Assembly (NCBI RefSeq): GCF_023223645.1
Contig: NZ_JALKBY010000002.1
Coordinates: forward strand, 186,001-250,000
Direction of reading: 5' to 3'
DNA from: Natroniella sulfidigena
GTDB taxonomy: Bacteria; Bacillota; Halanaerobiia; Halobacteroidales; Halobacteroidaceae
Length of the DNA stretch: 64,000 nucleotides
In this document: in pieces, positions 1 to 64,000 of the stretch
Numbering within the stretch: position 1 is the first letter of the stretch
Layout: every line of letters starts with the position of its first letter
Position numbers and translations under genes: made by a program
Notes under the pieces: generated by a model
Seen by the model: only the letters and a program-made list of their open reading frames with translations
Databases searched by the model: none
What the model was told of the DNA's origin: nothing

Positions 1-367
1 GAACAGTAATACCAGTTATATCTGCTTCTTGAAAAGCATCAGTTCCTAACATACTGGTTGCAACCTGACCAGTAAAAGCAACCATTGGAACTGAATCAAT
101 ATAGGCAGTAGCTAATCCTGTAACCAAATTTGTTGCCCCTGGCCCAGAAGTTGCGATACAAACCCCAGGTTTACCAGTACTACGTGCATACCCATCAGCA
201 GCATGGGCTGCTCCTTGTTCATGTCTAGTTAAAATATGTTCTAGTTGTGGTTCATCATACAATACATCATAAATCGATAATACAGCTCCTCCTGGATAAC
301 CAAATACCTTCTCTACTCCCTCCTCTAATAATGATTTAAGTACCATTTCTGCACCTGTCAACTTCAT
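1..367 (-). CDS. ilvB: Acetolactate synthase large subunit, N-terminal part (cut by window edge)
   Basis: The minus-strand frame from the ATG at 365-367 reads [20 protein letters not shown] and continues through a [10 protein letters not shown] stretch, a conserved Glu in the [15 protein letters not shown] segment and the [16 protein letters not shown] segment. These are the N-terminal thiamine-diphosphate (PYR) domain hallmarks of acetohydroxyacid synthase, including the TPP-activating glutamate. The enzyme makes acetolactate and acetohydroxybutyrate, the first common step of Val, Leu and Ile synthesis. About 122 residues are present and the rest lies left of the window. The gene follows a long regulatory leader containing a T-box. 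ilvD, the third enzyme of the pathway, lies at 5.3-6.9 kb on the same strand but is separated by an opposite-strand operon. Family membership is clear; whether this is the biosynthetic or a catabolic paralogue is supported mainly by the T-box. Confidence 0.9.
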
Positions 368-431
368 ACTAAATTCACCCCTTCTAAAATTGTTAGATTT
401 AATAATAGAAATTTGTCTTTTTAAGCAAAAA

Positions 432-456
432 CCTCTAGACCTGAGTAGTCTAGAGG
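432..456 (-). terminator. Second attenuator-like hairpin upstream of ilvB
   Basis: On the minus strand CCTCTAGAC pairs with GTCTAGAGG (9 bp) around a 7-nt loop and is followed by TTTTTGC, an intrinsic terminator shape. It lies between the T-box terminator (632-677) and the ilvB start. The CUACUCAG of the loop and closing pair (441-448) is complementary to CUGAGUAG 65 nt upstream in the same RNA (512-519), so an alternative pairing is possible. Confidence 0.6.
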
Positions 457-624
457 CTAAATTAGGTACAGTTATCCCTATTACCTATTAATTATACCTA
501 CTAACTACTAACTACTCAGATTATAAAACTACTAAGACTACTTCTCTAATCAGCTACTTGATTTCATCAAAAGAACAAAATTATTATAAGTTTCTCTAAT
601 TCTAAAAAACTGTCTTCTTAAAAA

Positions 625-975
625 CAAAAAACCTCTCATCCAGATTAACGTAAATAGACATTAATCGGGACGAGAGGTCTTCCTCACGTGGTACCACCCT
701 AATTTTTGCTATCATTTTACAATAATAGCCTCATTAAGTACTCACATATTTAGGTAAAATATGCTCTATACTTCAGCACATGATAACGGATGCTATCTTC
801 TTAAGCAGTTAACTTAAGAAACCGGCATAACCTACTTGATTTCAGCTTGCAGCTCCAAGGAGATCTTCAATAACTAATTTTACCACTGGCTTTCACCACT
901 CCCAGCTCGCTCTCGATAAAATTAAATTATCTACTCTTCCTTTTCTTCGCCTTTAACTAGATCTTCAATTCTTGA
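625..975 (-). promoter_or_regulatory. T-box leader of ilvB, probably isoleucine-specific
   Basis: The minus strand carries the T-box motif AGGGTGGTACCACG (687-700) followed by a terminator hairpin (632-677, CCTCTC/GAGAGG ends) and a T tract. Upstream is a Stem I with a GAGAGC bulge region and a 12-nt distal loop, GAGTGGTGAAAG. The specifier region reads GAAGATCTCCTT. ATC (862-864, Ile) is one nucleotide before the helix-forming CCTT and is the preferred reading. CTC (Leu, 860-862) overlaps it and cannot be excluded. The antiterminator UGGU calls for a tRNA with discriminator A, which fits Ile, Leu and Val and argues against the overlapping GAT (Asp). Uncharged tRNA should permit readthrough into ilvB. 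Confidence 0.9.
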
Positions 976-980
976 TATTA

Positions 981-1009
981 AGTATAGAACATATCTGATA
1001 CTTTGTCAA
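981..1009 (-). promoter_or_regulatory. Proximal ilvB promoter (P2)
   Basis: On the minus strand TTGACA (1004-1009) and TATACT (981-986) are separated by exactly 17 bp, so the -35 is a perfect sigma-A match and the -10 is near perfect. Transcription would start near 974, just before the complete T-box. Confidence 0.85.
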
Positions 1010-1034
1010 GAATTTTTTGTTCGGTTATACAGTT

Positions 1035-1135
1035 TAAGGGTGAGAGAAATAATAGATCTGACCTCGGTTCTCAGCTACTCCGATTCTCTGTAATCAAATC
1101 AAATTACTTCAGCCCCTCTCATTACTTTTCAGCTT
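1035..1135 (-). promoter_or_regulatory. Orphan T-box Stem I-like module upstream of the ilvB T-box
   Basis: Between two minus-strand promoters lies RNA with the layout of a T-box Stem I. It has a 5' arm GAGGGG followed by a CTGAAGTAA K-turn-like strand. It has an AGAGAA bulge and a distal stem TCGG/CCGA around a 12-nt loop, AGTAGCTGAGAA, the same loop length as in the complete T-box. The 3' arm is CTCACCCTT. CTC (1042-1044, Leu) sits one nucleotide before the CCCTT that pairs with the 5' arm. No T-box sequence or terminator of its own follows before P2. This is my structural reading by eye; it may be a remnant or a second tRNA-sensing domain. Confidence 0.5.
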
Positions 1136-1153
1136 TATTTATATTTAATTAAC

Positions 1154-1182
1154 AGTATATGAAATATTGAAACTAATGTCAA
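1154..1182 (-). promoter_or_regulatory. Distal ilvB promoter (P1)
   Basis: On the minus strand TTGACA (1177-1182) and TATACT (1154-1159) have a 17-bp spacer. The transcript would begin near 1147 and include the orphan Stem I-like module, P2 and the complete T-box. Confidence 0.75.
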
Positions 1183-1227
1183 GGATTATTTTTTTAATTT
1201 TAATCAGTTTATTGTTAACTCTGAAAT

Positions 1228-1253
1228 ATAACCATTGACAATCATCAGGTTAT
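1228..1253. promoter_or_regulatory. Candidate BirA operator
   Basis: ATAACC (1228-1233) and GGTTAT (1248-1253) form an inverted repeat with a 14-bp spacer, one base per half away from the TTAACC-N14-16-GGTTAA core of Firmicute BirA sites. It covers the -35 and most of the spacer of the promoter at 1235-1263, a position suited to repression. The second gene of the operon is bioY, which makes BirA the natural candidate. The assignment is from pattern and context only. Confidence 0.65.
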
Positions 1254-1263
1254 TTATTATAAT
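1235..1263 (+). promoter_or_regulatory. Promoter of the hot-dog/bioY operon
   Basis: TTGACA (1235-1240) and TATAAT (1258-1263), both perfect consensus, are separated by 17 bp. The start would be near 1270, giving a 5' untranslated region of about 200 nt. Confidence 0.85.
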
Positions 1264-1269
1264 GCCAAT

Positions 1270-1471
1270 AGTAAGAGCAATTTACAGTTAAAACCTTTAA
1301 CACAAAACCTACTAAAAGAACAAAATGAGCTGTCGCCCATTTCAGGTTAAGGTTAAGTCTGAGTCTAAGTAACCCATTTAAAAACAGTAAAATTAAAAAG
1401 TCATCCATAACCTTAAAAACCATAATTTACTAAGCAATAAAAAATTATTATGTTGAAGGAGTTATTACCTA
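1270..1471 (+). other. Long 5' untranslated region of the bioY operon
   Basis: No gene is seen here. The RNA can form a local hairpin (AAATGAGC 1323-1330 with GCCCATTT 1335-1342, one mismatch) and a 9-bp longer-range stem (TTAAGGTTA 1347-1355 with TAACCTTAA 1408-1416). I recognise no known riboswitch. A Shine-Dalgarno AAGGAG lies about 10 nt before the ATG at 1472. Confidence 0.4.
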
Positions 1472-2140
1472 ATGAGACAAGAAATCAACTTTACTTTTCA
1501 ACAATTACAGAATTGGAAGCAAAGTTTCAGCTTACAATTTGCCTGGCAGGATTATTATCCAGCCAGTATTGCTGCTACTTTAGCCTTATCAACCTTAAAC
1601 AAAGAGGTTGATACAGGTTATTACTTAGCTCAACAAGAACTTAGAAGCACTCAACTTCCCAAGCTAAATGATAATCTAACTCTAACTAGTCAAATAACTA
1701 GACAGAAGAAGTTAAGTAATATATCTTATATAAGTTGTCAATCAAGAGCAAGTACAATTAAACAGAATTTAATTGAGCTTAAATCTAAATTAATTAAACC
1801 TGAAGTTGCTTCTTCTTATCAAGATAATCCCTACTTAGGTGATTCAACTTATTGGCGTAGCTTTACTACTCAACAAGTTTATAACTTTAGCCAATTAAGC
1901 TCTGATCCCAATCAGATTCATTTGACTGAACAGCCAGTTGTCCAAGGCATGCTTCTTTTATTGAGCCTAGAAGATTATCTAGCTCAGCAAGATAGATTTT
2001 TAAAAAAGTTAAAGATTAATTATCTTAGACCAGTTACAACAGGACAAAGAATTAATTTAGCCTGGGTAGAAAAGAATAGTCTCTTAGGTATTATTAAAAA
2101 CCAGATTCATTTCAAATTAAAACTCAAGGAGGAATTTTAA
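1472..2140 (+). CDS. Double hot-dog, MaoC/FAS1-type dehydratase-like protein
   Basis: This 222-residue protein ends in a MaoC-like hot-dog segment. Residues 137-163 read FSQLSSDPNQIH followed by PVVQGML, matching the R-specific hydratase motif with catalytic Asp (D145) and His (H150) five residues apart. The N-terminal half (about residues 20-110, with DYYPASIAATLA) looks like the degenerate N-terminal hot-dog of FAS1-type 3-hydroxyacyl-thioester dehydratases. The expected reaction is reversible hydration/dehydration of a 3-hydroxyacyl thioester in the cytosol. It is the first gene of an operon with bioY (next start directly after this stop), a thiolase-like protein and an acyl-CoA ligase, under a candidate BirA operator. 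Substrate unknown; a role in making or trimming a pimeloyl-type biotin precursor is inference. Confidence 0.65.
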   Translation: MRQEINFTFQQLQNWKQSFSLQFAWQDYYPASIAATLALSTLNKEVDTGYYLAQQELRSTQLPKLNDNLTLTSQITRQKKLSNISYISCQSRASTIKQNLIELKSKLIKPEVASSYQDNPYLGDSTYWRSFTTQQVYNFSQLSSDPNQIHLTEQPVVQGMLLLLSLEDYLAQQDRFLKKLKINYLRPVTTGQRINLAWVEKNSLLGIIKNQIHFKLKLKEEF

Positions 2141-2683
2141 ATGACAAATAGTAAATTAACTATTCAAGATTTAACTTACTCAGCATTATTTGCTGCTCTA
2201 ATTAGTAGTGTAGCATACTTAGCTATTCCAATCCCTTTTAGTCCAGTTCCAATTACATTACAAACACTTGTTGTGATGCTAGCAGGTGCTACACTAACAA
2301 CCAAACAAGCTGGATTAAGTATGCTTATCTTTTTACTAGTAGGTATCAGTGGAGCACCAGTCTTTTCAAGCGGTAGAGCAGGAATTGGAGTTTTTGCAGG
2401 GCCATCAGGTGGTTATTTAATAGCCTATCCTTTAGGGGCAATCATTATTAATTTATTAGCTAAAAAAGATAGTTACTATCAAACTGCTCTAGCTATGATC
2501 TTAGGAGGACTTGTGATTATTCATCTATTAGGAGTACTCTGGATGGGTTTTGTAACAGAGATGGGTTTAGCTGAGGCTTTTATTTCAGGAAGTTTGCCTT
2601 TTATTCCTGGAGATTTAATTAAAGTAGTAGCAGCTGTTCCACTCAGTATCAAAATTAATAATAGTTTAGCAGGTCGAAGGTAA
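2141..2683 (+). CDS. bioY: BioY, biotin-binding S component of an ECF transporter
   Basis: A 180-residue hydrophobic protein with about six membrane segments. It has the family pattern PIPFSPVPITLQTLVVMLAG (residues 30-49) and later FAGPSGGYLIAYPLGA. This is the BioY signature of the high-affinity biotin-capturing component of energy-coupling-factor transporters. It starts immediately after the hot-dog gene stop and its stop overlaps the next start (2683), so translation is coupled. The ATPase and transmembrane partners ecfA1, ecfA2 and ecfT lie in this window at 12.4-14.9 kb and are the likely shared energy module. Regulation by BirA is expected for bioY and is supported by the inverted repeat at 1228-1253. 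Confidence 0.93.
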   Translation: MTNSKLTIQDLTYSALFAALISSVAYLAIPIPFSPVPITLQTLVVMLAGATLTTKQAGLSMLIFLLVGISGAPVFSSGRAGIGVFAGPSGGYLIAYPLGAIIINLLAKKDSYYQTALAMILGGLVIIHLLGVLWMGFVTEMGLAEAFISGSLPFIPGDLIKVVAAVPLSIKINNSLAGRR

Positions 2684-3843
2684 TGGAAGAGGTTTATATT
2701 TTAGGAGGGCTTAGAACTCCAATTGGAAAGACTGGCGGAAACCTTAAAGAGCTGTTACCTGAAAAGATGGCAGCCTTTATCTTAAATCAAGCTCTCGAAA
2801 AGTACAATTTAGAAGCTGAAGTTATAGATGAAGTTATCTTAGGAAATGCAGTCGGCTTAGGTGGCAATATAGCTCGCCTCTCCTTATTAGAAGCAGGTTG
2901 GCCACTTGAAATACCAGGAACAACAATTGATTTCCAATGTGGTTCTGCCCTTAGTGCAATCAATCTAGGGGCCAACTTAATCAAAGCTCAGCAAAAGGAT
3001 TTTGTAATTGTAGGTGGAGTAGAGAGTACAAGTCTAGAGCCTAAAAGGCAATTTCATGAAGCTGATCCCCGTTTTAGAAGAGCAGATCACTTCTTAGAAC
3101 GTGCTATCTTCTCCCCTCCTTCCTTAGGGGATCCTGATATGGGCCAAGGTGCTGAAAATGTAGCAGAGTTAAAGAAGATATCTAGAAGAGCTATGGATCG
3201 TTGGGCTTTAAAGAGCCATCAGCGGGCCAACTCTGCTCAACAACAAGATATTCTTAAAGATATTATAGCTCCTTTAGAGGTCAATGGAGAGCTAATAGAC
3301 TCTGATGAAAGTATCAGACCCCAAATATCTTCTAAATTACTTAGCAGAATGAGACCTGTCTTTAGAGAGGATGGTAAGGTGACTGCTGGAAATTCATGCT
3401 TGACCCATGATGGGGCAGCAGTGATTATTTTGGCTTCACAAGAAGCTATCGAAAGTTATAACTTATCCCCTCAAGCAAAATTTATCACAGGTGTTACTGT
3501 TGGAGTTGACCCTAACCTCTCACCATTAGGAGCTACTGCTGCTATTAAGAAACTCTTAACCAAGCAAGATTTAACAAGCAATTCTATTGATGCTGTAGAA
3601 ATAAATGAAGCCTTTGCAGTCAAGATTTTAGCAGCTTTACAAGAACTAGAAATTAATGAGGAGCAGATTAATATTCTAGGAGGAGCTTTGGCCTATGGAC
3701 ATCCTTACGGAGCATCAGGAGCAATTATTCTACTCCATTTAATTCAAACCTTGCAAAAAATCGATGGCAAACTTGGTATCGCAGCTTTAGGAGTTGCTGG
3801 CGGACAAGGAATAGCCTCATTAATTGAAAGGTGTGATCAGTAA
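2683..3843 (+). CDS. Thiolase-like acyltransferase lacking the second catalytic cysteine
   Basis: 386 residues, the length of acetyl-CoA C-acetyltransferases. The nucleophilic cysteine is present (C86 in DFQCGSAL), as are N308 in NEAFA and H340 in GHPYGASG. The C-terminal block that normally reads CxGGGxG is GVAGGQG, so glycine 370 replaces the usual base cysteine. Canonical thiolases join or cleave 3-ketoacyl-CoA. The missing cysteine suggests a different or weaker Claisen chemistry, or an acyl-transfer-only enzyme. The gene is translationally coupled to bioY and followed by an acyl-CoA ligase, the same company as YhfS in the B. subtilis yhfUTS group, which is known to be BirA controlled. 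The family is sure, the reaction is not. Confidence 0.85.
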   Translation: MEEVYILGGLRTPIGKTGGNLKELLPEKMAAFILNQALEKYNLEAEVIDEVILGNAVGLGGNIARLSLLEAGWPLEIPGTTIDFQCGSALSAINLGANLIKAQQKDFVIVGGVESTSLEPKRQFHEADPRFRRADHFLERAIFSPPSLGDPDMGQGAENVAELKKISRRAMDRWALKSHQRANSAQQQDILKDIIAPLEVNGELIDSDESIRPQISSKLLSRMRPVFREDGKVTAGNSCLTHDGAAVIILASQEAIESYNLSPQAKFITGVTVGVDPNLSPLGATAAIKKLLTKQDLTSNSIDAVEINEAFAVKILAALQELEINEEQINILGGALAYGHPYGASGAIILLHLIQTLQKIDGKLGIAALGVAGGQGIASLIERCDQ

Positions 3844-3844
3844 G

Positions 3845-5179
3845 ATGTTAATTCATGGAACTTTAACTAATCATGCAGCAAACTCTCCAGACAAACCTGC
3901 TTTGATCACCCCAACAGAAAGATTAACCTACAAACAATTAAATACTAAGACTGATCGATTAGCCACTAAATTAGCAGCTATTACCGAACTAGGAGACAAG
4001 GTAGTGATCAATTTATCAGATCCAATCCAAAATATCTGCTTCTTATTGGCTGCTGCTAAAGCTGGATTGGTCAGTGTTGTAGTTGATTATCAATTAAGTG
4101 GGAGAGATTATCAACAATTAATTGAAGAAGCAGAGCCTGAATTTATCATTGCTGATGATTTTGAATTTACTACTGAACAAGAGGCTGAAGTACCTCAAGT
4201 AAGAACGAAAGATCTCTTTTTAGGAGCCTTAAGCTCTGGTAGTAGTGGCACACCAAAATTGATCTGGCGTGATCATTATAGTTGGGTCAGTGCCTTCAAA
4301 CACCAAAGTAAGGTATTTAACTTAAGTAAGCAAGATCGAATCTTATTGGTTGGCCCGTTAAGTTATACGGCCAATCTCAATAATGCCCTCCATCTAATCT
4401 ATGAAGGAGGTACAGTCGTAATAACTCGATCTAAATTTCCCAAGCAATGGCTTAAAGTAATCAGCCAAGAAGAGATCAGTGCTATCTTTATGGTTCCTGC
4501 CCATTATCGCTTACTACTTAAAGCTTTGCATAAACCATTACCCCAAATTAGATCATTGATCAGTGCTGGGGCCAAATTGGATGCTTCTACTGCTAAAGAA
4601 TTGACAACTTACTTTCCTCAAGCTCAAGTCTGTGAATATTATGGAGCAAGTGAATTAGGCCATGTCAGTTATGCTTTTGCAGAAGAGATCATTAAATCGA
4701 AGACAACGGTTGGAAGAGCCTTTCCAAAGGTTAAGCTCTGGATTGAAGATGGACTGATCTGGGTTAAAAGTCCTTATCTAGCAGTAGATTATCGGCCACA
4801 AGCAACCAGCAAAGATTTAGGCTATCTCGACAAGGATGGTTATCTACATTTGACAGGTCGACAGAATAATCTGATCAATAAAGCAGGTTTTAAGATCAAT
4901 CCAGTTAAGATTGAAACAGTAATTTTGCAACATCCACAGGTTTTAGAAGTTGCTGCAATTGGGATTAAAGATCAATTAAAGGAAGAAACTATAGCCTTAG
5001 CAATTGTGACAGCAGATTCACAACTGACTAAACAGGCTCTTAGAAAGTACTACCAGCAACAACTCCCTCAGCGATTTTGGCCCGAACAGATCATCTTTGT
5101 TGAGCAATTACCACAACTAGAATCAGGCAAGCTAGATCGACAGCAGCTTAAGGCTAAGTTTAAGATTAAGTATAAGTAA
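3845..5179 (+). CDS. AMP-forming acyl-CoA ligase (YhfT-like)
   Basis: 444 residues from the ATG at 3845, one base after the thiolase stop; an upstream in-frame TTG at 3824 would overlap the thiolase and is less likely. Adenylate-forming motifs are in order: SSGSSGTPK (about 130-138), YGASE (266-270), DLGYLDKDGYLHLTGR (324-339) followed by an A8-type KAGFKINP, and a C-terminal ESGKLDR with the catalytic lysine near 429. It should activate a carboxylic acid with ATP and load it on CoA. It is short for the family (typically 500 or more), with a compact N-terminal domain. In context with bioY, pimelate or another biotin-related acid is a reasonable but untested substrate. A strong terminator follows at 5184. 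Confidence 0.85.
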   Translation: MLIHGTLTNHAANSPDKPALITPTERLTYKQLNTKTDRLATKLAAITELGDKVVINLSDPIQNICFLLAAAKAGLVSVVVDYQLSGRDYQQLIEEAEPEFIIADDFEFTTEQEAEVPQVRTKDLFLGALSSGSSGTPKLIWRDHYSWVSAFKHQSKVFNLSKQDRILLVGPLSYTANLNNALHLIYEGGTVVITRSKFPKQWLKVISQEEISAIFMVPAHYRLLLKALHKPLPQIRSLISAGAKLDASTAKELTTYFPQAQVCEYYGASELGHVSYAFAEEIIKSKTTVGRAFPKVKLWIEDGLIWVKSPYLAVDYRPQATSKDLGYLDKDGYLHLTGRQNNLINKAGFKINPVKIETVILQHPQVLEVAAIGIKDQLKEETIALAIVTADSQLTKQALRKYYQQQLPQRFWPEQIIFVEQLPQLESGKLDRQQLKAKFKIKYK

Positions 5180-5183
5180 AACA

Positions 5184-5217
5184 AAGAAAGGTCGGGGTTA
5201 AAACCCCGACCTTTCTT
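5184..5217. terminator. Bidirectional intrinsic terminator between the bio operon and ilvD
   Basis: AAGAAAGGTCGGGG and CCCCGACCTTTCTT form a perfect 14-bp stem around TTAAAA. The A/T-rich flanks let it act for the plus operon and, from the other side, for ilvD. Confidence 0.85.
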
Positions 5218-5223
5218 ACTATT

Positions 5224-5267
5224 CTAATTACTAATCACTAGCAATTAGTCACCAATCACTAGTCACT
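5224..5267. repeat. AT-rich TAGTNA/CACTA repeat tract
   Basis: The tract is built of near-copies of CTAATCACTAG and TAGTCAC between the terminator and the ilvD stop. Similar tracts occur at 490-520, 8850-8890, 9035-9066 and 10577-10612. No coding function. Confidence 0.5.
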
Positions 5268-5268
5268 A

Positions 5269-6927
5269 CTACCCCAAAACAGCTCCTGTATTTGCTGAAC
5301 TTACTAACTTAGCATACCGAGATAAATAACCAGTCTTGATCTTTGGTTCTGGTGCTTCCCAGTTTGCTAATCGCTCTTCAATCTCTGCAGCACTTAATTT
5401 AACATTCAATTTACCATTAGGAATATCGATTTCAATAATATCTCCTTCTTCAACAGCAGCAATTGGCCCACCTTCCATTGCTTCTGGTGAAATATGACCA
5501 ATTGAAGCACCTCTAGTTGCTCCAGAGAAACGACCATCAGTAATTAATGCTACTTCTTTATCCAAACCGACACCTGCTACAGCAGATGTTGGAGTCAGCA
5601 TCTCTCGCATTCCTGGCCCACCTTTTGGCCCTTCATACTTGATCACTACTACATCTCCAGCTTTAATCTCACCATTATGAATAGCCTCTACTGTTTCCTC
5701 TTCAGAACTAAAGACTCGAGCTGGCCCTTGATGGACTAACATCTCCTCTGCTACTGCTGCCTGCTTGACAACAGCTCCATCAGGAGCAATATTTCCAGTC
5801 AATACAGCTAAGCCACCTGTTTGATGATAAGCAGTAGTAAAGTCTCTAATCACATCATCATTTAAGACCTCTACCTCTGCTAAGTTCTCTTCAATTGTCT
5901 GTCCAGTAGCTGTGATTAAATCTTCCTTAAGCAAGTTATTATCACTTAAGACCTTCATTACAGCTGGAATTCCTCCTGCTCGATCCAAATCTTGAATATG
6001 ATGCTTCCCAGCTGGACTTAGACTACATAAATGTGGTACTTCCTCTTTAAATTGATTAATCAACTCTATATCTAAATCAATTCCTGCTTCATGTGCAATA
6101 GCTGGCAGGTGTAGTGCTGTATTAGTCGAACATCCTAAAGCCATATCAACCTTTAAAGCATTATCAAATGCTTCTTCAGTTAAGATATCTAACGGCTTAA
6201 TATCCTTTTCGAAAAGTTCTAACACCTGTTGGCCCGCCTGCTTAGCCAATCTTACTCGCTCTGCATAAACAGCAGGGATTGTCCCATTGCCTGGTAAACC
6301 CAACCCTAAAACTTCTGTTAGACAGTTCATTGAGTTAGCAGTAAACATCCCTGCACATGAGCCACAACTTGGACAAGCACTATTTTCAATCTCTAATAAT
6401 TCTTCTTCAGACATTTGATCTGTCTTAACTGCTGCTACTCCTTCAAAAACGGTCTTTAAATCTATATTCTCACCTTGATGGTGACCTGCTAGCATTGGCC
6501 CGCCACTGACAACTACTGTAGGAATATTCAATCTAGCTGCTGCCATTAGCATACCAGGCACAATCTTGTCACAATTAGGAATCAAAACCAACCCATCCAA
6601 AGCGTGAGCTTTAGCCATCGTTTCTACAGAATCAGCAATCAACTCTCTACTGGCTAATGAATAATGCATTCCTTGGTGTCCCATTGCTATCCCATCACAA
6701 ACACCAATTGAGCCAAATTCTAAAGGTGTTCCTCCTGCTATTCTAATCCCATCTTTAACTCCTTGAGCAATCTTATCTAAATGGACATGGCCCGGAATCA
6801 ATTCATTAACTGAATTACAAACTCCAATCAATGGCTTTTCTAACTCCTCATCTGTTAAACCCATTGCTTTAAATAATGATCTCTGTGGTGCACTATCAAC
6901 TTTTTTAGTTACCTTCTCACTTCTCAT
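5269..6927 (-). CDS. ilvD: Dihydroxy-acid dehydratase
   Basis: 552 residues, full family length. Iron-sulfur ligand cysteines are visible in GVCNS (C37), PNCDK (C119) and the [10 protein letters not shown] block (185-194). The C-terminal half has the [11 protein letters not shown] and GRFSGATRG motifs. It dehydrates 2,3-dihydroxy-isovalerate and -methylvalerate to the 2-keto acids of Val/Leu and Ile. The start at 6927 has AGAGGAGG just upstream on the minus strand. It has its own promoter and no visible T-box, unlike ilvB. The two ilv genes are on the same strand but are interrupted by the opposite-strand bioY operon. Confidence 0.96.
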
Positions 6928-7005
6928 CTTTTTCCTCCTCTGTAACTGCTTTTAATTTATCAAAAAACAAATTAATATTAACCACTTTTAATTAATTTTA
7001 AATAT

Positions 7006-7034
7006 ATTCTAACAAAAATCAAGCTGATAAGCAA
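7006..7034 (-). promoter_or_regulatory. Candidate ilvD promoter
   Basis: Minus strand TTGCTT (7029-7034), 17-bp spacer, TAGAAT (7006-7011), 79 bp before the start codon. The -35 is weak. Confidence 0.5.
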
Positions 7035-7080
7035 TCTTCTTTTCAAATTGAAGTTTTCCCAAAAATATACAGGAAAATTA

Positions 7081-7108
7081 TTACAATTGTCTAATAACTA
7101 GTTATAGT
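7081..7108 (+). promoter_or_regulatory. Candidate promoter of the CPBP-like gene
   Basis: TTACAA (7081-7086), 16-bp spacer, TATAGT (7103-7108). The start codon at 7132 follows a strong GGGAGGG site. Confidence 0.4.
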
Positions 7109-7131
7109 AAAGCTAATTTGGGAGGGTTATT

Positions 7132-7845
7132 ATGCCAAAAACAGAAAAAAAAAGTAACAACTTCCCCCTAATAGATTTAATCAAAGCACAATTCATTTGG
7201 TATCTAATCAACTTTTTGATCATATTTTTCCAAACTTACGTTTCTCCTGATGAATTACCATATCTAGAAGAAATATATTTTTTAATCTTTAGTATTATTG
7301 GACAAGGTCTATTTATCTCTTTTTTATTATATTGGACTACAATGATTTATGAATTATCCTTTGCAGAGCTAGGAATTAATCTCAATAATTTTCTAACTAA
7401 TTTGAAATTAGGATTAAAAATAAGTTGTCCTTTCTTAATTGGAATTATTTTTATCCACTTAATCCTAACTACTGAACAAATAACTCCTTTAATTATAATT
7501 ACTGATTTAGATCAGCTAGCTTCAAGTCTACTTTATTTTTTATTACTCTTTATTGGCTATTTAGTTCCTGCTTTCAGTAAAGAATTGTTTTACCGTGGCT
7601 TTATTTATTATCAATTCAGACAAAACTATGGTCTTAAATTAGGTTTCTTAGCTAGCTTAATTTATTACACGGTCAGTTACTTAGACTTTAGATTAAGTAG
7701 TCTATTGATCCATTTTATAGTAGGAGCAATTACTACTTATCTATCTCATAAGACAGATTCTTTATTAGCAGCAACAATCTTTCGCTCTACATATCAAGCC
7801 AGTTTAACTCTCTATCTATTTTCATTCTCCAACTGGCAATTTTAA
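7132..7845 (+). CDS. CPBP (Abi/CAAX-protease-like) membrane protein, catalytic motifs degenerate
   Basis: 237 residues with about six to eight hydrophobic segments. KELFYRG (150-156) aligns with the EExxxRG motif of CPBP intramembrane metalloproteases but has Lys for the first Glu. The two downstream motifs that normally supply histidines read IYYTVSYLDF (about 177-186) and FRSTYQ (217-222), with no His. So the metal ligands appear lost and it is probably not an active protease; a pseudo-enzyme or membrane-binding role is possible. It is a single-gene unit facing the radical SAM gene, with one base between the two stops. Family call moderate; function unknown. Confidence 0.6.
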   Translation: MPKTEKKSNNFPLIDLIKAQFIWYLINFLIIFFQTYVSPDELPYLEEIYFLIFSIIGQGLFISFLLYWTTMIYELSFAELGINLNNFLTNLKLGLKISCPFLIGIIFIHLILTTEQITPLIIITDLDQLASSLLYFLLLFIGYLVPAFSKELFYRGFIYYQFRQNYGLKLGFLASLIYYTVSYLDFRLSSLLIHFIVGAITTYLSHKTDSLLAATIFRSTYQASLTLYLFSFSNWQF

Positions 7846-7846
7846 A

Positions 7847-8827
7847 TTACAAACTGACTTTAATTTTTGTTCCACATTCTGGACAACTTTTATCTACTAA
7901 CTTAACCTGTACTTGATTATGACCTCTCTGAATCACTGGGTATTTACAGTCAGGACAATAAGTAGTTCGATGTTGTTCATTAGGGATATTTCCTAAGTAA
8001 ACATAATCAAGCTTTTCTTCTGCAATATTTTTGGCTTCTAATAGTTTTTCTACTGGAGTAGGCTCTTTATGCAATTGATAACGAGGAAAGTAACGAGCAA
8101 AATGAACTGGAATCTGACAATCAAAGTCTGCTATCCAATCAACTAATTGCTTGATCTCTGCTTTAGAATCATTTAATCCAGGAATCAATAAGGTAGTAAT
8201 CTCTAATAAAGTAGTTTTGTAGGTTAATTCGACTGTTTTTTTAACCGGATTTAATTTCCCTGCACAGATCCGCTGGTAAAATTCATCAGCAAAAGACTTT
8301 AAATCGAGATTAATAGCATCAATATAAGGTAATAACTCTTTTAGTGGTTGTGGATTAATCATTCCATTAGTAATTAAGACATTCTTCAATCCTTCCTGCC
8401 GGGCCAACTTTGCTGTCTCCAAAACATACTCATACCAAACCAATGGCTCTGAATAGGTATAAGCCAACCCAATTGAATCCTTAGCTAAAGCTAATTCGAC
8501 AGCTTGCTGAGAAGAAAGTTCTTCAGTATCTCTTCTAGGTTCATGAGCAATCTTATAATTTTGACAGAACTTACATTTTAGATTACAACCTACTGTTCCC
8601 AAAGAAAGAATTTGACTCCCAGGCTGAAAATGAAATAGAGGCTTTTTCTCAATTGGATCCATAGCCACAGCACTGACCCGCTGATAAGTACTTGCCCGTA
8701 ATTTACCTTCCTTGACTTCTCTTACCTGACACTCCCCCTGCTCACCTTCCATTAATAAACAAGCATGAGGACAAAGTTGGCACCTAACTGCATTACCTTC
8801 CTGCCTATAATATAATGCTTCTTTCAC
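7847..8827 (-). CDS. amrS: AmmeMemoRadiSam system radical SAM enzyme
   Basis: 326 residues. The radical SAM cluster motif CNLKCKFCQN is at 81-90 (C81, C85, C88). It is preceded by a Cys-rich N-terminal segment (CQLCPHAC, later C33) and followed by C-terminal zinc-ribbon-like pairs (CPDC near 300 and CPEC near 318). This layout, with GTVGCN, is that of the PflA-like radical SAM protein encoded beside Memo and AMMECR1. The start is GTG at 8827 after a G-rich Shine-Dalgarno. The next gene upstream on the same strand (9073-10482) is the Memo-AMMECR1 fusion, confirming the system. Its substrate is not known from this sequence. Confidence 0.88.
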   Translation of the reverse strand: MKEALYYRQEGNAVRCQLCPHACLLMEGEQGECQVREVKEGKLRASTYQRVSAVAMDPIEKKPLFHFQPGSQILSLGTVGCNLKCKFCQNYKIAHEPRRDTEELSSQQAVELALAKDSIGLAYTYSEPLVWYEYVLETAKLARQEGLKNVLITNGMINPQPLKELLPYIDAINLDLKSFADEFYQRICAGKLNPVKKTVELTYKTTLLEITTLLIPGLNDSKAEIKQLVDWIADFDCQIPVHFARYFPRYQLHKEPTPVEKLLEAKNIAEEKLDYVYLGNIPNEQHRTTYCPDCKYPVIQRGHNQVQVKLVDKSCPECGTKIKVSL

Positions 8828-8847
8828 CTTCAGCCCCCCCTTTTAAA

Positions 8848-9066
8848 GCAGATAATAGTTGAGAATTAATAGTGAATAGTTATAGATCAAACCATTAAAA
8901 CTTAAAAATTAACTATCTATAATGAATAATTTAGAATTAACATTCAAAATCAAAAACATTCAAAACTAGATATTTCATAATTAATAATTCTTAACTAAGA
9001 TTTCAAAGTTATGATTCTTTAAGGTTTAGTTTTTTTACTATTAGTTATTCATTATTAACTATTAAT
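8848..9066. repeat. AT-rich intergenic segment with imperfect terminal inverted repeats
   Basis: The left end contains AATTAATAGTGAATAGT. The right end contains, reading the other strand, AATTAATAGTTAATAATGAAT. Between them is very AT-rich sequence without a reading frame. It could be a small non-autonomous element or simple-sequence drift between the two AmmeMemoRadiSam genes. Confidence 0.4.
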
Positions 9067-9072
9067 TGCCCT

Positions 9073-10482
9073 TTAAGTGTGTCTTGTTACTGTAAAACGC
9101 ATCAGCTCAATACCATCTTCATTAGAAGAAATTCCAGCTTTTCGTTTAGCAATTTCAACTTGCTTAGTAGCAGTATTAACCCCTTCTAAATCAGGTAATA
9201 ACAGGCCAGTTCGCTCACCTTGCTTGACAATTACTCCATACTTTTTAGGGTCAAGTTGTTCTATATTCTCTATCTTTTCTGGCTCTCCTAATATATCTAC
9301 TGAATAAGTCAACTCTTCTAATTCATTTAAATTAACAGATTCAAACCGTGGATCTTTAAAAGCAGCACTTAAAGCATTATTGATAACTTCCTCTGCTATA
9401 TTAGCTTGAGTTGGTTCGGTAGTTCCTATGCACCCTCGCAGTTGCTCATCTTTTTTGATCGAGACAAAAACACCTGCTTGTTCTGTTAGTCTCGGATCTA
9501 AATCAGATGGTGGGTCAATTACTTCTTTGTTTTTAGCATATTCCTCTACCGTCTTCCGGGCCAACCTGACTACTTCACTCTCATTTTCCCTGATTTTTTC
9601 TAACTTGACCTTTTTATTAGCAATAATCTGCTCTAACAGGCTACTACCTTCAGTTTTACCTTCTACTCGATAGCTAGCTACTGCATAACCGACTCCAAAA
9701 GGCCCTTGGTAGGACAATACCCCTCCTTCTACATCTAAACCATCAATAGCACCTAACATAATAATCAATGGCCTTAAACCACATTCTCCTGCCTTTTCAA
9801 TCAAAGAAGGATCAAGATTAAATACTTCTTCAACTTCCAAATCATCTAAATATTCCACTATAGCTTCATCAAACTCCCTACCACGAGGGTTAAATCCTGC
9901 TGGAGCATCAGTTGTTAAACGATGCGATAGATCACCACTAGCAACTACAGCTACTTTATAGCCAGCCCTTTGAGCAACTAGCTGAATTACCTTACCAAAT
10001 TTATATAATTCTTCATAAGATAACATTCCCATGGTAATTGGTATTAGTGGCAGATCAATTCCAGCCTCTTTTAAATAATATAAAGGAACTAATACCCCAT
10101 GATCTAATTTTAAATCAACATCAATTTTGCGAGCAGTCGCTTGATCAATTCTAGCTACTGTAATATCTGCCCTATTACTTGCTCTAATAATCTCTTGGGT
10201 AAGTTCTTCTTCTAATTGATAACTAAACTTCAAATCTCGATGACCAAATTGTGCAAAATCACCTACTAACTCCTGTTGGCTTAAAATACTGATTGCATCA
10301 CTAAAGACTGGCCCGTGGGGGCTGATAGTGATAATTAAATCTGGATCTGACTCTTTAAGTTGTCGAGCAAATTGTTGCATACTTTCCTTAGTTTTTTCAA
10401 CCTCTTCTAAATTATTAAGACCTATCTCAGGCACCAAAATTGGAGGATGAGGTGCCAAACCGGCAAAAACAGTTCCAGTCAT
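9073..10482 (-). CDS. Memo-AMMECR1 fusion protein of the AmmeMemoRadiSam system
   Basis: 469 residues. About 1-270 is a Memo/LigB-like (class III extradiol dioxygenase fold) domain with GLAPHPPILVPEIG at the start, ISPHGP and VASGDLSHRL. About 280-469 is an AMMECR1 domain with SIKKDEQLRGCIGT and SAAFKDPRFESV. In many bacteria these are separate genes; here they are one chain, as in the protein AB form. The ATG at 10482 has AAAGGAGTG upstream. Together with the radical SAM gene downstream on the same strand it forms the full three-part system. The biochemical role of the system is not established; a redox or post-translational modification function is inference. Confidence 0.9.
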   Translation of the reverse strand: MTGTVFAGLAPHPPILVPEIGLNNLEEVEKTKESMQQFARQLKESDPDLIITISPHGPVFSDAISILSQQELVGDFAQFGHRDLKFSYQLEEELTQEIIRASNRADITVARIDQATARKIDVDLKLDHGVLVPLYYLKEAGIDLPLIPITMGMLSYEELYKFGKVIQLVAQRAGYKVAVVASGDLSHRLTTDAPAGFNPRGREFDEAIVEYLDDLEVEEVFNLDPSLIEKAGECGLRPLIIMLGAIDGLDVEGGVLSYQGPFGVGYAVASYRVEGKTEGSSLLEQIIANKKVKLEKIRENESEVVRLARKTVEEYAKNKEVIDPPSDLDPRLTEQAGVFVSIKKDEQLRGCIGTTEPTQANIAEEVINNALSAAFKDPRFESVNLNELEELTYSVDILGEPEKIENIEQLDPKKYGVIVKQGERTGLLLPDLEGVNTATKQVEIAKRKAGISSNEDGIELMRFTVTRHT

Positions 10483-10576
10483 CTTATCACTCCTTTTTTT
10501 ATAATTATTTCCTCAAGATTGCTTCCTATTCATTTTATTCTTCCCTACTTCTTCATTATTCAATATTAAATGTTTT

Positions 10577-10612
10577 ACTAGTTACTAATCACCAGTTACT
10601 AGTCACTAATAA
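10577..10612. repeat. AT-rich TAGTNA repeat tract
   Basis: Tandem-like copies of ACTAGTTACTAATCACC and TTACTAGTCACTAAT upstream of the Memo-AMMECR1 gene. Same style as the tracts at 5224 and 8848. Confidence 0.45.
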
Positions 10613-10628
10613 ATATACCTAGGCATAG

Positions 10629-10656
10629 AAAAAAGGAAGAGCTGACCCCTTCCTTA
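10629..10656 (-). terminator. Terminator after rpsI
   Basis: Minus strand AAGGAAG, nine-base loop, CTTCCTT running into a T tract, just past the rpsI stop. It closes the rplM-rpsI unit. Confidence 0.75.
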
Positions 10657-10668
10657 TTAAAACTAAGA

Positions 10669-11064
10669 TTATCTTTTTGAAAATTGTGGTGACTTACGTG
10701 CTTTCTTACGCCCATACTTTTTACGTTCTTTCATTCGTGGATCTCTAGTTAAGAAACCATGCTTTTTAAGTGCAGCACGATAATCTTCATCAGCTTCTAG
10801 CAACGCACGAGCAATTCCATGACGAATAGCTCCAGCTTGACCTGATGTTCCACCACCTTCAGCTTTAGCAATTACATCAAAATCACCTAAAGTTGCAGTT
10901 GCTTCTAGTGGTTGTTTAACTACTTGCTCTAATACATCTCTACCAAAGTATTCAGATAAAGGTTTATTATTAACAATAATTTTCCCATCACCAGGAATCA
11001 ATCTAATACGTGCAGTTGAAGTCTTTCTTCGTCCAGTTCCTAAATATTCAACCTCTGCCGCCAT
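10669..11064 (-). CDS. rpsI: 30S ribosomal protein S9
   Basis: 131 residues, with the typical [14 protein letters not shown] start and the [19 protein letters not shown] segment. The C-terminal tail ends in SPQFSKR, the basic tail that reaches the decoding center of the small subunit and whose terminal Arg contacts P-site tRNA. It follows rplM by 27 bases and is transcribed with it from the promoter at 11610-11638. The terminator at 10629-10656 closes the unit. Confidence 0.97.
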
Positions 11065-11091
11065 AAAAAACTCCTCCTTCCAATATTTATA

Positions 11092-11520
11092 TTATAATTC
11101 TAATTCTTTAGGCTGTTGAGCTTCGTGTGGATGTTCAGTTCCAGCATAGACTTTTAATTTCTTTAACATTTTACGACCTAATCTATTTTTAGGTAACATT
11201 CCTTTCACAGCATGCTCTATTACCAATTCAGGCTTCTTTTCTAGTAATTCACCATATGGTATAGACTTTAATCCACCAGGATATCTAGAATGCTTGTGAT
11301 ATAACTTTTGCTCCAGCTTATTACCAGTTAAATGAACTTGGTCAGCATTAACTACAATTACATAATCGCCAGTATCAACATGTGGTGTATAAATTGGTTT
11401 ATGCTTTTCTCTTAAAACTTTTGCAATTTCTGAAGCAGCTCGACCCAAAGTCTTGCCAGCAAGGTCTACAACATACCATTCTCTATCAATTTCTTCTGGT
11501 TTTGCCATATATGTGCTCAT
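11092..11520 (-). CDS. rplM: 50S ribosomal protein L13
   Basis: 142 residues with the L13 core ([45 protein letters not shown]). An assembly-initiator protein binding 23S rRNA. The ATG at 11520 has GGAGGG six bases upstream. A promoter and a short leader hairpin precede it, so rplM-rpsI can be expressed independently of the large ribosomal operon upstream. Confidence 0.97.
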
Positions 11521-11565
11521 AACTTTCCCTCCTTACAACTTGATTTATTTATATATTTTTAAGAA

Positions 11566-11582
11566 CTGACCGGGGCTGTCAG
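11566..11582 (-). promoter_or_regulatory. Leader hairpin before rplM (possible L13 leader)
   Basis: Minus-strand RNA CTGAC/GTCAG stem with a C/G-rich loop in the untranslated leader of rplM. L13 leaders are known in Firmicutes, but I cannot confirm a match to that family by eye. Confidence 0.35.
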
Positions 11583-11609
11583 CGGTAAATCTCAGACATA
11601 TATATGTTT

Positions 11610-11638
11610 ATTTTATTATACCAAACTACTACTGTCAA
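11610..11638 (-). promoter_or_regulatory. Promoter of rplM-rpsI
   Basis: Minus strand TTGACA (11633-11638), 17-bp spacer, TAAAAT (11610-11615), between truA and rplM. Confidence 0.75.
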
Positions 11639-11651
11639 GAAGTTTTAACAG

Positions 11652-12386
11652 TTAATAATTTACTTTAGTTAATGATAATCCACAAGCAGGGGCAGTAGAA
11701 CCAGCTAGCTTGCGATTTTTAGCTAATAGAACTTTCTTTACCCAATCAGGTTCCTGTTTTCCTATGGCAACTTCAACTAAAGTTCCAACAATAATTCTGA
11801 TCATATTATATAAAAAGCCACTTCCTTTAATAGCTATAGTTATCAGGTGATCAGTTATATCAATCTCTAAACTATAAATTTGGCGAACTGGACTTTTAGC
11901 ACTACAACCAGCAGCTCGAAAAGAGGAGAAATCATATTCTCCAACTAGATACTGTGCTCCTTCTTTCATTGCCTCTAAATTTAATTTATGATTAATATGA
12001 TAAGTATAATTCCGTAAAAATGGTGAAGGAAATTTTTTGTTATAGATTTGATAATGATATAATTTCCCTGTAGTATCGTATCTAGCATGAAATTTGGGGC
12101 TAACTTCATGGGCATCAGTTATTACAATATCAGCAGGTAATTTAGTATTTAATGCTAAGGCAAATCGTTCAGTTGGAATTGAAGATTTAACTTTACAATT
12201 AAATACTTGTCCTTTGGCATGCACTTTAGCATCAGTTCTACTAGCTCCAATGATCTTGACTTCTTTTTTGATCAATTTCTGTAATGCTTTCTCTATCTCC
12301 CCTTGAATAGTTACTGCATTATTTTGACGTTGAAAACCATGATAATTCGTACCATCATAAGCAACAGTGCATTTTAGATTCCGCAT
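11652..12386 (-). CDS. truA: tRNA pseudouridine(38-40) synthase
   Basis: 244 residues from the ATG at 12386, six bases after GGAGTG; GTG at 12395 and ATG at 12389 are alternatives. The catalytic aspartate lies in GASRTDAKVHA (D52), and YDGTNYHGFQRQ and GSGFLYNMIR are family landmarks. It isomerises uridines 38-40 in the anticodon stem-loop of many tRNAs. The location between ecfT and rplM is the conserved Firmicute arrangement. Confidence 0.95.
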   Translation of the reverse strand: MRNLKCTVAYDGTNYHGFQRQNNAVTIQGEIEKALQKLIKKEVKIIGASRTDAKVHAKGQVFNCKVKSSIPTERFALALNTKLPADIVITDAHEVSPKFHARYDTTGKLYHYQIYNKKFPSPFLRNYTYHINHKLNLEAMKEGAQYLVGEYDFSSFRAAGCSAKSPVRQIYSLEIDITDHLITIAIKGSGFLYNMIRIIVGTLVEVAIGKQEPDWVKKVLLAKNRKLAGSTAPACGLSLTKVNY

Positions 12387-12399
12387 CATTTCCACTCCA

Positions 12400-13194
12400 T
12401 TATAAAAAAATAGCTACTAAACCTAGGTAAAACAAACTGAATATCATTGTTAAATAATCCCTGCTAGCTAAAACCAATACATTCATTCTTGTTCTATTCT
12501 CTCCTCCACGATAACACCTTGCTTCCATAGCTAAAGCTAATTCATCAGCTCTGCGAAAAGCATTTACAAACAAAGGAACAAGTAATGGAATCAAACTCTT
12601 AGCCTTATCAATTAAATTACCATTTTCAAAATCAGCACCTCTAGCCTGTTGAGCCTTCATTATTTTCTGTGCTTCTTCTAATAAGGTAGGAATAAACCTT
12701 AAGGCAATCGTCATCATCATCGCTAATTCATGAGCCGGCACTCCAATTTTTTTAAAAGGATTTAATAACCTTTCCAGTCCATCCGTTAATTCTAAAGGAG
12801 AAGTCGTCAAAGTCAACAATGAAGTAAAAGTAATCAAAAAGATTAAGCGTAATGCCATAAACAACCCTAATCTTAACCCTTCTTCTTCAATCCTTAAAAA
12901 TCTCCACTGCCATAATACATCCCCACCTCTAGTCATAAATAAATGAATTAACAAAGTAAATAGAATAATAAATGTCAAAGGCTTAATACTTTTTAAAATT
13001 CGTTTTAAATTAATTTTAGCCATCATAGTTGCTAGGAAAATAAAACCAGCCAAAATAAAATAACCACTAAAAGTATTAATTAAAAACACAGTGGTAATAA
13101 AAAGCATTACAACTAAAATTTTAGTTCTCGGGTCAGATTTATGAACTACTGAATCCCGTTCAATATACTGACCAATCATAATCTCATCTAACAT
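12400..13194 (-). CDS. ecfT: ECF transporter transmembrane component
   Basis: 264 residues with several membrane helices (about 28-62, 68-88, 110-132, 245-262). The cytosolic coupling-helix motif pair is seen as QQARGAD (near 182) and ALAMEARCYRGG (near 220), which contact the ATPases. It scaffolds vitamin-binding S components. The gene abuts ecfA2 (stop to start four bases) in the conserved ecfA1-ecfA2-ecfT-truA order. The only S component in this window is BioY (2141-2683). Confidence 0.94.
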   Translation of the reverse strand: MLDEIMIGQYIERDSVVHKSDPRTKILVVMLFITTVFLINTFSGYFILAGFIFLATMMAKINLKRILKSIKPLTFIILFTLLIHLFMTRGGDVLWQWRFLRIEEEGLRLGLFMALRLIFLITFTSLLTLTTSPLELTDGLERLLNPFKKIGVPAHELAMMMTIALRFIPTLLEEAQKIMKAQQARGADFENGNLIDKAKSLIPLLVPLFVNAFRRADELALAMEARCYRGGENRTRMNVLVLASRDYLTMIFSLFYLGLVAIFL

Positions 13195-13198
13195 TATT

Positions 13199-14047
13199 TT
13201 AACCTCGCATTAACTTTAATATTTCCTGCTTAGCTTCTTTGACAGTAAAGATATCAGTAGCTACCTTGTTACCTTCACTTTTTAACTTCAATAATACTTC
13301 TGTAATCTGTGGTACTCCCAAACCAATCCCCTGTAAAAATTCCTGGTGCTGAAAAACTTCTGCAGGACTTCCTTCTAATACTAACTTTCCTTCATCTAAC
13401 ACTAAAACTCTATCAGCTAAACGTGCAATCTCTTCCATTCGATGAGAAATTAAAATAATTGTCAATGAGGTCTTTTGCTGTACAGCAACAATTTCAGTTA
13501 TTATCTCTCGTCTAGTTTTAGGATCTAAGCCAGCTGTTGGTTCATCTAAAATTAAAATTTCTGGTTCCATAGCTAATACACCAGCAATAGCTACTCTTCT
13601 CTGTTGCCCACCGGATAACTTAAAAGGAGATCTATCCTTAAAGGTTTCATAGTCTAAGTTCACTACCTCTAAAGCATTTTTGACCTGCTCTTCAATTTCT
13701 TGTTCAGTTAATCCTAAATTTTTAGGACCAAAAGCCACATCAGCAAAGACAGTCTCTTCAAATAACTGATGTTCAGGATACTGAAAAACAAGACCTACTT
13801 TCTGTCTTACCTCTTTTAAGTTCTTAATTTTTGTAATATCCTGATCATCAATCATAATTTGACCTGCACTAGGTCTAATCAAACCATTTAAGGTTTGGAC
13901 AAGAGTTGATTTACCTGACCCTGTATGCCCTATTAAACCAACAAACTCCCCTTGCTCAATCGCAAAATTTATATCCTGTAAAGAATAGTTATCAGGGTTT
14001 GCTTCCGAATCATAACTATGACTTAAATCTTTGACTTCAAGTAACAT
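13199..14047 (-). CDS. ecfA2: ECF transporter ATPase EcfA2
   Basis: 282 residues. Walker A is GHTGSGKST, the ABC signature is LSGGQQRR, and Walker B is ILILDEPT, with a switch histidine in LISHRM. It overlaps the ecfA1 end by 25 bases. With EcfA1 it forms the heterodimeric ATPase that powers vitamin uptake by several S components. The order identifies it as the A2 subunit. Confidence 0.94.
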
Positions 14048-14859
14048 AACTTTTCCACCAACTCATCTATATTAAAAATATCAGGAGGGATATCTAAACC
14101 TGCCTGAGATAACTGAAAAGCCAATTCAGTCAATTGTGGAACATCTAAATGATATTTCTTAATCTCATCTACTTGGCTGAATATCTCTTGAGGAGTCCCT
14201 TCCAAAGCAATTTGACCTTGATCCATCACAATAATTCTATCTGCCAATAATGCTTCATTCATAAAGTGAGTAATATGGACTACTGTCATCCCTAACTTTT
14301 GATTCAAATCCTGTACAGTTGCCATTACATTTTCTCTACCAACAGGATCTAACATAGCAGTTGGTTCATCTAATACTAAACATGTAGGATTCATTGCTAA
14401 AATACCTGCAATAGCTATTCTTTGTTTTTGACCACCAGATAAATTATGAGGAGCATTACGCCTAAACTTTTCCATCCCAACTGCCTCTAATGCTTCTCTA
14501 ACTCGTTCTTTAATCATTGCCGATTCAAGTCCCAAATTTTCTGGGCCAAAGGCTATATCTTCCTCTACAATATTGGCTACTAATTGGTTGTCAGGATTTT
14601 GGAATACCATGCCTATCTGTTGTCTAATTTGCCAAATGTTTTCTTGCTCAGAAGTGGCTTGTTCATTAACTAAGACTTGTCCATCAGTTGGTACTAATAA
14701 TCCATTTAACATCTTAGCTAAAGTAGATTTTCCTGAACCATTATGGCCTACAATAACAACAAACTCTCCCGAATCAATTTCTAAATCGACTCCATTTAAC
14801 ACCCAATCTTGTTCTTCGTTATAGCGATAATATAGATCTGAAATCTCAATTAATGACAT
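14023..14859 (-). CDS. ecfA1: ECF transporter ATPase EcfA1
   Basis: 278 residues. Walker A is GHNGSGKST, the signature is LSGGQKQR, and Walker B is CLVLDEPT. First gene of the ECF module, separated from rplQ by 116 bases that hold a large hairpin (14882-14960), so its level may be set by partial readthrough from the ribosomal operon. Confidence 0.94.
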
Positions 14860-14881
14860 CTTCTCACCAGCCTAGTATAGG

Positions 14882-14960
14882 AAAAACAGCCATTGATGAT
14901 ACCGGACGAAGAAACAAGAAGCTCTTAACGTCCAGTATTATTCAATTTAGATGGCTGTTT
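14882..14960 (-). terminator. Three-tier hairpin between rplQ and ecfA1
   Basis: In the minus-strand RNA AAACAGCCAT (14951-14960) pairs with ATGGCTGTTT (14884-14893), followed by a short T run. Inside, ATACTGGACG (14929-14938) pairs with CGTCCGGTAT (14899-14908) over 10 bp with one G-U. The 20-nt apical part contains AAGAGCTTCTT, which can pair again. The internal loop is asymmetric (12 versus 5 nt). It may be an attenuator between the ribosomal and ECF genes, or a structured regulatory RNA. Confidence 0.6.
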
Positions 14961-14975
14961 AATAATTAATTCAAT

Positions 14976-15317
14976 TTATTCTACTAACTCTAAAATAACC
15001 ATTGGTGCTGCATCGCCTCTTCTTGGACCTAATTTCATAATTCGAGTATATCCTCCTGGACGGTCAGCAAATCGTGGTGCAATTTCATCAAATAAGGCCT
15101 CTACTGCTTCTCCATCCTGAAGTTGGCCCATTACTTGTCTACGAGCATGTTGAGTATCTTGTTTAGCTTTAGTAACTAGCTTTTCAGCAAATTTCCGTGC
15201 TTCCTTAGCTTTGGGCTCAGTAGTTTCAATCCGCTCATTTTTAAATAAAGCATTAGCTAATGAGATTAACAAAGCTTTACGTGATGAACTCTTACGACTT
15301 AATTTTCTTTGAGCCAT
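14976..15317 (-). CDS. rplQ: 50S ribosomal protein L17
   Basis: 113 residues, with the bacterial L17 core ([53 protein letters not shown]). It lies near the polypeptide exit on the large subunit. It follows rpoA by 28 bases in the standard order. It is the last ribosomal gene of the alpha operon before the hairpin and the ECF genes. Confidence 0.97.
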
Positions 15318-15345
15318 AACTAATCCCTCCTTCTTTAATTCAATT

Positions 15346-16287
15346 TTATAACTCAGGCTGCTGTAAAGATAGATCCAATTCAGCTAATTTAGCCTTAATC
15401 TCTTGCAACGACTTTTTACCTAAATTTCTAACTTTCATTAAATCATCTTCTGTTATATCCGTTAATTCCTCAACAGTATTAATCCCAGCTCGTTTTAAGC
15501 AGTTAGAAGAACGAACCGATAATTCTAATTCTTCAATTGTAGTCTCTAAAATTTTATCCTTTTCTTCCTCTTCTTTTTCAACCATAATATCTGTATCATT
15601 AATCTCTTCATTAAGATTAATAAATAGATCCAGATGTTCTTCGATAACTTTAGCAGCTAAACTAATAGACTCTTCTGGATCAATACTTCCATCAGTTTTC
15701 ACTTCTAAGATTAATCTATCAAAATCACTTCTGTTACCTACACGAGCATTTTCTACTTTAAAATTAACTCGTTCAATAGGAGAAAAAGAAGAATCAATAG
15801 GTATTACTCCTATTACATGTTCATCATCCTTATTTTCTTCTGCAGTAACATATCCTCGACCTTGTTCTACAGTAGCTTCTAAGCTGAAGTCGGCTTCTTC
15901 TGATAAAGTAGCAATATGAAGATCTGGATTTAAGATTTCTAAATTCCCACTTACCTGAAAATCACCAGCAACAACTTCTCCTTCACCACTTGCTTCTACT
16001 CGTAAAGTCTGAGGCTCTTGTTCGTCCATATCAATAAGTACTTCCTTTAAATTTAAAATGATATCTGTTACATCTTCTACAACTCCTGGAACAGTAGAAA
16101 ATTCATGACGAACTCCTTCTATCTTAATAGAAGTTATTGCAGCTCCTGGTAAAGATGACAACATAATTCTTCTCAAAGAATTACCTAAAGTAATACCATA
16201 TCCCCGCTCTAAAGGAGAAACAATAAACTTACCATAATCATCTGTAGATTCAATACGTTCAATTGATGGTTTTTGAATTTCAATCAT
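15346..16287 (-). CDS. rpoA: DNA-directed RNA polymerase subunit alpha
   Basis: 313 residues. N-terminal dimerisation domain ([22 protein letters not shown] is split here by family variation around residues 29-50). The linker near 230-245 is rich in Glu, and the C-terminal domain (about 250-313) has the [17 protein letters not shown] and [15 protein letters not shown] segments that contact UP elements and regulators. Scaffold for beta and beta-prime assembly. It follows rpsD in the alpha operon. Confidence 0.97.
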
Positions 16288-16378
16288 TAACTTTAAACCC
16301 TCCCTTATAATAAACTAAATTTACTACAATTAGTTGAGGGTGATAACTTTTGGGCAGCAAACATACAAATTTATACTA

Positions 16379-17008
16379 TTATCTAGAATAAAACTCTACA
16401 ATTAACTGTTCTTGAATTGGAATATCAATCTCTTCCCGTACAGGTTCAGTTAAAACTTTTCCTTCTTTCTTCTCAAAGTTAACTTGCAACCAAGATGGAG
16501 TTTCTAAGTTAGCATTCATTTCTATATTTTCTTTAATTCTTTTCATATCTTTGCTAGCTTCTTTAACTCCAATTACATCACCTTCTTCTACTTGATAAGA
16601 AGAAATATCAACTCTGCTACCATTAACTTCAATATGTCCATGCCTTACAAGTTGTCTCGCTTCATTTCTTGAAGCAGCAAACCCCAATCTATATACAGTA
16701 TTATCTAATCTTCTTTCTAATATTTTCAAGAAGTTTTCACCAGTAATTCCTGGTTTTCTCTCCGCAGTTTCAAAATATCTATTAAATTGATTTTCCAAAA
16801 CTCCATAAACTCTTCTTACTTTCTGTTTCTCTCTTAATTGCATACCATATTCAGATGGCTTCCTACGACGCTTCTTACCATGCTCACCAGGTGCATAAGA
16901 ACGACGTTCAATTGCACATTTATCAGAATAGCACCTTTCACCCTTCAAGAATAACTTTTCCCCTTGTTGTCGACACTGTCGACAAACTGGACCAGTATAT
17001 CTTGCCAT
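16379..17008 (-). CDS. rpsD: 30S ribosomal protein S4
   Basis: 209 residues from the ATG at 17008, nine bases after GGAGGTG. The upstream in-frame GTG at 17026 lies inside that Shine-Dalgarno and is rejected. N-terminal zinc-type cysteines (VCRQC, later RCYSDKC) are followed by the S4 RNA-binding domain ([25 protein letters not shown]). A primary 16S-binding and assembly protein. Located between rpsK and rpoA as usual when rpsD is kept in the alpha operon. Confidence 0.97.
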
Positions 17009-17052
17009 ATTTATATACACCTCCACAGTTATATTTAAAACTATTAAATTAA

Positions 17053-17433
17053 TTATACTCTACGACGTTTTGGCGGACGACAGCCATTATGTGGAATAGG
17101 AGTTACATCTTTAATTAAAGTTACTTCTATTCCAGTTGCTTGTAAAGCACGAATAGCTGCTTCTCGACCAGCTCCAGGCCCTTTAACAAATACTTCAACT
17201 TCTTTTAGACCATAATCCTGTGCTTCTTTTGCTGCTTTATCAGCAGCCATTTGAGCAGCATAAGGAGTACTCTTTCGTGAACCTTCAAATCCCAGGTTAC
17301 CAGCACTTGACCAAGCAATTGTATTTCCTTTGCTATCAGTTAGCGTAACAATTGTATTATTAAAAGTAGATCTAATATGTGCTTGACCTCTTTCTACTCT
17401 TAATTTCTTCTTTTTGTTCTTTCGACGTGCCAT
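17053..17433 (-). CDS. rpsK: 30S ribosomal protein S11
   Basis: 126 residues from the ATG at 17433. The longer in-frame GTG at 17448 overlaps the AGGAGGG ribosome-binding site and is unlikely. Core motifs [30 protein letters not shown] and the end [13 protein letters not shown] are typical. It binds 16S rRNA at the platform next to S6/S18. Lies between rpsM and rpsD. Confidence 0.97.
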
Positions 17434-17474
17434 ATTATCCCTCCTCACATAAATTAAATTTAATATTACCTAGC

Positions 17475-17837
17475 TTAGTTTACTCCCACAGTCTTCTTAG
17501 GCCCTTTTCTAGTCCGAGCATTAGTCTGTGTTCTCTGTCCCCTAACCGGAAGACCTCGCTTATGTCTTAATCCTCTATAAGAACCGATATCTTTTAATCG
17601 CTTAATATTACTTCTTACCTCACGACGCAACTCTCCTTCAACAAGGTATTCTTCATCAATCATTTTACGTAATTTAGCTACTTCACCTTCAGTTAAATCA
17701 CGTACTCTTGTATCAGGATCAATGCCAGTTGCATCCAAGATCTTTTGTGCAGTTGATTTGCCAATACCATAAATATAAGTCAACCCAATTTCAACCCTTT
17801 TATTCCGTGGTAAATCAACACCTTCAATCCGTGCCAT
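17475..17837 (-). CDS. rpsM: 30S ribosomal protein S13
   Basis: 120 residues starting [19 protein letters not shown], with the [17 protein letters not shown] block and a basic tail, [12 protein letters not shown]. It sits at the head of the small subunit, forming bridges to the large subunit and touching P-site tRNA. It starts 33 bases after rpmJ, the standard order infA-rpmJ-rpsM-rpsK. Confidence 0.97.
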
Positions 17838-17870
17838 AACTATAACACCTCCTAATTAATTATTAATAAT

Positions 17871-17984
17871 TTATCCTTGACGTTGTTTATGTTTAGGATT
17901 TTCACAAATAACATAAACTCTCCCTTTACGACGAACAACTTTACATTTATCACAAATAGGTTTTACTGATGGTCGAACTTTCAA
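17871..17984 (-). CDS. rpmJ: 50S ribosomal protein L36
   Basis: A 37-residue reading frame, [14 protein letters not shown] onward, ends HKQRQG. The zinc ligands are CDKC, a later Cys and a His (ICENPKHK), so it is the zinc-binding form. The start is TTG at 17984, six bases after GGAGGG; no ATG is available, which is why a gene finder may miss it. It lies between infA and rpsM exactly where L36 is expected. Confidence 0.93.
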
Positions 17985-18012
17985 TTCTAACCCTCCTTCT
18001 ATCTAACTTAAA

Positions 18013-18234
18013 TTAAGATTTATGACGATAAGTAATTCGGCCACGACTTAAATCATAAGGTGATAATTCAACAGTTACCTTATCCCCTGGTAGAATTCGA
18101 ATAAAATTCATTCTCATCTTTCCAGAAACATGTGCTAATACTTTATGACCATTCTCTAATTCAACTCTAAACTTTGCATTAGGTAACGGTTCAACCACAG
18201 TACCTTCAACTTCAATCGGATCTTCTTTTGCCAT
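18013..18234 (-). CDS. infA: Translation initiation factor IF-1
   Basis: 73 residues forming a single S1/OB domain, [20 protein letters not shown] through [19 protein letters not shown]. It binds the ribosomal A site during initiation. It has its own promoter directly behind map (18299-18328), so infA and the downstream alpha-operon genes can be transcribed separately from the spc operon. The gene order map-infA-rpmJ matches B. subtilis without the extra KOW-protein gene found there. Confidence 0.97.
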
Positions 18235-18298
18235 TATACTATCCTTAACCCCCTCTAATTAATTTACACATCAACCTATCTTATCACTTCAATACACT

Positions 18299-18328
18299 AT
18301 TATATCACAAAACAGATATTTTATGCAA
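18299..18328 (-). promoter_or_regulatory. Promoter of infA-rpmJ-alpha operon
   Basis: Minus strand TTGCAT (18323-18328), 18-bp spacer, TATAAT (18299-18304), immediately after the map stop codon. Confidence 0.6.
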
Positions 18329-19075
18329 TTAAGGCTGAGTTAGAATTCGAAACCCTGACTCAGTGACTGCAACAGTATGCTCAAAATGAGCAGATAATTT
18401 ACCATCACATGTTACAACAGTCCAACCATCATCTAAAGTTTCTACTTCACAGCCCCCAACATTAATCATTGGTTCAATCGCCAAAACCATTCCTTCTTTT
18501 AACCTAGGCCCTCGTCCAGGAGAACCAAAATTAGGAACTTGAGGCTCCTCATGCATATTCCGCCCAATGCCATGACCAACAAATCTACGCACCACAGAAT
18601 AACCTGCCTGTTCTGCATGTTGTTGTACTGCATTAGAAATATCTGAAATTCTATTATCAACCTTTACTTGTTCAATACCTTTAAATAGAGCTTCCTTTGT
18701 TACAGTCAACAACCTCTCTGCTTCTTGAGAAACTTGACCAACTGCCAAAGTTTGAGCTGCATCACCATAATATCCATCAACAACCGCTCCAATATCAAGC
18801 CCTATAATATCACCTTCCTCAAGGCGATATTCACTTGGAATACCATGAACTACCTGTTCATTAATAGCAATACAAACAGTATTAGGAAAACCTTGATAAC
18901 CTTTAAAGGCAGGTTTAGCTCCTTGAGCACGAATAAACTCTTCAGCTATCTGATCTATTTCCTGAGTAGTAATTCCAGGCTTAATTTTTTCAGCTAATAC
19001 AGCATGAGTTTGGGCTACAATTTGACCAGCTTTCCTCATAGTGTCTATTTCACGAGCAGATTTTCTAATAATCAT
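18329..19075 (-). CDS. map: Methionine aminopeptidase type I
   Basis: 248 residues. The metal ligands are in order: D in GLDIGAVVDG, D in GYYGDAAQT, H in GHGIGRNMHEEP, E in AIEPMIN and E in HFEHTVAV. It removes initiator Met from nascent proteins. Its ATG follows the adk stop directly. Conserved secY-adk-map order, so it is co-expressed with the secretion and ribosomal genes. Confidence 0.96.
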   Translation of the reverse strand: MIIRKSAREIDTMRKAGQIVAQTHAVLAEKIKPGITTQEIDQIAEEFIRAQGAKPAFKGYQGFPNTVCIAINEQVVHGIPSEYRLEEGDIIGLDIGAVVDGYYGDAAQTLAVGQVSQEAERLLTVTKEALFKGIEQVKVDNRISDISNAVQQHAEQAGYSVVRRFVGHGIGRNMHEEPQVPNFGSPGRGPRLKEGMVLAIEPMINVGGCEVETLDDGWTVVTCDGKLSAHFEHTVAVTESGFRILTQP

Positions 19076-19726
19076 CTACTCTATCGCCTTTAAATCTTTT
19101 TTAATTCTTTCAAAGACTTGTTCAGGAGTTGTTTCTCCATCAATTACAAGTAGCAGATCACGTTCTTGATAGTATTCAATTAAAGGAGAAGTCTGTTCAG
19201 AATAAACAACTAAGCGCTCTTTGATTGTCTCTGGATTATCATCATCACGTTGATACAATTCTCCATCACATTCATCACAAACTCCTTCATCTTGTGGTGG
19301 ACTAAATTCAACATGAAAACTTGCTCCACATTCAGAACAGACTCGTCTCCCAGACAAACGGTTAATAACTTCTTCATCACCGACATCAATATTAACTACA
19401 GCATCTAAAGCAAGTTCTAAATCCTGTAAGATATCGGTCAATTCATTAGCTTGATTTACAGTTCGTGGAAATCCATCTAGAATAAATCCTTCTTGACAAT
19501 CATCTCTAGATAACCTTTCTTCAACCATTCCGACAGTTACTTCATCAGGCACTAATTTTCCTTGATCAATATATTCTTTGGCTTTTTTTCCTAAAGGAGT
19601 TTCATTTTTTATTGCCTCTCGAAAGATGTCTCCAGTAGCAACATGAGGCATAGAATACGTCTTTGCTAATCTTTTTGCTTGCGTCCCTTTACCTGCTCCC
19701 GGCGGGCCAACTAACAACAAGTACAT
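19076..19726 (-). CDS. adk: Adenylate kinase with zinc-type lid
   Basis: 216 residues. The P-loop is [10 protein letters not shown] (7-16), with the LDGFPR substrate motif. The lid carries two cysteine pairs, CSEC and CDEC, so it is the zinc-binding, Gram-positive type with the long lid. It converts ATP and AMP to two ADP. Located between secY and map. Confidence 0.97.
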
Positions 19727-19745
19727 ATTTTATCACTCCTTATAA

Positions 19746-21005
19746 TTATTTCATGAAACCTTCATAATGCCTTGCTAGTAATTGAGTTTCTACTTGCTTC
19801 ATTGTCTGTAAAGCAACACCAATTACAATCAACAAGGCGGTTCCACCAAATCTTGCCTCAATACCCGTCAATACAATAATAAAATCTGGTATTACAGCAA
19901 CTATTGCCAAGAAAATTGCGCCGACTAAAGTAATTCGGGTTAGCACTTTATCTAAATATTGAGCTGTTGGTCGTCCTGGACGACGCCCAGGAATAAATCC
20001 TCCACGCTTTTTCATATTGTCTGCTACTTCAATTGGATTAAAACTGATTGCTGTATAAAAATAAGTAAAGAAAATGATCAATACAGCATATATAATAGTA
20101 TATAACCAAGAACCTGGGCTTAGAACTCTTGCTATTGCTTGAGCCCAATCATGTTGAATAAATTGAGCAATAGTAGCTGGAAATAATAATACTGAAGAAG
20201 CAAAAATTACCGGCATTACCCCAGCTTGATTAACCTTCATTGGGATATGGGTAGATTGTCCTCCATACACTTTACGTCCTACTACTCGCTTAGAATATTG
20301 AACTGGAATCTTTCGTTGCCCTTCATGAATATAAACAATTCCTGCAATTACTGCTACTGCAACAACTAAAAACAATCCTAAATTAAAAATATTAATTGTT
20401 CCTGCTCTTAGTTCTCTAAATGTAGCAGTAACTCCTGCAGGAAATCTAGATAGAATTGAAACAGTAATTAAAATTGAAATTCCATTTCCAATTCCATACT
20501 CTGTTATCTGCTCTCCAAGCCACATCAAAAATACAGTTCCGGCTGTTAAAGTAATAATAATTGTAAATAAAGAGAAAGCATTAGGATTAGCTATAGCTCC
20601 GTAATTTCTGATCATTAAAGTAATACCAACACTTTGAATTATTCCTAATGCAACGGTAGCATATCTGGTATACTGCATAATCACTTTTTGCCCTTCTTGA
20701 CCTTGTTTAGAAAGTTCTTCTAATTTAGGGATAACAACAGTTAATAACTGTATAATAATGGATGCAGTAATATAAGGACTGATACTTAAAGCAAAAATAG
20801 TAAAGTTAGATAGAGCCCCTCCAGCAAACATGTCAAGGAATCCTAATACACCTTCACCACGAAATAACTCTTGTAATGCTTGAGGGTCAATACCTGGAAC
20901 TGGAATTTGGGCTCCAATTCGATAAACAGCAACCATTGCTAACATAAACAGGATTTTATTTCTCAAGTCTTTAACTTCAAATGCACTACCTAGAGCTGAT
21001 AACAT
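19746..21005 (-). CDS. secY: Preprotein translocase subunit SecY
   Basis: 419 residues with ten predicted membrane helices. It has the PVPGIDP segment, the plug region FLDMFAGGALSNFTIFALSI, and the cytosolic loops YSKRVVGRKVYGG and KKRGGFIPGRRPG that contact SecA and the ribosome. It forms the protein-conducting channel in the cytoplasmic membrane with SecE, encoded at 44.4 kb. It starts three bases after rplO in the spc operon. Confidence 0.97.
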   Translation of the reverse strand: MLSALGSAFEVKDLRNKILFMLAMVAVYRIGAQIPVPGIDPQALQELFRGEGVLGFLDMFAGGALSNFTIFALSISPYITASIIIQLLTVVIPKLEELSKQGQEGQKVIMQYTRYATVALGIIQSVGITLMIRNYGAIANPNAFSLFTIIITLTAGTVFLMWLGEQITEYGIGNGISILITVSILSRFPAGVTATFRELRAGTINIFNLGLFLVVAVAVIAGIVYIHEGQRKIPVQYSKRVVGRKVYGGQSTHIPMKVNQAGVMPVIFASSVLLFPATIAQFIQHDWAQAIARVLSPGSWLYTIIYAVLIIFFTYFYTAISFNPIEVADNMKKRGGFIPGRRPGRPTAQYLDKVLTRITLVGAIFLAIVAVIPDFIIVLTGIEARFGGTALLIVIGVALQTMKQVETQLLARHYEGFMK

Positions 21006-21008
21006 CTA

Positions 21009-21452
21009 TTATACCACCTCTACCTTTCCTTCAGCAGCCTCTATTTTTTCAACTGCAGATTTGCTGAATTTATTAGCTTTGACGGTCAAACTCTTTTCTA
21101 ACTCACCATCACCTAAAATTTTGACTCCATCCTTTACTTTATCAATCAATCCTGCTTCTTGTAATTTGTCAATTGTAACCTCGGAACCATCGTCAAATTT
21201 ATTAAGTGCTTCAACATTAACAATTGCAAATTCTTTTTTGAACTTAGCATTAGAAAAACCATGTTTAGGAAGTCGCTTGAATAAAGGAGTCTGTCCACCT
21301 TCAAAAGTAACTCTTACTCCTCCTCCTGAACGAGCATTTTGACCTTTATGACCTCGACCAGAAGTCTTTCCTTTACCAGAACCAATACCTCTTCCTACTC
21401 TCTTTTTCTTGCTTTTAGAACCTTCAGCTGGTTTTAGTTCATGTAATTTCAT
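21009..21452 (-). CDS. rplO: 50S ribosomal protein L15
   Basis: 147 residues beginning [22 protein letters not shown], with [16 protein letters not shown] and [17 protein letters not shown], the typical glycine-rich extension of L15. The next gene upstream is rpsE with only 35 bases between them; the rpmD gene normally found there is missing. Confidence 0.97.
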
Positions 21453-21487
21453 CCTTATTCACCTCCTCATCCTTCCTTACTTTTAAT

Positions 21488-21991
21488 TTAACCTAATAGT
21501 TCCTCTACAGTTTTCCCACGTAATTGAGCAACTTTTTCAGCATCTTTTAAACTATTCAACCCTTGAATTGTTGCTCTAACCATATTGATTGGATTATCTG
21601 ATCCTAGTGATTTAGTCAAGATATCTTTAATTCCTGCTAATTCAATTACAGCACGAACTGCTCCTCCAGCAATTACTCCAGTACCTTCTGCAGCTGGCTT
21701 TAATAAAACCCGTCCAGCACCAAAAACTCCAGTGATTTCATGAGGAATTGTAGTATCTTTTAAAGGTATTTTAACTAAATTCTTTTTAGCAGCATCAATT
21801 CCTTTATGAATAGAATCAGGAACCTCATTAGCTTTTCCTATAGCAGCACCGACGTGGCCATTACCATCACCAACAACTACTAAAGCACTAAAGCTAAATC
21901 GACGACCACCTTTAACTACCTTAGATACTCGGCTAATATTAACAACACGTTCATTTAAATCTAACTTCTCAGGCTCAATATTTTTATTCAT
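21488..21991 (-). CDS. rpsE: 30S ribosomal protein S5
   Basis: 167 residues. N-terminal double-stranded-RNA-binding fold with [18 protein letters not shown] and [12 protein letters not shown], and the C-terminal domain [20 protein letters not shown]. It contributes to decoding accuracy and helicase activity at the mRNA entry. Standard position after rplR. Confidence 0.97.
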
Positions 21992-22017
21992 CGTTTTCCC
22001 TCCTTTGTGATAGACTA

Positions 22018-22383
22018 CTAGAATTCTAGCCCATTTTCTCTTGCTGCTTCTGCTAAAGCTTTAACTCGACCATGATAATCATTCCCACCACGATCAAAAA
22101 TAACTTTCTTAATCCCTTTATCTAAAGCTCGTTCTGCAATATACTCTCCAACAACTTTAGCTGCTTCTTTATTACCACCATTTTCAATTGCATCTTTAAT
22201 CTCATTATCAACAGTGGAGGCAGAAGCTAATGTTTCACCAGCAAAATCATCAATCACTTGGACGTAGATATTATTTAAGCTTCTATATACACTTAACCGA
22301 GGTCGATTTGGTTTACCCTTTACTTTATTACGCACTCGCTGATGCCTTCTTTTTTTAGCTTCACGCTTGCTTAACTTCGCCAT
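22018..22383 (-). CDS. rplR: 50S ribosomal protein L18
   Basis: 121 residues from the ATG at 22383, which follows AAAGGAGGGG. An in-frame TTG at 22404 precedes that site and is rejected. Core features: [33 protein letters not shown] and [20 protein letters not shown]. It binds 5S rRNA with L5. Spc operon position between rplF and rpsE. Confidence 0.97.
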
Positions 22384-22441
22384 TATTTCCCCTCCTTTAT
22401 TCAACTAATTACTGGTATTAATATTGAATCAATTATAATTA

Positions 22442-22972
22442 TTAACCAGTTTTACCTTCTTTTCGTCTAATATGTTCATCAACATATTTAATCCCTTTTC
22501 CATTATATGGTTCAGGCTTTCTAACTGCTCGAATATTAGAAGCTACCTGCCCAACTAACTGCTTATCGCTTCCTTTAACAGTAATTTTATTTCCATCAAC
22601 TTCAAATTCTATTCCTTCTTTAGGTTCAATAGTTACCGGATGAGAGTATCCAACTTGTAATTCTAAATTATTACCCTTTTTGAGTGCTCGATAACCTACA
22701 CCATTTAATTCTAATTCTTTTTTAAATCCTTTTGTTACACCTTCAATCATATTTATAATCATACTTCTTGTCAACCCATGTAGCGATCTATCTGCTTTAG
22801 AATCAGTTGGTCTTACTACAGTAACTTGATCTTCTTCAATCTCAAGTTCCATTCTAGAACTGATTTTCTCTGTTAATTCAGCTTTAGCTCCTTTAACAGT
22901 CAAAGTATTATTTTCTAAAGAAAGTTCTACACCTTCAGGAATCTCTACTGGTACATGACCTATTCGAGACAT
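22442..22972 (-). CDS. rplF: 50S ribosomal protein L6
   Basis: 176 residues with two L6 repeats. It begins [17 protein letters not shown] and ends with the signature [22 protein letters not shown]. It lies near the factor-binding site beside the sarcin-ricin loop. Between rpsH and rplR. Confidence 0.97.
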
Positions 22973-23000
22973 ATTTTACACCCCCTCTTATTCTTAAAAG

Positions 23001-23393
23001 TTACCAAACATAACAGATTACTTCTCCGCCTATCCCCTCTTTACGAGCAGATTTATCAGTCATTACACCGTGAGAAGTAGAAATAATAGCAATACCTAAT
23101 CCACCTAATACTTTCGGTACTTCTTCTTTATCAGCATAAACCCTTAATCCTGGTTTACTAATTCGCTTCAAACCAGTGATAACTTTTTCTCCATTATCTC
23201 CATATTTCAAGAATAAACGTAATTTACCTTGTGGACCCCTATCAATTCTTTTATATCCCTTAATAAACCCTTCTTCAGATAAAACCCGTGCAATTTCTTC
23301 TTTAAGGTTAGAAGCAGGAATATCTACTTCATCATTTGTAATAGTAATAGCATTTCTAATTCTTGTTAACATATCAGCAATAGGATCAGTCAT
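23001..23393 (-). CDS. rpsH: 30S ribosomal protein S8
   Basis: 130 residues. It starts [14 protein letters not shown] and ends with the signature region [26 protein letters not shown]. Primary binder of the central domain of 16S rRNA; in E. coli it represses the spc operon mRNA. It follows rpsN. Confidence 0.97.
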
Positions 23394-23428
23394 AAAATTA
23401 CTTACCTCCTTTCAAATTTACAATCAAT

Positions 23429-23614
23429 TTACCAACTAGCTTTTCTAACGCCCGGTAATTTACCCTCATGGGCCAATTCTCTAAAGCAAATTCGACATAA
23501 TTCAAATTTTCTGAGTACCCCGTGTGGCCTTCCACAACGACGACAGCGCTGTTCTTCACGAGTTGAATATTTAGACTCTCGCTTTGCTTTCTCAACCTTT
23601 GACTTTTTAGCCAC
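23429..23614 (-). CDS. rpsN: 30S ribosomal protein S14, zinc form (type Z)
   Basis: 61 residues, the short zinc-binding version. The cysteine pairs are CRRC (24-27) and CRIC (40-43), and the end is LPGVRKASW. An overlapping 65-codon frame at 23398-23595 is only a shadow. Located between rplE and rpsH as in other Firmicutes. Confidence 0.97.
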
Positions 23615-23630
23615 TTTTTCCCCTCCTTAA

Positions 23631-24170
23631 CTATTTTTTAAGTGGTAATTTCATTAATGATAGTAACTCTTTAGCTTCCTCATCCGTCTCAGCAGTAGTT
23701 ACAATTACAATATCCATTCCTAATGTCTTATCGATCTCATCAACATTAATTTCTGGAAAAACAGTATGATTAGTTAATCCTAAAGAGTAATTTCCCCGAC
23801 CATCAAATGATTTTGCAGAAACGCCTCTAAAATCACGCACACGCGGTAATGCAACATTGATTAATTTATATAAAAACTCATGCATCTCTCCACCACGTAA
23901 AGTAACTTTACATCCAACTGGCATACCCGCTCTAATTTTAAAGTTAGCAACAGATTTTTTAGCTCGTGTAATTACTGGCTTTTGACCTGTAATAGTTTGC
24001 AAAGAATCAGTAGCTTGGTCTAATAGATTAGCATCTTCACTTGCCTCTCCAAGTCCCATATTGATAACAACTTTTTCTAACTTAGGAACTTCCATCACAT
24101 TGTCATAATCAAACTTTTCCATTAATGCTGGTATAATATCTTCTCTATATTCTTTCTGTAATACAGACAT
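23631..24170 (-). CDS. rplE: 50S ribosomal protein L5
   Basis: 179 residues with [11 protein letters not shown], the [12 protein letters not shown] loop and the ending [19 protein letters not shown]. It binds 5S rRNA and the P-site tRNA T-loop. Spc operon, between rplX and rpsN. Confidence 0.97.
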
Positions 24171-24193
24171 AGTTTACCTCCTCTCTAACAACT

Positions 24194-24520
24194 TTAATCA
24201 ATAACCTCATCACATTTTTTACAATACCGTGCTTTTTCTCCATTATCAAAGACTTTCTTTCCGGTTCTTGCAGCTTCACCGCAATATTGGCAGACTAGTT
24301 GAACATTAGAACCATGAATTGGCCCTTCTTTTTCTACAATTCCTCCTTGCGGATTATCTTGAGTCGGTTGAACATGCTTTTTAATGATATTAATTCCTTT
24401 AACAAGAACACGATTTTCTTCAGGCAATACTTTTAAAACTTCGCCTTCTTTTCCTCTATCTTTTCCACTAATAACTTTCACTTTATCGCCTTGTTTTACA
24501 TGTAATTTAGGTTGAACCAT
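24194..24520 (-). CDS. rplX: 50S ribosomal protein L24 with C-terminal zinc ribbon
   Basis: 108 residues. The KOW motif is in KVKQGDKVKVISGKDRGKEG form near residues 10-30. The C-terminus has paired cysteines CQYC and CKKC, a zinc-ribbon extension that some Firmicute L24 proteins carry and B. subtilis lacks. One of the two early-assembly proteins at the tunnel exit. Order rplN-rplX-rplE. Confidence 0.96.
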   Translation of the reverse strand: MVQPKLHVKQGDKVKVISGKDRGKEGEVLKVLPEENRVLVKGINIIKKHVQPTQDNPQGGIVEKEGPIHGSNVQLVCQYCGEAARTGKKVFDNGEKARYCKKCDEVID

Positions 24521-24553
24521 CTAAATCCCCCTCCTTTCTTATGACCCACTTAA

Positions 24554-24922
24554 TTAAAGAACTTCAGGTGCTAAAGAGATAATCCTTGTGAATTTTCTTT
24601 CTCTTAGCTCACGTGCAATTGGGCCAAAAATCCGAGTTCCTGTTGGTTCATTATTATTCTCAATGATTACTGCAGCATTTTCATCAAAACTAATATAAGA
24701 ACCATCATCTCTTCTTACTTCACGCTTAGTTCTTACAATTACAGCTTTAACAACTTCCCCTTTTTTTACCATACCTGTAGGAATAGCTTCTTTTACCGTA
24801 GCAACAATTATATCCCCTACAGAAGCATAACGCTTTTTAGAACCACCCAAAACTTTAACACATAATAACTCTCTAGCTCCTGAGTTATCTGCTACTTTTA
24901 ATCTGGATTCTGATTGAATCAT
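24554..24922 (-). CDS. rplN: 50S ribosomal protein L14
   Basis: 122 residues from the ATG at 24922, the exact family length. The in-frame TTG six codons earlier (24940) lies before the GGAGGGG site and is rejected. Motifs: [45 protein letters not shown]. It contacts S12/16S rRNA at an intersubunit bridge. Confidence 0.97.
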
Positions 24923-24947
24923 TTCAACCCCTCCTTTCAATTAAAAA

Positions 24948-25208
24948 CTACTTAGCTTTGCGAATAATTTCTTCTACTTTCCAACTTTTTTGTTTGCTGA
25001 TTGGACGAGTTTCTACAATTTTTACTATATCTCCTTCGTTACATTCATTGTTCTCATCATGAGCTTTAAATTTAGAAGTTCTTTTAATTACTCTTTTATA
25101 TAAGGAGTGTTGTGTCTTTCGTTCAACAGCAACTACAACAGTTTTATCCATTTTATCACTAACTACTTCTCCAATATTTGTCTTTTTATTACTCTTTTCT
25201 TCCGCCAT
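24948..25208 (-). CDS. rpsQ: 30S ribosomal protein S17
   Basis: 86 residues, an OB-fold protein with [18 protein letters not shown] and [22 protein letters not shown]. It binds 16S rRNA near helix 11. Spc/S10 junction between rpmC and rplN. Confidence 0.96.
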
Positions 25209-25225
25209 AATCTTCCTCCTTTCAA

Positions 25226-25429
25226 TTACGCTTGATTGAGCTTGAGCTGACGTTCAGTTAGAATCGTTTTTATCCGAGCAATTGTTTTCTTTACTTCCCG
25301 AATTCTAATTGGATTATCAAGTTGTGCAGTAGCATTTTGAAATCTCAAATTAAATAACTCTTCTTTGGATTCTTCTAACTTTTTATCCAACTCCTTATCC
25401 GTTAGCTCTCGTAATTCTTTAGCTTTCAT
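25226..25429 (-). CDS. rpmC: 50S ribosomal protein L29
   Basis: 67 residues, a two-helix protein ([20 protein letters not shown], then [24 protein letters not shown]). I prefer the ATG at 25429; a GTG at 25438 is in frame. The start overlaps the rplP end by 11 bases, so translation is coupled. It lies at the tunnel exit where SRP and trigger factor dock. Confidence 0.95.
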
Positions 25430-25853
25430 TTGCCTCACCGTCCATTTCTTCCCGTTTTACAAATTTAGTATCAATAGGCAGTTTATGTGACGCCAGTCTC
25501 ATAGCTTCACGAGCAACCTCTTCTTTTACACCAGAAATTTCAAACATTACCCGACCTGGTTTTACAACAGCAACCCATTTTTCTGGTTCTCCTTTACCAC
25601 TACCCATTCTAGTTTCAGCAGGTTTGGCAGTTACAGGCTTATTAGGAAAAATATTAACCCAAACCTTACCTCCACGTTTGATATAACGAGTAATAGCAAT
25701 TCTAGCTGCTTCAATCTGACGATTAGTAATCCAAACTGGTTCTAAAGCTTGTAAACCATATTCTCCAAAGTTAACTTTATTACCTCGTCTTGCTTTCCCT
25801 TTTAAGCGACCACGATGCTGCTTTCTATGCTTAACACGCTTTGGTATTAACAT
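25419..25853 (-). CDS. rplP: 50S ribosomal protein L16
   Basis: 144 residues, starting [19 protein letters not shown] and including [20 protein letters not shown] and [17 protein letters not shown]. It positions aminoacyl-tRNA at the A site. Between rpsC and rpmC. Confidence 0.97.
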
Positions 25854-25872
25854 AAAATTGCCTCCTTTCTAA

Positions 25873-26520
25873 TTATTCATCATCGATTTCAGGCAAAATT
25901 TCACCTTTATAAATCCAAACTTTGACTCCAATTTGACCATAAGTTGTATCAGCTTCTGTAAATCCATAATCAATATCAGCACGCAAAGTATGCAATGGAA
26001 CACTACCCTCACTATATCCTTCAGTTCGAGCCATATCAGCTCCACCTAATCTTCCAGCACATTCAACTTTGAATCCTTCGACTCCTCGTTGTCTCATGCC
26101 TCGATTAATTGTTTGCTTCATTGCTCTTCTAAAGGAAACTCTATTTTCCAATTGTTGAGCAATATTTTCTGCAACTAATTGAGCATTTTGATCAGGTTTT
26201 TTCACCTCTACAACATTAACTTGTACCTTTTTCCCAGTAATATCTTCTAGCTCTGATCTTAATTTATCTACTTCAGAACCACCTTTTCCAATTACCATAC
26301 CTGGTCTAGCAGTGTGAACATCTATCTTGATTCTATTAGCAGCTCTTTCAATTACAATTCTTGCAATACCTGCTTCATACATCTTTGTTTTAATGTGTTC
26401 TCTGATTTCTAGATCTTCATGTAATAAGTCAGCATATTCATCTTTATCTGCATACCATTTTGCATCCCACTCTTTAACAACTCCGACCCTTAAACCATGT
26501 GGATGTATTTTTTGTCCCAT
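25873..26520 (-). CDS. rpsC: 30S ribosomal protein S3
   Basis: 215 residues. N-terminal KH domain with the [16 protein letters not shown] loop, and a C-terminal domain with [22 protein letters not shown]. It forms part of the mRNA entry tunnel. It follows rplV by four bases. Confidence 0.97.
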
Positions 26521-26524
26521 CTAA

Positions 26525-26866
26525 TTATCCCTCCTTTTTTTCTGCTACTTTAAGAGTAACATGACTTGTTCTTTTATTAATAGGACTTGCCTGTCCCATA
26601 GCTCTTGGCTTATATCTTTTCATTGTCGGTCCTTCATTTACATATGCTTCAGAAATGTATAACTCATCAGCAATCATGCCATGATTATTTTCAGCATTAG
26701 CAACAGCAGAATTAAGAACTTTTTCTACTATCTTAGATGCTTTCTGTGGTGTATTTCTTAAAATCCCAATTGCTTCACCAATCTTTTTACCCCGTACCAA
26801 ATCGACTACTAGTCTAGCTTTTCTTGGGGAAATCCGAACACGTTTAGCAGTTGCTTTTGCTTCCAT
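26525..26866 (-). CDS. rplV: 50S ribosomal protein L22
   Basis: 113 residues with [17 protein letters not shown] at the N-terminus and the tunnel-lining beta hairpin, [21 protein letters not shown] split across residues about 80-100. Macrolide resistance changes map to this hairpin in other species; nothing unusual is seen here. S10 cluster between rpsS and rpsC. Confidence 0.97.
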
Positions 26867-26899
26867 AGTTTAACCCCCTTCATCTTAAAATCTAATTAA

Positions 26900-27184
26900 C
26901 TATTTAAGCGATGTAGACCTCTCAGTATGCTGACTGTGAGCTCTAAAAGTTCTTGTTGGAGCAAACTCTCCTAATTTATGTCCAACCATCTCTTCAGTAA
27001 TATATACCGGAACATGCTTCCGTCCATCATAAACAGCGATTGTATGTCCTACCATCTGTGGAAAGACAGTCGAACTTCTTGACCAAGTCTTAATAACCTT
27101 TTTATCTCCAGTTTCATTCATCTTCTCAATCTTAGCTAACAACTTCTTATCTACGAATGGTCCTTTTTTTAATGAACGACCCAA
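26900..27184 (-). CDS. rpsS: 30S ribosomal protein S19
   Basis: 94 residues: [54 protein letters not shown]. It forms a head complex with S13. Between rplB and rplV. Confidence 0.97.
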
Positions 27185-27206
27185 TTTATTATGTCCCCCT
27201 CTCTAA

Positions 27207-28049
27207 TTACTTTCTTCTTTTCTTCTTAGCATGACGACTTCTAACAATCATCTTATCAGATGATTTAGGCTTACGAGTTTTCTTTCCAATAGTAGGTTGT
27301 CCCCAAGGTGTTACCGGCTGTCGACCAGCAGGCTTCTTACCTTCTCCACCACCATGTGGATGATCATGTGGGTTCATTGCTGTACCACGAACACTAGGTC
27401 TTCTTCCTAACCAACGGCTCTTACCAGCTTTACCAATAGTAATATTTTCATGCTCAATATTTCCTACTTGACCAATCGTTGCTTTACAATTAAGGTTGAT
27501 CAACCTTACCTCTCCAGATGGTAGTTGAATATGAGCATACTTATCTTCCTTAGCCATAATTTGAGCTTGAGCACCAGCAGAACGAACCATCTGGCCACCT
27601 TTTCCAGGCTTCATTTCAATATTATGGACTATAGTACCTACTGGAATATCTTCTAAAGGTAAAGCATTTCCTACCTTAATATCTGCTTCTGAACCAGAAA
27701 GAACTTGATCTCCCACTTCTAATCCTTTTGGAGCAATAATATACCTTTTTTCTCCATCAACATAATGCAATAAAGCAATCCGAGCAGAACGATTAGGATC
27801 ATACTCAATTGTAGCTACTTTTGCTGGAACGCCATCTTTATCTCTTTTAAAATCAATTATTCTATACATTCTTTTATGTCCGCCACCACGATGTCGAACA
27901 GTAATTCGACCATTAGCATTTCGCCCACCAGTCTTTTTAAGTGGCTTAAGTAGAGATCTTTCTGGCTTATCAGTTGTGACATCTTCAAAACTATCGATCG
28001 TCATATATCTCCGCACCGGCGTAGTCGGCTTAAATTTCTTAATTGACAT
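27207..28049 (-). CDS. rplB: 50S ribosomal protein L2
   Basis: 280 residues. The family signature near the C-terminus, [17 protein letters not shown], contains the histidine linked to peptidyl transfer. [19 protein letters not shown] and [19 protein letters not shown] open the protein. Primary 23S binder. Between rplW and rpsS. Confidence 0.97.
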
Positions 28050-28074
28050 TCTATTTCCCTCCTCTTCTTAAAAA

Positions 28075-28365
28075 TTATATACCTTCAAAAATATCAATTC
28101 TATTATCTTCAGCTAATTTAACTCTAGCTTTCTTCCACTCAGCAGTTCTTCCTTCATGGTGACCCATTCTTCTTTTCTTCCCAGGCATTCGATTAGTAGT
28201 TACTTTTTCAACCTTAACATCAAAAATTTCTTCAATTGCTTTCTTTATTTCAGTCTTATTAGCTTTAAGTTGAACTTTAAAAGTATACCAGTTCGTTTCT
28301 TCCATATCCATCATACTTCTTTCAGAAATATGAGGCGCAATAATAACATCTCTAAGATTTTTCAT
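28075..28365 (-). CDS. rplW: 50S ribosomal protein L23
   Basis: 96 residues: RDVIIAPHISERSM, FKVQLKANKTEIKKAIEEIF, VKVEKVTTNRMPGKKRR. It sits at the tunnel exit as the main docking site of trigger factor and SRP. Its start overlaps the rplD stop by one base. Confidence 0.96.
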   Translation of the reverse strand: MKNLRDVIIAPHISERSMMDMEETNWYTFKVQLKANKTEIKKAIEEIFDVKVEKVTTNRMPGKKRRMGHHEGRTAEWKKARVKLAEDNRIDIFEGI

Positions 28366-28991
28366 TAGATCAGCACCTCCTCAACTTGGGCAATTGCTTT
28401 TTCAGTCATTACCAACTTATCACTATTTAAAACATCATAAACAGTTACCCTATCTGCTGTAACAACTCTTACCCCTGGAATATTCCGAGCAGATTTATAT
28501 ACATTATCATCTCTACCTTCAATTACAATCAATACTTTCTTATCTTTTGCTTCTAAATTATCTAGAACAGATACCATCTGTTTAGTTTTAGGAGCTGTAA
28601 AGTTGAACTCATCAATAACAATCAAATCATCTTCTGTTACTTTTGCTGTTAAAGCAGACTTGACTGCCAGCTTCTTAACTTTCTTAGGAATCTTCTTCTT
28701 ATAACTGCGTGGTTGCGGGCCAAAAGTAGTTCCACCACCAACCCAGATTGGAGAACGAATACTCCCATGACGAGCACGTCCAGTTCCTTTCTGTCTCCAT
28801 GGCTTACGACCACCACCACTGACTTCTCCTCGCGTCTTAGTTTTAGCCGTTCCAGCTCTCTTAGCAGCTAATTGAGCAGTAACTGCTTGATGAACTGCAG
28901 ACTCATTAATTTCTATATCAAATACTTCTTGGTTTGCGTTAACATTGCCTGTTTCTTGTCCTTCTGTATTGCGCACCGTTAGTTCTGGCAT
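28365..28991 (-). CDS. rplD: 50S ribosomal protein L4
   Basis: 208 residues, with the extended loop GGRKPWRQKGTGRARHGSIR that reaches the exit tunnel. In E. coli L4 also represses the S10 operon; whether that occurs here is unknown. Between rplC and rplW. Confidence 0.97.
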   Translation of the reverse strand: MPELTVRNTEGQETGNVNANQEVFDIEINESAVHQAVTAQLAAKRAGTAKTKTRGEVSGGGRKPWRQKGTGRARHGSIRSPIWVGGGTTFGPQPRSYKKKIPKKVKKLAVKSALTAKVTEDDLIVIDEFNFTAPKTKQMVSVLDNLEAKDKKVLIVIEGRDDNVYKSARNIPGVRVVTADRVTVYDVLNSDKLVMTEKAIAQVEEVLI

Positions 28992-29014
28992 CTTTTTTCC
29001 TCCTTCCTACAAAC

Positions 29015-29641
29015 TTATTTAACAGTTTCTTTAATAGTCAATAATCCTTTTTTCGGGCCAGGTACAGCACCCTTAATCAATAATAAGTTCTTCTCAGAAT
29101 CAACTTTTACAATATCTAAGTTTTGAACAGTAACCTTGTCACGTCCCATTCGACCTGGCATCTTCTTTCCTTTAAATACTCGTGCCGGATCAGAACCAGC
29201 ACCAATAGCACCAGGTAATCTATAATTTCGTGAACCGTGAGTCTTTGGCCCAGTTCTAAAGTTCCATCTCTTTACTGTTCCAGCAAATCCTTTCCCTTTA
29301 GAAGTACCTGTTACATCTACTTTATCTCCTTCAGAAAATGTATCTGCAGTAATTTCATCTCCTGGTTCTAAGTCTTTAACTCCAGCAATTCTAAATTCTT
29401 TGACGTATCTTTTAGGAGCGATTCCATACTTTTCAAAATGTCCTTGTAATGGTTTGTTTACTCTTGTTTCCTTAGCATCTTCAAAACCAAGCTGTATAGA
29501 ATTATATCCATCAATTTCTTCACTCTTCTTTTGCACTATAGTACAAGGTCCAGCTTTGACAACAGTAACCGGTACCATTTCTCCTTCTTCGTTAAATACT
29601 TGAGTCATACCAACTTTTTTACCTAAAATACCTTTCATCAT
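29015..29641 (-). CDS. rplC: 50S ribosomal protein L3
   Basis: 208 residues. It begins [19 protein letters not shown], has the central [15 protein letters not shown] signature and the [19 protein letters not shown] end. It helps start large-subunit assembly and shapes the peptidyl transferase center. Two adjacent ATGs (29641 and 29638) are possible starts after GGAGGTG. Confidence 0.97.
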
Positions 29642-29668
29642 TTTGCACCTCCTTACCCAACATCCAAT

Positions 29669-29986
29669 TTATAATTTAATTTCAATATCGACACCCGCTG
29701 GTAAATCTAACCTCATTAAAGAGTCAACAGTCTTAGGCGTTGGTTCTTTAATATCAATTAATCGTTTATGAGTTCTCATCTCAAATTGCTCTCTAGCTTT
29801 ACTATTTACATGAGGTGAACGCAAAATAGTAAACACCTCTTTTTTAGTAGGCAATGGTACTGGTCCAGAAACTTCAGCACCAGTTTTTTTAGCAGTCTCA
29901 ACAATCTTACTTGCTGAATTATCTAGCAATTGATGTTCATATGCTTTTAATCTAATTCTAATTTTTTCTCTAGCCTGTCCAGCCAT
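29669..29986 (-). CDS. rpsJ: 30S ribosomal protein S10 (NusE)
   Basis: 105 residues: [52 protein letters not shown]. It is both a ribosomal head protein and the NusE partner of NusB in antitermination. It follows tuf, with an intrinsic terminator in the gap. Confidence 0.97.
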
Positions 29987-30025
29987 ATTAATTCCACCTC
30001 CAAATAACGTTTAGTAAGCAGAAAA

Positions 30026-30058
30026 AAGATGAGGAGGAACTGTCACTCCTCATTCCCT
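30026..30058 (-). terminator. Terminator between tuf and rpsJ
   Basis: Minus strand AATGAGGAGT and CCTCCTCATC can form an 8-bp stem followed by TTTTTTC. It lies inside an otherwise continuous series of genes with no promoter visible behind it, so it probably attenuates the S10-spc genes relative to tuf. Confidence 0.65.
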
Positions 30059-30069
30059 TTCCTATTTAT

Positions 30070-31254
30070 TTATTCAATAATTTCAGTAACAACTCCAGCA
30101 CCAACAGTCTTTCCACCTTCTCTAATTGCAAATCGAACTCCTTCATCCATTGCAATTGGAGAGATTAATTTTCCTACCATCTCGATATTATCTCCTGGCA
30201 TTACCATATCTACACCTTCTGGTAAGTCAATTGTTCCTGTTACATCTGTAGTTCTGAAGTAAAATTGTGGCTTATATCCATCAAAGAATGGAGTATGTCT
30301 TCCTCCCTCATCCTTACTTAAAACATAAACCTCTGCTTTAAATTGAGTATGTGGAGTAATACTTCCTGGCTCTGCTAATACCTGCCCACGCTCAATATCT
30401 TCTCTATTTACACCTCTTAACAATGCTCCAATGTTATCTCCTGCTTGTGCTTCATCCATCATCTTTCTAAACATCTCAATTCCTGTTACTACTGTAGTTT
30501 CTGTATCTTTAATTCCTACTATCTCTACTTCATCATTTACTTCTACAATTCCGCTTTCTACACGACCTGTGGCTACTGTTCCACGCCCTGTAATACTGAA
30601 TACATCCTCTACTGGCATTAAGAACTCTTTATCTGTATCTCTTTCTGGAGTTGGAATATAATCATCAATTGCATCCATTAACTCCATAACATTATCTGCC
30701 CATTCTCCAGTTGGCTCTTCTAATGCTTTTAATGCTGATCCTACTACTATTGGAGCTTCATCTCCATCAAAATCATACTCATTAAGTAATTCTCTTACTT
30801 CCATCTCTACTAATTCGATTAACTCTTCATCGTCTACCATATCTGCTTTATTTAAGAATACTACAATTCGTGGTACTCCTACCTGTCGTGCTAGTAATAA
30901 GTGCTCTCTTGTTTGAGGCATTGGACCATCTGCTGCTGATACAATTAAAACTGCACCATCCATCTGTGCTGCCCCTGTAATCATATTCTTAACATAGTCA
31001 GCATGTCCTGGACAATCAACGTGAGCATAGTGTCTATTTGCTGTTTCATACTCTACGTGAGATGTTGCTATTGTAATTCCTCTTTCCTTTTCTTCTGGTG
31101 CATTATCAATATCCTCAAAATTTGATGAACCTTCGTCACCTTTTGCTAATACCTTTGTAATAGCAGCTGTTGTTGTTGTCTTCCCATGGTCTACGTGACC
31201 AATTGTACCAATGTTAACATGAGGTTTCGTTCTTTCAAACTTTTCTTTTGCCAT
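30070..31254 (-). CDS. tuf: Elongation factor Tu, copy 1
   Basis: 394 residues. GTP-binding motifs: [24 protein letters not shown]. It delivers aminoacyl-tRNA to the ribosome. It follows fusA in the str operon. A second copy at 45121-46305 differs at only four residues (R/K, A/S, V/I, D/E). Confidence 0.98.
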
Positions 31255-31282
31255 TTTTATTCCCCCTTAATTTAAAGTGTTA

Positions 31283-33352
31283 TTAAGCTTTCTCCATAAT
31301 TTCTTTAGCAATATTTTTAGGTACTTCATCATAATGATCCATCTGCATTACATACTGAGCACGACCTTGTGTATTAGAACGAAGATCAGTTGCATACCCA
31401 AACATTTCAGATAATGGAACATATGCCCTAATTATTCGTGCATTACCTCGTTGTTCCATACCTTCAACTTGCCCTCGGCGAGAATTAAGGTCTCCAATTA
31501 CATCTCCCATATATTCTTCAGGAGTCGTAACCTCAACTGCCATAATTGGTTCTAATAGTACAGGATTTGCTCTGTGTGAACCTTCTCTAATTGCCATAGA
31601 ACCTGCAATTTTAAAGGCCATTTCAGAAGAGTCAACTTCGTGATATGAACCATCATTTAAAGAAACCTTAACATCAACTACTGGGTAGTTAGCTATAATA
31701 CCATTTTCTAAAGCTTCTCTAACTCCCTCTTCAACAGAACCGATATAATCTCTTGGAACAACTCCACCAACAATATTATCCTCAAACTCAAATCCTTCTC
31801 CAGCTTCTAATGGTTCAATTTCCATAATTACATGACCATACTGACCACGACCACCAGATTGTCGGATAAACTTACCTTCAATTTCAGCTTTCTTAGTAAT
31901 AGTCTCACGATAAGCAACCTGAGGTTCACCAATATTAGCTTCAACATTGAACTCTCTTGTCAATCGATCAATAATTACCTCTAGGTGTAACTCACCCATA
32001 CCCGAGATAATTGTTTGTCCAGTTTCTTCATCAGTTCTAACATTAAATGTTGGATCCTCTTCAGCTAATTTTTGTAGTGCTTCCCCTAACTTATCACTAT
32101 CTTTTTGCGTTTTAGGTTCAATAGCTACATCAATAACTGTCTCAGGAAATTCCATAGATTCTAAAATGATTGGTTCATCCGCTGTACATAATGTATCTCC
32201 TGTTGCGGTATTTTTAAGCCCTACTGCTGCAGCTAAATCTCCAGCAAAGACCTCTTCTCTTTCTTCTCTCTTATTGGCATGCATCTGCAAGATTCTACCA
32301 ACACGTTCTTTTTCATCTTTCGTTGAATTATAAACGTAAGAACCAGCTTCTAAAATTCCAGAATAAACTCTAAAGAAAGCTAATTTACCTACATAAGGAT
32401 CAGTCATAATCTTAAATGCCAATGCTGAAAATGGAGCATCATCATCAGCTTCTCGAGTAATTTCCTCCTCTGTCTTAGGCTCTAATCCTGTAACAGGTGG
32501 AATATCAATTGGTGCAGGTAAATAATCAACAATTGCATCCAATAAAGGCTGAATTCCTTTATTCTTTAAAGCAGTACCACAAAATACAGGAGTAAATTCA
32601 TTATCAATAGTTCCTTTTCGAATAGCTGCTTTAATTTCTTCAACTGTAATTTCTTCACCTTCTAAATACTTCATCATAAGTTCTTCATCTAAATCTGCTA
32701 ATTTTTCAATTAATAACTCATGATATTCTTCAGCTTTTTCTTGTAAATCATCAGGAATCTCTCTTTCAACATAGTCAACTCCAAGTTCGTCTTCATAAAC
32801 AATTGCTTTCATCTCTACTAAATCAATAGAACCTTGGTAGTTTTCTTCTTTCCCAATAGGAAGCTGAAGAGCAACCGGATTAGCAGCAATTCTTTCTTCC
32901 ATCATATCTAATACATTATAAAAATCTGCTCCAGTTCTATCCATCTTATTAACAAAAGCAATTCGAGGTACATTATATTTATCAGCTTGACGCCAAACTG
33001 TTTCAGATTGTGGCTCAACTCCTCCTACTGAACAAAAGACACCAACTGCTCCATCTAATACTCTTAAAGATCTCTCTACCTCAACAGTAAAGTCCACGTG
33101 TCCAGGCGTATCTATAATGTTAATTCTATGATCATTCCACTGACAAGTTGTTGCTGCAGAAGTAATTGTAATTCCACGTTCTTTCTCTTGCTCCATCCAA
33201 TCCATCTGAGAAGCTCCATCATGTGTCTCTCCAATCTTATGCACACGACCGGTATAGAATAAAATTCTTTCCGTAGCTGTCGTCTTCCCAGCATCAATAT
33301 GTGCCATAATCCCAATATTCCTAGTCATTTCTAATGAAAACTGTCTAGGCAC
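31283..33352 (-). CDS. fusA: Elongation factor G
   Basis: 689 residues. GTPase motifs: [27 protein letters not shown]. Domain IV includes [12 protein letters not shown] in the form [18 protein letters not shown]. It drives translocation and ribosome recycling. The start is GTG at 33352, seven bases after GGAAGGTG. Str operon between rpsG and tuf. Confidence 0.98.
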
Positions 33353-33379
33353 TATCCAACACCTTCCTTTACTCTTTGA

Positions 33380-33850
33380 TTACCATCTATAATGTGCAAA
33401 AGCTTTATTTGCTTCAGCCATTCGATGTACTTCTTCTTTCTTTCTTACTGCTCCACCCTCTTCATTATAAGCATCAATAATTTCATTAGTGAACCTTTCA
33501 ACCATTTTTCTCTCATTTCTCGCTCTAGCTGCATTAATAATCCAACGCATTCCTAAAGTCAAGCGCCGGTTATTATCAACTTCTATAGGTACTTGATAGT
33601 TTGCTCCACCAACACGACGAGTCCTAATTTCCAAAACAGGCATTACATTATTCAATGCTTCTTTTAAAACTTCTTTAGCATCTTCACCTGTCTTTTCTGT
33701 AATCAATTCCATAGCATCGTAAAAAATATTTTCAGCTAAGCTCTTCTTCCCATCAATCATAATTTTATTAATAAACCGACTTACCAGTTTGCTATTATAT
33801 ACTGGATCAGGATCAACTTCTCTCCGTTGAGCTCTGTTTTTTCTTGACAT
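33380..33850 (-). CDS. rpsG: 30S ribosomal protein S7
   Basis: 156 residues, starting [20 protein letters not shown], with [16 protein letters not shown] seen as [20 protein letters not shown] and the C-terminal [17 protein letters not shown]. Primary binder of the 16S 3' domain. Between rpsL and fusA. Confidence 0.97.
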
Positions 33851-33893
33851 CTTTATCCCCCCTTTTTTTAATCTATTATTACTTTTAAGCTAA

Positions 33894-34262
33894 TTACGGC
33901 TTCTTAACACCATATTTAGAACGACCTTTTCTTCTATCTTCAACTCCAGCAGTATCTAATGCTCCACGCACTATTGTATATCTAACTCCTGGCAAATCTT
34001 TAACACGTCCACCCCTTACTAAAACTACAGAGTGTTCTTGTAAATTATGACCAATTCCCGGAATATAAGCTGTAACTTCCTTACCATTAGTTAACCTAAC
34101 ACGTGCTACTTTTCTTAAAGCAGAATTAGGTTTTTTAGGAGTTGCAGTATATACTCTGGTACAAACCCCTCTTTTTTGAGGTGCTCCTTCTAAAGCTCTA
34201 GCCCCTTTTTTCTTTTTAACCTTATTTCTTCCTTTGCGAATAAGTTGATTTATTGTTGGCAT
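33894..34262 (-). CDS. rpsL: 30S ribosomal protein S12
   Basis: 122 residues. [17 protein letters not shown] contains the lysine at which streptomycin resistance arises elsewhere, here unmutated. [26 protein letters not shown] is present in pieces as expected. First gene of the str operon with a strong promoter. The L7Ae-type gene usually found between rpoC and rpsL in Bacillus is not present. Confidence 0.97.
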
Positions 34263-34386
34263 TACAAAACACCTCCTTCCATTTTTTAATAAAAACCAAC
34301 TAACTATCTTACACTTTATTTCATTGCAATTTAAGTAATTTATAAAATCATAATCTGTTACCTACTGATTCATAACACACTTACGT

Positions 34387-34415
34387 ATTTTAACACTTTG
34401 TTTGCTACCTGTCAA
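34387..34415 (-). promoter_or_regulatory. Promoter of the str operon (rpsL)
   Basis: Minus strand TTGACA (34410-34415), 17-bp spacer, TAAAAT (34387-34392), between rpoC and rpsL, leaving a leader of about 115 nt. Confidence 0.85.
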
Positions 34416-34431
34416 CCTTTTTCTAGTTTTT

Positions 34432-37400
34432 TTACTCTTTTACAACTTCAGCATCAACATCATGATATCTTTTCATACCAGTTCCTGCTGGAATTAATTG
34501 TCCAATAATCACATTCTCCTTCAATCCTAATAAGTTATCATTTTTCCCTTCTAAGGAAGCTTCAGTTAAAACTCTAGTTGTTTCCTGGAAAGAAGCAGCG
34601 GATAAAAAGCTATCCGTTGATAAAGAAGCTTTTGTAATTCCTAACAGCTCTGGTTTAGCAGTAGCAGGTTCTTTTCCATTAGCTATTGCTTCTTCGTTAA
34701 TTTTTTCAAATTCAAAGATATCTACTAAATTACCAGGTAACAAATCAGTCTCACCAGACTCTTTAACTACAACCTTGCTTAACATTTGCCTGATAATAAC
34801 TTCTATATGCTTATCATTAATTTCAACACCTTGAGAACGATAAACACTTTGCACTTCTCTTAATAGGTATTTTTGTACATCTCGTCTACCTCTAATTGTT
34901 AAAATATCTTCTGGATCTAATGGACCTTTGGTCAATTTATCACCAGCTGTAACATACTCTTTATCTTTAACCTTAATTTCAGAACCATAAGGTAGTTGGT
35001 AAGTCTTTTGTCTACCTTCTTCAGTCTTAATTACTGCTTTATAAGAGTTGCTTTTTTCAACTAAGTTTACTTGCCCATCTAACTCCGTTACAACTGCCTG
35101 TCCCTTTGGACTTCGAGCTTCAAATAACTCTTCAACTCTTGGTAGACCCTGCGTAATATCATCCCCAGCAACACCACCAGTATGGAATGTTCTCATTGTC
35201 AGCTGTGTTCCAGGCTCTCCAATAGATTGAGCAGCCATAATTCCAACTGCTTCTCCTACATTAACCAACTTACGATCAGCAAGATTACGACCATAACACT
35301 CTTGGCAAACTCCATGTTTCGTTCGACAAGTTAGAACTGTTTTGATTTCTACTGCTTCAATCCCTGCTCTTTCAATTTCAGCAATTGCTTCTTCATCAAT
35401 CATTTCGCCTTCTGAAACTATAACTTGCTCTGTTTCAGGATCAATAATATCAACAGAAGCTATTCGACCTAAAACCCTTTCACTTAATGGTTCAATAATC
35501 TCTCCATCTTCTCTAATTGCCTCTAATAATAGGCCTTCATCTGTACCACAGTCTCTTTCTCTAACAATTACATCTTGAGAAACATCAACCAATCTTCTAG
35601 TTAGATAACCAGAATCTGCCGTTCTCAATGCCGTATCGGCCAATCCTTTTCTTGCTCCGTGAGTAGAAATAAAATACTCTAAAACTGTTAAGCCTTCTCT
35701 AAAGGAAGTTTTAATCGGCATATCAATAATTCGACCAGAAGGGTCAGCCATTAACCCACGCATTCCACCTAACTGAGTAATCTGTGATTTATTACCACGA
35801 GCACCTGAGGTAGCCATCATATAAATTGGATTGAATTCACCTAAATTATCAATCAAGGCTTCAGTAACTCTATCTTTAGCTTTACCCCAAATACTAATTA
35901 CTCGTTGATATCTTTCTCTTTCAGTGATCAAACCACGACGATATTGTTGCTCAACTTTACTAACTTTTTCTTCAGATTCTTCTAAAATATCATATTTCTT
36001 ATCCGGAATATCAACATCAGTTACACCTATTGTAATTCCAGATTTTGTTGCATATTTGAAAGTTAAGTTTTTAACGGCATCTAAAATATCAGCCGTCTGA
36101 TTTGACCCTAACTTCTTATAACTTTCAGTAATCAAATCCCCCAGCTCACCTTTATCAAAGACCTTATTGTAAAATGGAAGTTTTTCAGGTAGTACATCAT
36201 TAAAAATTACTCGACCTACACTAGTCTCTATCCATTCTCCATTATCCAGTCTATACTTGATTTCAGTCTGAAGTTCAACTTTATCATTCTCATAAGCTTT
36301 GATTACATCAGCTGCTGAACCAAAAAACTTACCTTCTCCTGTAGCACCTTCCTTGGTAATTGTTAAATAATAAGCACCTAGTACCATATCCTGAGAAGGA
36401 ACAGCAATTGCTTCCCCATCCGCTGGAGATAACAAGTTATAAGTAGACAACATCAATAATCTAGCTTCTGCTTGAGCTTCAGCTGATAATGGAACATGAA
36501 CTGCCATTTGATCACCATCAAAGTCAGCATTATAAGCTGGACAGACTAAAGGATGAATTTTAATTGCTTTCCCTTCTACTAAGATCGGCTCAAAAGCCTG
36601 AATACCTAATCTATGAAGCGTAGGAGCACGATTTAGCATTACAGGGTGTTCTTTAATTACTTCTTCTAAGATATCCCAAACTTCTTCATCTAATTTCTCA
36701 ACCATACCTTTAGCACTTTTGATATTATGGGCCAATTCTTTATCAACCAATCTCTTCATTACAAAAGGTTTAAATAACTCCAACGCCATCTTCTTTGGTA
36801 AACCACATTGATCTAATCTTAAGTCCGGGCCAACAACAATTACAGAACGCCCAGAATAATCAACACGTTTTCCTAAAAGATTTTGACGGAAACGACCTTG
36901 CTTCCCTTTCAGCATATCACTTAAAGATTTTAATGGTCTATTTCCTGCACCAGTAACCGGTCTTCCTCGTCGACCATTATCAATCAAAGCATCTACAGCT
37001 TCTTGTAACATTCTCTTCTCATTACGGATAATAATATTTGGTGCACCAAGATCTAATAACCTCTTCAATCGATTATTACGATTGATAACCCTACGATAAA
37101 GATCATTTAAATCTGAAGTTGCAAATCTTCCTCCATCAAGTTGAACCATAGGTCTTAGTTCTGGAGGGATAACAGGAATAACATCTAAAATCATCCATTC
37201 TGGGTTATTACCAGATGTTCTCAACCCTTCTAGCACCTTTAATCTACGTACTATCCGCTTACGCCTTTGGCCAGATACTTCCTTAGCTTCTTGAGTTAAT
37301 TTTTTAACCTCTTCATCTAAGTCCATTTCTCGCAAAATTTCTTTAATAGCTTCAGCACCCATACCTGCTTTAAATTCTTTACCATACTTCATTTTAGCTT

Positions 37401-37869
37401 CTCGATATTCATTTTCTGTTAGTAATTGCTTTTCACTTAGCGGTGTATCTCCAGGTTCAATTACAATATAAGAAACAAAATAAAGTACTTTTTCTAAAGA
37501 ACGCGGTGACATATCCATAACCAACCCTAAACGACTAGGAATCCCTTTAAAGAACCAAATATGGGAAACTGGTGCTGCTAGTTCAATATGTCCCATTCTT
37601 TCTCTTCTTACTTTAGAACGTGTAACCTCAACACCACAGCGGTCACAGACAACCCCTTTATAACGAACTCGCTTATACTTCCCACAATGACACTCCCAAT
37701 CTTTAGTTGGCCCAAAGATTTTTTCACAAAAAAGTCCTTCCTTCTCCGGTTTCAAAGTTCGATAATTAATCGTTTCTGGTTTCTTTACCTCACCACTAGA
37801 CCAGGAACGAATTTTTTCCGGTGAAGCTAAACCTATTTTCATTGAATCAAAGTTATTGACATTAAACAA
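34432..37869 (-). CDS. rpoC: RNA polymerase subunit beta-prime
   Basis: 1145 residues from a TTG at 37869, seven bases after GGGGGAG, giving the usual beginning [24 protein letters not shown] at 37875 is closer to the Shine-Dalgarno and less likely. The N-terminal zinc site is CHCGK and CDRCG near residue 60-80. The catalytic magnesium motif NADFDGDQ and the second zinc-type cysteines [11 protein letters not shown] near the C-terminal part are intact. It forms the active-site half of RNA polymerase with RpoB, which ends 62 bases upstream. Confidence 0.98.
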
Positions 37870-37930
37870 GGGCACACTCCCCCTTCTTTAGTTTAATTTT
37901 CAAGTTTAAACTAATAACTTTTTTTCTCAA

Positions 37931-40900
37931 TTAGTCTTCATCATTTTGCTCATCTTCAGCATTAACTAAATCTAATCCTAACTTCTTAGTCGTTTCATTA
38001 ATATCTTTTTCTTCAATTGATAACTCTTCTTCTTCAGCAGAATAGACTTTAGCATCCAATCCAATACTTTGCATCTCTTTAATTAGTACCTTAAATGACT
38101 CTGGAATACCAGGTTCAGGCACATTCTCACCTTTAACAATAGACTCATAGGCTTGCACACGACCTACAACATCATCTGATTTAACCGTTAGCATCTCTTG
38201 TAACGTATGAGCTGCTCCATAAGCTTCTAAGGCCCAAACCTCCATCTCTCCAAAACGCTGACCACCAAATTGTGCTTTACCACCCAGTGGCTGTTGAGTT
38301 ACTAAGGAATAAGGACCAGTTGAACGACCATGCATCTTATCATGAGCTAAGTGGTGTAGTTTCAAAATATACATTACACCAACAGTTACTCTGTTTTCAA
38401 AGGCTTCTCCAGTTCGACCATCATATAGTTGAACCTTTCCATCACGATCTAATCCTGCTTCCTCTAAAATATCTTCTACTTCTTCTTCAGTTGCTCCATT
38501 AAAGACTGGGGTCGAAACATGAATACCTAAGGCTTTAGCGGCCATACCTAGATGCGTCTCTAGAACCTGACCAATATTCATTCGGGATGGTACTCCTAGT
38601 GGATTTAAAACAATATCTACTGGCTCACCACTTGGTAAATACGGCATATCCTCTTCAGGTAAAATTCTAGATATAACCCCTTTGTTACCATGACGTCCAG
38701 CTAATTTATCACCAACAGTAATTTTAAGCTTTTTAGCTACATAAACTCGAACTAACTTATTGACACCTGCTTTTAATTCATCCCCATCTTCTCGATCAAA
38801 GACCTTAACATCAACAACAATACCTTCTTCTCCATGTGGTACTTTCAAAGAAGTATCTCTAACCTCTCTTGCTTTCTCTCCAAAGATTGCTCGCAGTAAT
38901 CTCTCTTCAGCAGATAATTCAGTCTCACCTTTAGGGGTTACCTTTCCAACTAAGATATCTCCTGGTTCAACTTCTGCTCCTGTTCTAATAATTCCACGCT
39001 CATCCAAATCCTTTAAAGCATCATCTCCAACATTTGGTATGCCTCGCGTAATCTCTTCAGGACCTAACTTAGTATCACGAGCTTCAGCTTCATACTCTTC
39101 AATATGGATCGAAGTCAAATCATCTTCTTTAACCATTTTTTCACTAATTAAAATAGCATCCTCATAATTATAACCTTCCCATGGCATAAAAGCAACAACA
39201 CAGTTTTTACCCAATGCTAGTTCACCTTTATCAGTTGCAGGACCATCAGCAATAATTGTCCCTTCCTCAACTCGATCTCCTTTTCTAACAATAGGTCGTT
39301 GATTCATACAACTCCCCTGATTAGAACGAGCAAACTTCGTTAATTTATACTTATCAACTGTTCCTTGATCAGTTTTAATTAAGATCTTGTCTGCTGTCAC
39401 CTTCATAGCTTCACCAGGATTCTTAGCTACTATTACAGCACCCGAATCTCTAGCTGCTTCATATTCAATCCCAGTTCCTACTCTCGGAGCATCAGTCTTT
39501 AACAGCGGAACTGCCTGTCGTTGCATATTTGCTCCCATCAAAGCACGGTTAGCATCATCATTCTCTAAAAATGGAACTAACGCTGCAGAAACACTTATAA
39601 TCTGCTTTGGAGATACATCCATATAATCTACTTTCATCGGATCTACTTGTAAGTTTTCATCTTTATAACGAGCAAAAACTTTATCATTGACCAATCTATT
39701 ATTCTCATCAAGAGGTTCATTGGCCTGAGTAACTACATAATTATCCTCTTCATCAGCTGTTAAATATTCAATCTCATCAGTTACAACTCCATCTTCTACC
39801 TTTCGATAAGGAGTTTGAATAAATCCAAATTCATTGGTCTTACCATAAATACACATTGAACCAATCAATCCAATGTTTGGACCCTCAGGTGTCTCGATCG
39901 GACAGATTCTACCATAGTGAGTATGATGAACATCTCTAACGTCAAAACCAGCACGTTCACGACTCAAACCACCTGGCCCTAAGGCACTCATTCTTCTTTT
40001 ATGGGTCAATTCTGATAAAGGATTAGTTTGGTCCATGAATTGAGATAACTGACTACTTCCAAAAAACTCTTTGATTGCTGCTGCCACTGGTCGAGTATTA
40101 ATTAAGTTTTGTGGTGTAATAACATCAATATCTTGAATAGTCATTCTCTCTTTAACTACACGTTCCATCCTTGCCAAACCTATTCTGAATTGATTCTGTA
40201 ATAGTTCTCCCACTGTTTTAAGTCGACGATTGCCTAAATGATCAATATCATCTATCCAGGCAGATTCATCTCCATCTATTAACTTAAGCATATACTTGAC
40301 TGTTCCCACAATATCTTCTTTAGCCAATGTTCTTTGGTCAGGATCAATATCCAGGTTTAACTTTTTATTCATCTTATATCGACCAACTCTAGCTAAATCA
40401 TATCGTTTAGAATCAAAGAATAAGGAATTTATTAAATTCTCAGCACTTTCTACTGTAGGAGGCTCTCCTGGACGAATCTTTTTATATAGCTCAATTAATG
40501 CTTCCTCATACGTTTCAGTATTATCACGTTCAATTGTATTATGTATTATTTCATGCTCACCGAATAAATCAAGTAATTCGGCATCAGTTCCATATCCTAA
40601 AGCTCTAAATAAAACAGTTGATGGTATCTTTCGATTACGATCAACCCTCACTGCAATAATATCCTTCTTATCATATTCAAACTCAATCCAAGCTCCACGA
40701 TTTGGAATTATACTTCCATTATATAGAGTACGCCCATCTTTAGTAACTTCTTGATCAAAATAAACACCAGAAGAACGAATTAACTGATTGACAATTACTC
40801 GCTCTGCACCATTGACAATAAATGTTCCTTCATCAGTCAATACTGGAAAATCAGCCATGAAAACATCTTGCTCCTTGATTTCACCAGTTTCCTGATTAAT

Positions 40901-41188
40901 CAATCTGACCTTAACATTTAGTGGTGCTGAATAAGTTACATCACGATTTCTACTTTCATCTTTATCATACTTAGGCTCATCTAGATAATAATCAATAAAC
41001 TCCAGTACTAAATTCTCAGAAAAATCTTGAATAGGGGAAATCTCATGAAACATTTCCAATAAACCATTTTCTAAAAACCAATTATATGAATCAACATGTG
41101 TTCTTAATAGGTATGGAATCTCCATCCCCTCGTCAACCTTAGCAAAACTACGTCTTTTTCTTCGTAACGAATTTTCTGGACTGCCCAT
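37931..41188 (-). CDS. rpoB: RNA polymerase subunit beta
   Basis: 1085 residues. The rifampicin-binding cluster, [20 protein letters not shown] then [16 protein letters not shown], has the ordinary drug-sensitive residues. [19 protein letters not shown] and GRHGNKGV are further landmarks. Compared with Bacillus, it has a short acidic C-terminus ending in DEQNDED. It has its own promoter behind the rplL terminator. Confidence 0.98.
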
Positions 41189-41356
41189 AAATGAATAGTC
41201 ACCCCCAAAGATTTTATCAGCCTTACCTTCCCATTATTTTCAATACATTCTAGAAAACATTAATTAGTATTTACTTTTTTATATAAACTATACAATATAA
41301 TTGAAATCATGTAAAAATTATTTAGTTACCTGATAATATACCTGTAACAATAAATA

Positions 41357-41385
41357 ATAGTAACACAAAGTGAAATCATTGTCAA
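41357..41385 (-). promoter_or_regulatory. Promoter of rpoBC
   Basis: Minus strand TTGACA (41380-41385), 17-bp spacer, TACTAT (41357-41362). The 294-base gap between rplL and rpoB otherwise holds only the rplL terminator and an AT-rich leader of about 160 nt. Confidence 0.75.
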
Positions 41386-41416
41386 GAACTAAGAAATAAT
41401 TTGGTAAGGTAAAAAA

Positions 41417-41449
41417 GCACCCTGTTTAACTAAACAGAGTGCCTTTTTT
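41417..41449 (-). terminator. Terminator after rplL
   Basis: Minus strand GCACTCTGTTTA pairs with TAAACAGGGTGC around a short loop (one G-U), then TTTTTT. It separates rplJL from rpoBC. The mirror-image flanks could also stop plus-strand transcription. Confidence 0.8.
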
Positions 41450-41482
41450 GACTACTTATTTAAGTTTAAAAATTAAAGAAAA

Positions 41483-41854
41483 TTACTTAAGCTCTACTTC
41501 AGCTCCAGCTTCTTCTAACTGCTCTTTAATTTCCTCTGCTTCTTCTTTCTCTAAACCTTCCTGCACTGGATTTGGAGCGTCATCAACCAATGCTTTAGCA
41601 TCTTTTAATCCTAAGTCTGTAACTTCTCTAACAGCTTTAATTACTTTAATTTTGCTACTACCAGCAGAAGTTAATACAACATCAAATTCAGTCTGCTCTT
41701 CAGCTCCACCAGCAGCTCCACCAGCTCCAGGAGCAGCCATTGCTACAGGAGCAGCTGCACTAACATCAAATTTCTCCTCTAATTCTTCAACCAATTCCGC
41801 TAATTCCAAAACTGTCATATTTTCAATTGCTTCTAAAATTTCTTCTTTAGTCAT
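41483..41854 (-). CDS. rplL: 50S ribosomal protein L7/L12
   Basis: 123 residues from the ATG at 41854; the ATG nine bases earlier overlaps the AAGGAGG site. N-terminal dimerisation helices, an Ala/Gly/Pro hinge ([17 protein letters not shown]), and the factor-binding C-terminal domain [20 protein letters not shown]. It recruits translation GTPases to the stalk with L10. Confidence 0.97.
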
Positions 41855-41881
41855 TGTTAACATCCTCCTTGGATTTTATTC

Positions 41882-42397
41882 TTATTTTTCTTCTTTAATT
41901 TGATTAAGTACCTGTACTAATTCCTTTAATGGATGGTTCAGGCAACGCACCAATCCAGTGATCGGCGCTTTCATACCACGAGCAACTTGTCCTAATAGAA
42001 CTTCTCGCGGTGGAATATCAGCTAATGCTGTTACTCCATCAACATCAATAATATCTCCTTCAACAATCCCAGACTTAATTTCTAAATCCTCATGATCATC
42101 TGCAAATTCAGATAATACTTTAGCTGGTGCAACTGGATCTTCAACAGAAAAAGCAATCGCTGTTGGCCCAGTTAAAAAGTCTTTAATCTCTTCATGACCT
42201 GCTTCTTTAGCAGCTAAAAAAGCTAATGTATTCTTAACAACTTTATAATCAACACCAGCTTCCCTTAATTTATCACGTAACTCTGTAACTTCTGCAACAT
42301 CTAAACCACGATAATCTGTCAAAATAGCTGATTTAGATTCTTTAAATTTCTTGGTAAGCTCTTCAACAACCAACTCTTTCTCTTTTCGCTGGCCCAT
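41882..42397 (-). CDS. rplJ: 50S ribosomal protein L10
   Basis: 171 residues: [45 protein letters not shown] and the stalk helix at the C-terminus that holds L7/L12 dimers. It is preceded by a structured leader with a terminator (42433-42620) through which L10 is known to regulate its own synthesis in bacteria. Confidence 0.97.
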
Positions 42398-42432
42398 CTT
42401 CTTTGGCTACACCTCCTCATCAAATACAACTA

Positions 42433-42620
42433 AAAAAGAGCCTCCGTAGTATAGCTGGAGACCCAAGACTTATTATCAAATAAATCATCTTTAAGTACTA
42501 GATATAGATAAACAACTTAATCTATATTTCTACTCCAGCCTCGGCAGGCTCTAAAATTTAAACCTAATTTAATAGGCACCTACTGTCTACGGCCTCAATT
42601 ATATTCATTTTTAATCCACA
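42433..42620 (-). promoter_or_regulatory. L10 leader with attenuator
   Basis: The minus-strand leader contains GCCGTAGACAGTAGGTGCC and CCTGCCGAGGCTGG, the conserved L10 leader elements. It ends in a terminator-like GTCTCC/GGAGGC hairpin plus TTTTTT (42433-42463). AGAGCCU (42547-42553 region in the RNA) is complementary to AGGCUCU within the terminator arm (42437-42443), giving two mutually exclusive folds. Confidence 0.8.
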
Positions 42621-42626
42621 AATAAG

Positions 42627-42655
42627 ATTATAACATATTGATTAAAAAGAGTCAA
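42627..42655 (-). promoter_or_regulatory. Promoter of rplJL
   Basis: Minus strand TTGACT (42650-42655), 17-bp spacer, TATAAT (42627-42632), right after the rplA stop. Confidence 0.85.
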
Positions 42656-42660
42656 TATCT

Positions 42661-43356
42661 TTAATCAAATAATTTAATGACCTCTTGTGGATCTATCTTA
42701 ATCCCTGGCCCCATTGTGGAAGAAACGGCAACATTAAGTAAATACTTACCTTTAGCTCCACTAGGTCTAGATCTGATCAAAAGATTCATCACTGTCTCAA
42801 AGTTATCATATAACTCATCAACAGTAAAATCGTCTTTACCAATTGGCAAATGGATATTACCACCATCATCAGCTCTATATTCTATCTTTCCAGCTTTAAC
42901 ATCTTTTACAGCTTTCTCTAAATCAAATGTAACAGTACCAACTTTTGGATTAGGCATTAATCCTTGTGGCCCTAAAATTGGCCCTAGCTTACCAACTACA
43001 CTCATCATATCTGGAGTTGCTATTGCTACATCAAAATCTAACCAACCTTCTTCTATCTTTTCAACTAATTCATCACTACCAACAAAATCTGCACCAGCTT
43101 CTTCAGCTTCTTTAACCTTCTCACCTTGAGCAAAAACAACTACTGTAACATCTTGTCCAGTTCCTTGTGGTAAAGTAACTGCACCCCTAAGTTGCTGATC
43201 ATTCTTCTTAGGATCAATTCCTAAGTTAACAGCTAATTCAATCGTTTCAGAGAAGTTAGCTGTAGCAGTTTCTTTGGCTAACTCTAAAGCTTCCTTAATT
43301 TCGTATTCTCGATCGCGATCTACTTTATCTAATAATTCATTATATCTGTTAGACAT
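42661..43356 (-). CDS. rplA: 50S ribosomal protein L1
   Basis: 231 residues from the ATG at 43356, which follows GGGAGG at seven bases; TTG at 43362 is also in frame. Motifs: [26 protein letters not shown] and [12 protein letters not shown]. It forms the mobile L1 stalk that moves deacylated tRNA out. Co-transcribed with rplK. Confidence 0.97.
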
Positions 43357-43419
43357 TTTCAAACCTCCCTTGTGGTATTAGCGGAAATTTCCTCCCACTT
43401 TTTTGAGTAACTCTATTTA

Positions 43420-43842
43420 TTATTTAACTTCAATTCCCATACTTCTTGCAGTTCCTTCAATCATACTCATTGCTGACTCTAAACTAGCAGCATTCAAATC
43501 CTCCATCTTCAACTCTGCAATCTCTTTAACATCTTCTTTGCTAACAGTAGCAACCTTATTAATATTAGGCTCTCCAGATGCAGTATCGATACCTGCTGCC
43601 TTCTTTAATAAGTTAGCAGCTGGAGGAGTTTTAGTAATAAAATCAAAAGAACGATCTGCATAAACAGTAATTTCAACTGGAATAAGATTTCCAGCTTGAT
43701 CAGCAGTTTTCGCATTAAAAGCTTTACAAAATTCCATAATATTAACTCCATGTTGACCTAATGCTGGACCAACCGGTGGAGCTGGATTAGCTTTACCCGC
43801 AGGAATCTGTAAGCTAATTTTACCAACAACCTTTTTAGCCAT
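43420..43842 (-). CDS. rplK: 50S ribosomal protein L11
   Basis: 140 residues: [24 protein letters not shown] in pieces, [19 protein letters not shown], and the C-terminal [11 protein letters not shown]. It builds the GTPase-associated center with L10, and is the site of thiostrepton binding and of RelA activation. It follows nusG. Confidence 0.97.
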
Positions 43843-43855
43843 CTTCTACACCCCC

Positions 43856-44386
43856 TTATACCTTCTCTATTTGATCGAATTCCAATTCAACTGGAGTCTC
43901 ACGACCAAACATAGAGACTAATACAATTAATTTATTCTTTTCATAATCTATCTCTTGAACTTCTCCTACAAAATCTTCAAATGGTCCTTCTATAACCCGT
44001 ACACTCTGGCCTTCTTCTACTCCAATATCAGTTGCCGTCTTTTCGGCATCCATATCTTCAAGCACATGGGCCATTTCGGTGTCCTTTACTGGAATTGGAT
44101 TTGTTCCAGCACTAGCAAAACCAATTACTCCTGGAGTATTACGGACGACATACCAAGAATCATCATCCATAATCATCTCAATTAATACATAACCAGGAAA
44201 AATTTTATCTTTAATAACCTTCTTCTTATCATTTTTAACTTTAACCTTATCTTGAGTCGGGATTAAGATTTGAAAAATATTATCTTCCATTCCCGTTGTT
44301 TTAATTCGTTGTTTCAAATTCGCTTTGACCTTGTCTTCATGGCCCGAATAGGTATGTATTGCATACCATTCTTTTTTATTACTCAT
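43856..44386 (-). CDS. nusG: Transcription termination/antitermination factor NusG
   Basis: 176 residues. NGN domain (WYAIHTYSGHEDKVKANL, FPGYVLIEM, VRNTPGVIGF) and a C-terminal KOW domain (EGQSVRVIEGPFEDFVGEVQEID). It binds RNA polymerase and couples to S10 or Rho. It follows secE by 41 bases. Confidence 0.97.
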   Translation of the reverse strand: MSNKKEWYAIHTYSGHEDKVKANLKQRIKTTGMEDNIFQILIPTQDKVKVKNDKKKVIKDKIFPGYVLIEMIMDDDSWYVVRNTPGVIGFASAGTNPIPVKDTEMAHVLEDMDAEKTATDIGVEEGQSVRVIEGPFEDFVGEVQEIDYEKNKLIVLVSMFGRETPVELEFDQIEKV

Positions 44387-44427
44387 AATAAAGGAACCCT
44401 ACAAATTAAGTAGGATTCACACCTCCC

Positions 44428-44631
44428 CTAATTAAATATAATCGGCCTAATCAGACTAGAAAAGAGCAAATCAACCCCACCAATAAAAATAGAAATAAGT
44501 ATAACAGTAGCGATTACCACCATTGTATAAGAAACCAGTTCTTGCTTACTAGGCCAATTCACCTTCCTCAATTCAGCCTTGACTTCTCGCAAAAACTTTT
44601 TTAATTTTTCTGTAGCACTTTTTTTAGCCAT
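44428..44631 (-). CDS. secE: Preprotein translocase subunit SecE
   Basis: 67 residues with an amphipathic N-terminal helix (FLREVKAELRKVNWPSKQEL) and one membrane helix near residues 38-58, the minimal bacterial form. It clamps SecY (19.7 kb). Between tRNA-Trp and nusG. Confidence 0.95.
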   Translation of the reverse strand: MAKKSATEKLKKFLREVKAELRKVNWPSKQELVSYTMVVIATVILISIFIGGVDLLFSSLIRPIIFN

Positions 44632-44667
44632 TTATTCCACACCCTCATTGGTCCCTTTATTTATAAT

Positions 44668-44744
44668 TGGCAGGCCCGGAGGGACTTGAACCCCCAACCC
44701 TCGGATTTGGAGTCCGATGCTCTAGCCAATTGAGCCACGAGCCT
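44668..44744 (-). tRNA. tRNA-Trp (CCA)
   Basis: Cloverleaf with a seven-base-pair acceptor (AGGCTCG/CGGGCCT, one G-U), anticodon loop CTCCAAA with anticodon CCA, GTTCAAG T-loop, discriminator G and encoded CCA. It is embedded between rpmG and secE. Confidence 0.95.
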
Positions 44745-44756
44745 ATATCATTAAAC

Positions 44757-44906
44757 TTACCTAGTTTCCTTATGAACAGTATGTTTTTGACAGAATTTAC
44801 AATACTTTTTCAACTCTAATCTTTCTCGCTGATTATTTTTATTTTTAGTTGTTGAATAGTTACGTTGTTTACACTCTGTACAAGCTAAAGTAATTATTTC
44901 TCTCAT
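44757..44906 (-). CDS. rpmG: 50S ribosomal protein L33
   Basis: 49 residues beginning [20 protein letters not shown] and ending [14 protein letters not shown], with the zinc pairs CTEC and CKFC. The ATG at 44906 follows a GAGGTGG site. Located between tuf and tRNA-Trp/secE, the normal place of L33 in Gram-positives. Confidence 0.95.
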
Positions 44907-44954
44907 CACTGCCACCTCCTCAACCAAAGCAGATCATTTTTCGACACCTTACAC

Positions 44955-44983
44955 ACAATATCATACTTTTAACATAAAGTCAA
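44955..44983 (-). promoter_or_regulatory. Promoter of rpmG-tRNA-Trp-secE-nusG
   Basis: Minus strand TTGACT (44978-44983), 17-bp spacer, TATTGT (44955-44960). Confidence 0.7.
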
Positions 44984-45023
44984 TAAGATAACCTGTAAAA
45001 TAATAAATTCCAGCACAGAAGCA

Positions 45024-45053
45024 TAAGTAGGAAAGGGCACCCTTTCCTACTTA
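45024..45053. terminator. Perfect hairpin behind the second tuf
   Basis: AAGTAGGAAAGGG and CCCTTTCCTACTT form a 13-bp perfect stem with a minimal loop. The minus-strand 3' side continues ATGCTTC without a T tract, so it is either a weak terminator or an RNA-end stabiliser or processing site. Confidence 0.5.
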
Positions 45054-45120
45054 GATAGATAATACTTAATTAATAAATTAAGAGTCATTATATGTAATAA
45101 TATATCCAATATAAGGATAA

Positions 45121-46305
45121 TTATTCAATGATCTCAGTAACAACTCCAGCACCAACAGTCTTTCCACCTTCTCTAATTGCAAATCGAACTCCTTCATCCA
45201 TCGCAATTGGAGAAATTAATTTTCCTACCATCTCAATATTATCTCCTGGCATTACCATATCTACACCTTCTGGTAAGTCAATTGTTCCTGTTACATCTGT
45301 AGTTCTGAAGTAAAATTGTGGCTTATATCCATCAAAGAATGGAGTATGTCTTCCTCCCTCATCCTTACTTAAAACATAAACCTCTGCTTTAAATTGAGTA
45401 TGTGGAGTAATACTTCCTGGCTCTGCTAATACCTGCCCACGCTCAATATCTTCTCTATTTACACCTCTTAATAATGCTCCAATGTTATCTCCTGCTTGTG
45501 CTTCATCCATCATCTTTCTAAACATCTCAATTCCTGTTACTACTGTAGTTTCTGTTTCTTTAATTCCTACTATCTCTACTTCATCATTTACTTCTACAAT
45601 TCCGCTTTCTACACGACCTGTGGCTACTGTTCCACGCCCTGTAATACTGAATACATCCTCTACTGGCATTAAGAACTCTTTGTCTGTATCTCTTTCTGGA
45701 GTTGGAATATAATCATCAATTGCATCCATTAGCTCCATAATGTTATCTGACCATTCTCCAGTTGGCTCTTCTAATGCTTTTAATGCAGAACCTACTACTA
45801 TTGGAGCTTCATCTCCATCAAAATCATACTCATTAAGTAATTCTCTTACTTCCATCTCTACTAATTCGATTAACTCTTCATCATCTACCATATCTGCTTT
45901 ATTTAAGAATACTACAATCTTTGGTACTCCTACCTGACGGGCCAACAATAAATGCTCTCTTGTTTGAGGCATTGGACCATCTGCTGCTGATACAATTAAA
46001 ACTGCACCATCCATCTGTGCTGCCCCTGTAATCATATTCTTAACATAGTCAGCATGTCCTGGACAATCAACGTGAGCATAATGCCTATTTGCTGTTTCAT
46101 ACTCTACGTGAGATGTTGCTATTGTAATTCCTCTTTCCTTTTCTTCTGGTGCATTATCAATATCCTCAAAATTTGATGAACCTTCGTCACCTTTTGCTAA
46201 TACCTTTGTAATAGCAGCTGTTGTTGTTGTCTTCCCATGGTCTACATGACCAATTGTACCAATGTTAACATGAGGTTTCGTTCTTTCAAACTTTTCTTTT
46301 GCCAT
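45121..46305 (-). CDS. tuf: Elongation factor Tu, copy 2
   Basis: 394 residues with intact GTPase motifs, four conservative substitutions from copy 1. The roughly thirty nucleotide differences concentrate in the middle (about 45690-45960), while long stretches on both sides are almost identical. The upstream unit is tRNA-Gly-tRNA-Thr, the downstream one is rpmG-tRNA-Trp-secE. Both copies look functional. Confidence 0.98.
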
Positions 46306-46352
46306 TTTTATTCTCCCCCTTAATAATCCATTTCTTAATTATATAAATTAAA

Positions 46353-46369
46353 GGTGATACAATATCACC
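46353..46369 (-). terminator. Short hairpin between tRNA-Thr and tuf
   Basis: GGTGATA/TATCACC stem with a 3-nt loop, followed on the minus strand by TTTAATTT. Weak terminator or processing structure. Confidence 0.4.
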
Positions 46370-46395
46370 CATTTTATATGTAACTTATTATTTTT

Positions 46396-46471
46396 TGGAG
46401 CCCACAACCGGATTTGAACCGGTGACCTCATCCTTACCATGGATGCGCTCTACCAACTGAGCTATGTGGGC
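46396..46471 (-). tRNA. tRNA-Thr (GGT)
   Basis: Acceptor GCCCACA/TGTGGGC, discriminator U, encoded CCA; anticodon loop ATGGTAA with anticodon GGT. It abuts tRNA-Gly without spacer. Confidence 0.95.
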
Positions 46472-46548
46472 TGGAGCGGGAAACCGGACTCGAACCGGCG
46501 ACACCCAGCTTGGAAGGCTGGTGCTCTAGCCAACTGAGCTACTCCCGC
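46472..46548 (-). tRNA. tRNA-Gly (TCC)
   Basis: Acceptor GCGGGAG/TTCCCGC, discriminator U, encoded CCA; anticodon loop CTTCCAA with anticodon TCC. First gene of the tRNA-tuf unit. Confidence 0.95.
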
Positions 46549-46593
46549 ATTTAAATCAATCTCTAAGCCTATTGAAGTGTTAATTCTGCTATC

Positions 46594-46619
46594 TCCATCA
46601 TTATATTAAATAATGGAGA
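46594..46619 (-). promoter_or_regulatory. Leader hairpin before tRNA-Gly
   Basis: In the transcript CTCCATTAT pairs with ATGATGGAG about 10 nt after the predicted start. No T tract follows; probably a 5' processing or stability structure. Confidence 0.4.
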
Positions 46620-46629
46620 CAACACTAAT

Positions 46630-46658
46630 ATTATATTATCTTTATTTCAAGAGTTCAA
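46630..46658 (-). promoter_or_regulatory. Promoter of tRNA-Gly-tRNA-Thr-tuf
   Basis: Minus strand TTGAAC (46653-46658), 17-bp spacer, TATAAT (46630-46635). Confidence 0.7.
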
Positions 46659-46740
46659 GATTTAAATTTAAGTTATAAACATAATTAATAGGTGTTTAAG
46701 TTAGTTAAGTCAGTTGAGTTCTATTTTTCTTTGAATTAAG

Positions 46741-47385
46741 CTATATATCTTCTTTTTCTAAAAAATCTTCTAGTTTTTTCTTGATTCTTTGTAATGCATT
46801 ATCGACCGATTTAACATGTCTATCTAAAGCTTTAGCAATCTCCTGATAACTCTTCCCTTTTAAATATTCAATCAAAACACTTAGCTCTAACTCACTCAGT
46901 AATCTTTTTATATTAGTCTCTAATATTTGATAAGTTTCATTAGTAATAAACAATCGTTCAGGATTGGATAATTTACTCCCTTTTAAAACATCCAATAATG
47001 TTCGATTCGATTCTTCGCTATAAAGAGGCTTATCAAGAGAAATATAAGAATTTAATGGTTGATGCTTTTGCCTTGTAGCAGTCTTAATTGCAGTTATAAT
47101 CTGTCTAGTAATACATAACTCAGCAAAAGCAGGAAAAGAGGCTAATCGCTCTGTTTTATAGTCCCTAATAGCTTTATAAAGACCAATCATCCCTTCTTGA
47201 ATTATATCTTGTCTGTCACCACCAATTAAAAAGTATGATCTCGACTTTGCTTTAACAAAGTTCTTATACTTATTCATTAAATACTCTAATGCTAAGGCAT
47301 TACCATCCTGGGCACATTCGACTATTTCATCATCTGTCATATTCTCATAGCTGTCAGATCCACTATATTGTAGGTTTCCTTTCAC
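46741..47385 (-). CDS. sigH: RNA polymerase sigma-H factor
   Basis: 214 residues from a GTG at 47385, nine bases after GGAGG. The longer open frame to 47457 runs through the promoter and is rejected. Region 2 reads SYFLIGGDRQDIIQEGMIGLYKAIRD and TSFPAF is represented by ASFPAFAELCITRQIITAIK; region 4 is LKGKSYQEIAKALDRHVKSVDNALQR. Very close to B. subtilis SigH (Spo0H), which drives early sporulation and stationary-phase genes. It lies between the VanW gene and the tRNA-tuf unit. Confidence 0.95.
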   Translation of the reverse strand: MKGNLQYSGSDSYENMTDDEIVECAQDGNALALEYLMNKYKNFVKAKSRSYFLIGGDRQDIIQEGMIGLYKAIRDYKTERLASFPAFAELCITRQIITAIKTATRQKHQPLNSYISLDKPLYSEESNRTLLDVLKGSKLSNPERLFITNETYQILETNIKRLLSELELSVLIEYLKGKSYQEIAKALDRHVKSVDNALQRIKKKLEDFLEKEDI

Positions 47386-47427
47386 CCATAATCGCCTCCA
47401 CCCTTTGCTTTCAAGATTACATTTATT

Positions 47428-47457
47428 ATTATAACTTATGTAATCTTTCTTAGTCAA
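47428..47457 (-). promoter_or_regulatory. Promoter of sigH
   Basis: Minus strand TTGACT (47452-47457), 18-bp spacer, TATAAT (47428-47433). The start would be near 47420, after which the GTG start follows within 40 nt. Confidence 0.75.
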
Positions 47458-47486
47458 GCAAGAGTGGCTGTAACTTTTTCCTAACT

Positions 47487-48308
47487 CTAATTATCTGGAT
47501 TATGCTTAATAATTTGCTCTAGTGCTAAATAAATATCTGAAGAAATAAGTTCTTCTCTTATTATTTGATTTCTTTCTTTAACAATTCTTTTAGTAACAAC
47601 TCTATACCCTTCTCTTCCCTCTTGAACTATCTTCTTTTCATCAGATTCCAAACTTTCATCTGATTTTTTGATTAGTTTTGGTTCTAAAGTTTCAAGTTCG
47701 ACAGTCTCTAATTTAATTGACTTACCATGGTCACGCCCTAATAAACTTACAGTTAACTGATCTGCAAAGACTCTAGCAACTATCATCATTGGATAATCAC
47801 TACTATTTTTAAATTTTAAATCAATTTGATTGTAATAGATAGTAGCACTTCTTCCTAAAGGTAAGTAGCTAACTGGACGAGAATGGCTAGTTCTGTCTAC
47901 CATCTCTAGACCTGCTAATAAAACTGCATTATATAAGGTAGAAGATACTTGAGAAATTCCCCCGCCTACTCCATCTACAAACTCCCCTTCAATAATCTCA
48001 GGCGCTTTTTTATATCCTCTCTCTTTTGTTCTAGGGCCAACAACCTGATTAAAAGAGAAGATTTCACCTGGTTTGATTACAGTTCCATCTATCTTTTCGG
48101 CAGCTAACTTTATATTAGTAGTACGATTGCTATTTTCTTGGTCAAAATAAGTAGTCTTAGTAGAGACTACATCAGTTGCATCATATTCTGCTAACTTTCT
48201 CAACCCAGTTGCAAAGCTAGCATCACTTAAGGCTGGATTAGCTACAATAAACAGAAAAAGCATACTAAAAATCATTATTTTATAATTAAACCTCTTTAAA
48301 TGCAACAT
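47487..48308 (-). CDS. Secreted VanW-family protein with C-terminal G5-like domain
   Basis: 273 residues. A signal peptide is likely (residues 1-31, basic start, then IMIFSMLFLFIVA, ending near NPALSDA). The VanW core includes IKPGEIFSFNQVVGPRT, GGGISQVSSTLYNAVLLAGLE and HSRPVSYLPLGRSATI. The last 70 residues resemble a G5 domain (EGREGYRVVTKRIVKERN). The role of VanW proteins is unclear; a cell-wall-associated function is inferred from the G5 domain and export. One base separates it from the upstream rlmB stop. Confidence 0.85.
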   Translation of the reverse strand: MLHLKRFNYKIMIFSMLFLFIVANPALSDASFATGLRKLAEYDATDVVSTKTTYFDQENSNRTTNIKLAAEKIDGTVIKPGEIFSFNQVVGPRTKERGYKKAPEIIEGEFVDGVGGGISQVSSTLYNAVLLAGLEMVDRTSHSRPVSYLPLGRSATIYYNQIDLKFKNSSDYPMMIVARVFADQLTVSLLGRDHGKSIKLETVELETLEPKLIKKSDESLESDEKKIVQEGREGYRVVTKRIVKERNQIIREELISSDIYLALEQIIKHNPDN

Positions 48309-48309
48309 T

Positions 48310-49047
48310 TTAGTTACCTACTTTTTGTTGACGCTGGGCTTCATAGAGCAAAATTCCTGCAGCGACTGAAGCATTTAAGGAATCTACCTGCCCTTCCATC
48401 GGCAACCTGACTAAAAAATCGCACTTCTCTTTAACTAATCTCCTTAAACCACTACCTTCACTACCTATTACTAATCCTAATGAACCAGTTAAATCAGCTT
48501 GATAATGAAACTGCTCCCCTGCTATATCTGCACCAGCAATCCAAAAACCCTCTTCTTTCAATCGTTCTATAGTTCTAGATAAATTTGTTACTTGAGCTAC
48601 AGGTAGATACTCTACTGCTCCTGCAGAAGCCTTAGCTACCACTGGTGAAAAACCAACCGATCTTCTGCTAGGGATAATTACCCCTTGAGCTCCTGCAGCA
48701 TTAGCGGATCGTAGGATTGCTCCAAAATTATGAGGATCCTTCAATTCATCTAATAAAACCAACAAAGGGTTATCACTCTCTTCCTTAGCGTGGCTGATTA
48801 GTTGCTCTAACTTCCAATAACTTAACGCTTCAGCAAAAGCAATTACACCTTGATGAGCATGAGAATCAGCCAAATTGGTTAGATCATGTTTACTAACTTG
48901 CTCTATATGAACACCTGCCTGTCTAGCTAATTGTTCGATTTGCTCAATTGATCTTCCTTGAGCAGTCTTTAAAATCATAATCTTTTCTATTCTTCTTCCC
49001 GCTTTCAATGCTTCAATTACTGGATTTCTACCTTCAATTTTTGCCAT
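48310..49047 (-). CDS. rlmB: 23S rRNA (guanosine-2'-O-)-methyltransferase RlmB
   Basis: 245 residues from the ATG at 49047, seven bases after GAGGGTG. N-terminal substrate-binding domain (IEGRNPVIEALKAGRRIEKI) and a SpoU-type knotted MTase domain (LDELKDPHNFGAILRSANAAGAQGVI, IGSEGSGLRRLVKEKCD, LNASVAAGILLYE). The start overlaps the thyX end by 14 bases. Order cysS-mrnC-thyX-rlmB is typical of Firmicutes. Confidence 0.94.
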   Translation of the reverse strand: MAKIEGRNPVIEALKAGRRIEKIMILKTAQGRSIEQIEQLARQAGVHIEQVSKHDLTNLADSHAHQGVIAFAEALSYWKLEQLISHAKEESDNPLLVLLDELKDPHNFGAILRSANAAGAQGVIIPSRRSVGFSPVVAKASAGAVEYLPVAQVTNLSRTIERLKEEGFWIAGADIAGEQFHYQADLTGSLGLVIGSEGSGLRRLVKEKCDFLVRLPMEGQVDSLNASVAAGILLYEAQRQQKVGN

Positions 49048-49762
49048 TAATATCACCCTCTTTTATTTTAGCTAATCGTCCACAACTCATCTGAGCTTCC
49101 TTACACCTTCTTTCAGTCTCACACAACGGGCCAGCCTTAGCAAAGATAAGAGGTGCTACCTCTCGTACCTGCTTGAGCATCAGCCTAGCTAAATCTCTAA
49201 TCTCCCTTTGAGCCCGCTCACAACATCTTAATTCAAAAAAGTGCAATAAACTTCTAGCATTCATGGTAACTACTACCTTTGTTTCCGCTGCATTAGGTAA
49301 TACATATCTTGCTGCTTCTATAGCCTCTTTTTCAGCATACCCTTCTTCTACCAATTTATTCGTTAATTGGTCATATAGCTGATGTTGCTGCTTCATATTT
49401 TCCTTAAATAATTGAGTTGCCTCTTCATTTTCTAAGATCTTAGCCGGAATAATATAATTAAACTGCTCCTTTTCTCTTACGTAACGCTGGGATTGCTGAG
49501 AGTAACTGGCAATTCTATGCCTAACCAACTGATGGCTCGTGACCCTAGAGATTCCTTCAATAGCAAAAGTAAACTTGATATGTTCAAGCGTAGATAAATG
49601 CCCATTATCTAAAATAATCTGCAACAAATCTTCAGCCTCTTGTTCAGTCATCTCTTCTACTAATTTATCAGCTCCAACTGGCGAATAACATAACCTTGCT
49701 GCTGCAGCAGCTGTCCTTTCGGGGTTAGTAGTATGATTGATTAATTTCACATTTGCTTCCAT
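49034..49762 (-). CDS. thyX: Flavin-dependent thymidylate synthase
   Basis: 242 residues from the ATG at 49762, six bases after GAGGAGG. The ThyX motif RHRIASYSQQSQRY (81-94) is intact and matches RHRxxSxxxxSxRY. It makes dTMP from dUMP using FAD and methylene-folate. It is inserted in the mrnC-rlmB interval, where it is found in many clostridia. Confidence 0.95.
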   Translation of the reverse strand: MEANVKLINHTTNPERTAAAAARLCYSPVGADKLVEEMTEQEAEDLLQIILDNGHLSTLEHIKFTFAIEGISRVTSHQLVRHRIASYSQQSQRYVREKEQFNYIIPAKILENEEATQLFKENMKQQHQLYDQLTNKLVEEGYAEKEAIEAARYVLPNAAETKVVVTMNARSLLHFFELRCCERAQREIRDLARLMLKQVREVAPLIFAKAGPLCETERRCKEAQMSCGRLAKIKEGDINGKN

Positions 49763-49774
49763 CAAAATCCTCCT

Positions 49775-50170
49775 CTATAAGATCTCCTTAATTAGTTTAA
49801 ATAGTTCTAGTAATCTATCTTCTTCTCCTTTTAAGTATAAATACCCAAGCAAAGCTTCAAATGCAGTACTATATTGATAATCAGCCGGATCAGCACTACT
49901 CGGTACATTGGTCTTAGCATTTCTTCCACGACGAACAATAACTAACTCCTCTTCAGTTAAATATTCTCTCAACTGCTCAAGTAGCTCAGCTTGAGCAGTT
50001 GCATTTACATATTCAATAGCCTGTCGATGTAACTTCTTCGGCTTAGCTGCATTTCGCTCTAATAATAGATTTCTAATAAACAATTCAAAGAGACTATCAC
50101 CTATATAAGCCATAGTCGCCGGTGGTAATAAATTAGGTCGTGCTGGAAAATCAATCATCTCTTTTAACAA
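49775..50170 (-). CDS. mrnC: Mini-ribonuclease III
   Basis: 131 residues with the RNase III-like catalytic part (PATMAYIGDSLFELFIRNLL, and the second acidic signature ALLGYLYLKGEEDRLLEL) and no double-stranded-RNA-binding domain. It matures 23S rRNA ends. The start is TTG at 50170, seven bases after GGAGGT. Position directly behind cysS is conserved. Confidence 0.93.
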   Translation of the reverse strand: MLKEMIDFPARPNLLPPATMAYIGDSLFELFIRNLLLERNAAKPKKLHRQAIEYVNATAQAELLEQLREYLTEEELVIVRRGRNAKTNVPSSADPADYQYSTAFEALLGYLYLKGEEDRLLELFKLIKEIL

Positions 50171-50182
50171 CGCTCTTACCTC

Positions 50183-51613
50183 CTAACTCAATTTCCACTG
50201 TGAACCTTGAGGCGTATCCTTAACTTCTACTCCTAACTCACTGAGTCGATCTCGAATTTGATCTGCTAGTTGATATTCTTGCTTCTCTCTAGCTTCTTCT
50301 CTGACATCCAATAATAACTCAACTAATGAATCTACTAACTGTTCATCCTTACCTGCTTCTGCAGTTAATTCAATCCCTAAAACATCTTCTCCTAATTCTT
50401 TAAATAATTGCTCAATCTCAACTAATACTTCCTTAACTGACTGAGTTAATTCAAAATCTTCACTATTAACAAACCGATTGACCTCTTTAGCCAGCTCATA
50501 TAATGCACCAATTGCTAAAGCAGTATTAAAGTCATCATCCATCGCTGCCATAAACTTCTCTTTCTTCTCCGTGGCTAACTCTTTTAATTCAGTTCCATCT
50601 AATTGACCAGCTACTGCTTCTTGCTCTACTAGATAATTGATCTTCTCTATAGCATTTTCTAATCTAGCTAACCCAGTAGCTGTATTCTCTAGTTCCTGAT
50701 CACTAAAATTAATTGGACTACGATAATGCTTAGCAATCAAAAATAATCTTACTACTTTAGCTGGATATTTACTCAATATTTCTCGTGTTGTAAAGAAATT
50801 ACCTAGTGACTTAGACATCTTCTCTCCATCGATATTAATATAACCATTATGGAGCCAATAATTAACTACTTGCTGACCACAACAAGCTTCGCTTTGAGCA
50901 ATTTCATTTTCATGATGAGGAAATACCAAATCAACCCCACCAGTATGAATATCAAATCGATCACCAAGATACTTCCTTGACATTACTGAACACTCAAGAT
51001 GCCAGCCTGGTCTACCTGCTCCCCACGGACTATCCCACCTAGGCTCTTCTGATGCTCTTTTCCATAAGGTAAAGTCTAATGGATTTTCTTTTTTATTGCT
51101 AACATCTACCCTTGCTCCTGCTTCTAAGTCTTCTACTTTCTGTTTCGATAGTTTACCATAATCATCAAACTTCTCAATTCTAAAGTAGACATCTCCTTCA
51201 CTTTGATACGCATAGTCTTTTGTAAGCAGATCTTTAATCAACTCTATCATTTCTGAAATATGCTCTGTAGCTTGAGGATAAAAATCAGCTTTCTTAAGAT
51301 TTAATGCTTGAGCATCCTCAAAAAAAGCAGTAATAAATCTATCAGCTAACTGCTGAATATTAATACCTTCTTCATCAGCACGCTTGATCATCTTATCATC
51401 AACATCAGTAAAATTGAGTACATGTGTCACCTGATAACCCTTATATTCTAAATAACGCTTAATAATATCTGGCACAACAAAAGCTCGAGCATTACCAATA
51501 TGAAAATAATCATAGACTGTTGGCCCGCAAGAATAAATCTTAACCTTTCCTTCTTCTATAGTTTCAAACTCTTCCTTACTTCCTGTTAAAGTATTATAAA
51601 CTCTTAACGTCAC
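50183..51613 (-). CDS. cysS: Cysteinyl-tRNA synthetase
   Basis: 476 residues from the GTG at 51613 after AAGGAG; a GTG three codons upstream is the alternative. HIGN (class I HIGH), zinc ligand cysteine in [21 protein letters not shown] and KMSKSLGN are all visible. It charges tRNA-Cys. It overlaps cysE, and both are downstream of a cysteine T-box, so synthesis of the synthetase and serine acetyltransferase responds to cysteine supply. Confidence 0.97.
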
Positions 51614-52277
51614 CTCTTCCACTCCTTCCTTTATTATTATTCTGCTCTTCTAATCTCTTTATTCTCCTACTTATACATTCTAACATCTCTTGCACTGGAT
51701 CAGGTAAATCAGCATGGTCTAGATCAATACAATCTTCTCCTTGTTGAATCTTCTCACCATTTCTAACTACAACCTTGCCCGGAATTCCAACCACCGTACA
51801 ATTATCAGGTACTGGTTTTAATACAACTGCTCCTGCTCCTACTTTTACATTATTACCAATCTCAATCGATCCTAAGATCTTAGCTCCTGCACTGACCATC
51901 ACATTATCCCCTAAGGTGGGGTGTCTTTTTCCAGTCTCTTTTCCCGTTCCCCCTAAGGTAACCCCTTGATAAATAGTAACATTATCACCAATTTCTGTAG
52001 TCTCTCCAATTACAACCCCCATCCCATGATCAATAAATAAACCTGATCCTATCTGGGCTCCGGGATGAATTTCAACCCCAGTTAAGAAACGACCAAATTG
52101 AGATATTAACCTAGGAATTGTTCTTAAACCTAAATTATACAATGGATGAGCAATTCTATGAAATATAATTGCATGTAAGCCAGAATAGGTTAATAAAACT
52201 TCAAGTAAATTACTAGCTGCTGGATCACGTTCAAATATAACTTTGATATCATTTTTAATCTCCTCAAACACCTTCAC
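51594..52277 (-). CDS. cysE: Serine O-acetyltransferase
   Basis: 227 residues. A left-handed beta-helix repeat region ([66 protein letters not shown]) follows an N-terminal helical part. It makes O-acetylserine, the first step of cysteine synthesis. The gene lies behind the T-box at 52405-52645. Confidence 0.95.
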
Positions 52278-52404
52278 ACCTCCCGCTACTTAATCCAAAT
52301 CTCTCCTCCAAAAATATACAATTATAAATCTTTACAAGCAATCAATGAAGTTAATCGTACCCTATCCTATTCATTATAAATTATAAGTTACACTAATATC
52401 AATT

Positions 52405-52645
52405 GAAAAAGCCTTCCATCTCTTGATTCAGAGACGAAAGGCCGCGGTTCCACTCTGTTTAGCTACTTAAACTCCCTTTACAATCAATTAACGCTGATTA
52501 GACGAAATAACCTACTTATTATCCTTCAGTTATTTAGCTTAAGGGGGCATTCAACTAATCTTTTTAAAGATATTTTCAGCCTCTGATATCTTCTCTCTAT
52601 CAAAAAAGAATCTTAGTTTACTAATCCCTATCATTGCTGTTAATC
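52405..52645 (-). promoter_or_regulatory. Cysteine T-box leader of cysE-cysS
   Basis: The minus strand has AACAGAGTGGAACCGCGG (52441-52459), the T-box core, then a terminator GCCTTTCGTCTCT...AGAGATGGAAGGC with TTTTTC (52406-52443). Upstream is the Stem I distal loop AGAGGCTGAAA between AAGATAT and ATATCTT, and the specifier TGC (52547-52549) in GAATGCC. TGC is a Cys codon. The UGGA bulge calls for a tRNA with discriminator U, as tRNA-Cys has. No promoter lies in the few bases after gltX, so the leader is read from gltX, as in B. subtilis. Confidence 0.93.
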
Positions 52646-52653
52646 TCTATTCT

Positions 52654-54111
52654 TTAAATCAATCCTAAAGCTTTATCTAAACGATTAATTACTTCTTCTT
52701 CACCTAAAATTGCAATAATATTATAAAGTTCAGGGCCTGAACCTTGACCAGTTAAAGCAAACCTTAACGGATGATAAAATAATCTTCCTCCTACAGGTAA
52801 CTCATTCATTGCTTCTTTTAGCATCCCTTTTACTGCCTGAGGAGTTAATGATTCTAAAGCAGTCACTTTCTCTTTCAATGTTTCTAATACTAAATCTACC
52901 TGGTCTTCTCTAAAAGTTTCAACCACTTGATCATAATCCTCATACTCAACCTCACCAAAGAATAGGTCAACATGTTCAGTAATTTCTGCTATATAATCTA
53001 TAGAACCCCGTACAGTATCAATCACCAATTCAATCCACTCACTAGATTTATCTTCTAGGTCATATCCAGCTTCTTCTAAATAAGGAATCGCTAGCTCAAC
53101 TATTCGCTTCAAATCAGCATTTCTAATATACATTCCATTCATCCAATTTAATTTTTCCACATCAAAGACAGCTGGACTCTTAGTTACCCCCGCTAGAGAA
53201 AACTGCTCAATAATTTCTTCTTCAGTAAATAATTCTTCTTCACCATCAGGAGACCAACCTAATAAAGCTAAAAAGTTAATCAATGCCTCTGGTAAATAAC
53301 CCTTCTCTCGATACTGACTAACATAAACATAAGCTTCTCCACTACGCTTACTTAGCTTTGATTTATCTGATCCTAAGATCATTGATAAATGAGCAAATTG
53401 CGGTGCTTCCCATTCTAACGCATCATATAATAGTTGCTGCTTTGGAGTATTAGATAAGTGATCTTCACCTCTAATTACATGGCTAATTTCCATTAAATGA
53501 TCATCAACCACAACTGCAAAATTATAAGTTGGTATTCCATCAGATTTAACAATTACAAAATCATCAATTACTTCACTACTGAAGGAAACATCCCCTTTTA
53601 CTGCATCATCAATGACAATCTCTTCTTCTTGCTGAGGAACTTTAAATCTAACTACTGATTCTCGACCTTCATCTTCTAGCTCTTCTCTTTCTGCTACAGT
53701 TAAATTTCTACACTTTCCATTATATCTAGGTGCTTCATCATTTTTGCGCTGCTTTTCTCTCATCTCTTCTAATTCTTCCGGTGTACAATAACAACGATAA
53801 GCAAGATCATGCTCTAGTAATTGCTCGATATATTCTTGGTATAAATCTAATCTTTCCATCTGCCGATATGGGCCATAATCTCCTCCAACTTGAACTCCTT
53901 CATCCCAGTTTAGACCTAACCAATTCATCTCTTGTTGAATTACTTCTTCAAATTCACTAGTAGATCGTTCTTGGTCAGTATCTTCAACCCTTAAAATAAA
54001 TGTACCATTATTTTTTTTAGCAAATAAATAATTAAATAAAGCTGTTCTAATATTTCCAATATGTATCTGCCCCGTAGGACTTGGAGCAAACCTTACTCTA
54101 ATATCACTCAT
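52654..54111 (-). CDS. gltX: Glutamyl-tRNA synthetase (probably non-discriminating)
   Basis: 485 residues with the class I motifs PTGQIHIGN (HIGH type) and KLSKRSG (KMSKS type), and cysteines CYCTPEE. Firmicutes usually charge both tRNA-Glu and tRNA-Gln with this enzyme and amidate the latter; the specificity is inferred. It precedes the cysteine T-box and cysE-cysS, the Bacillus arrangement. Confidence 0.96.
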   Translation of the reverse strand: MSDIRVRFAPSPTGQIHIGNIRTALFNYLFAKKNNGTFILRVEDTDQERSTSEFEEVIQQEMNWLGLNWDEGVQVGGDYGPYRQMERLDLYQEYIEQLLEHDLAYRCYCTPEELEEMREKQRKNDEAPRYNGKCRNLTVAEREELEDEGRESVVRFKVPQQEEEIVIDDAVKGDVSFSSEVIDDFVIVKSDGIPTYNFAVVVDDHLMEISHVIRGEDHLSNTPKQQLLYDALEWEAPQFAHLSMILGSDKSKLSKRSGEAYVYVSQYREKGYLPEALINFLALLGWSPDGEEELFTEEEIIEQFSLAGVTKSPAVFDVEKLNWMNGMYIRNADLKRIVELAIPYLEEAGYDLEDKSSEWIELVIDTVRGSIDYIAEITEHVDLFFGEVEYEDYDQVVETFREDQVDLVLETLKEKVTALESLTPQAVKGMLKEAMNELPVGGRLFYHPLRFALTGQGSGPELYNIIAILGEEEVINRLDKALGLI

Positions 54112-54164
54112 TTTCTTCCCCTTCCTCTACAACAATTTTAACCTGAATTTATTTTGAAATTATT

Positions 54165-54938
54165 TTATATTACACTCATCCCGACTGCTAACTGCTCTGG
54201 ACCATCAACTAAAGCATGTCCAAATTTACCAAAAACAGCTACTGCTACTCTTCCTCTACCTCTAACAATAGAGACTTTAAAACCTCCACCCAAACCTGGA
54301 TTAACCAAATTAAGTTGGGTATAAGCATCTTTAACTGCATTAGATACAGCCATCTTTTCTTTGAAATTCTCTTTAATAACTCCACGAGCAATAGCAGCTA
54401 CAGTCATACTCTCTCGTAACTTAATCGGTAAATTTTCAGCGTTGGCCCCTGTTTGAGTAATTGCTACTTTATAATTATATCCCCTAATCTTATCTAACCA
54501 GTAATTTTCATATTCTCTACTCCGGGTCATAGCTAAGTAAATAGCTGAACTCTCCGGTGATAATTTAGCTTTACCCTCTTCTTGTTTCACATAACCAGAC
54601 ACAATATCTTCTGCAGTAACAATTCCTACTAATTGTTCTTCTTTATTTAAGACAGGTACCCCGCCGATACCATTATCAGATAATATCCGTGCTACTTCTT
54701 GCACAGTATCATCTTCAAAGACAGAAATCACTTCATGAGTCATTAATTCTTTAATTGAAATATTTAAATCATTTTGTTGAACTAGATCTCCATCTGTTAT
54801 AATACCAATTACTTTTTCATCCTCAACAACAACTAACCTACCAATACTATTGACATTCATTAATCTTTGAGCTTCTTCCATTGTAATTTCGGGATCAATT
54901 GCAATCACATCTTGACTCATTAATTCTTTAACTAACAT
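54165..54938 (-). CDS. CBS-domain pair fused to a HutP-like RNA-binding domain
   Basis: 257 residues. Two CBS domains (about 1-55 and 62-115, each with VTAEDIV- or IITDGDLV-type ends) precede a domain (about 130-257) resembling HutP: MTRSREYENYWLDKIRGY, then a GLGGGFKVSIVRGRGRVAVAVFGKFGHAL core and a PEQLAVGMSVI end. The HxxxH that binds metal and histidine in Bacillus HutP is replaced here (MTVAAIARGV), so the trigger is unlikely to be histidine. A nucleotide-sensing CBS module controlling an RNA-binding protein is inferred. It sits between ispF and gltX with no hut genes nearby. Family call by eye only. Confidence 0.55.
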   Translation of the reverse strand: MLVKELMSQDVIAIDPEITMEEAQRLMNVNSIGRLVVVEDEKVIGIITDGDLVQQNDLNISIKELMTHEVISVFEDDTVQEVARILSDNGIGGVPVLNKEEQLVGIVTAEDIVSGYVKQEEGKAKLSPESSAIYLAMTRSREYENYWLDKIRGYNYKVAITQTGANAENLPIKLRESMTVAAIARGVIKENFKEKMAVSNAVKDAYTQLNLVNPGLGGGFKVSIVRGRGRVAVAVFGKFGHALVDGPEQLAVGMSVI

Positions 54939-54947
54939 GAATACAAC

Positions 54948-55421
54948 CTACCTTTCATTTATACTCACTATTGCTTGAGCAGCAATTCCCTCTCCTTGGC
55001 CTATAAACCCTAATCTTTCAGTTGTTGTCGCCTTAAGATTAACCTGTTCAACTTCTACTTGTAACCTTTGAGCTATCTTGTTCTTCATCTCTGGAAGATA
55101 AGGTGCCAACTTAGGCTGCTGAGCAATAATGACAGTATCTAAATTATTGACTTCAAATCCTGCTTCTAAAACTGAATCCATTACTTGATCTAATAATAAC
55201 AGACTAGAAATACCACGGTATTGGGGGTCATCATCAGGAAAGTGAGAACCAATATCTCCTGCTCCAATCGCTCCTAATAATGCATCTTTAATCGCATGCA
55301 ATAATACATCTGCATCAGAGTGACCAACTAAACCTAAAGAATGATCGATTTCAACTCCACCTAAGATCAACTCTTCTCCCTCTGCTAACCGATGAACATC
55401 ATAACCTAATCCTACCTTCAT
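54948..55421 (-). CDS. ispF: 2-C-methyl-D-erythritol 2,4-cyclodiphosphate synthase
   Basis: 157 residues: GLGYDVHRLAEGEELILGGV contains the zinc ligands Asp and His; GHSDADVLLHAIKDALLGA supplies the third histidine. Fifth enzyme of the MEP isoprenoid pathway. It overlaps ispD by four bases (ATGA). Confidence 0.96.
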   Translation of the reverse strand: MKVGLGYDVHRLAEGEELILGGVEIDHSLGLVGHSDADVLLHAIKDALLGAIGAGDIGSHFPDDDPQYRGISSLLLLDQVMDSVLEAGFEVNNLDTVIIAQQPKLAPYLPEMKNKIAQRLQVEVEQVNLKATTTERLGFIGQGEGIAAQAIVSINER

Positions 55422-56104
55422 CTTTGTCTCCTAGCTAAGATCTTTTCAGCAAATTCTAAATCTTCAGGAGTAGTGACCTTTAAATTTTGATAAGACCCTT
55501 CAATTACTTTGACAGGTCTATTTAAACGCTCTACTAAACTAGCACTATCAGTACCGAAATAACCTTCTTCACTTGCTTTAGTATAAGCTTTTAAAATCAA
55601 ATCTTTTTTAAAAGCTTGTGGAGTTTGAATAGCAACCAATCTAGATCGATCTGGAGTATTAATTACCAGTTGTTCATGATTAATCACTTTGATTGTGTCT
55701 TTAACTGCTACTCCTGTTATTACTGCCTGATGACTTTTAGCTTCTTTAATTATATTGCGAATCATTCTTTTTGTCAATAATGGTCTGGCTCCATCATGAA
55801 TCAATACTAACTCACTTTTTGCAGTAACTTTTTGTAATCCGTTATAAACAGATTCTTGGCGTGTTTTACCCCCATATACTAATTGATCTACTTTCAATTG
55901 ATAATCTTCTATTATTTCGTGGCAGTAATCCTGCTCTTCTTCTTTAACCACCAAAATAATCTCATCAACCTCTTCAATATTAAATTTATCGACCGTATGA
56001 GCAATGATTGGTCGATCATCTAATAATAAAAATTGTTTGTTTTTAGCTGTTCTCATCCGTTTTCCTTGGCCCGCTGCAGGAATTATTACACTTACTTTCA
56101 TCAT
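55418..56104 (-). CDS. ispD: 2-C-methyl-D-erythritol 4-phosphate cytidylyltransferase
   Basis: 228 residues: VIIPAAGQGKRM nucleotide-binding loop, VLIHDGARPL, and ATQTPQAF-type VAIQTPQAFKKD. Third step of the MEP pathway. Coupled to ispF, and follows the PIN-TRAM gene as in other Firmicutes. Confidence 0.96.
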   Translation of the reverse strand: MMKVSVIIPAAGQGKRMRTAKNKQFLLLDDRPIIAHTVDKFNIEEVDEIILVVKEEEQDYCHEIIEDYQLKVDQLVYGGKTRQESVYNGLQKVTAKSELVLIHDGARPLLTKRMIRNIIKEAKSHQAVITGVAVKDTIKVINHEQLVINTPDRSRLVAIQTPQAFKKDLILKAYTKASEEGYFGTDSASLVERLNRPVKVIEGSYQNLKVTTPEDLEFAEKILARRQR

Positions 56105-56115
56105 TTCTCCCCCAT

Positions 56116-57255
56116 TTACAATACTTGTTCTTCAGCCAGCTTAGGTTTAGCAAAGATCATTCTTCCCGCTGCAGTCTGTAATACACTAGTCACTAATATA
56201 TCTATCTTTTCTCCAATGTGTTCCTTAGCATCATCGACTACAATCATTGTACCATCATCTAAATAACCTACACCTTGCCCTGGCTCTTTTCCATCTTTAA
56301 TAATCTTGACTTCCATCTCTTCACCAGGTAATACTACAGGCTTAACAGCATTAGCTAATTCATTTATATTCAGAACTGATACACCTTGTACCTCAGCTAC
56401 CTTATTTAAATTATAGTCATTAGTAATAATCTTGCCTTCTAATAACTTAGCTAACTTAACTAACTTACTATCCACCTCATCAATTTCATTAAAGTCATGA
56501 TCATAAATTTCAACAGGAATCTCTAATTCTTTCTGAATCATCTTTAAGATATCTAATCCCCTTCTACCTCGATTCCTTTTCAATAAATCAGACGAATCAG
56601 CAATATGTTGAAGTTCCTCTAGAACAAATTCTGGAATTATTAGTACTCCTTCTAAAAATGAAGTCTGGCATAAATCAGCTATTCTACCATCAATAATTGC
56701 ACTAGTATCTAAAATTTTATAAGTAGCTTGTAATTTATTATCTTCCTGCCCATGATCTTGCTCAATATCTTTTTTATCATCACTTTCATCACTGTTACCT
56801 CTAAATTTAAAGTTTGATTTAGCTATAATACCAAATAATTCATCCCTCTTCTTAATTGCTAGATTCCATCCTAAATAAGCAAGACTTAAATTAATAGCAA
56901 GTTGTAATACAAATCCAAAACTAGGTATAGCAGAAATAGAAAAAGCTCTAATTATTAATATTCCTAATAATAACCCAAGAATTAAACCTATTATGCCAGA
57001 TACTATATCCTTGATCGGAATTGTCTCTAGCCTACTTTCAAAGCTCAAGACACCCTGTACAAACTTATTAATTATTATAGGTAATAATATAAATCCTATT
57101 AGTCCACCAATTATTAATCCATAAAATCCATTATTAGTAATAATACTTTGTAAATCAAAACTAAATTCTTCTGCTAAACCTAAAAAAAGAATAGCTTGAT
57201 ATCCTAAAGCTGCCCCTACTACAACCAAAAACCCTCTCCATAACTTATTTAACAT
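56116..57255 (-). CDS. PIN-TRAM membrane protein (YacL type)
   Basis: 379 residues. Four hydrophobic segments fill residues 1-145. A PIN nuclease domain (about 175-295) has ILDTSAIIDGRI, EFVLEELQHIAD and acidic residues at DYNLNKVAE. A C-terminal TRAM domain (GQGVGYLDDGTMIVVDDA) follows. A membrane-anchored putative ribonuclease; substrate unknown. Between carD and ispD as in Bacillus. Confidence 0.88.
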   Translation of the reverse strand: MLNKLWRGFLVVVGAALGYQAILFLGLAEEFSFDLQSIITNNGFYGLIIGGLIGFILLPIIINKFVQGVLSFESRLETIPIKDIVSGIIGLILGLLLGILIIRAFSISAIPSFGFVLQLAINLSLAYLGWNLAIKKRDELFGIIAKSNFKFRGNSDESDDKKDIEQDHGQEDNKLQATYKILDTSAIIDGRIADLCQTSFLEGVLIIPEFVLEELQHIADSSDLLKRNRGRRGLDILKMIQKELEIPVEIYDHDFNEIDEVDSKLVKLAKLLEGKIITNDYNLNKVAEVQGVSVLNINELANAVKPVVLPGEEMEVKIIKDGKEPGQGVGYLDDGTMIVVDDAKEHIGEKIDILVTSVLQTAAGRMIFAKPKLAEEQVL

Positions 57256-57309
57256 CTATTCACCTCCTTACTAAAAAACCAACATTTCAACTGAAAACAA
57301 TCGAAAAAT

Positions 57310-57332
57310 AAACGTCAGGCTATCCTGACGTT
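57310..57332 (-). terminator. Terminator after carD
   Basis: AACGTCAGG/CCTGACGTT stem with loop ATAG, followed on the minus strand by TTTATTTTTC. The next gene (PIN-TRAM) starts within 60 bases without a visible promoter, so partial readthrough is likely. Confidence 0.75.
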
Positions 57333-57333
57333 A

Positions 57334-57831
57334 TTATTCTTCTTCAAAATCTTGTTCAGCAAAAATCTCATCAATTTTAGTTTCAATCTCTTCCTCTGTC
57401 TTATCTTCTGTTAAAACTAACTCACTGATCAAAATCTGTCTTGAATTACTCAACATCTTCTTTTCACCAGTAGATAATCCTTTTACTATATCACGTATAG
57501 TGAGGTTTCTAACAACCTCAGCTACCTCAAAAATATCTCCCGTCTTTATTTTTTCCGTATTAGCTCGATAGCGACGATTCCAATTTTGAGACATCTCACT
57601 CTGCTTTCCTTCTAAGACTTCGTAAACATGTGGTACAACCTCTTTATCTATTACATTCCTTAACCCAATCTCTTCTACATTATCTTTAGGAATCATAACC
57701 TTCATTTCACCGATTGGCAATTTCATGATATAATATTGTTTTGTTTCACCTAAAATCTCTTTCTCTTCTACATCTACAATAGTTCCAGCTCCATGATTCG
57801 GATAGACAATCTTGTCCCCAATTTCAAACAT
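57334..57831 (-). CDS. CarD-family RNA polymerase-binding regulator
   Basis: 165 residues: FEIGDKIVYPNHGAGTIVDVEEK (the RID/Tudor-like start), the SQNWNRRYRANTEKI stretch with the tryptophan that contacts promoter DNA, then a helical C-terminal domain. It stabilises open complexes at promoters. Its own promoter lies directly behind disA. Confidence 0.9.
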   Translation of the reverse strand: MFEIGDKIVYPNHGAGTIVDVEEKEILGETKQYYIMKLPIGEMKVMIPKDNVEEIGLRNVIDKEVVPHVYEVLEGKQSEMSQNWNRRYRANTEKIKTGDIFEVAEVVRNLTIRDIVKGLSTGEKKMLSNSRQILISELVLTEDKTEEEIETKIDEIFAEQDFEEE

Positions 57832-57870
57832 TAATATAACCCTCCATTCAATACATAATCATCCCAATTT

Positions 57871-57899
57871 ATTATATCATATTTAAAGCCTTATATCAA
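57871..57899 (-). promoter_or_regulatory. Promoter of carD
   Basis: Minus strand TTGATA (57894-57899), 17-bp spacer, TATAAT (57871-57876), just past the disA stop. Confidence 0.75.
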
Positions 57900-58997
57900 T
57901 TAAATATGTCGATCCAATAAGACTTGATCTCGTAACCTCTTTAATCCTTCTTTAATTGCCTGTGCTCTAACTTCCCCAACTCCATCAACATCATCCAATT
58001 CATCAATTGAAGCATTAAGTATCTCCTGAAAATCTCCAAAAGAAGCAACTAAATTCTCAATCACACTCATTGGCAACCTGGGTATCTTTCTTAATAGTCT
58101 ATACCCCCTAGGGGAGACTGATAAATCCAAGGCACTCATATTTCCCCCATAACCCAAATGTTTACTAATTGATGATAGACTTAATAATTCATCCGAAGAA
58201 CTATCTGATATTTTATCAAAAATATCCTCTTCATCATCTTCAACTTTTTCATCATCTTGCTCTTCTACCTGTGCTTCATAATCTTTAATAATTAATAATC
58301 CTTCATCTTTTACATTGGCTACTAACTCTTTTAACTGCATCTTGATTAAACGCCCTTCATTGCCTAATTCATTGATATACCTTTCAATTTCATTACCAAT
58401 CCTTAATACCATCTCTGCTCGTTGAATTACAGTTACTACTTCGGAAACAGTAACTAAATCTTCAAATTCTAAAGCACTCAAATTGGTCAGGGCTTGATCT
58501 AATACACTTCTATACTTCTCTAATGTTTGTATAGCTTGATTAGCTTTAGTTAAAATAACCCTAATATCTTCAAGGATATATTTTTTATCATTTTTATATA
58601 ATGTAATTATATCTCTTCTTTGCGAAATTGAAATAACTAATTCTCCTGTTTGTTTAGATATCCGCTCTGCAGTTCTATGCCTAGTACCAGTCTCTACTGA
58701 AGAAATTGAAGGATCAGGAACTAATTGTGCATTAGCACATAAAATTCTTTCTGTATCACTACTTAAAACAATAGCTCCATCCATCTTTGCTAGTTCATAT
58801 AATCTGGTAGGTGTTGCTTCAGCATTAATATTAAATCCACCATCAACCGCTCCTAAAACTTCCTCACTATCACCTACAACAATTAATGCTCCAGTCTTTG
58901 CTCGCAGTATATTCTCCAAGCCTTCCCTAAAAGAAGTTCCAGGAGCAATTAACTTTAATATTTCAGAAAATTTTTCATCCTTAGATAAACTAGACAT
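57900..58997 (-). CDS. disA: DNA integrity scanning diadenylate cyclase
   Basis: 365 residues. The diadenylate cyclase domain has DGA at 73-75 and RHR at 106-108 (TGTRHRTAERIS). The C-terminal helix-hairpin-helix domain has NLVASFGDFQEILNASIDELDDVDGVGE. Between is a coiled, acidic linker. It makes c-di-AMP and halts at branched DNA. It starts right after the radA stop, and disA-radA-clpC order is typical. Confidence 0.96.
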   Translation of the reverse strand: MSSLSKDEKFSEILKLIAPGTSFREGLENILRAKTGALIVVGDSEEVLGAVDGGFNINAEATPTRLYELAKMDGAIVLSSDTERILCANAQLVPDPSISSVETGTRHRTAERISKQTGELVISISQRRDIITLYKNDKKYILEDIRVILTKANQAIQTLEKYRSVLDQALTNLSALEFEDLVTVSEVVTVIQRAEMVLRIGNEIERYINELGNEGRLIKMQLKELVANVKDEGLLIIKDYEAQVEEQDDEKVEDDEEDIFDKISDSSSDELLSLSSISKHLGYGGNMSALDLSVSPRGYRLLRKIPRLPMSVIENLVASFGDFQEILNASIDELDDVDGVGEVRAQAIKEGLKRLRDQVLLDRHI

Positions 58998-60368
58998 TTA
59001 TTCCCCTCCCAGAATAAAATCTAATACTTCTCTAATATCTCTAACTGCATTAACCTTTAAATCATCATCAAGGTTTGTCAATGACTCTAAGTTACTTTTG
59101 GGAATAATAAATTCTCTAAAACCTAATTTACTTGCTTCGATTACTCTCTTTTCAATCTGGTTAACAGCTCTTATTTCACCAGATAATCCTACTTCCCCAA
59201 CTACAGCGACATTTTTAGGTACAACCAAATCTCTAAAACTGGATACAATAGCCACAATTATTCCTAAATCAACTGCTGGCTCATTGACTTGGAATCCTCC
59301 TACAATATTAATATAAATATCTTGTCCTTGAATATGTAAACCTAGTCTCTTTTCTAAAACTGCTAATAATAAAGAAACTCTTTTATGATCAATTCCAGTT
59401 GTCATTCGGCTTGGAGTTCCAAAGTTAGCTGCTCCTACTAAAGCTTGTAACTCAATCAAAATTGGTCTAGTTCCCTCCAGACAAGGAATCACTACAGAAC
59501 CAGGAACCTCTTGTGGTCTTTCTTCAATAAAGACTTGAGAAGGATTCAATACTTCTGTTAACCCCTCTTGCTCCATTGTAAAAATTCCAATCTCATTTGT
59601 AGATCCAAACCGATTCTTAACAGCTCTTAAAATTCGATAAATATGATTAGAATCTCCCTCAAAATACAATACAGTATCTACCATATGCTCTAATGTCCTC
59701 GGGCCAGCTATAGAACCTTCTTTAGTCACATGACCAATTAAGACAATTGAAATTTCTTCTTTCTTAGCTAAGTGCATTAATCGTCCCGTACACTCTCTTA
59801 CCTGACTAACACTACCAGGTGCTGACTCCAATTGCGGATTATAAATAGTTTGAATTGAATCTATAATTATTAACTCTGGTTTTAATTGTTTACTATTTTT
59901 AATAATTGATAATAAGTTAGTTTCTGCTAGAATATATAATTCAGAATTAACTGTTTTTAAACGATCAGCCCTTAATTTAATCTGCCTTTCAGATTCTTCA
60001 CCAGAAACATATAATACTTTCTTATTTTGTTGAGTAATGTTATAAGCGGTCTGTAATAAGAGGGTTGATTTTCCAATACCTGGATCTCCGCCGATTAATG
60101 TTAAAGATCCTGTTACAACTCCCCCTCCTAACACTCGATCTAACTCTGTAAAATCTGTTTTAATCCTATCTTCAGTAGTGATTTCAATCTCATCTATCTG
60201 CTGAGGAATAGCATCAGTCACTAATTTCTCCTCTTTTTTCTTGCGTTTTTGATCAATGATCGTCTCTGTTAATGTATTCCAACTATTACAACTTGGGCAC
60301 TTCCCACTCCACTTCAATGCTTTGTAACCACATTCTTGACAAACATATCTTCGCTTATTTTTCGCCAT
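58998..60368 (-). CDS. radA: DNA repair protein RadA
   Basis: 456 residues from the ATG at 60368 following AGGTGG; an in-frame GTG at 60386 is rejected. Zinc finger CQECGY and CPSC near the start, Walker A GGDPGIGKST, KNRFGSTNEIGIF (RadA/KNRFG motif), and a Lon-protease-like C-terminal domain. A branch-migration helicase in recombination. Own promoter behind clpC. Confidence 0.96.
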   Translation of the reverse strand: MAKNKRRYVCQECGYKALKWSGKCPSCNSWNTLTETIIDQKRKKKEEKLVTDAIPQQIDEIEITTEDRIKTDFTELDRVLGGGVVTGSLTLIGGDPGIGKSTLLLQTAYNITQQNKKVLYVSGEESERQIKLRADRLKTVNSELYILAETNLLSIIKNSKQLKPELIIIDSIQTIYNPQLESAPGSVSQVRECTGRLMHLAKKEEISIVLIGHVTKEGSIAGPRTLEHMVDTVLYFEGDSNHIYRILRAVKNRFGSTNEIGIFTMEQEGLTEVLNPSQVFIEERPQEVPGSVVIPCLEGTRPILIELQALVGAANFGTPSRMTTGIDHKRVSLLLAVLEKRLGLHIQGQDIYINIVGGFQVNEPAVDLGIIVAIVSSFRDLVVPKNVAVVGEVGLSGEIRAVNQIEKRVIEASKLGFREFIIPKSNLESLTNLDDDLKVNAVRDIREVLDFILGGE

Positions 60369-60400
60369 AAAACCACCTATCCACAATAGACTTAACCTTT

Positions 60401-60429
60401 ATTATAACATTTTTGGGCTGATTTAACAA
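60401..60429 (-). promoter_or_regulatory. Promoter of radA-disA
   Basis: Minus strand TTGTTA (60424-60429), 17-bp spacer, TATAAT (60401-60406). Confidence 0.65.
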
Positions 60430-60436
60430 GGAAATT

Positions 60437-60464
60437 AAGAAAGCAGGTATTACCTGCTTTCTTG
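60437..60464 (-). terminator. Terminator after clpC
   Basis: AAGAAAGCAGGTA/TACCTGCTTTCTT stem. The 3' side on the minus strand is AATTTCC, so the U tract is poor; the paired T-rich arm may still act. Confidence 0.6.
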
Positions 60465-60467
60465 AAG

Positions 60468-62903
60468 TTAAACTTTATCAAATTGAAGTTCTTCATTTTG
60501 ACAGTCAACTTTTATTTGATCCCCATTATTAAACTCATCAGCTAGAAAATGTTCTGCTAAAGAATTTTCTACTAAACGTCTAATTGCTCTTCGTAAGGGT
60601 CTCGCTCCAAACTCCTTATCATATCCTTCTTCAGCGATTAACTCCTTAGCTGCTTCAGTGACTTCTAATTTAATATCTTTTACTCCTAATCTTTCTTCTA
60701 ACTCCTCTAACATTAAATCAACAATCTCTTTAATATCTTCTTTAGAAAGAGCATGAAAAACAATTATTTCATCTAATCTATTTAAAAACTCTGGTCTGAA
60801 AGTATCCTTTAATTTTGATTTAACCATCTCTTTCATTTCTTCGTATTCCCTATTCTCTATATCAGTTTCAACTGCTTTGAATCCAACTCCTCCTGACTTA
60901 CTCTGAATCAAATCTGCTCCAACATTTGAAGTCATAATGATCATTGTATTCTTAAAGTCAACAGTTCTTCCCTGAGCATCTGTCAGTTGACCATCTTCTA
61001 ACATCTGTAATAAAATATTAAAGGCTTCTGGGTGAGCTTTTTCAATCTCATCCAGTAAAATAACTGAGTAAGGTCTTCTTCTAACCTGCTCCGTCAACTG
61101 ACCACCTTCTTCATGACCTACATATCCTGGAGGAGAACCAACTAATCTAGAAACAGCGTGCTTTTCCATATATTCTGACATGTCAACTCTAATCATAGCA
61201 TCTTCATCATCAAACATTACTTCTGCTAAGCTTTTAGCTAATTCTGTCTTTCCGACTCCTGTTGGCCCTAAAAAGATAAATGAACCAATTGGACGCTTAG
61301 GATCTTTCAATCCTGCTCTTGCCCTTCTAATTGCTTGTGAAACCGCTTGGACTGCTTCATCTTGACCTACAACCCTGCGGTGCAATTCCTCTTCTAGATT
61401 AAGCAGTTTTTCTGATTCTTCTTGGGCCAACTTTGTAACTGGAATTCCTGTCCAATCAGAAACAATCTGTGCTATAGTCTCTCTAGTAATAACAGTCTCA
61501 CTCATTCCTTTTTCATTCTTCCACTCTAATTTTATCTTTTCTAGCTCATCTTTTGCATCTTGTTCTTGATCCCTCAAGCTAGCGGCCTCTTCAAACTCCT
61601 GAGCTTCAATAGCAGCTTCTTTTTCTTGCTCAATTCTTTCTAACCTTTTTTCTAAATCTTTAATTTCATTAGGTGCTGTATTTTGCTGTAACTTTATCTG
61701 AGAACCAGCTTCATCAATTAAATCAATTGCTTTATCAGGTAAGAAACGATCACTTACATAACGATGAGAAAGCTCAGCTGCAGCAGAAATAGCTTCATCT
61801 GTAATCTTAACTCGATGATGTGCCTCATAAACATCTCGTAAACCTTCTAAAATCTTTTCAGTATCCTCTACAGAAGGTTCCTCTACTAAAATAGATTGAA
61901 ATCTCCTCTCTAAAGCTGCATCCTTCTCAATATATTTACGATATTCATCTAAAGTAGTTGCTCCTATTGTCTGCAGCTCTCCTCTAGCTAAAGCTGGCTT
62001 TAAAATATTAGCAGCATCAATTGCTCCTTCTGCTCCACCAGCTCCAACTAAAGTATGCAATTCATCAATAAATAAGATTATATCACCAGAATCTTCAATC
62101 TCTTTCATAACTGCCTTTAATCGCTTTTCAAACTCTCCTCTATACTTAGATCCTGCTAGTAGTGAACCTAAGTCCAAAGCCAAGATTTTCTTCTCATTTA
62201 ACAGTTCAGGAACTTCCCCCTCAACTATTCTTTGGGCCAACCCTTCTGCAATAGCTGTCTTCCCTACCCCTGGCTCTCCAATTAAGCAAGGATTATTCTT
62301 TTTACGCCGACTCAAAATTTGAATTACTCGTTCTATCTCCTTACTCCTTCCAATAACAGGATCTAATTTATCTTCAGCTGCAAGGTTAGTTAAATCTGTC
62401 GTGAATTTATCTAAACTTCTACCGTTTTGATATCCGCCTCTTTTTTTCTTACGTCCCTTTTTAGCACCACCTAACAACTTGATAACCTCTTGCTTTATCT
62501 TATCAAAATCTGCTCCTTCTTCTTTTAAAATTCGTGCTGCTACTCCTTCTCCCTCTTTAAGCAAACCTAATAGCAAATGTTCCGTTCCTACATAATTATG
62601 TCCTAATCGCCGAGCTTCTTCTAAAGAAAGATTTAAAACTTTTTTAGTTCGAGGAGTAAACGGTAAGCTATCACTTTCAACTTCATCATTTCCAGTTCCA
62701 ATAATATCTTTAACCCTAGCTCTCAACTTCTCTAAATTAAATTTGCTATTTTCTAATACTTTAGCTGCTACTCCTTCCCCTTCTTTAAGTAATCCTAACA
62801 ATAAATGTTCTGTTCCTACATAGTTATGATTAAATTCTCTAGCTTCTTCTTGAGAAAAAGCCATTACCTTACGAGCTTTTTCAGTAAACCTTCCAAAAAT
62901 CAC
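60468..62903 (-). CDS. clpC: Clp protease ATP-binding subunit ClpC
   Basis: 811 residues. Two Clp N-terminal repeats ([20 protein letters not shown] and the similar GVAARIL segment), first AAA+ domain with [13 protein letters not shown], a UVR/M-domain coiled coil (about 410-460), and second AAA+ domain with [14 protein letters not shown]. It unfolds substrates for ClpP, including arginine-phosphorylated proteins made by McsB next door. The start is GTG at 62903 after a G-rich site. Confidence 0.97.
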
Positions 62904-62915
62904 ATTAACCCCCCC

Positions 62916-63947
62916 TTAGTCTAATAATTCTTTAATCAACTCAGCTCGATAGATCTCTCTTTCTTCAATTGATAACTTCTGCCCTTTAGTCAGTTGTAAA
63001 GTAGCCGGTCTAATCATCACCATCAATTGATTCAAAATTGTTGGCTCTATCCTTTTTATTATACCCAAATCAATTCCTAATCTTACATTAGAAATTAATT
63101 CCATTGCTTCCTCTATTGAAATACTATAAGCATGTGTTAAAATCCCATGAGCACGATAGACTTTATTTTTAACACTTACCTCTTGTTCTTGTAATAACAA
63201 CTTACGAGCATTCTTCTCCTGTTCAATAATTTGTTGAGTTACCTCTAATAAGTTTTCTCTTATTTCTTCTTCTGAATGTCCTAAAGTCACCTGGTTAGAA
63301 ATCTGATATAAATTTCCTACTGTCTCAGTTCCTTCCCCATATAAACCTCTAACCGCCAATCCTAATTGTGAAATAGCTGACATCAACTTTTCAACTCGAT
63401 TAACCATATTTAAAGCAGGTAAATGAACCATAATTGAAACTCTCAAACCAGTCCCTACATTGGTTGGACAAGCAGTCAAATATCCATACTCTTCAGCAAA
63501 AGCTATATCTATCTGATCTTCTATATGATTATCTAATCGATCTGCTACACTCCAAGCTTCTTCTATCTGTAATCCAGGTAATAATACTTGCACCCTTAAA
63601 TGATCCTCTTCATTAACCATTAAACTGATTGTCTCATCTTCAGATAATGCAACTGCTTTATGTTTATTAGTTTGGGTATGCTCAGGACTGATCAGATGTT
63701 TTTCTACCAACATCTTTCTTTCAAACTCTGATAAACTATCTATACCAATTAGTTCAAGTTGAAAGTGATCATCCTCTTCCAATAACTGTTCAACTTTACT
63801 TCCTACCTGCTTCAACTCTTCATTACTAGCATGGTGAGTAAAACTTAAATCACTAACATTACGGGCCAACCTAACTCTACTACTGACCACAACATCAGAA
63901 TTTGGCCCTAATTCTTTCATCCATTGATTCATAATCTTCTCTTCCAT
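62916..63947 (-). CDS. mcsB: Protein arginine kinase McsB
   Basis: 343 residues from the ATG at 63947, six bases after GGGGGTG; a GTG at 63956 overlaps that site. Phosphagen-kinase-like: SSRVRLARNVSDL, TACPTNVGTGLRVSIMVHLPAL and the C-terminal arginine-kinase residues. It phosphorylates arginines to tag proteins for ClpCP. It works with the activator McsA, whose gene ends just upstream. Confidence 0.95.
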   Translation of the reverse strand: MEEKIMNQWMKELGPNSDVVVSSRVRLARNVSDLSFTHHASNEELKQVGSKVEQLLEEDDHFQLELIGIDSLSEFERKMLVEKHLISPEHTQTNKHKAVALSEDETISLMVNEEDHLRVQVLLPGLQIEEAWSVADRLDNHIEDQIDIAFAEEYGYLTACPTNVGTGLRVSIMVHLPALNMVNRVEKLMSAISQLGLAVRGLYGEGTETVGNLYQISNQVTLGHSEEEIRENLLEVTQQIIEQEKNARKLLLQEQEVSVKNKVYRAHGILTHAYSISIEEAMELISNVRLGIDLGIIKRIEPTILNQLMVMIRPATLQLTKGQKLSIEEREIYRAELIKELLD

Positions 63948-63952
63948 ACTCT

Positions 63953-64000
63953 TCACCCCCTATTATCCAATCTATCTTCCAACTCCTTAATTTCATCCCT
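63953..64000 (-). CDS. mcsA: McsA, last 15 codons (cut by window edge)
   Basis: The reading frame entering at 64000 reads RDEIKELEDRLDNRG and stops at TGA 63953-63955, a few bases before the McsB start. The content fits the helical, LRD-type C-terminus of McsA, the zinc-finger activator of McsB. The body of the gene, and ctsR expected before it, are outside the window. Confidence 0.65.
   Translation of the reverse strand, partial: RDEIKELEDRLDNRG

Follow-up and report, generated by a model that had tools for sequence, protein, structure and literature searches.

A putatively BirA-controlled operon of Natroniella sulfidigena links a biotin importer to a candidate acyl elongation set with an atypical thiolase-fold enzyme

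The window analysed here, a stretch of 64,000 nucleotides from Natroniella sulfidigena, carries a four-gene operon on the plus strand at positions 1472-5179, which encodes a double hot-dog hydratase, BioY, a thiolase-like enzyme and an AMP-forming ligase. As a tentative interpretation, somewhat more doubtful than probable, we propose that the operon serves a BirA-repressed two-carbon side-chain extension, by which shortened biotin vitamers (e.g. bisnorbiotin) would be salvaged. The four ORFs were found at the place and on the strand given in the initial annotation, with neighbouring genes abutting or sharing one base. For the ligase, the start ATG 3845 was favoured over TTG 3824 of the program-called ORF. 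The following features were assigned:

1212..1241, plus strand, BirA-type operator TTGTTAAC-N14-ATTGACAA, matching at 14/16 positions (p about 0.005 compared to shuffles)
1235..1263, plus strand, sigma-70-type promoter TTGACA-17-TATAAT, 12/12 match
1472..2140, plus strand, double hot-dog (R)-specific enoyl-CoA hydratase / 3-hydroxyacyl thioester dehydratase, 222 aa, assigned by the motif D145-x-N147-x-I149-H150, profiles and fold
2141..2683, plus strand, bioY, substrate-binding component of the biotin ECF transporter (Pfam BioY, E=3.2e-42)
2683..3843, plus strand, YhfS-type thiolase-fold condensing enzyme (TIGR01930 with 397 bits, PRK06690, residues, tree, model with pLDDT 94)
3845..5179, plus strand, YhfT-type AMP-forming acyl-CoA ligase (Pfam AMP-binding, E=4e-45; PRK07638 as top NCBIfam model)
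5184..5217, no strand assigned, palindromic terminator-like hairpin whose stem comprises 15 pairs (the T tail was called on the minus strand, and TTTCTT lies symmetrically to it on the plus strand)

The genes for BioY, the YhfS-type thiolase and the YhfT-type ligase lie adjacent on one strand, as in the yhfUTS arrangement. The most specific models were PRK06690 for the thiolase and PRK07638 for the ligase, which we regard as representing YhfS and YhfT, respectively. These specific matches agree with the proposal of the initial annotation that the four genes represent a yhfUTS operon extended by a hot-dog gene, and the chemistry it had suggested, resembling acyl-thioester activation, C-C bond formation and (de)hydration, is borne out by the gene families. 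In the PDB profile search, the ligase matched a wide range of enzymes that adenylate acyl or aryl substrates, which gave no indication of its specificity.

The Pfam MaoC match of the hot-dog protein was weak and below threshold (E=0.0074, 16.3 bits compared to a gathering cut-off of 27). Nonetheless, the assignment was upheld, since the D-x-N-x-I-H motif was invariant across six homologues, the profile matches comprised the (R)-specific enoyl-CoA hydratase 1iq6 and the dehydratase 3ir3 (E about 0.02), and the fold match of the model was the double-hot-dog 2-enoyl-CoA hydratase 2 (1pn2, Foldseek E=1e-6). The model was used for the fold class only, as it is modest, with a pLDDT of 53 overall, below 50 in the N-terminal half and better in the catalytic half.

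The right arm of the operator overlaps the -35 hexamer of the promoter, which is the sole TTGACA-17-TATAAT site within 1000-5300. A BirA-type operator motif was also found upstream of most related cassettes, and the host genome encodes a BirA with an N-terminal HTH. The BirA control implied by the initial annotation thus gains sequence support from the operator, the consensus promoter and the HTH-bearing BirA, and all four genes would be covered by it. Downstream, the hairpin separates the operon end from the convergent ilvD. No riboswitch was detected at the cassette by Rfam, and a T-box at 663-956 was rejected as its regulator, since it is the T-box of ilvB and is encoded on the opposite strand.

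The thiolase of the window keeps C86, N308 and H340, while the position of the general-base cysteine is occupied by G370. In thiolases, Cys378 acts as the base and Asn316 and His348 have an oxyanion role (PMC3406046). The general-base cysteine (Cys378, CxGGG) was absent in all 33 cassette thiolases and present in all 79 controls, whereas the nucleophile cysteine, the oxyanion-hole asparagine and the histidine were invariant in the cassette thiolases. Compared to a classical thiolase, the nucleophile Cys/Asn/His set is therefore complete and the second catalytic cysteine, the acid/base, is missing. In the tree, the cassette thiolases formed one separate group with a support of 100/100. The genome contigs were scanned with the thiolase alignment; apart from roughly the top eight loci, the matches were mostly ordinary thiolases, and these were reused as controls. 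Matches at 320-342 bits from the phylum survey were likewise rejected as cassette thiolases, as residues and neighbourhood identified them as ordinary beta-oxidation thiolases where inspected. Based on the residue signature, the label 'acetyl-CoA acetyltransferase' appears doubtful for YhfS-type enzymes, although the loss of the cysteine does not prove decarboxylative chemistry.

The cassette is conserved in distant Bacillota. Since the gene set recurs over this distance, and since weak hot-dog matches in three more genomes all lie within the same gene set, the arrangement is no accident. A fuller operon (type A) was found in Paenibacillaceae-like genomes, comprising BioY, ligase, thiolase, two MaoC proteins, an SDR, EcfA1-A2-T and FabK, in one case divergent from BirA. 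With a FabG-like SDR, a two-part MaoC dehydratase and a FabK-like enoyl reductase, it represents a complete set for activation, condensation, reduction, dehydration and reduction. The initial annotation had noted that the cluster contains no reductases; this holds true for the window, but not for the relatives, where FabG-like and FabK-like reductases, both of anabolic type, are part of the operon. The FabK-like enzyme was present in most full operons. In a second type (B, L206-L208), it is replaced by an acyl-CoA dehydrogenase and an adenine-deaminase-like protein is added. BioB was detected in 0/9 carriers of operon A compared to 62/108 non-carriers of the same family (p=0.0008, from counts that ignore relatedness).

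The host genome, which is 98.7% complete, was searched for BioB and BioF. No BioB was found over the cut-off, and the only BioF match (427 bits, cut-off 426) was attributed to Kbl because it adjoins threonine dehydrogenase. The host thus appears incapable of making biotin. Most carriers show no biotin synthesis genes; 14 of 16 lacked BioF, with the matches in G000 and G220 discounted. BioF was not enriched among carriers either (3/12 over the cut-off including the Kbl match, p=1.0). Other carriers showed a different picture: G257 comprises BioW, BioF and BioB plus the cassette, and B. subtilis is known from the literature as a cassette carrier with complete biotin synthesis. In G009 (same genus), the bio operon is complete and includes BioW, and a hot-dog gene is absent. 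The co-occurrence of the cluster with a full standard pimelate route, named in the initial annotation as evidence against its own view, was found in part, since in Domibacillus a complete bioADFHC operon is accompanied by a yhfUTS-type set. Altogether, these data do not support the idea that de novo biotin is made from a pimelate-like chain synthesised or salvaged by the operon, but side-chain salvage or trimming survives as an option if the chain belongs to a ring-containing biotin vitamer.

For the proposed salvage, BioY together with ECF energising components would import a carboxylic acid vitamer, which the YhfT-type ligase would convert to its CoA thioester. The YhfS-type enzyme would then extend this thioester by two carbons. 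Decarboxylative condensation with a malonyl thioester is the probable route, given that the nucleophile cysteine and the Asn/His pair are kept while the base of ordinary thiolases is lost. A FabG-like ketoreductase from elsewhere in the host genome, the hot-dog dehydratase and a FabK-like enoyl reductase, also encoded elsewhere, could finish one elongation round. The likeliest substrate would be a short-side-chain vitamer such as bisnorbiotin, rebuilt to biotin, and carriers that possess BioB may also use the equivalent form of dethiobiotin. We infer the direction of the pathway, the use of malonyl and, above all, the substrate, bisnorbiotin being proposed by elimination. The type B operon counts against extension, as it fits the trimming direction equally well. 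Against salvage stand the occurrence of cassettes beside complete biotin synthesis in Domibacillus and B. subtilis and the fact that the use of malonyl-CoA would require a working acetyl-CoA carboxylase, which is itself a biotin enzyme. The wider claim, that biotin-nonproducing Bacillota import biotin breakdown products of the bisnorbiotin type and rebuild the valerate side chain by an undescribed, dedicated BirA-controlled cycle with a new thiolase-fold, probably decarboxylating class of condensing enzymes, is more likely wrong than right.

The main rival is a lipid response to biotin starvation, in which, when biotin and hence acetyl-CoA carboxylase run short, the release of BirA would induce BioY together with enzymes by which common fatty or short-chain acids are activated and remodelled for the membranes. 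This explanation is unlikely. In its favour, all enzymes are of types known from fatty-acid metabolism, the membranes of S. aureus are disturbed by biotin limitation (PMC12642757), and carriers both with and without biotin synthesis would be accounted for. However, the full operon is tied to an entire ECF biotin transporter, and operon A occurs, within its family, only where BioB is missing, to which a lipid response should be indifferent. Furthermore, a decarboxylative elongase would need malonyl-CoA, itself scarce under these conditions.

It is rather improbable that the ligase and its partners trap or modify imported biotin itself, or serve an unrelated acid and are merely co-regulated with bioY. 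Acyl-CoA ligases are known to retain imported acids by vectorial activation, but neither the full reductive cycle in one operon nor the perfect loss of the base cysteine would be explained. A slightly poorer chance is given to the oxidative direction, in which the same enzymes would trim a longer biotin homologue or conjugate to biotin by side-chain beta-oxidation. While MaoC-type hydratases are bidirectional and operon B contains an acyl-CoA dehydrogenase, the thiolase lacks the acid/base cysteine used in thiolytic cleavage, the prevalent FabK-like reductase points the other way, and the breakdown of biotin itself would be senseless under BirA repression. In addition, we know of no common occurrence of longer-chain biotin homologues in nature. 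Finally, the view of the initial annotation, a pimelate-like chain synthesised, salvaged or trimmed to feed BioF as an unrecognised pimeloyl thioester route, is very unlikely despite the resemblance of the thiolase to 3-oxoadipyl-CoA thiolase, a pimelate source of the BioW pathway that is still described as unknown (PMC11089781) and the gene combination of G257, because BioF is neither common nor enriched among carriers, BioB is often missing too, the Domibacillus cassette stands alongside bioC/bioH-type genes, and the host contradicts it unless the missing 1.3% of its genome contains both BioF and BioB.

With the relatives' operons, yhfS and yhfT are now placed in a complete acyl elongation set linked to biotin import, which occurs mainly in organisms without BioF. 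If the salvage holds true, biotin breakdown products would be usable vitamers for auxotrophs, and current predictions of biotin requirement for anaerobe and gut communities would be incomplete.

The first link of yhfS/yhfT to the biotin regulon was reportedly made in a Genome Res. paper of 2002. The yhfUTS operon with three genes had been described before, as had its control by BirA, whose binding was shown for B. subtilis yhfUTS and for S. aureus bioY and yhfS-yhfT (PMC4016012, PMC6391492). In the literature found, yhfS and yhfT of both species carry only putative annotations, and descriptions of the dehydratase, of the full operon or of the lost cysteine were not encountered. The window shares BioY, the YhfS-type thiolase, the YhfT-type ligase and BirA operators with these systems. 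In contrast to the operons as described, which comprise neither dehydratase nor reductases, the operon of the window is led by a hot-dog hydratase, and the operons of its relatives further contain EcfA1/A2/T and reductases resembling FabG and FabK. The hot-dog protein shares the double hot-dog fold and the D-x-N-x-x-H motif with (R)-specific enoyl-CoA hydratase / hydratase 2 and with mycobacterial HadAB, and the relatives' dehydratase resembles HadAB in being split into two ORFs, the catalytic one HadB-like. The hot-dog protein of the window differs from them in being only about 10-12% identical to the top fold matches, under the Pfam MaoC cut-off and bioY-linked. A decarboxylative acyl-CoA extension in biotin metabolism by a member of the thiolase superfamily, as proposed here, would be shared with BioZ / KAS III-type enzymes of the alpha-proteobacterial pimeloyl-ACP route; however, the enzyme of the window belongs to the thiolase family and not to the KAS III family, and most carriers lack the downstream BioF. 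The full turn of ligase, condensing enzyme, ketoreductase, dehydratase and enoyl reductase is common to reverse beta-oxidation and type II fatty acid synthesis, whereas the cassette unites it with a biotin transporter in one operon of its own and has a condensing enzyme without the thiolase base.

The dehydratase-like gene, bioY, the thiolase-like gene and the ligase gene in the window form one unit with the following features.

1212-1241: inverted repeat TTGTTAAC-N14-ATTGACAA overlapping the promoter, a predicted BirA-type operator (14/16 positions)
1235-1263: perfect promoter TTGACA-17-TATAAT upstream of the four-gene operon
1472-5179, plus strand: virtually gapless operon of a hot-dog hydratase, bioY, a thiolase-like enzyme and an AMP-forming ligase
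5184-5217: 15-pair hairpin between the operon and the convergent ilvD

By shuffling, the chance of such a repeat was about 0.005. Most related cassettes (bioY, YhfS-type thiolase and YhfT-type ligase) are preceded by the same motif with its right arm on the -35 element, and two cassettes of a Paenibacillaceae-like family showed a 16/16 match. Divergent from the cassette, a T-box leader (663-956, minus strand) precedes an ilvB-type acetolactate synthase (2-367, minus strand). Since ilvB/ilvN/ilvC also adjoin the cassette in a relative (G007, locus L009), its position beside ilvB looks inherited within the family.

When 398 genomes of the phylum were searched with the hot-dog protein, five matches besides the window's own turned up, three of them at only 24-33% identity, and all five adjoin bioY, thiolase and ligase, four in the order of the window and one rearranged. 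With the thiolase as query, which involves no selection for the hot-dog gene, 15 further carriers with readable surroundings were obtained, and in 10 of them the cluster includes a hot-dog gene of dehydratase type. This gene is MaoC-like at L016, L018, L026, L029, L172, L173 and L175, present as two MaoC ORFs at L176, and FabZ-like at L015, where the Pfam FabA match lies just below the cut-off, and L174. The replacement of a MaoC-like by a FabZ-like gene supports a dehydratase role. In the window protein, an invariant D-x-N-x-I-H motif lies in the C-terminal half, and the profiles matched are (R)-specific enoyl-CoA hydratase and 3-hydroxyacyl-thioester dehydratase 2; the best fold match was double hot-dog hydratase 2, based on a weak model (mean pLDDT 53). 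In Domibacillus, two adjacent MaoC-type ORFs directly after bioB, outside the cassette (L136, 4006-4753), look like a split version of this double hot-dog that has been relocated to a different biotin locus. In a Eubacterium MAG, a BioB gene (L018, 3299-4348) is directly followed by the hot-dog, thiolase and ligase genes; bioY is divergent from them and set apart by a BirA-type repeat.

The thiolase retains the nucleophile C86 as well as N308 and H340, all invariant. The second cysteine of the CxGGG loop, which is the base in the Zoogloea enzyme (Cys378; PMC3406046), is Gly, Ala or Ser in 33/33 aligned cassette thiolases and Cys in all 79 others. Among the sequences compared, the thiolases nearest to YhfS of B. 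subtilis and S. aureus are those of Bacillus badius and Domibacillus, and both lack this cysteine. In the tree, a single branch (support 100/100) separates all cassette thiolases from the others. Positions 122 (R/K, rarely P) and 352 (H/R), mostly basic in cassette members, likewise separate them from the controls and may help to bind a malonyl or vitamer group. Due to the loss of the base, ordinary reversible thiolase chemistry is unlikely, and the natural alternative would be decarboxylative condensation, a reaction that proceeds without it.

The initial annotation stated that the cluster contains no ketoacyl or enoyl reductase, which does not hold for the wider system. In the Paenibacillaceae-like family, the YhfS-type thiolase was found in 12/120 genomes, in two fuller operon types. 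The first, operon A, comprises bioY, ligase, thiolase, two MaoC ORFs, an SDR, EcfA1, EcfA2, EcfT and a FabK-like reductase; it is complete at L198, L200 and L205, bioY was not seen at L176 and L199, and the Ecf genes are missing at L201, L202 and L204. Its SDR scored highest with FabG models, while the FabK-like protein reached 278 bits with TIGR03151 (cut-off 453) and also matches FabK structures. At L205, a BirA gene with an HTH is divergent from bioY. Operon B, from three genomes, comprises bioY, EcfA1, EcfA2, EcfT, an adenine-deaminase-like protein, ligase, thiolase and SDR, and farther along an acyl-CoA dehydrogenase and a fused double hot-dog. The ligase is separated from the ECF biotin transporter genes by the adenine-deaminase-like protein, an amidohydrolase (L206, 11746-13461; same place in L207 and L208). 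These SDR and FabK-like genes show that reductases are part of the wider system.

For the biotin genes, no BioB above the cut-off was found in the window genome (best 105 versus 225 bits), and its BioF-level match was rejected as BioF because the neighbouring threonine dehydrogenase identifies it as Kbl. At L138 (4910-6079), Kbl beside threonine dehydrogenase scores just over the TIGR00858 BioF cut-off, so that automatic annotation could mislabel this genome as BioF-positive. Discounting Kbl and the long AONS-like matches of G220, BioF was not found in 14/16 carriers. Among the 398 genomes, BioB was commoner in carriers (9/12) than in non-carriers (87/386, p=0.0002) and BioF was not enriched, counts which are not independent since 7/12 carriers belong to one family. 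In the Paenibacillaceae-like family, BioB was present in 0/9 operon A carriers versus 62/108 non-carriers (p=0.0008), and in 2/3 operon B carriers. In G009, which belongs to the same genus as the window genome, the bioA-D-F-W-B operon is complete and the hot-dog gene is missing. In two genomes, bioW adjoins a small membrane protein (about 160 aa) that is similar to ECF S components (L127, 7502-7990; L130, 4236-4715), possibly a precursor transporter. Organisms with BioB only are known dethiobiotin salvagers, and transporters of the BioY type are assumed to take up other vitamers as well (PMC6593275).

The best explanation of the operon is that it would restore the shortened side chain of a biotin vitamer whose ring is already in place. 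It would be derepressed when biotin is scarce, the biotin transporter would bring in the acid, and one round of two-carbon elongation would follow. This reading joins the predicted derepression at low biotin, the transporter link and the proposed single elongation round with the carriers, which are mostly unable to use pimeloyl thioesters and often also unable to close the thiophane ring. The obvious candidate substrate is bisnorbiotin, which is among the listed human biotin catabolites (PMC11203980). The gene content, the regulatory signals and the catalytic residues are observed directly; the direction of the pathway, the malonyl use and the substrate are inferred. The main rival explanation is an adjustment of lipids under biotin starvation. 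Pimelate synthesis, included in the initial annotation, is least likely for the window genome, given the missing BioB, the Kbl identity of its BioF-level match and the absence of BioF in most carriers.

For the dehydratase, the full operon and the cysteine loss, no published account was found in a search that took in few subscription papers, and priority is therefore not certain. The products of yhfS and yhfT have been described merely as a putative acetyltransferase and acyl-CoA ligase (PMC4016012, PMC6391492). BirA control is established for yhfUTS in B. subtilis and yhfS-yhfT in S. aureus (PMC4016012, PMC6391492). The repeat in the window is a BirA-type operator predicted from its sequence.
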